The translations under genes and the position numbers were made by a program. 20,312 bases of DNA from a virus. Below, in pieces: positions 1 to 20,312 of the stretch; position 1 is the stretch's first letter, and every line of letters begins with the position of its first letter. Below the pieces are notes generated by a model. It was not told the origin of the DNA. It did no database searches and saw nothing but the letters and a program-made list of their open reading frames with translations. The stretch is taken from positions 1 to 20,312 of IMG/VR virus record IMGVR_UViG_3300029448_000576; one strand, 5' to 3'.

Positions 1-95
1 TGTTCGTTGCTGCCATAAACTGACATCGTGCCTAGTGTAACTGAATGTGTAGCACAGCTAGTTAAAATTAAAGATATAAATATAACTCTAATCAT
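1..95 (-). CDS. N-terminus of a lipoprotein, cut by the window edge
   Basis: An ATG at 95-93 overlaps the last codons of the exported protein gene by eight bases. The visible 31 residues are MIRVIFISLILTSCATHSVT followed by LGTMSVYGSNE. They form a short hydrophobic signal sequence with a convincing lipobox, LTSC, so Cys14 would be the lipidated residue. The frame runs off the left edge. The TMSVYG segment repeats the AMSVYG found in the gene upstream. A lipoprotein overlapping a gene for an inner-membrane-type protein is the layout of i-spanin/o-spanin pairs, but too little is visible to decide. Confidence 0.7.
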   Translation of the reverse strand, partial: MIRVIFISLILTSCATHSVTLGTMSVYGSNE

Positions 96-690
96 TCCAG
101 GTCATGCTCGGTTTAGTTCCACCAGTATTTCTTAATTCGTTTTTTCTTTTTTCAATCCATTTAGCTTTAGCTTTCTCGCCAATTAATCCATCAATAGGAC
201 ATGGTGTACCTGCGTTCATCATAGCTTCCCATACATTTTCATCTTGGCACATCAAGGATATTGCTGCAACTTTCATGCCAAGTTTGGCTAGAACAGACAC
301 AGACTTTCTTCTTTCACAGTTAGGGTCAACATAATAACTTCCAAACGTGCCTGAAAAACCTATTACTGTAACACCTGCTGCTAGTGGTATAACACAGCTA
401 TCTTGACCATATACACTCATAGCAGGAGCTGATGAGCTGTTTACAGCAGTTTTAGTATTTGTATTGTTATTGGTACTGTTAGTAGTCGTAGTGTTGCTAG
501 ATGAGCCTGATTGGTAGGTTGTACTCGATTCGTACCCACCAGTAATTGCTGTGTTAGATCCTGCGTTATTTGATTGAGTGTTGGTTGTTGCACCAGAAGA
601 TGTAACATCACCTATTGCATCAGCTATTCCATAAGCCAATATAATTACAATCATTATCCATAAACATTGTTTTGCTAAGATTTTCTGCAT
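88..690 (-). CDS. Exported or membrane-anchored Ser/Thr/Asn-rich protein (200 aa)
   Basis: I prefer the ATG at 690 because AGGA lies seven bases upstream; the ATG at 696 is only two bases from that site. The product starts MQKILAKQCLWIMIVIILAY, a signal peptide or membrane anchor, with a possible signal-peptidase site after GIADA. A low-complexity linker of Ser, Thr, Asn and Gly follows (about 28-90). The C-terminal half is folded, with MSVYGQDSCVIPL, DPNCERRKSVSVLAKLGMKV, then MCQDENVWEAMMNAGTPCPI; four Cys could form disulfides outside the cytoplasm. I recall this layout in cyanophage and pelagiphage genomes without a known role. It overlaps the basic gene upstream and the lipoprotein gene downstream. 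Confidence 0.85.
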   Translation of the reverse strand: MQKILAKQCLWIMIVIILAYGIADAIGDVTSSGATTNTQSNNAGSNTAITGGYESSTTYQSGSSSNTTTTNSTNNNTNTKTAVNSSSAPAMSVYGQDSCVIPLAAGVTVIGFSGTFGSYYVDPNCERRKSVSVLAKLGMKVAAISLMCQDENVWEAMMNAGTPCPIDGLIGEKAKAKWIEKRKNELRNTGGTKPSMTWND

Positions 691-926
691 TTCCATTTCC
701 TAAGTGCTAGTGCCTTCCTTGTTGGTCTGCCCTTAGAATCTTTCATAGGGCCTTTAACACCACCCATTCTTGCACAAAAACTCTTTCTTCTTGCTGCTGC
801 TTTAGACCCTTTAGGTGCTTTACCTGTTACAGGTCTTTTAAGATTAGCTCCTGTAGTTCTTTTAAAAAACTTTCTACCAGCTTCGTTTAATCCACCAGTT
901 TTATTTTGATATTTCTTAGCTACCAT
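675..926 (-). CDS. Basic DUF6321-like protein (83 aa)
   Basis: The gene starts two bases after the previous stop, with AGGAAG ahead of the ATG. The 83 residues match the pattern I know as DUF6321: GGLNEAGRKFFKRTTGANLK (11-30), PVTGKAPKGSKAAARRKSFC (32-51), ARMGGVKGPMKDSKGRPTRK and LRKWKC near the end. It is highly basic with two Cys. Such proteins occur in many environmental phages; a nucleic-acid-binding role seems likely from charge, but I know of no demonstrated function. Its 3' end overlaps the next gene. Confidence 0.85.
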   Translation of the reverse strand: MVAKKYQNKTGGLNEAGRKFFKRTTGANLKRPVTGKAPKGSKAAARRKSFCARMGGVKGPMKDSKGRPTRKALALRKWKCRKS

Positions 927-927
927 T

Positions 928-1359
928 TTACTTCCTAGTTAATGATCCACCAAAATATAGACCAATGATTGAAAATATTGTGTGTGATTGTAATGGGCCA
1001 ATAACAATTCCTGTCATAGGTTGCCATTTAGTTACATCATAATCACTAGCAAATATCCACCACCCTTCAGAAACTGTTTCTGTGTAACCCATATATATTG
1101 GTATATCTACAAAAATTGGAGCAACGATTGGTACTACAATAATGCTAAATACACACATTAAAGCTATCCATCTACGAGTATGCTTAGTATGTGCATCTTT
1201 AACATCACGAGCTTTGTCGGTTTGTTTTGCTGCAAATCCTGCTCGTTGCATTAATAACTTTTGTTTTTCAGCTTCAGCTTGTCCTTTCTGTGCCATAATA
1301 GACATTACACCACCTAGTACAGTAGAGCCAAGCATTGATATAAGTTCCATTGGTATCAT
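928..1359 (-). CDS. Holin-like membrane protein (143 aa)
   Basis: The product has a hydrophobic N-terminus (MELISMLGSTVLGGVMSIMA, 4-23), a charged helix rich in Lys/Gln/Ala (24-62), a clear membrane segment (WIALMCVFSIIVVPIVAPIF, 64-83), and a last hydrophobic stretch (HTIFSIIGLYFGGSL, about 126-140). Three segments around a cytoplasmic helix is the layout of three-helix holin types, including those annotated in gene-transfer agents. Related small membrane proteins lie at the end of structural modules of marine podoviruses in my memory. The AGGAAAG site, inside the last codons of the big protein, serves the ATG at 1359. No endolysin lies beside it, so lysis function is not proven. Confidence 0.8.
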   Translation of the reverse strand: MIPMELISMLGSTVLGGVMSIMAQKGQAEAEKQKLLMQRAGFAAKQTDKARDVKDAHTKHTRRWIALMCVFSIIVVPIVAPIFVDIPIYMGYTETVSEGWWIFASDYDVTKWQPMTGIVIGPLQSHTIFSIIGLYFGGSLTRK

Positions 1360-4300
1360 CTTTCTTTCCTAAGTTCTTTTAATTGATTTTTTATATAATC
1401 TTCTATTATTGCATTTTGCAAATTAATATTTGTAAAATAAGGACTATTAGATTTTTTAGCTGATCCAATAACAGAATCTGTTGTTGGATTTAAGGTTGGT
1501 ATAAATTTATTATTACTAATTATTGTAAATTTTTTTAATTGACTTTTAGCTTCTTTTAATGGATTTTTCATAGTTAAAGCATCATAAAAAACATTTCTTC
1601 CCATAAAATTAGATGTTGGTGTTATTCCTAATGCTTTATAATTGTCTAACACAGATTTAGCTTCTTGTTGAAATTCATAATCAGCTTTTATTGATTTAAA
1701 GTATGTATCATATACTTCTTGAGAATCAGTAATGGTAGGATTTTTAACAATATTATTAAATTGTAATCCTGAATCCCTCATATCTGTTCCTAATCTTTGC
1801 AAATCCCTTCTTAAATTAGCTGTTAAATCCATTCGTTTTTCACGAAGTCCGAATAGTTGCATAGCATCGTTTTCATTTATTGAATAACCATAAGGAGATA
1901 TACCATATTTATTTGGATATTTTCCTGTTTCAGGGTCTTTTACTAATTCTTGTTTTTCCATAGATGTTTCATAATGCCTTCTTTTGTTAAAAAATCTTTC
2001 TATATCAGGTGGAATAAATGCTTTTAGCCCAGTTGTGCCATAAAAACTTACTCTATCTTCAGCATCAGTAAGACCTCTTGGAGTACCAACCATTATGTCA
2101 TATATAGCTTCTGTAATAATACTTGGCCCTGCGTAAGGCCCTAGTGTTTCATCTGCTGCTGCTACCATCATTTTTATGTAATCAGCATCAGTTAAATTTT
2201 TATCAAAAGCTCCATTTGTTAAAGCATAACCATGCTTAAACATAGCTTTTACATATTGATATGGGTCTAGTGTTCCTAGGTTATAATAATCTATTCCGAC
2301 ATGACCATTAGTATCTACATTAATAGGCCCTGTAAAAACTTTAGGTGCTTTTTGTTCCCAAGGAGGAGATAAATTTGCTATTGCTTGTGCCATTTCTGCT
2401 GTTATATCATACAAGTTCATACTTGCGTCCATAGCCATTTCACCTGCTGTACCAGCAACCATTAAACCTGCTATTCTTTTTGCTCCTGCTTGGCGAACAA
2501 GAGATACCTGTTCTTCTGATAATTTTTTACCATATTTTTCTTCAATATTTTTTACTGTTTTCCCACTAACATCTTCGTATGCTCTTTTAAATCCGTTTTT
2601 GCTAGTTCTTAATATTTCTAAAGGCCATGCAACAAAGTTTCCTACAGGGTATTTTCTTAATTGTTTAAAAAATTCAGGTACTAAATTGTAATTAGGCATT
2701 GTATCTCTAGTTATATTAGCAGCATAATCATCTAAATCTTTACCTGTTAAACCAGTTGCTTTCCCATAAATTTTTTTCATTTCCTCAAAATGAATTATTT
2801 TAAATATGTCATCTTCAGCTTGATAAGTTTTATATAAACCTTTTATTCCTCTTGCTACAGGTTTTACACCACCAGTTCTTACTGTTTCTTTTGTAAGATT
2901 AGTTAAATCTTTTGCATAAGAATCGCCTGACTTTGTAATTTTTTTATTAAATTGATCTCCAATACCATATCTGTCTATATCTTGAAAAGATGCTTTAAGT
3001 TGTCCTATGTTTACATTAGAGCCTATAACTCCTTTTTCAATTAAACTTTTTAAATATTGAGTTGCTGCTTCATCTCCTCTTTCAAAAATATCAGCATATA
3101 ATGCTTTATAAGCATTTTTTAAATTTCTAGGTTTAAATATTGCTAAAGGTATTCCACTACCTGCCATCATTACAATATTACCATTAACATTTACTGTATG
3201 AGTTGTAGGGTTAAGAGCAGTTTTTGATGCTTGAGAAACTGCTTTAGTACCCATTATTAATTGACCTAAAATGTTAGTTTTTATAGCAGGACTAAACCCT
3301 TGTTCTATTGCGTTAATAATAAAAGGATCATTTGCATATAAATATTTTAAAGGGTTAGTGTAACCATCTTTTAAACCTGATGTATTTTTAATTCTTATAG
3401 CTGCTGCTTGTGCAAGACTTTTATCCATGCCTTCATCTAGTGCTTGTGCAGGTATAATCTCATCTCCTGTTGCAGGATTTATAGTTCTCCCTCCTCTTTG
3501 ATGAGGTTTAACTTCAACAGCATATCTTTTTCTTAACATTATTTCTCTTATCTCATCAAGAAATTTAAACTGTGCTGTAGTTTCTCCTAATTTTTCTATA
3601 GTTGTAAGGTAATTTTCAAAAGAACCTCTTTTTTCTCCATATAAATCTCTTAACCATTTTTTATCATCTAATTTTCTTTTTGTTTTAAGTTTGTTTTTAA
3701 CCAGGTTTGCATTAATTAATGTTTCAGTTATTTCTGCATTATTACCTGTATAATCAACTATTTGTCTTATAGCATTGGGTATATCTTCTGCTGCTACCCC
3801 TGCTTTCTTTAATTCTTTTTCTGCTGTTTGAAACATTTTATCAACTTCTTTATCTTCTAATGTTTTATTTAAATATTTTTCAGCATTTCCTTTTAAAACT
3901 TTTCTAAACTTAGGATCATCAAATATTTTATATGAACGAGTCAAATATGTTCCTTTGTTATCTCTAATTGTTTTGCCTAATTTAGAGCCTTTGGGCAAAT
4001 ATTTTTCTAAAGTTGTAGCATACTCATCTACTGTTGTACGCAATTTTAATAATCTTTCAGTAGTTTGTGGTGCTATTTTTTCTAATTCAGTAAGCCTTTT
4101 AGCATAAGCAGGGTCATTTATATTGTTAAATAAATCATCTAAATTTTTAGTGCCTTCTTTTGTACTAGGATCAAAAAGTTTATTATCTTTTAATTCTTTT
4201 TTAGATATAGCATCAAATTCATTGTTTTGTATTTTTATTTCTTTTAAAGTTGCTTCTGGCTCTTTGTCTGCTTTAATTAAAGCATTTCTTAATTCATCAT

Positions 4301-5330
4301 CTTCTATTCCTCTATAAGCAGAAAAATACTTTCCTTTGATTTGACTTGCTTTTTCTAAAGCTGGGTTAATTTTTGTTACATCTAAAACAGTTTGTACTAG
4401 TTTTGAGTTTTTTAATTTTGATGCTCCCTCGGAAACATTAGCCCATGTCATTCCAACAGCTTTAAAATTAGCTGCTAATGTAGCAGCAGCAGGAGTTCCT
4501 ACTGCTAAATTATTTAACCATGCGTTCATATATGCTTGTGCAGATGTATCGTTAGGTTCTACATATAGTTTTTCTAAAGCTGGTCTAGTTTCAGGAAATG
4601 AATCATATATAATATTAACCATATTTTCATCAGGATCATCTATAAAAGATGCAGCAGTATCTATATATAAGCCATCTTTCATAAACTTTGTAGTTTTATT
4701 TAAATTTAATATATCAAATTTTTGTTTAGGATTTATTGCTCTAAAACCACCTCCAATAACTTCTTTAACTCCTTTCCCACCAATTAAATAACTAGCTATT
4801 TTACCTACCATGTATTCAGCATCAGCAGATGATAAATCTCCACCTGTTGTTGTTATTCCTTCTCCATGATAAGGATCTAAAAAAGAACCTATATTTTGTT
4901 TAAAACTTACTGGTAATTTATCAAAAACTTGTTTATCTAAATTATATAAAGATTTTTGCATATTTTCAGGTAATAATGTTTCTAATCCTATTAAACCTAA
5001 ATCTATTATTCCTAAACCAATTTCTCCAGCAGTTCTGCTTAAAGTTCTTGTGTTAAATCCTAATAATCCTTCATCGCCAAATCTTAAATCTTCGCCTTTT
5101 TCGGTAAGCTCATAATATTGTTTAACAGCATTATCATATTCTTGTCTGTCTATATTATTTTCTATTAAGTATTGATTTCTTAAATCTTTATATAATTTTT
5201 TTTCTTCTTGATTCTTAGGACTATCAATCCCTAATTCTTCAAAGTCATTTAATATATTATGAAAAGATTGAGATTCTGCACTTAGTGCATAAAATTTACC
5301 ACCTTTACTTTTTCTTCCAATATCTGACAT
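1356..5330 (-). CDS. Very large internal virion / DNA-ejection protein
   Basis: At 1324 residues this is the largest gene of the window and the last of the presumed ejection set. It is mostly helical and Lys/Asn/Leu-rich with long charged helices (about 310-480). Hydrophobic or Gly/Ala-rich stretches include AGEIGLGIIDLGLIGLETLL (101-120), LAVGTPAAATLAANFKAVGM (275-294) and, further on, VMMAGSGIPLAIF and IAGLMVAGTAGEMAMDASM. A TAASFIDDPDENMVNIIYDS segment (225-244) followed by PETRPALEKL and PND resembles a module I recall in large internal proteins of marine podoviruses. I do not see a lytic transglycosylase or peptidase motif with confidence. The TGA overlaps the next ATG as ATGA. Confidence 0.85.
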   Translation of the reverse strand: MSDIGRKSKGGKFYALSAESQSFHNILNDFEELGIDSPKNQEEKKLYKDLRNQYLIENNIDRQEYDNAVKQYYELTEKGEDLRFGDEGLLGFNTRTLSRTAGEIGLGIIDLGLIGLETLLPENMQKSLYNLDKQVFDKLPVSFKQNIGSFLDPYHGEGITTTGGDLSSADAEYMVGKIASYLIGGKGVKEVIGGGFRAINPKQKFDILNLNKTTKFMKDGLYIDTAASFIDDPDENMVNIIYDSFPETRPALEKLYVEPNDTSAQAYMNAWLNNLAVGTPAAATLAANFKAVGMTWANVSEGASKLKNSKLVQTVLDVTKINPALEKASQIKGKYFSAYRGIEDDELRNALIKADKEPEATLKEIKIQNNEFDAISKKELKDNKLFDPSTKEGTKNLDDLFNNINDPAYAKRLTELEKIAPQTTERLLKLRTTVDEYATTLEKYLPKGSKLGKTIRDNKGTYLTRSYKIFDDPKFRKVLKGNAEKYLNKTLEDKEVDKMFQTAEKELKKAGVAAEDIPNAIRQIVDYTGNNAEITETLINANLVKNKLKTKRKLDDKKWLRDLYGEKRGSFENYLTTIEKLGETTAQFKFLDEIREIMLRKRYAVEVKPHQRGGRTINPATGDEIIPAQALDEGMDKSLAQAAAIRIKNTSGLKDGYTNPLKYLYANDPFIINAIEQGFSPAIKTNILGQLIMGTKAVSQASKTALNPTTHTVNVNGNIVMMAGSGIPLAIFKPRNLKNAYKALYADIFERGDEAATQYLKSLIEKGVIGSNVNIGQLKASFQDIDRYGIGDQFNKKITKSGDSYAKDLTNLTKETVRTGGVKPVARGIKGLYKTYQAEDDIFKIIHFEEMKKIYGKATGLTGKDLDDYAANITRDTMPNYNLVPEFFKQLRKYPVGNFVAWPLEILRTSKNGFKRAYEDVSGKTVKNIEEKYGKKLSEEQVSLVRQAGAKRIAGLMVAGTAGEMAMDASMNLYDITAEMAQAIANLSPPWEQKAPKVFTGPINVDTNGHVGIDYYNLGTLDPYQYVKAMFKHGYALTNGAFDKNLTDADYIKMMVAAADETLGPYAGPSIITEAIYDIMVGTPRGLTDAEDRVSFYGTTGLKAFIPPDIERFFNKRRHYETSMEKQELVKDPETGKYPNKYGISPYGYSINENDAMQLFGLREKRMDLTANLRRDLQRLGTDMRDSGLQFNNIVKNPTITDSQEVYDTYFKSIKADYEFQQEAKSVLDNYKALGITPTSNFMGRNVFYDALTMKNPLKEAKSQLKKFTIISNNKFIPTLNPTTDSVIGSAKKSNSPYFTNINLQNAIIEDYIKNQLKELRKER

Positions 5331-5977
5331 TATTCTAACTCTTTTTGTTTAACAGGAGTTTGTTTTTTACCAGATACTCCAGAAGATGTTTTGGCTTTAT
5401 TAGCTTTGCTAATTAAATCTATCATTTCAGGACTAGCTATATCTAAATCTTTAAAAGATAATTTTCCATCTTTTACTTCAATATTTGTATATAACTCATT
5501 AAATATTTTTGTAGAGTAAGCATTAGCTGAAGCATAATCTCCAGTAGATGTATATTTTTCTATAGCATTTGTAACTAAATTATTATAAAAAATAGGGTAT
5601 TCTTTAGAAATATCTTGTACACCTGTGATTGTTCCAACTTGATTTATACCTTTTTCAATATCATCTTTTATATTAGTAATAATTGCAGATTGCCCTAAAG
5701 CTCCTGATCTATTAGCTGTTGCTTGTGCTGCACGATAATCTGCTAATGTTTTAGCTGGTTGTCCTGCTGCTTCTAAGGCTCTACTTGCTTGTGATGCAAA
5801 GTTTTCATTTGGTTGTTTAGGTTTTAATAATTCTAAACTACCTCTAAGTATTGCTGCATCAATCATTTGTTTGTTAGTAGGTGCAACACTCATTTGCTGT
5901 GGCATAACAACATTACCTAATAGTGTTTCTAAACCTGTTAAACCTTTTTTAGGATTTGGGTCAAATATACTAGCCAT
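5330..5977 (-). CDS. Internal virion-type protein (215 aa)
   Basis: The product begins MASIFDPNPKKGLTGLETLL. It has a helical middle (ASQASRALEAAGQPAKTLAD, then a YRAAQATANRSGALGQ stretch), a mixed C-terminal half (FYNNLVTNAIEKYTSTGDYA, SANAYSTKIFNELYTNIEVK), and a Lys/Gln-rich end. No enzyme motif or clear membrane helix is visible. Coupling by TAATG to genes on both sides makes a four-gene set with the 310-, 107- and 1324-aa proteins. By analogy with gp14-16 of T7 and gp7/16/20 of P22, this may be a DNA-ejection set; the sequence itself proves only the grouping. Confidence 0.75.
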   Translation of the reverse strand: MASIFDPNPKKGLTGLETLLGNVVMPQQMSVAPTNKQMIDAAILRGSLELLKPKQPNENFASQASRALEAAGQPAKTLADYRAAQATANRSGALGQSAIITNIKDDIEKGINQVGTITGVQDISKEYPIFYNNLVTNAIEKYTSTGDYASANAYSTKIFNELYTNIEVKDGKLSFKDLDIASPEMIDLISKANKAKTSSGVSGKKQTPVKQKELE

Positions 5978-6300
5978 TATAAAAGTCCTCCATAATACTG
6001 TTGTAAATTTACTTGTGGTAACTGAATACCTCTTACTGCTTGTTGCATAGGCATAACTTGCATAGGTGGTTGTTGAGGTTGACTTAACAAACCTTGCATT
6101 AATGTTTGTAACATCATAGGGTTCATGCCTGTTGTTGTTGGCGTTGTAGGTGCTGTCATGGCTCTTAACCTTTCACGACCTGCTTCCATAGGATCAAACA
6201 TACTTCCTAATGCTTTTCTTTTTTGATCCATAGAAAGATTGTCAAAATTAACACCCATATCCATGCCTAAACCTAACATATTCATTATATTGCTCATCAT
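5977..6300 (-). CDS. Met/Gln/Pro-rich small protein (107 aa)
   Basis: The start overlaps the previous TGA (ATGA); a second ATG follows directly and could also serve. The 107 residues are extreme in composition: about 18 Met and many Gln and Pro, in stretches such as SNIMNMLGLGMDMG, PMMLQTLMQGLL and QPPMQVMPMQQAV. The centre is charged and helical (DQKRKALGSMFDPMEAGRERLRAM). There is no recognisable domain. Its site between two ejection-type genes suggests an internal virion component. The final TAA overlaps the next ATG as TAATG. Confidence 0.75.
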   Translation of the reverse strand: MMSNIMNMLGLGMDMGVNFDNLSMDQKRKALGSMFDPMEAGRERLRAMTAPTTPTTTGMNPMMLQTLMQGLLSQPQQPPMQVMPMQQAVRGIQLPQVNLQQYYGGLL

Positions 6301-7229
6301 GAGAATAACCCTCCTAGTAATGCACCACCTAATATATAGGGATTAAATCCTGCTAATGCACCTGCTTTTACTGTTGGCCCTACCATTCCTGGTGCTAATG
6401 TTGCACCTGTGCCAAAAATACCTGATACTGGTGCAGTATAAGGAATTAAGCTTCCTAATCCTGCACCACCTAATGCACCAGCTGCAAAACCTGGGCTTTG
6501 TGCTCCTGGGCCTGTAGTTGTTTGTGTGCCTGGAATTATAGTGCCTGCTGCAATATTAGCATATCTGTCTAGTGCTTGACCTGGAGCTGCCTGTTCAAAT
6601 GCAAATCTTTGCATAGCTTCTGTAATAGGTTGTTGTGCTCTTGCTGTTTGAGCTGCTGCAATATTAGCTAATGTAGCTGATGGTTGCATTAAAGTAGACA
6701 TGGCACTTGGAGCAAAAGCTAGTGCCCTAGATTGTGAACTTAAAGTATCTCCATAAACATCACCATATAATCTAGATGCAACATCTGATTGTTTAGTTAA
6801 TAAATCTTTTATAACTTCAGATTCTAGTATGCCTTGTCGAGTTCCACCAAGCTGTCCTGCTCCTGTAGCATCTCTACGAGCTTGTTGAAGTAATCTTGAA
6901 GCACTTTCTTCCATTGGTCTTAAACCTGCTCTTAAAGATTCTTGTAATAGAGGATCAGAGAATCTTTGTGCTGGGCTCATCAACTGTTCTTGTATAGAAG
7001 GAATAATAGAACCAGCTATAGTGGTTTGTGGCCCTAAAGCTGCTTGTTGTGCAAGTTGTTCTGCTTGAAAAGTTAAATCACTAGGCGAAGCAAAAGTTTG
7101 TCCTGGATAAAACTGTTGAGTTGGTAAAGCTTGTGCTTTTGAATATAAATCCAATAGATAGGGTTGTTGTCCTATGTATGGTTCTTGTTTTACTGTTTGT
7201 GTTTGGCTTCCACCACTTCCTTTACTCAT
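6297..7229 (-). CDS. Ejection / internal virion protein candidate, Gly/Ala-rich
   Basis: The ATG is preceded by GAGG at six bases. The 310-residue product begins MSKGSGGSQTQTVKQEPY, with PYLLDLYSKAQAL following. Its middle part is Gln/Ala-rich and helical (SASRLLQQARRDATGAGQ, then GGTRQGILESEVIKDLL, and IAAAQTARAQQPITEAMQRF). The last 60 residues are Gly/Ala-rich and hydrophobic, ending NPYILGGALLGGLFS. This layout (SKGSG start, GG.RQGI middle, glycine-rich hydrophobic tail) matches proteins I recall placed after the tail genes in marine podoviruses. They are thought to be ejected with the DNA and to interact with membranes. The exact homologue is not certain. Confidence 0.75.
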   Translation of the reverse strand: MSKGSGGSQTQTVKQEPYIGQQPYLLDLYSKAQALPTQQFYPGQTFASPSDLTFQAEQLAQQAALGPQTTIAGSIIPSIQEQLMSPAQRFSDPLLQESLRAGLRPMEESASRLLQQARRDATGAGQLGGTRQGILESEVIKDLLTKQSDVASRLYGDVYGDTLSSQSRALAFAPSAMSTLMQPSATLANIAAAQTARAQQPITEAMQRFAFEQAAPGQALDRYANIAAGTIIPGTQTTTGPGAQSPGFAAGALGGAGLGSLIPYTAPVSGIFGTGATLAPGMVGPTVKAGALAGFNPYILGGALLGGLFS

Positions 7230-7238
7230 AATGTACCT

Positions 7239-7670
7239 CTAATGTATTGTTGTGAGTTCTTTAACGAGAACTGTGTATGCGTTTTCATACCCAAATTTCT
7301 CTAGTTTCTTTATAAATCCTTTGCGACAAACTGTTTCCATTGCTACGCAATTATTTTCTAATGCCCATTGTTCTAGGGTATCTAGTAGTTTTTCTACCCA
7401 TAAATCTAGGTCTTGTCCACCTAGAGTAACTATTCTGCAAGTAGTCTTTCTAGGGTATTCTATAATCTCTGTAGTAAGAACTGATATAATTTCTCTATCA
7501 TCATCAAACACTAACCACAGTTGCATACGAGCTTCTGATAATCTTTTGTAAATATCCATAACAGACATTTCATCTCTACTTTTACCATTGCCCATTTCTA
7601 TATAAGGTTCGCAATCTTCCCAAACCTCATTAATTCTATCCGATGGTATTCCTGATATATATAAACTCAC
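7239..7670 (-). CDS. GNAT-like acyltransferase-fold protein
   Basis: The start is GTG at 7670, overlapping the TGA of the previous gene by four bases. The 143 residues read like the short GNAT-fold proteins common in phage structural modules: LWLVFDDDREIISVLTTEI (51-69), then a core strand with CRIVTLGGQDLDLWVEKL (78-95), a helix EQWALENNCVAMETVCRKGF (100-119) and a GYENAYTVLVKEL end. In such proteins the strand before and after the GG and the WA..NC pattern mark the fold. I see no certain acetyl-CoA loop of the R/Q-x-x-G-x-G/A type, so catalysis is uncertain. It could modify a virion protein, or be a non-catalytic member. Confidence 0.75.
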   Translation of the reverse strand: MSLYISGIPSDRINEVWEDCEPYIEMGNGKSRDEMSVMDIYKRLSEARMQLWLVFDDDREIISVLTTEIIEYPRKTTCRIVTLGGQDLDLWVEKLLDTLEQWALENNCVAMETVCRKGFIKKLEKFGYENAYTVLVKELTTIH

Positions 7671-7927
7671 CCTAGTTTCACCCAGCTTCCTGCTGCATTT
7701 CTAAAGTAAACTCCTTCTGCACTTCCTGGATTAAAATTAGAACCATCTGCATATACTATATCTCCTTGCTTTATTCTGCTTGGAGCTACATTTTTAACCT
7801 CTATAAATGTGGTAGGGTTTTCTTCTAATGCTGCTTGTATTTTTTGAAATTCTTGTAATAAATATTGTGGTAAATCTTCAGGATTATCAGGCACTGGATT
7901 AGGTGTATATTTAGGTGCTTGTGACAT
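7667..7927 (-). CDS. Small virion-type protein (86 aa)
   Basis: The 86 residues have a Pro-rich start (APKYTPNPVPDNPEDLP, 4-20), a short helix (QYLLQEFQKIQAALEE), and a compact beta part with RIKQGDIVYADGSNFNPGSA and VYFRNAAGSWVKLG. The PDNPEDLP..L..E...I pattern recurs in small conserved phage proteins as I remember them, but no function is assigned. The gene begins right after the hub gene (TAAATG), and its TGA overlaps a GTG start (GTGA). A minor structural or tail-tip part is the likely class. Confidence 0.8.
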   Translation of the reverse strand: MSQAPKYTPNPVPDNPEDLPQYLLQEFQKIQAALEENPTTFIEVKNVAPSRIKQGDIVYADGSNFNPGSAEGVYFRNAAGSWVKLG

Positions 7928-9478
7928 TTATCGTTCTCCTATTACCTCATATTCTATATCATATCCGTTTAATTCAAAAGTTGTAGCCGTTGTGTTTTGA
8001 AACTTAATAGCTATATATTTACCTGTGGCTCTAGCATCTACTTTATTTTGTGTATCAGGGTCTATAGTTTGTTGTGTCTTGTAAGTATATGTACCATCAG
8101 GAGTCATAGAACTTCCTACAAATACTTCAGCAGAACCTGTGCTAGAAAATCTTGGGGTAATCTTTCTTACTTGTTTTACAGTATTAGTATTGCCATCAAG
8201 AGTTAATCCTTTTCTTTCCAAAATCATAGTAAAATTATCTCCTGCAAAGTCAAATCCATTATCTCCTCTATAGAGTTTAGTATCTCCTGTGCTAGACATT
8301 AATATGCTAGTTTCTGTAGGATTATAGTTTCTTTGCCCCCAGTTCTCAGTAGTGCTATAAGCTACCCAACTTTGCGATTGTCCTGACCATACAACTGCTG
8401 ATGAACCAGGATTTACTATACCTGTTGCTATATGTAAAATATCAGGTAAATCTCTAAAACTAAATGAATTAGTTTTATGATTCCATATTAATGCTTTATT
8501 GCAATAAGTTGAGCCTACTGTTGGGTAAGATACCCATATTTCATTCTTTTGTTTATTATGTGTTACAAATATGTTTGCATAATTAGTACCATCTATTTCT
8601 TCAAATAATGTTCTTTTAATAACATTAGAAGCTACTGATTCTTTAGATACTCCGTTGTGGACTATTAAATCGCCATTAGTTACTACAAAATGTCTACCAT
8701 TAAATTCTGCTACACAGTTTCTTGATAAAACACCTGAGTCATCAAATAGTTTCTTAATATCGAATACTAGATTACCACCTGTAAAAGTCATAATATATGT
8801 GGTGTTTTCTTTATATATTATAAAAGATTGTTTAAGTGGAAATCCATCTACAATAAATTCACCTGCATCGCCTACTGTTGCTGAACCTGCATCGTTTGTA
8901 CTAGCTGCTGTCCAAGAACTAGGTAGTGTAAGGTTTTCTGCTGCATCTCCCCATCTAACCTTATTAGGTAGATTAGTAGAAGATTCAGTCATGTTTAAAG
9001 CTATTAAGTAATTACCAAAAGGTCTTATTACTTTACAAGTTGTGCTTGCTGGCCAATTAGTTAAATCTGTAAATGCACTAGCACCTGTGGTAGCTAAACA
9101 TTGTGGATCATCTACTCCATTGTTTAAAATAGCTAATCCGTTAAATATTCCACCTGTCCAATTACCTGAAGAGGTTAAGTTGGTAGAATAATCTCCACCT
9201 GATGCTCTTGTAAAATCTTCATGGCTAGAACCATTGTATCTGTATATTTTAGCTGAACCAGCATAAAACCAATAACTGTTAGCACCTGTAGTCCAGTTTA
9301 AAGCAAAATAAGGAGCTACTGTCGGTGTTCCAAAGACTTGATCTTGTCCTAATACTTTTTTAGCTGCATTATCTTCAAATCTTGCATTTTGTGTATGTGA
9401 AAAAAACTCATTAGGCAATACTGTGTTATTCGTATCTTTAATCATTCCTTTCGGATTTAATATTTGAAGGGTTGCCAT
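7928..9478 (-). CDS. Tail hub / nozzle-like protein
   Basis: I start the gene at the ATG at 9478, which overlaps the previous TAA (TAATG) and gives MATLQILNPKGMIKD; an upstream ATG at 9496 in the same frame lies inside the previous gene. The 516 residues are beta-rich with many Trp, Tyr and Asn. Features include ARFEDNAAKKVLGQD near the N-terminus, WFYAGSAKIYRYNGSS, FNGLAILNNGVDDPQ, then VIRPFGNYLIALN, and KALIWNHKTNSFSFRDLP in the second half. These blade-like segments are typical of the tail stabilisation/nozzle proteins of P22 gp10 and T7 gp12 type. It follows the fibres and precedes the ejection proteins, as in many podoviruses. Confidence 0.85.
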   Translation of the reverse strand: MATLQILNPKGMIKDTNNTVLPNEFFSHTQNARFEDNAAKKVLGQDQVFGTPTVAPYFALNWTTGANSYWFYAGSAKIYRYNGSSHEDFTRASGGDYSTNLTSSGNWTGGIFNGLAILNNGVDDPQCLATTGASAFTDLTNWPASTTCKVIRPFGNYLIALNMTESSTNLPNKVRWGDAAENLTLPSSWTAASTNDAGSATVGDAGEFIVDGFPLKQSFIIYKENTTYIMTFTGGNLVFDIKKLFDDSGVLSRNCVAEFNGRHFVVTNGDLIVHNGVSKESVASNVIKRTLFEEIDGTNYANIFVTHNKQKNEIWVSYPTVGSTYCNKALIWNHKTNSFSFRDLPDILHIATGIVNPGSSAVVWSGQSQSWVAYSTTENWGQRNYNPTETSILMSSTGDTKLYRGDNGFDFAGDNFTMILERKGLTLDGNTNTVKQVRKITPRFSSTGSAEVFVGSSMTPDGTYTYKTQQTIDPDTQNKVDARATGKYIAIKFQNTTATTFELNGYDIEYEVIGER

Positions 9479-10203
9479 TACGCAGTTCTTCTCCACATAT
9501 ATGCAACGATGTATGGTTGCAAGTTATTGTGTGCACCACCACCACCTGTAGCACCTGTTGTCATTGTTCTGCTTGGGTTAGTGTTATCACCTGCTGCTGG
9601 TAAATCTTGGTTTTCATCTTCACCATTTCCCATAAGGGTTGCTGTGTGAGTATGCGATGGTAATTCAGAAGTAGATAATGTATGCGTTTTAGCACCACCA
9701 GTTTCTTGTGCTGTATCAAAATCACTATCTGATGCATTTAAACCTACTATAACTCTACCTGCACCAAATGCTGCCCAAGTTCCAAAACCTAATAAAGTTG
9801 CAGGATTAGTTGATGAAGCTGCATTAATATAAATAGAACCTACAGGATATACAGCTTGTAAAGTTGCTGCTGTGTTAGAGCCTATAGTTATAGTTCCTGT
9901 GCAAGTTAAATTTCTCACACCTGTAATATCTATATTAGCATCTGCAGTTACTGCTTTTGATGCTTGTGCTGTACCCAATGTTGTAACATCTACATAATTT
10001 AATTCTGTTGTATTAGCTGTAACACCATCTAATAAATTTAATTCTGTGTGCGTAGAAGAAACTGCTCCACTAACACTAGGAAAAGTTGCTTTTACTGTTG
10101 ATTTTATCAATCTTAAATGATCATCTCCCTCATTAACTGGATCACCAGCTACTGGGTTTGAGCTATTTAAGTCCGATATATATGTTCCTGTTTCTAATCC
10201 CAT
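9478..10203 (-). CDS. Short tail fibre with Gp10-like/collar C-terminus
   Basis: The 241-residue protein begins MGLETGTYISDLNSSNPVAG with GDDHLRLIKSTVKATFPSV (27-45), an N-terminal module frequent in environmental phage fibres, probably for attachment. A short beta-repeat part follows (TELNLLDGVTANTTELNYVD). The C-terminal domain, about 117-241, has YPVGSIYI (119-126), a FGTWAAFGAGRVIVG stretch, an SHTHT metal-ligand-like motif (183-187) and NNLQPYIVAYMWRR (226-239). These are the landmarks of the T4 Gp10 C-terminal/tail-collar type domain found at fibre tips. AGGAGA precedes the ATG by eight bases. The stop overlaps the hub gene start as TAATG. Confidence 0.9.
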   Translation of the reverse strand: MGLETGTYISDLNSSNPVAGDPVNEGDDHLRLIKSTVKATFPSVSGAVSSTHTELNLLDGVTANTTELNYVDVTTLGTAQASKAVTADANIDITGVRNLTCTGTITIGSNTAATLQAVYPVGSIYINAASSTNPATLLGFGTWAAFGAGRVIVGLNASDSDFDTAQETGGAKTHTLSTSELPSHTHTATLMGNGEDENQDLPAAGDNTNPSRTMTTGATGGGGAHNNLQPYIVAYMWRRTA

Positions 10204-10214
10204 TTAATTTTCTC

Positions 10215-10490
10215 CTAACTCTTAGGGTTATTATCTTTAACTGATTTAATATGCGTATACCATGAGCCTGTTTTAGCATTATCTCCTAGTTTTCCAGCAT
10301 CTATATCTTTAAATAACATATCTAGCTGATTTACTATTGAGTCATAAAAATTACTTCCAGTATCGCCTGTCCTTCCTAAAATATAAGCATTATCTATATA
10401 CCATTGTTTAGTTGCTTGTATATCAGATAAAGTTTTAGCATCTTCTTCTCTAGTTGTAATTGTTCCTTTGTTATCTACTATTGCTACCAT
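10215..10490 (-). CDS. Unknown small protein between the two fibre genes (91 aa)
   Basis: The gene starts right after the fibre stop (TAAATG). The 91 residues begin MVAIVDNKGTITTREEDAKT, followed by a helical part with IQATKQWYIDNAYILGRTG and FYDSIVNQLDMLFKDIDAGK, and end near WYTHIKSVKDNNPKS. No membrane segment, Cys or known motif is visible. Small proteins between fibre genes are often fibre assembly chaperones, and the mixed acidic, helical composition would allow this, but I do not recognise the family. Confidence 0.8.
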   Translation of the reverse strand: MVAIVDNKGTITTREEDAKTLSDIQATKQWYIDNAYILGRTGDTGSNFYDSIVNQLDMLFKDIDAGKLGDNAKTGSWYTHIKSVKDNNPKS

Positions 10491-12896
10491 TTATGCTCTC
10501 AGAACTCCATAAACTGTTAAATTAATTTTATATGCACCATCTCCACCAGCAAATATTAATTGAAATCCATTGCAGGTGTTTGCAGATGTTCCGTTAATAT
10601 ATCCATGTCCTTGTGCAATCCTTGATGAACCATTGCTTCCTTCACAACCTATTTGATAAACAAAAGATGGTGAAACATTACCTTGTGAATCACTAGAATC
10701 TGAATCCCATCTACCACCATTGCCATTCATAAAATACATAAATCCGTTTAATGTATCATCTTGGCCACCTTTTTGTTGTTCAACAATAGTAAATTTATCT
10801 GCTGCATCTGTAGTAATTCTTTTTTCTGAATTGCTGTGTGTTAAACCTAAAGTGCTTTGTCTGTAATTAGATGCTGTAAGAGCAGAACCATCATCTAAAA
10901 ATCTCATTTGTAAATCACCATCATTATGCTGTGATATACCATGAATTAAAACTAAATAATTATCATAGGTAGAGTCGAATCCAGTAAAAGAATACGAAGT
11001 TGTATTACCTGATGAATTATAATTATTAACTGCACTTATGACTGCAAGACCGCCACCACCACCTGCTGCTGCTGCCCATTTAACACCAGTTGCTTCTGAT
11101 GAATCTGCTGTTAATATATGAGTGTTTGTACCTACAGCTAATGCTTGTGGATTACCACTACCATCGCCAATTAAAATCTTTCCTTTGGTAGATAAATCAA
11201 CTGCTGTAAGAGCAGATGTTCCATTACCAATAATAACTCCATTAGCTGTTAAGCTAGTTGCTCCAGTACCACCACTTCCAACAACAAGTGTTGATGATAG
11301 TCCTGCTGCTGTACCACTTGTATTCTGTGAACCTGCTGCATTTACACCTGGTAAATCTATATTACCTGTGCCATCAAAAGATACACCACCAATATTTCTT
11401 GCAGTTGCTAATGCTGTTGCTGTTGCTGCGTTTCCTGTGGTTGATCCTGATGTACCTGAAGTGTTACCTGTAACATTTCCTGTAATATCTCCAGCAAATC
11501 CTGTTGCAGTTAGAACTCCACTGCTTGAATTAAATGCTAAATTAGAACCTGACTTGGGTGGTAAATCTCCTGTAGCAGCAGTTACAAATAAAGGAAAACA
11601 GGTTGTATCACTGCTTTCATCTGCAACTGTAACATTTGTAGATGTGGTAGCTGTAGCACTGTTTCCAGTACAGCTTCCTGCACTTCCACTAGCATTTCCT
11701 GTTACGTTTCCTGTTATATCACCTGCAAAGCCAGTAGCTGTTAAGACTCCTGAACTAGAATTAAAAGCAAGATTGCTTCCTGATTTAGGTGGAAGATCGC
11801 CTGTTGCTGCTGTAACAAATAATGGGAAGCAAGTAGTATCTGAAGATTCATCTGCAACTGTTACGTTTGTAGAAAGAGTTGCTGTAGCTGAGTTACCAGT
11901 ACAAGAACCTGAGCTACCCGATGCGTTTCCAGTTACATTACCTGTAAGTGGCCCACTAAAACCTGTAGCTGTTAATAATCCACTTGATGAATTAAATGCT
12001 AAGTTACTTCCAGTTTTAGGCCCTAAATCTCCAGTTGCTGCTGTTACGAATAAAGGAAAACAAGTAGTGTCTGATGACTCATCTGCTACTGTAATATCCG
12101 TAGGAGTTGCTGCTGTTACTGCTGCCCATTTTATACCTGTTCCTTCGCTGCTATCAGCAGTTAGTACATGATTATTAGAACCTACTGCCAAAGCTGATGG
12201 GTTGCCTGAACCATCTCCTATTAATAGTTTTCCTTTAGTCGATAAATCTACAGCAGTAACTGCTGAAGTGCCATTACCTATTAACACACCATTAGCTGTT
12301 AAAGATGATGCTCCTGTTCCACCATGAGCTACTCCTATGTCTGTAGCTTCCCAAGTTCCTGATGATATAGTTCCTGTTGTAACGATTGAGCTAGAACCAG
12401 CTACTGGAGAAAAATAAGTTTTCATGGTATCCATTCCAACTTTCTTTAAAGTTCCAGCATCTGAATATAGTAATTCATCTGCATCTGCTAAACCTGATGA
12501 AATTTCAGTTTGTCCTGAAATAACATTATCATTTAACATACTGCCTTCTACAGCATCTGCTTGTATGGTTGCAGCACCATTGGTTGCTATAGCTATATCG
12601 CCTGATATAACTACAGGGTTAAAATTCGTTCCATCGGCTATTAATGCAGCACCACTTGTATTTGTTCCCATAAACAGATCATCGCCTGTTATGGTTAAAT
12701 CTCCCCCAATGGTTGCATTGCCTGTTGTTGTTAAAGTGCTTGAAGATGTAATACTTGTTGCTGTAACTGCTGGTAAATTAGCTGCCACATTAGCTAAAGT
12801 AACTCCAAAGTTAGAACCACTATATGCTATTGCAAATATAGAAGCACTGTTAGGGCTTGTTGTCGTTGTTAATTCTGATAATTTTTTAGTTGCCAT
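10491..12896 (-). CDS. Long tail fibre with tandem repeats
   Basis: The 801-residue protein is Gly/Ser/Thr/Ala/Asn-rich. It starts MATKKLSELTT, and residues about 1-60 are likely the virion attachment end. The shaft contains a 68-residue unit (192-259), three tandem 77-residue units (267-343, 344-420, 421-497), and a second copy of the 68-residue unit (542-609). Each 77-residue unit has VADESSDTTCFPLFVTAATG, then SNLAFNSSSG and ATGF. After a five-Gly hinge (612-616) comes a different C-terminal domain of about 185 residues with aromatic and charged residues, probably the receptor-binding tip. The GGTGASSLTANGVLIGNGTSA-type motif recurs in environmental phage fibres. Two further parts of the tail, the small fibre and the hub, follow downstream. 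Trimer formation is assumed, not shown. Confidence 0.9.
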   Translation of the reverse strand: MATKKLSELTTTTSPNSASIFAIAYSGSNFGVTLANVAANLPAVTATSITSSSTLTTTGNATIGGDLTITGDDLFMGTNTSGAALIADGTNFNPVVISGDIAIATNGAATIQADAVEGSMLNDNVISGQTEISSGLADADELLYSDAGTLKKVGMDTMKTYFSPVAGSSSIVTTGTISSGTWEATDIGVAHGGTGASSLTANGVLIGNGTSAVTAVDLSTKGKLLIGDGSGNPSALAVGSNNHVLTADSSEGTGIKWAAVTAATPTDITVADESSDTTCFPLFVTAATGDLGPKTGSNLAFNSSSGLLTATGFSGPLTGNVTGNASGSSGSCTGNSATATLSTNVTVADESSDTTCFPLFVTAATGDLPPKSGSNLAFNSSSGVLTATGFAGDITGNVTGNASGSAGSCTGNSATATTSTNVTVADESSDTTCFPLFVTAATGDLPPKSGSNLAFNSSSGVLTATGFAGDITGNVTGNTSGTSGSTTGNAATATALATARNIGGVSFDGTGNIDLPGVNAAGSQNTSGTAAGLSSTLVVGSGGTGATSLTANGVIIGNGTSALTAVDLSTKGKILIGDGSGNPQALAVGTNTHILTADSSEATGVKWAAAAGGGGGLAVISAVNNYNSSGNTTSYSFTGFDSTYDNYLVLIHGISQHNDGDLQMRFLDDGSALTASNYRQSTLGLTHSNSEKRITTDAADKFTIVEQQKGGQDDTLNGFMYFMNGNGGRWDSDSSDSQGNVSPSFVYQIGCEGSNGSSRIAQGHGYINGTSANTCNGFQLIFAGGDGAYKINLTVYGVLRA
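11070..11273 (-). repeat. 68-residue fibre unit, second copy
   Basis: Codes for residues 542-609, from GGTGATSLTANGVIIGNG to EATGVKWAA. It differs from the first copy by mostly conservative changes (for example V/I, S/T, S/Q, N/T) and leads into the Gly hinge before the tip domain. Confidence 0.85.
11406..11636 (-). repeat. 77-residue fibre repeat, copy C
   Basis: Codes for residues 421-497. It is identical to copy B at protein level for 58 residues, then changes to NTSGTSGSTTGNAATATALA, so the second Cys of the unit is replaced by Thr. It leads into a unique linker RNIGGVSFDGTGNIDLPGVN. Confidence 0.9.
11637..11867 (-). repeat. 77-residue fibre repeat, copy B
   Basis: Codes for residues 344-420. 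Its first 58 residues (NVTVADESS to GNVTGN) are identical in copy C, yet most codons differ. It keeps both Cys (TTCFPLF and SCTGNS). Confidence 0.9.
11868..12098 (-). repeat. 77-residue fibre repeat, copy A
   Basis: Codes for fibre residues 267-343. It is the most diverged of three tandem units: DITVADESS at its start, GPKTGS for PPKSGS, GLLTATGFSGPLTG for GVLTATGFAGDITG. It retains TTCFPLF and SGSCTGNS, with the two Cys of the unit. The period is exactly 231 bases. Confidence 0.9.
12120..12323 (-). repeat. 68-residue fibre unit, first copy
   Basis: Codes for residues 192-259, from GGTGASSLTANGVLIGNG to EGTGIKWAA. It closely matches residues 542-609 on the far side of the triple repeat, so the tandem block is bracketed by two copies. 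Confidence 0.85.
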
Positions 12897-13106
12897 TTAT
12901 TGTATAGTCCAGGTTGTTGTAGCTACTGCTGGTACATCTTGCCAATCATCAGGTGCTATTACTATAGCTCCTTCTTGTTGTAACAAACTACCATCTTCAG
13001 TTGAAAGTACATATATGTTATCTTCTGTTTCAAAATATCCTTGAGAAGTATTTTGAATAATGCTCCATGTTGTAGAATCTGTAGAAACTATAGCCCATGT
13101 AGTCAT
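12897..13106 (-). CDS. Small Trp/Thr-rich protein upstream of the fibre (69 aa)
   Basis: The 69 residues carry three copies of a short Trp pattern: TTWAIVSTD (2-10), TTWSIIQN (12-19) and TTTWTIQ at the C-terminus (63-69). An acidic middle part (EDNIYVLSTEDGSLLQQEGA) lies between. The protein is probably beta-structured and resembles short strand-turn units of fibre or virion-surface proteins. It begins at the TAATG of the adaptor gene and ends one base before the fibre ATG. I do not know its family. A small tail-tip or fibre-attachment part would fit its place. Confidence 0.7.
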   Translation of the reverse strand: MTTWAIVSTDSTTWSIIQNTSQGYFETEDNIYVLSTEDGSLLQQEGAIVIAPDDWQDVPAVATTTWTIQ

Positions 13107-13732
13107 TAATATAACCCATAATCAATTCTTGTTACAGGTGCTGTGCCTGAATGTCTATCTCTTTCGTTAGATTCTATTATATCTTGTTTTGCTCTATCGT
13201 AATAAGATTGCCACACTGGTATTCTTTTATCGTTTTGCAAATAAGGTTCTGCTTCAACTAATGCTCCATATAAATAAACATCAGGGTGATGCGTAAGCAT
13301 ATCGTTAGTTGTATTTGAATCTGACAAAGCTGCAAATGTTTTATAATAACTTATTTCTATTTCATAAACACCATCAGGCAAAGGTCTTAACTGTATAGTG
13401 TTGCCTTTAATTGAATAGGCTTTGGGTTTACCTGTACTGCTCCCAGCTTGTAATCTATCCATTATTTCAGGAGTTAAATATACTAGTGCTGTTTTAGGAT
13501 CAGAGTTTAATTTAATATTACGCATAGCCACATAATCATCAGGTAAAGTGTAATACTCTGTGCCTGATATTGTGTTAGCTGTAACCCTAGTTTCCATTCT
13601 TCTGATTTTAAAATCTCTTTTATGCCTTGTTTCAGCTAAAGTAATGAAATCAGGAATAACATCTGTTAAATCACTTCTATCTAGCCAATTAGCTACTGCT
13701 GTTTTTAATTCTGAATATGTTGATATTGCCAT
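13106..13732 (-). CDS. Head-tail adaptor (SU10-adaptor / tail tubular A-like)
   Basis: The 208-residue product fits the adaptor that docks below the portal and carries the tail hub. It begins MAISTYSELKTAVANWLDRS with DVIPDFITLAETRHKRDFKIRRME (24-47), followed by YYTLPDDYVAMRNIKL (60-75), where the LP.DY..mr.i motif is typical, then a beta section (IQLRPLPDGVYEIEISYYKTF) and a helix after HHPDVYLYGALVEAEPYL, which ends in W, Y and D/R residues. These are landmarks of the SU10-adaptor and T7 gp11-like families. The gene joins both neighbours through TAATG. Confidence 0.9.
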   Translation of the reverse strand: MAISTYSELKTAVANWLDRSDLTDVIPDFITLAETRHKRDFKIRRMETRVTANTISGTEYYTLPDDYVAMRNIKLNSDPKTALVYLTPEIMDRLQAGSSTGKPKAYSIKGNTIQLRPLPDGVYEIEISYYKTFAALSDSNTTNDMLTHHPDVYLYGALVEAEPYLQNDKRIPVWQSYYDRAKQDIIESNERDRHSGTAPVTRIDYGLY

Positions 13733-14034
13733 TAAATTATCCTAGATGTTGTTTTTAAATATCTGTAGTCAGGACTATTTAACAATTTCCTAACTGCTTC
13801 TTTGTGGTCTTTGTTGTATAAATCCACACCAAATTTGTTTTTCCACTCATAGTAGATGCCAACAGGAATCCTAGCAGATAAACGAAATTCATCTTTTATA
13901 CTGTGATCTTCCTGTTGTAATCTTTTGTTTTGGTCTAGTAACTTGGTCAAATCTTCCGATTTATGTTGAATAGCTCCTGTTCCATCAGCAGAATGAAAAT
14001 GAAAAGTTTGTCCATCTCCTAATTTTCTACTCAT
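13732..14034 (-). CDS. Conserved phage protein near the head-tail junction (100 aa)
   Basis: The 100 residues begin MSRKLGDGQTFHFHSADG, pass through a charged helix with EDLTKLLDQNKRLQQ, and end with a segment ARIPVGIYYEWKNKFGVDLY, then NKDHKEAVRKLLNSPDYRYLKTT. I recall this two-part pattern, with SRKLGDG..FH at the start and IP....W....GiD.......H..av...Lnd..yr.lrT at the end, in a small protein that accompanies DUF5309-type capsid genes. Its function is not known to me. The flanking TAATG junctions tie it to its neighbours in translation. Confidence 0.85.
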   Translation of the reverse strand: MSRKLGDGQTFHFHSADGTGAIQHKSEDLTKLLDQNKRLQQEDHSIKDEFRLSARIPVGIYYEWKNKFGVDLYNKDHKEAVRKLLNSPDYRYLKTTSRII

Positions 14035-14324
14035 TATTCACTAAGCTCCGATACCCAAACATTGCCAGTTCCACTAGCTAATATAGCTGCCATTTTCATG
14101 CCACCATCTATCTTAAATATTTGTGGCTCATTAGCACATAATCTAATAGATGTAGTAACACTTGCTGTTGGGTTTGCTCCAAACTCAATAAATACAGAAG
14201 CTGTGTCAGAGGTAACTCTTACATACTCAGTACCAGCATTAGTTGCTGATGTTTGAGCACTTCCTGTACTTACAGTTCTTATATGATTTGCAGTTACTCT
14301 GTAACCACCTAGCCAATTTGCCAT
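14034..14324 (-). CDS. Small beta-rich virion-type protein (96 aa)
   Basis: This 96-residue product starts MANWLGGYRVTA two bases after the preceding stop, with AGGAG upstream of the ATG. It is Thr/Ala/Ser-rich with alternating hydrophobic residues (YVRVTSDTASVFIEFG, SIRLCANEPQIFKI, GNVWVSELSE), as in a small beta sandwich. I do not recognise a named family. It sits between another small beta protein and the neck genes and ends TAATG over the next start. Head decoration or a small virion protein is the likeliest class; this is inferred from context. Confidence 0.75.
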   Translation of the reverse strand: MANWLGGYRVTANHIRTVSTGSAQTSATNAGTEYVRVTSDTASVFIEFGANPTASVTTSIRLCANEPQIFKIDGGMKMAAILASGTGNVWVSELSE

Positions 14325-14326
14325 TT

Positions 14327-14674
14327 TTATCTCCTAATTACGAATGTTACATATAAGACTTTAGCACCTGAAGATGCTCCATCTGTAATCATTTCAATAG
14401 TTCCACCTTCTTCAACTCTATTAGCTGCTGTAGGTTCTGCTGAATCTACAGTTCCTGCTGCCGATCCTGAGTTTGCAACTGTTATAGCACCACCAGTTAC
14501 AGCAGTACCACCAATTTCAAATGTAATAGCAGCATCTGCTGAAGTTATTGCACCTTGTAGAGCAGTAATAATTTTAATAATTCTGCCACCATCAGGTACA
14601 GCTACAAATGTGCTTGATGCTGTTGATATGTCAGCTATTTTAGCTGATATAAAATAATCATTTAATGTTCTCAT
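14327..14674 (-). CDS. Small beta-rich head protein downstream of the capsid (115 aa)
   Basis: I choose the ATG at 14674 (MRTLNDYFISAKI) because GGAG lies seven bases upstream; the frame stays open upstream only through a hairpin region and would need a TTG start. The 115 residues are Thr/Ala/Val/Gly-rich and look all-beta: VAVPDGGRIIKIITALQGAI, then a GGTAVTGGAITVANSGSAAG stretch and a final VLYVTFVIRR. I remember similar proteins following capsid genes in marine phages. A role as a head decoration or cement protein is plausible from position and composition, but is not demonstrated by any motif. Confidence 0.8.
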   Translation of the reverse strand: MRTLNDYFISAKIADISTASSTFVAVPDGGRIIKIITALQGAITSADAAITFEIGGTAVTGGAITVANSGSAAGTVDSAEPTAANRVEEGGTIEMITDGASSGAKVLYVTFVIRR

Positions 14675-14687
14675 TAAATTTCTCCAT

Positions 14688-14738
14688 ATTAATAACCCTC
14701 GTTCCGAAGCGATACTGTTCTTCAAGGCCATTATTAAT
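14688..14738 (-). promoter_or_regulatory. Second inverted repeat abutting the ribosome binding site of the next gene
   Basis: ATTAATAA at 14688-14695 and TTATTAAT at 14731-14738 are reverse complements. Inside them CCTCG (14697-14701) and CAAGG (14723-14727) can pair in the RNA with one G-U pair. The left edge of the structure lies two bases from the GGAG used by the 115-aa gene (ATG at 14674). It could modulate access to that site. The pairing is mostly A-U and therefore weak alone. Confidence 0.4.
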
Positions 14739-14748
14739 GTATCTAGGT

Positions 14749-14783
14749 GGGTGGGGAAAACATTGGAGTGCAAAACCCCACCC
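14749..14783 (-). promoter_or_regulatory. GC-rich hairpin after the capsid gene
   Basis: A perfect 8-bp inverted repeat, GGGTGGGG at 14749-14756 and CCCCACCC at 14776-14783, flanks a 19-base loop whose ends are both A4 on the plus strand (U4 in the transcript). It lies 31 bases past the capsid stop codon. It stands out sharply in such AT-rich DNA. In the transcript there is no U-run after the stem, so it is not a classical intrinsic terminator. A 3' stabiliser or processing signal for capsid mRNA is the simplest idea. Confidence 0.6.
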
Positions 14784-14813
14784 TTTACTAACTATGAGGA
14801 AAGTAAAATTTTA

Positions 14814-15755
14814 TTATGATGTTGTGCAGTCAGCAATTTTAGCTGAAGCAGCTTCGTTTTTAGAAACGAGAGTATACTCAACCAATAATTGTTTAACTTC
14901 ACTATCACCAGTTTTTGCCAAGTCTTGAACTTGGAAAGGTCTTAACATAGCAGTAGACCACATTTCTGTATCTACGATATGTGTAGTTCTTCCTGAACTT
15001 CTTAATATCCTATCAGCTACTACTCTAACTTCACCGAAGTCAGAAACATAAACATCAATAGTAGCGACTAAACTTCTATCTTCTGCCATGTCCATACGAG
15101 TAGAGTTACCAGTGAAACCTGATACTTTTTGTTTGTTGAATGAACCAACTAACATTAAGTCAGGATTACCACCTTGGTCGTAACATGCTTTAAGACTTGT
15201 TTTAACTAATGATTCAGTTAGCACTCTTTGAGTACCATCTGTAACTGCACCAGTTGTTCCATGAGTTGAACCACCAGAGCCATGTGCATCGTTAGTGTTA
15301 CACCATGCTTCGTAACCTCTAAGTCTACGACCTGTGCCTGATGAACCAACAGTTGCAACATTAACACCTGTTAAGTCGAACTCCATATCACGTTTTAGTT
15401 CTTTACCAGCTTTAGCTATTTGATAAGCCATCTCTGATGTCATACCAGCTTTAGCAATAACTTCTTGAGTACCAGTAACTACAACAGGTTTTGTTGAAAT
15501 CTGAGTATAGTTAAGTAGTTTAGAAGTAGCACTTAATGCTCTGCTTGGAAGGTTATCACCCTCCATTACTACGTTAGTAGCTGCTGCTGCTAGTGAGTCT
15601 GTTTGCCATTCATGTAATGTTGAAGCTGCTGATCCAGTTCCAATACTAGACATAAATGGAGTGTCTGTTGGTGAGATGTTATAAATAACATTCGCCAAAT
15701 CTTCTCTTCTATCGCTAGAATCGAAGGTTTCATACGCATCTGTATAAATTGCCAT
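14814..15755 (-). CDS. Major capsid protein, SU10/DUF5309-like
   Basis: The 313-residue product has the N-terminal signature that I associate with the SU10 major capsid protein family (DUF5309): REDLANVIYNISPTDTPFMS (17-36), GTGSA, LHEWQTDSL (47-55), then an acidic VMEGDNLP loop (63-70). The rest matches the HK97-type layout of that family: a long helical section around AKAGKELKRDMEFDL, and a SFNKQKVSGF plus DVYVSDFGEVRVVADR section near the middle of the second half. The ATG is preceded by AGGT at eight bases. The gene ends with two stops in tandem (TAATAA), followed by the longest intergenic gap of the window, which has two inverted repeats. Capsid protein is expected to be the most abundant product of this operon. 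Confidence 0.95.
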   Translation of the reverse strand: MAIYTDAYETFDSSDRREDLANVIYNISPTDTPFMSSIGTGSAASTLHEWQTDSLAAAATNVVMEGDNLPSRALSATSKLLNYTQISTKPVVVTGTQEVIAKAGMTSEMAYQIAKAGKELKRDMEFDLTGVNVATVGSSGTGRRLRGYEAWCNTNDAHGSGGSTHGTTGAVTDGTQRVLTESLVKTSLKACYDQGGNPDLMLVGSFNKQKVSGFTGNSTRMDMAEDRSLVATIDVYVSDFGEVRVVADRILRSSGRTTHIVDTEMWSTAMLRPFQVQDLAKTGDSEVKQLLVEYTLVSKNEAASAKIADCTTS

Positions 15756-15791
15756 TTTTGATTACCTATTTTAAAAAAGTTTTGTATTAGA

Positions 15792-16817
15792 CTATTTAGT
15801 CATAAGGCTTTCAATTAGCTTAGAAGCATCATTGACGTGCCCAGACCTTTTAAGTCTTGCTCTTTGTGCTTTAAGTTTATCACTAGATATTTCACCTTTA
15901 GTTGGTGGAGAACCAGGTTTTTGAACTTTAGGTACAACTTTAGTTTTCTTATTAGAAATCTTAGCTGCTAAAAGATTTTCATACAACATGGCTTTATGTA
16001 GAACATCTACAGACCTTGCATCAATTAAGCTATTGACCTCCTGTTCGGTAAATCCTTTTTTAACTGCAAAACTTTTTATATTTTGTTTAAGTTTTGGGCC
16101 TTTGTCAGGATCAACCCATTCAGGTAGTCTTTGTGCCATAATTTCTTGCTGTCTGCCAAGTTCTTCTTGCCATTTAGCTTCATGCTCTTGTTGTGATTTA
16201 AACTGAAGATTTTTTTGTTCTTCTTCAACCATTCTTTTATTATCCTGAAGTTCCCTATATTGATCTCTTTTCAACATATATTCGGTTGGATCTTCTTCCT
16301 TGAGTTTAGTCCAATCAGTAGATGAAAATTCTTTAATTTTTGCATCTGCTTGAGTGTTAAATTGTTCAAGTTGTGATAAATAATGCTGTCTTTCTTGTTG
16401 AGTCGCAGCTAATTCTTCATCAGCTTTTTTCCGTTGCTCTGCCAATACTTGACTTTTTCGTGTGTAATCAGCTTGTCTACTGTAACCAGCTTGAAGTTCA
16501 TCGAGAGTAACCTCAACATCTTTACCATCTACTTTGATGGTGTATGTACTAGGTGTCTGACTTTCTTCTACTTGGTCTTGGTCTACTAAATCTTCAGCAG
16601 ATAACCCATCAGGATTTTCTGCTTCTGTTTCAACTGATTCGGACTCCATGTCCTGTGCAGAAACTTCTTCTTGTGTTTCTGTTTCTTCTTGGTTTTCTTC
16701 GCTTTGCTCCGTAGGAGTGCTCATCATACCTTGAAGTGCTTTTTGTGCCGATGCAACATCTGTTACAGGCACACCACCATGAGTGGATTCTTTCTTAGGG
16801 ATATCATCTTTTGCCAT
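15792..16817 (-). CDS. Capsid scaffolding protein
   Basis: Scaffold proteins direct coat assembly and then leave or are degraded. This 341-residue protein has the expected make-up. It has a highly acidic Glu/Gln/Ser-rich region (about 36-88), a short folded segment YTIKVDGKDVEVTLDELQAG (92-111) followed by YSRQADYTRKSQ, which recurs in scaffolds of many phages, a long charged coiled coil (about 115-225), and a basic C-terminus (about 285-341) ending in a predicted helix around LKAQRARLKRSG and SKLIESLM. A basic C-terminal helix is the coat-binding part in the P22 scaffold. It sits directly upstream of the capsid gene with a 36-base gap. A strong GGGAGGT site precedes its ATG. A protease domain is not visible. 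Confidence 0.9.
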   Translation of the reverse strand: MAKDDIPKKESTHGGVPVTDVASAQKALQGMMSTPTEQSEENQEETETQEEVSAQDMESESVETEAENPDGLSAEDLVDQDQVEESQTPSTYTIKVDGKDVEVTLDELQAGYSRQADYTRKSQVLAEQRKKADEELAATQQERQHYLSQLEQFNTQADAKIKEFSSTDWTKLKEEDPTEYMLKRDQYRELQDNKRMVEEEQKNLQFKSQQEHEAKWQEELGRQQEIMAQRLPEWVDPDKGPKLKQNIKSFAVKKGFTEQEVNSLIDARSVDVLHKAMLYENLLAAKISNKKTKVVPKVQKPGSPPTKGEISSDKLKAQRARLKRSGHVNDASKLIESLMTK

Positions 16818-16819
16818 GA

Positions 16820-17074
16820 TTATTTACCTCCCTTTCTTTCTTCTTCGAGAATCTTTCCATTTTCCATAGTATTTACAAGAACATTTTGAGCTGTTAATAC
16901 ACCTCTTATAGAATGATACAATGCTTCTCTGCCATCTTTATCAACTATTTCTGTTCTTATCCATTTCTGAAATATATCGTTTTGGATAACTTCATACGAT
17001 TTTATTAATAAAGGATCTTCAAGTAATGCTTTTGCATTTTGTCCTTCCCTTATCTCCTTCTCTTTATCTACCAT
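16820..17074 (-). CDS. Conserved phage protein upstream of the scaffold (84 aa)
   Basis: The ATG is preceded by AGGAG at six-base spacing. The 84-residue product is all-helical in appearance: an acidic N-terminus, then LLEDPLLIKSYEVIQNDIFQ (18-37), W at 38, DGREALYHSIRGVLTAQNV and a NTMENGKILEEE end. This matches my memory of a small protein found next to scaffold or capsid genes in many podoviruses, with an L...PL....F..I...I...W pattern, a following GREAL or similar, and a final GK. No role is established that I know of. The context suggests head assembly. Its last codons contain the purine-rich site used by the scaffold gene downstream. Confidence 0.85.
   Translation of the reverse strand: MVDKEKEIREGQNAKALLEDPLLIKSYEVIQNDIFQKWIRTEIVDKDGREALYHSIRGVLTAQNVLVNTMENGKILEEERKGGK
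16826..16832 (-). promoter_or_regulatory. Strong Shine-Dalgarno of the scaffold gene
   Basis: On the minus strand GGGAGGT ends eight bases before the ATG at 16817. It is the best match to the anti-Shine-Dalgarno that I see in the window and lies inside the end of the 84-aa gene. It fixes the scaffold start and suggests high translation of the scaffold. Confidence 0.75.
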
Positions 17075-17267
17075 TTTCTGCTCCTATTTGGTTGATTCTA
17101 TCCACTAAATTAGTGGGTATAGTTTTTCTCCCAGCGAGATACCCTCGAATATCATTCGGACTGATTGATGTTTTCAAGTGTAACTCATTTACTGAAATGC
17201 GATATTTCAACATTAGTTGTTGTAATTCTGTATTAGTAAGTTTTGATTTTTCTGTTAATTTAACCAA
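17064..17267 (-). CDS. Small helix-turn-helix protein (XRE/Cro-like), TTG start
   Basis: The 67-residue product fits a compact Cro/XRE-type DNA-binding domain. After about ten leading residues come helix 1 (TNTELQQLMLKYR), then ISVNELHLKTSISPNDIRGY as helices 2-3 with the turn, then LAGRKTIPTNLVDRINQIG, which mirrors the W..G...P......L end of XRE-like domains. The in-frame stop of the upstream gene directly precedes a TTG at 17267. The only in-frame ATG is residue 19, inside helix 1, so the TTG (or another non-ATG codon) must be the start if the fold is complete. It overlaps the next gene by 11 bases. It could regulate late transcription, or be a repurposed DNA-binding structural helper; the fold call is from pattern only. 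Confidence 0.75.
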   Translation of the reverse strand: MVKLTEKSKLTNTELQQLMLKYRISVNELHLKTSISPNDIRGYLAGRKTIPTNLVDRINQIGAENGR

Positions 17268-17402
17268 TTATTTTTTCTTCTTTTTCTTTTTAGGAAAACC
17301 AGCTTTCATATTTGCATATGCTTTATCTGATATTGTAGAGTTCTTTTTACTTCTACTTGTTCCTGCTTTTTTTCTTTTGTTAATGTTTCTATATAAACTC
17401 AT
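17268..17402 (-). CDS. Small Lys/Ser-rich conserved phage protein (44 aa)
   Basis: The 44-residue product begins MSLYRNINKRKKAGTSRSKK, continues with STISDKAYANMKAGFP and ends in seven lysines. I recognise the pattern of an N-terminal LY.NIN.RKKAGTSR segment followed by KAYANMKAGFPKK as a very common orphan protein of marine podoviruses and other environmental phages; its function is unknown. The ATG overlaps the previous TGA (ATGA), and the frame ends immediately before the TTG start of the next gene. The net charge is extremely positive, which suggests it binds DNA or the acidic scaffold, but nothing in the sequence proves this. Confidence 0.85.
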   Translation of the reverse strand: MSLYRNINKRKKAGTSRSKKNSTISDKAYANMKAGFPKKKKKKK

Positions 17403-17545
17403 TTTCCTACCTTCTTCATTGCTAGTTTATGTGCTTGTGTAAAAGTTTTGCCCTTGTTCATGTGCTTTCTCATTTCTGTCATGTGTTTTGCAGTATGATG
17501 TTTTTTATGTCTTGCAAGAGTTGCTTTTTGTAATTTGGTTAACAT
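17399..17545 (-). CDS. Small basic His/Lys-rich conserved phage protein (48 aa)
   Basis: The 48-residue product runs from MLTKLQKATLARHKKHHTAK to KLAMKKVGK. It is strongly basic, with clustered His and Lys and repeated Met; two helices are likely, separated near KGKTFTQAH (about 31-39). Short proteins with the same KHHT..HM..M...M..G..F..AH..A pattern are, as I remember, widespread in phages of marine bacteria, with no assigned role. The gene overlaps its neighbours at both ends: its ATG lies inside the 17-aa frame and its TGA overlaps the next ATG as ATGA. Confidence 0.8.
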   Translation of the reverse strand: MLTKLQKATLARHKKHHTAKHMTEMRKHMNKGKTFTQAHKLAMKKVGK

Positions 17546-17592
17546 TTGCCTTTTTTCTTTTTATTTTTTTTTGGTTTTTTATATCCGTACAT
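17539..17592 (-). CDS. 17-residue lysine-rich micro-ORF
   Basis: A reading frame of 17 codons begins at the ATG overlapping the previous stop (TAATG at 17594-17590) and ends TAA at 17541-17539, overlapping the next gene. The peptide is MYGYKKPKKNKKKKGKC. Ten of its seventeen residues are Lys. The support is purely positional: tight coupling at both ends, in a run of similarly coupled tiny genes. An A-rich stretch could keep a frame open by chance, so I hold this as possible rather than firm. The run of nine A residues in the coding strand might also be prone to slippage. Confidence 0.45.
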   Translation of the reverse strand: MYGYKKPKKNKKKKGKC

Positions 17593-17798
17593 TATAGTAA
17601 CCTCAATAAATCTGTAAATTTATCTGTTGCTAGTATAAAGATAACAATAGCAGTCCAAGCTATATATTTAAACTTAAATACTTCTGTTTTTACATCTTTC
17701 ATGTCTTTTTCTATATGAGTTAGATGATTAGCCTTGATATCATAGATATCTTTTTTTATAAGTTCTATCTCAAGATTTAATTCGTTATTATCTTTCAT
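17592..17798 (-). CDS. XhlA-like small membrane protein (holin-associated candidate)
   Basis: The 68-residue product has an acidic, amphipathic coiled-coil-like N-terminal half (residues about 5-40, with repeated IKKDIYDIK and IEKDMKDVKTEV patterns) and one hydrophobic segment near the C-terminus (about 43-59, YIAWTAIVIFILATDKF). That order, a short coiled coil followed by a single C-terminal transmembrane helix at about 70 residues, is the layout of the XhlA/haemolysin family, which is linked to phage holins. The start overlaps the preceding 54-aa gene by 11 bases, and the TAA overlaps the next ATG as TAATG. The position beside the portal rather than an endolysin is unusual for a lysis gene. 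It could instead be a membrane anchor used in entry or assembly. Confidence 0.7.
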   Translation of the reverse strand: MKDNNELNLEIELIKKDIYDIKANHLTHIEKDMKDVKTEVFKFKYIAWTAIVIFILATDKFTDLLRLL

Positions 17799-17952
17799 TT
17801 AGTGGCAACCTCTTTCTTTTAGGATAGGTGTTTAAGGCTATCGCTACTGCTTGTTTTTGTGGTTTGCCTTCTTTTTTTAAAATCTTAATTTTTTTGGAAA
17901 CTAGTTTATTTCTTTCAATTTTTCCATATCCTGAATGTGTAGGGTATGACAT
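17788..17952 (-). CDS. Small basic conserved phage protein (54 aa)
   Basis: The reading frame starts at the ATG that shares its A with the portal stop (TAATG) and ends with TAA at 17790-17788, inside the start of the next gene. The product has 54 residues: MSYPTHSGYGK, a Lys-rich helix, then EGKPQKQAVAIALN and a basic tail ending LPLNER. The GKPQKQAVAIAL segment matches my memory of a short motif found in small unassigned proteins of many marine and other phages. Overlap at both ends fits translational coupling. Function is unknown; the charge suggests nucleic-acid or capsid contact. Confidence 0.8.
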   Translation of the reverse strand: MSYPTHSGYGKIERNKLVSKKIKILKKEGKPQKQAVAIALNTYPKRKRLPLNER

Positions 17953-19997
17953 TAGCTTGGGCCTATTCCTACTGGTCTGTTTTGGACAGCTTCTAGTGCA
18001 AGTTCTTGTTCGTTTAATTCAAGTTGTGATTTTTTAATCTGTAATTCTTGTTGCTTGAGAGCAAGATTAATTGCTGCTTCTTCTTGTTTAAGTTTAAGTT
18101 CTTGTGCTTTAAGTTCAGTATCTATTTGTAACTCTTGAGCTTGTAATTGTAGTTTTTGTAATTCTACTTGAGCTTTTTGTTGTGCTACCTTTTCATCTAA
18201 TGTAGGTTCAGGTGGTGGTTTAGGTGGCATCATAGCTGGGTTAGATATAAATTGATCTGCATTTTTATATCCTGATTGAGCTATAAATTCACTTACTGCA
18301 TTGTATATATTTTCTGGTGTAACAATAGAACCCATGCCACCATTTTGTACCAGACCTTGTATTATCTGCATAATAGAACCCATAGTTTGAGTTTTACTTT
18401 GTTGAGAACCCGATCCCACACCTACATTTACAGTACAATTTAGTTTTTCTTTCCAACGAGATACATCTATTGGTACAAATTTTCCGTTAAGATAAGCCAT
18501 TTTTTGTCTATCTTCGTATCTTTGTACGAGTGAATAAATGTTTCTAAATAAATCTTTAATACCTGTTTCTGCAAATATACGAGCAATAAGCTCAATTCTT
18601 TGCATAGCAGACTCGGTTGCTGCTGAGATTGCACCACTCGTTACATGAGATGTTAATACATCAGGATTTAATCCTTGCGACATTTTAGATACACCTGATC
18701 TTTCTTCCCTAATGCCATCTAAGTATCTAACCATATCAAAAGCATAAGGTTGTATTTGTGGTGTAGGTAAAGCTGTAACAGCTCCTGGTGCTCTCATTCT
18801 TACAATCCCACCTGGTTTAGATGAAAGTAAATCATCTAATTCTACTTGACCAGCAAGAACTGCATATCTAGCATTGTTAGTTAAATACATATTATCAAGA
18901 AGATTTCTCATAATAGTAGATTTAATGAGCTGTATATCTTGTACTGTATCAGCAATACTCATGCCATGGAACTTATGTGGTATTGGTAGTGGACAAATCG
19001 TTGAGAAAGGAATTGAATCAATCTCCTCATTATCCAATATTATATGACCACCTTTAGTAATTTTTCTAAGTTCTGCTATGCCATCGTTATCATAGTCGAT
19101 GTGCATATAACATTCTTCTAACCAAACTTTTCTTGATGGCCCTTCTCCTTCATCGCCAGGAGATGAATCATCATCGTAACTAAATCGTGCTATTCTTTCC
19201 TCATTAAATTCTGCGTTATTTTGTGTATAGCTTGGTAGTTCATCAACTAAAGACTTAGGATAGCCTTCTAAAATTAAATCAGATACCGATTTTTTTACTC
19301 GATGACACACAAAACTAGCATCTTCAACAGAAGTAGCCCTTCTTGATACTAAAAATTCTTCAGGTGGTACAGATAAAACTCTTACTTGTCCATCGGTTTT
19401 AGTTTTTTTAACCTTAACATCGTGTTCAACAATAGCTGGAGATATTAAAGTGCCAAAATCATCGACTTGTTGTTTTTGTATTATAACCTCAGTATGCTCT
19501 ATAACTTCCATATCATCGTTAGCAAGAATAGATTGGTATTCAATTTCAGTTAGATTGGTGTAATTTTCTTTAGATACTTCTGTTTTTTCTTCCCAGAAAT
19601 GTTTTATAACTCCTGTTTTAGATATTAAAGCATCTTTAAAGGCATCGTATAGCACCTTAAAGCCGTTATTTTGCTTGTTAAAGACATAATTAACGTAATC
19701 AGTAGCTTGTTGTGCCATCTCAACATCTTCAGGGCCTTGTGGCTCAAATTCTGCTACATTGTTGTGCGTGGTAAAAATACGCATAAGACTCGGCATAATA
19801 TACTCAATAGTATCTCTAACATCAGTGGTTACGATCTCAGACCTACCCTCTATTTCATTACCAAACTTCTCGCCAAGATAATACTTCATAGCATCTTCTC
19901 TTTGTTCTGAAAGTTCAGTATTAAAATTTCCAGAAGCAGACTCTATCTCATTGCTCAGTTTTGATGCTAATTCATCATCGGTCATTTTTTTAGCCAT
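17952..19997 (-). CDS. Portal protein, P22-like
   Basis: The portal forms the dodecameric ring at the capsid vertex through which DNA is packaged and ejected. At 681 residues it is close to the size of the P22 portal and its relatives. The N-terminal region carries the pattern I associate with this family: an acidic helix with SEQREDAMKYYLG (about 30-42), GNEIEGRSEIVTTDVRDTIE (46-65), IMPSLMRIF, then QQATDYVNYVF and a FKDAL..K.GVIK stretch up to about residue 132. The last part (about 604-672) is a Gln/Leu/Lys-rich coiled coil, comparable to the C-terminal barrel helix of P22-type portals. The gene starts one base after the TAA of the 71-aa gene, and its own TAA overlaps the next ATG as TAATG. 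Family assignment comes from recognised conserved segments, not from a search. Confidence 0.95.
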   Translation of the reverse strand: MAKKMTDDELASKLSNEIESASGNFNTELSEQREDAMKYYLGEKFGNEIEGRSEIVTTDVRDTIEYIMPSLMRIFTTHNNVAEFEPQGPEDVEMAQQATDYVNYVFNKQNNGFKVLYDAFKDALISKTGVIKHFWEEKTEVSKENYTNLTEIEYQSILANDDMEVIEHTEVIIQKQQVDDFGTLISPAIVEHDVKVKKTKTDGQVRVLSVPPEEFLVSRRATSVEDASFVCHRVKKSVSDLILEGYPKSLVDELPSYTQNNAEFNEERIARFSYDDDSSPGDEGEGPSRKVWLEECYMHIDYDNDGIAELRKITKGGHIILDNEEIDSIPFSTICPLPIPHKFHGMSIADTVQDIQLIKSTIMRNLLDNMYLTNNARYAVLAGQVELDDLLSSKPGGIVRMRAPGAVTALPTPQIQPYAFDMVRYLDGIREERSGVSKMSQGLNPDVLTSHVTSGAISAATESAMQRIELIARIFAETGIKDLFRNIYSLVQRYEDRQKMAYLNGKFVPIDVSRWKEKLNCTVNVGVGSGSQQSKTQTMGSIMQIIQGLVQNGGMGSIVTPENIYNAVSEFIAQSGYKNADQFISNPAMMPPKPPPEPTLDEKVAQQKAQVELQKLQLQAQELQIDTELKAQELKLKQEEAAINLALKQQELQIKKSQLELNEQELALEAVQNRPVGIGPS

Positions 19998-20213
19998 TTA
20001 TTTTCCGTACCTTTTTTTAAATTCTTTTGCTTTTGTCATTCCAGGAAAAAGAGATGCTCCTTGTCGATAAGTTCTTCTATTTATATCTAGGTTTATCATT
20101 CTTTGTCGAGTATTTTGGTTAATAGCTCTTCTTTGCCGTTCTTTTATTTTCTGTTCTCTATCTATTGACTCTTGTTTGTGCTTCCTAATTCTACTTTGCA
20201 TTATTGTTGACAT
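19998..20213 (-). CDS. Small basic, helical protein upstream of the portal
   Basis: This 71-residue protein is very rich in Arg, Lys and Gln; residues about 5-50 look like one long charged helix, and the C-terminus is FKKRYGK. The ATG follows AGGAG with a spacing of six bases, a good ribosome binding site. The stop TAA is directly followed by the portal ATG, so the two are probably translated together. No catalytic motif or membrane segment is visible. The position between the presumed packaging genes and the portal suggests a nucleic-acid-binding or portal-assembly helper, but that is inference from charge and context only. Confidence 0.75.
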   Translation of the reverse strand: MSTIMQSRIRKHKQESIDREQKIKERQRRAINQNTRQRMINLDINRRTYRQGASLFPGMTKAKEFKKRYGK

Positions 20214-20222
20214 AATGTTCTC

Positions 20223-20312
20223 CTATACGACTGCGACATCAGGGCCTAATCTGCCTTTACTGTTCCATCGTGATCCTTTAGTTGTTGAATGTCTAAGACT
20301 CATGGCAGCATA
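20223..20312 (-). CDS. C-terminal end or whole of a tiny basic ORF at the right edge
   Basis: An open frame enters from the right edge and ends with TAG at 20225-20223. The first in-window ATG (20303) would give 26 residues, beginning MSLRHSTTKG and ending GPDVAVV. The frame is still open upstream to the edge, and no clear Shine-Dalgarno is visible in the nine bases left, so this may be the tail of a longer gene. Its stop codon overlaps the AGGAG ribosome binding site of the next gene, which is what one expects of a real translated reading frame in a coupled operon. I do not recognise the product. Terminase genes commonly lie upstream of the portal in such phages, but this short tail does not show a terminase motif. 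Confidence 0.45.
   Translation of the reverse strand, partial: YAAMSLRHSTTKGSRWNSKGRLGPDVAVV

Follow-up and report, generated by a model that had tools for sequence, protein, structure and literature searches.

Age and protein constraint account for most of the synonymous recoding between tandem repeat units of a phage tail fibre gene

Two neighbouring repeat units of a marine phage tail fibre gene, B and C, were found to encode nearly the same protein with largely different codons. Age and protein constraint account for most of this recoding. It probably reflects two old unit lineages whose protein has been held constant, combined with survivorship after deletion of pairs that were similar in DNA.

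Results and Discussion

Repeat units of the fibre gene

The window, that is, the whole stretch of viral DNA that was analysed (20,312 nt), contains a tail fibre gene at positions 10491–12896 on the minus strand. This ORF encodes a protein of 801 aa that begins with MATKKLSELTTTTSPNSASIF, contains three 77-aa units in tandem and significantly matched the tail-fibre profiles phrog_6722 (E 4.9e-18) and phrog_6942 (E 7.1e-17). Units A, B and C are located at positions 11868–12098 (aa 267–343), 11637–11867 (aa 344–420) and 11406–11636 (aa 421–497), respectively, all on the minus strand. The interval 11406–11867, in which a sequence-only reading had reported recoded repeats, corresponds exactly to units B and C.

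Residues 1–58 of the unit were identical in B and C (58/58), and 37 of these 58 codons differed. The codon table confirmed what had been read from the sequence, namely, identity over 58 residues with about 32 of 50 codons differing: between T343–G392 and T420–G469, 32/50 codons differed, and several serine codons had switched between boxes (TCT/AGC, AGC/TCT, TCA/AGT and AGT/TCA). Over the whole unit, 69/77 residues were identical, with different codons at 44 of these 69. The DNA identity was 68.8% over all 77 residues and about 73% across the identical block. Synonymous sites were saturated, the Nei-Gojobori (NG86) dS being 2.9 when all 77 residues were included and undefined when only the identical block was, and this result leaves standing the proposal that DNA unable to recombine had been selected. 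Units A and B shared 67/77 residues, and codons differed at 36 of those.

The same fibre was present in three further metagenome contigs (L001, L002 and L003), which differed from the window at 5, 9 and 13 nt of 2403, respectively; since four contigs carried it, the recoding was not an assembly accident. Units B and C, which make up 19% of the gene, contained 3/5, 5/9 and 7/13 of these differences, and all those in B and C were synonymous.

The same fibre gene harbours a second, non-tandem repeat (GGTGA..LTANG), which is likewise fully recoded. Its upstream segment D (GGTGASSLTANG...) is located at 12113–12324 and its downstream segment E (GGTGATSLTANG...), 350 aa further on, at 11063–11274, both on the minus strand. 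The DNA identity in this repeat family was 73%, and 31/58 shared codons differed, compared with a null expectation of 28.6.

An antisense ORF of 349 codons (11122–12171, plus strand) overlies the repeats. It was rejected as a cause of the recoding, as synonymous shuffles kept equally long frames (mean 354, P = 0.52). Because these shuffles left the frame open, its length is explained by the composition of the fibre gene. AlphaFold2 prediction for the region of B and C gave a mean pLDDT of 33 and no usable model.

Age and lineages of the copies

Related fibres were gathered from the virus contigs of IMG/VR. Among 11 non-redundant B–C tandems (16 in a further comparison), B grouped with B and C with C within a clade. 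The codon difference between B and C was approximately 0.57 whichever genomes were paired, whereas B–B or C–C differences within the clade of the window were approximately 0.02–0.34. Between clades, B orthologues had a dS of 1.57 and a dN of 0.037, and C orthologues had a dS of 1.01 and a dN of 0.016. This combination of low dN and high dS points to strong protein constraint on each copy. In relatives, a few tolerated positions distinguished B from C (A/P/G, V/I, V/T and S/T), and the two copies were 89–100% identical; the window, with 58/58, lies at the upper end of this range, and its identity is not a frozen state.

The order of B and C and their spacing of 77 residues were kept in two clades. 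Judging from these comparisons, B and C were already separate before the fibre family divided into the two clades. Among near-identical fibres, no tracts of gene conversion between B and C were found, and the differences were isolated synonymous changes. These findings support the earlier suggestion of a very old divergence under strict protein constraint, with saturated dS and separate B and C lineages throughout the family, although the duplication that it assumed is not established.

Indeed, B and C might have been brought together by modular exchange, as divergent copies imported from different phages, instead of arising by duplication within the gene. Single units of some other fibres were closer in DNA to B or C (80–88%) than the two neighbours were to each other: the identity was 83% between B and a unit of L124 and 88% between C and a unit of L053, compared with about 73% between B and C in the identical block. 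In addition, unit layouts varied widely among the fibres, and the second unit of L109 appeared to consist of a C-like first half joined to another unit type. However, the order and spacing common to both clades mean that any import must be older than both of them, and the direction of transfer cannot be read at saturation. A pairwise mosaic scan of the units yielded mostly small gains, whose meaning is difficult to judge when sites are saturated. Import from different phages is a reasonable but somewhat doubtful account of the pair. At the level of the sequences, duplication within the gene and separate import appear equally possible as its origin. Import is compatible with the explanation by old lineages and survivorship, since it addresses only the way in which the pair arose.

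Loss of a unit by recombination between copies

The number of units in the fibre family ranged from 1 to 3, and it was not fixed even among close relatives. The L026 fibre (3381–5309) had one unit fewer than that of L010, from which it differed by a single exact gap of 231 nt, with the flanking fibre DNA mostly 90–100% identical. The remaining unit of L026 was B at its start and C at its end. It had 8 mismatches to a chimera of L010 B and C, compared with 40 when aligned to B alone and 45 when aligned to C alone. The crossover was located at nt 147–161 of the unit, inside the 14-nt tract that is the longest identity between B and C of L010. Apparently, in this one contig, a unit was lost by recombination between B and C at the 14-nt shared tract.

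Because recoded copies still recombined in L026 and the number of units varies, recoding does not secure fibre length. The idea that it protects this length is therefore not supported, L026 having lost exactly one unit despite the recoding. The variation in copy number also weakens the proposal of selection against recombination.

Taken together with the lineage data, these observations suggest the following course of events. B and C would represent two old DNA lineages of one unit, which were inherited separately and were adjacent before the known family members diverged. Purifying selection would confine the unit protein to a narrow set of residues while synonymous sites drift to saturation, as seen in the orthologue comparisons. 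Each copy would follow its own lineage with no homogenisation, as in the family members that were examined side by side. Recombination between copies through short residual identity would delete a unit, as apparently happened in L026. Such deletion would clear DNA-similar pairs faster than recoded ones, and the survivors would be enriched for recoded pairs, a step for which the statistical support is modest. A special recoding mechanism would not be required.

Comparison with random synonymous recoding

The DNA of B and C was compared with random synonymous recoding. When each copy's codon counts were preserved in the shuffle, B and C differed at 44 codons compared with 35.5 +/- 3.2 expected (P = 0.005), and over the first 58 residues they differed at 37 codons compared with 30.2 +/- 2.9 expected (P = 0.009). 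When random recoding drew on the codon use of the gene itself, 34.5 +/- 3.9 differing codons were expected in place of the 44 observed (P = 0.009). Unlike codon usage of the two copies was rejected as the source of the excess (G = 24.9, 19 df), which survived the shuffle that preserved the counts of each copy. The differences between A and B and between A and C were equal to the random expectation, and the excess in B–C, as one chosen pair of three, is a hint. Age alone would not lead one to expect this divergence slightly beyond random recoding in the window. It is plausible, and testable, that similarity in DNA has been further opposed, through either survivorship after unit deletion or codon selection.

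The longest tract shared by B and C in the window was not shortened (15 nt compared with 17.7 expected, P = 0.39). For 24 repeat pairs, among which two antisense frames of the window are to be discounted, the strict shuffle gave a combined Stouffer z of 1.85 for excess difference, and shared tracts were not clearly shortened (Stouffer -1.28). In L039, a repeat with an offset of 195 aa differed more than expected (P = 0.009) and also had fewer tracts in common (P = 0.003). Two related fibres, L044:3083-5356 and L005:5001-7619, contain other long repeats (offsets of 195 and 114 aa, respectively), which are likewise recoded.

Divergence within genes and across genomes

In MATKK-type fibres, all 13 within-gene pairs with at least 85% protein identity were at or above synonymous saturation when evaluated with their own codon use (observed/expected ratio of at least 1.07), whereas different-slot pairs across genomes had an average ratio of 0.98, and 22% of them were below 0.85. 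With pooled codon use, the ratio was 1.13 within genes and 0.96 across genomes. Overall, the observed/expected synonymous difference in these fibres was 1.13–1.21 for within-gene pairs and 0.96–0.98 for different-slot cross-genome pairs. In quartet tests with slots fixed, the within-genome B–C difference exceeded the cross-clade one (P = 0.018); for D–E, the within-genome difference exceeded the cross-genome one (P = 0.05). Gene-label permutations yielded P = 0.014 for B–C, 0.005 for first–B and 0.012 for first–C. An event-level test of the within-gene excess with pooled codon usage yielded P from 0.003 to 0.05. These values suggest a tendency for copies within one gene to be more divergent than the corresponding slots compared across genomes, in the few independent lineages available. 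Because few deep lineages are common to all these tests, they do not constitute independent proof.

It may be that selection acts directly on synonymous sites, with variants that raise the DNA similarity of B and C being disfavoured since they increase the rate of unit deletion. The excess in the window, the quartet and permutation results and the L039 repeat are in line with this, and the deletion hazard is real, as L026 demonstrates. However, the independent lineages are few, the event-level P values and the combined z are modest, and the shared tracts in the window are not clearly shortened. Moreover, other marine phage fibres from metagenomes that use the same NVTGN-type unit often keep DNA-similar copies, unlike the window (L069, in which only 3/57 codons differ, L194, L075, L382 and L062); therefore, avoidance of similarity is not universal. 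Active selection of this kind is considered rather unlikely. Consequently, of the earlier claim of selection for non-recombining DNA, the comparison with random synonymous recoding bore out a modest excess, which is also seen within genes, whereas the unshortened tracts and the similar copies kept by sister fibre families speak against it, and such selection is only suggested.

Ascertainment was considered as another source of the pattern, in that short-read assembly might lose or collapse DNA-similar tandem copies and leave recoded ones visible. Repeats that exceed the k-mer length, usually 21–96, are indeed collapsed by assemblers (PMC6868369), and the sequences used here are IMG/VR virus contigs. 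However, copies with shared tracts of 63–92 nt were assembled in L069, L075 and L194 of the same collection, and four assemblies agree on the fibre of the window. Furthermore, ratios above 1 would not be expected from such a loss, as pairs near a ratio of 1.0 typically share only about 11–14 nt, well below 21. This explanation is very improbable.

The stronger form of the selection idea is a tentative one with the odds against it: synonymous sites of the fibre repeat copies would be selected to stay different, as 14-nt tracts suffice for unit-deleting recombination, and this would be a natural case of repeat recoding with within-gene divergence above neutral saturation. If this were true, repeat recombination within a gene would be powerful enough to influence which codons a phage uses, and the repeats would provide a natural measure of the minimal homology needed for such recombination. 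The deletion at the 14-nt tract makes the question of minimal homology directly testable. If the selection is not real, the fibre still shows a unit protein that is strictly held while its DNA saturates. The recoded fibre repeats belong to a known kind; they are an instructive example and offer one evolutionary hint that can be tested.

Related systems and neighbouring genes

Selection for stable sequences is known to influence which synonymous codons are used (Ackermann and Chao 2006, PMC1378130). The likeness lies in synonymous codon use that lowers repeat-driven instability; however, that effect was shown genome-wide for mononucleotide repeats, whereas the present question is about a single fibre family with tandem protein repeats of 231 bp, for which the statistics are only suggestive. 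The engineered TReSR repeats (PMC10096509) also encode identical protein units with different synonymous codons, but they were designed for PCR, whereas the repeats of the window are natural and largely explained by age. In the open-access literature, no description of phage fibre repeats recoded in nature was found.

A related unit (VADESSDTTCFPLF...NVTGN; phrog_6942 / phrog_6722) with tail fibre annotation occurs in marine phages, including the Synechococcus phages S-CAM9 and S-SSM7, but the isolate matches were only 35–41% identical. The nearest relative found among sequenced isolates was Pelagibacter phage HTVC106P (identities of 40% for the portal and 48% for the capsid), which was absent from the fibre matches; the portal was 37% identical to that of LUZ24, of the LUZ24-like podoviruses. 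A single scan of bacterial and archaeal genomes yielded one match, a weak one to a Prochlorococcus assembly.

Elsewhere in the window, a 1324-aa ORF with no PHROG match (1356–5330, minus strand) possibly encodes an internal virion protein. The gene adjoining the fibre gene (9478–10203, minus strand) encodes a protein with a Gp10_C domain (PF21939), which is likely a further tail or receptor-binding part.
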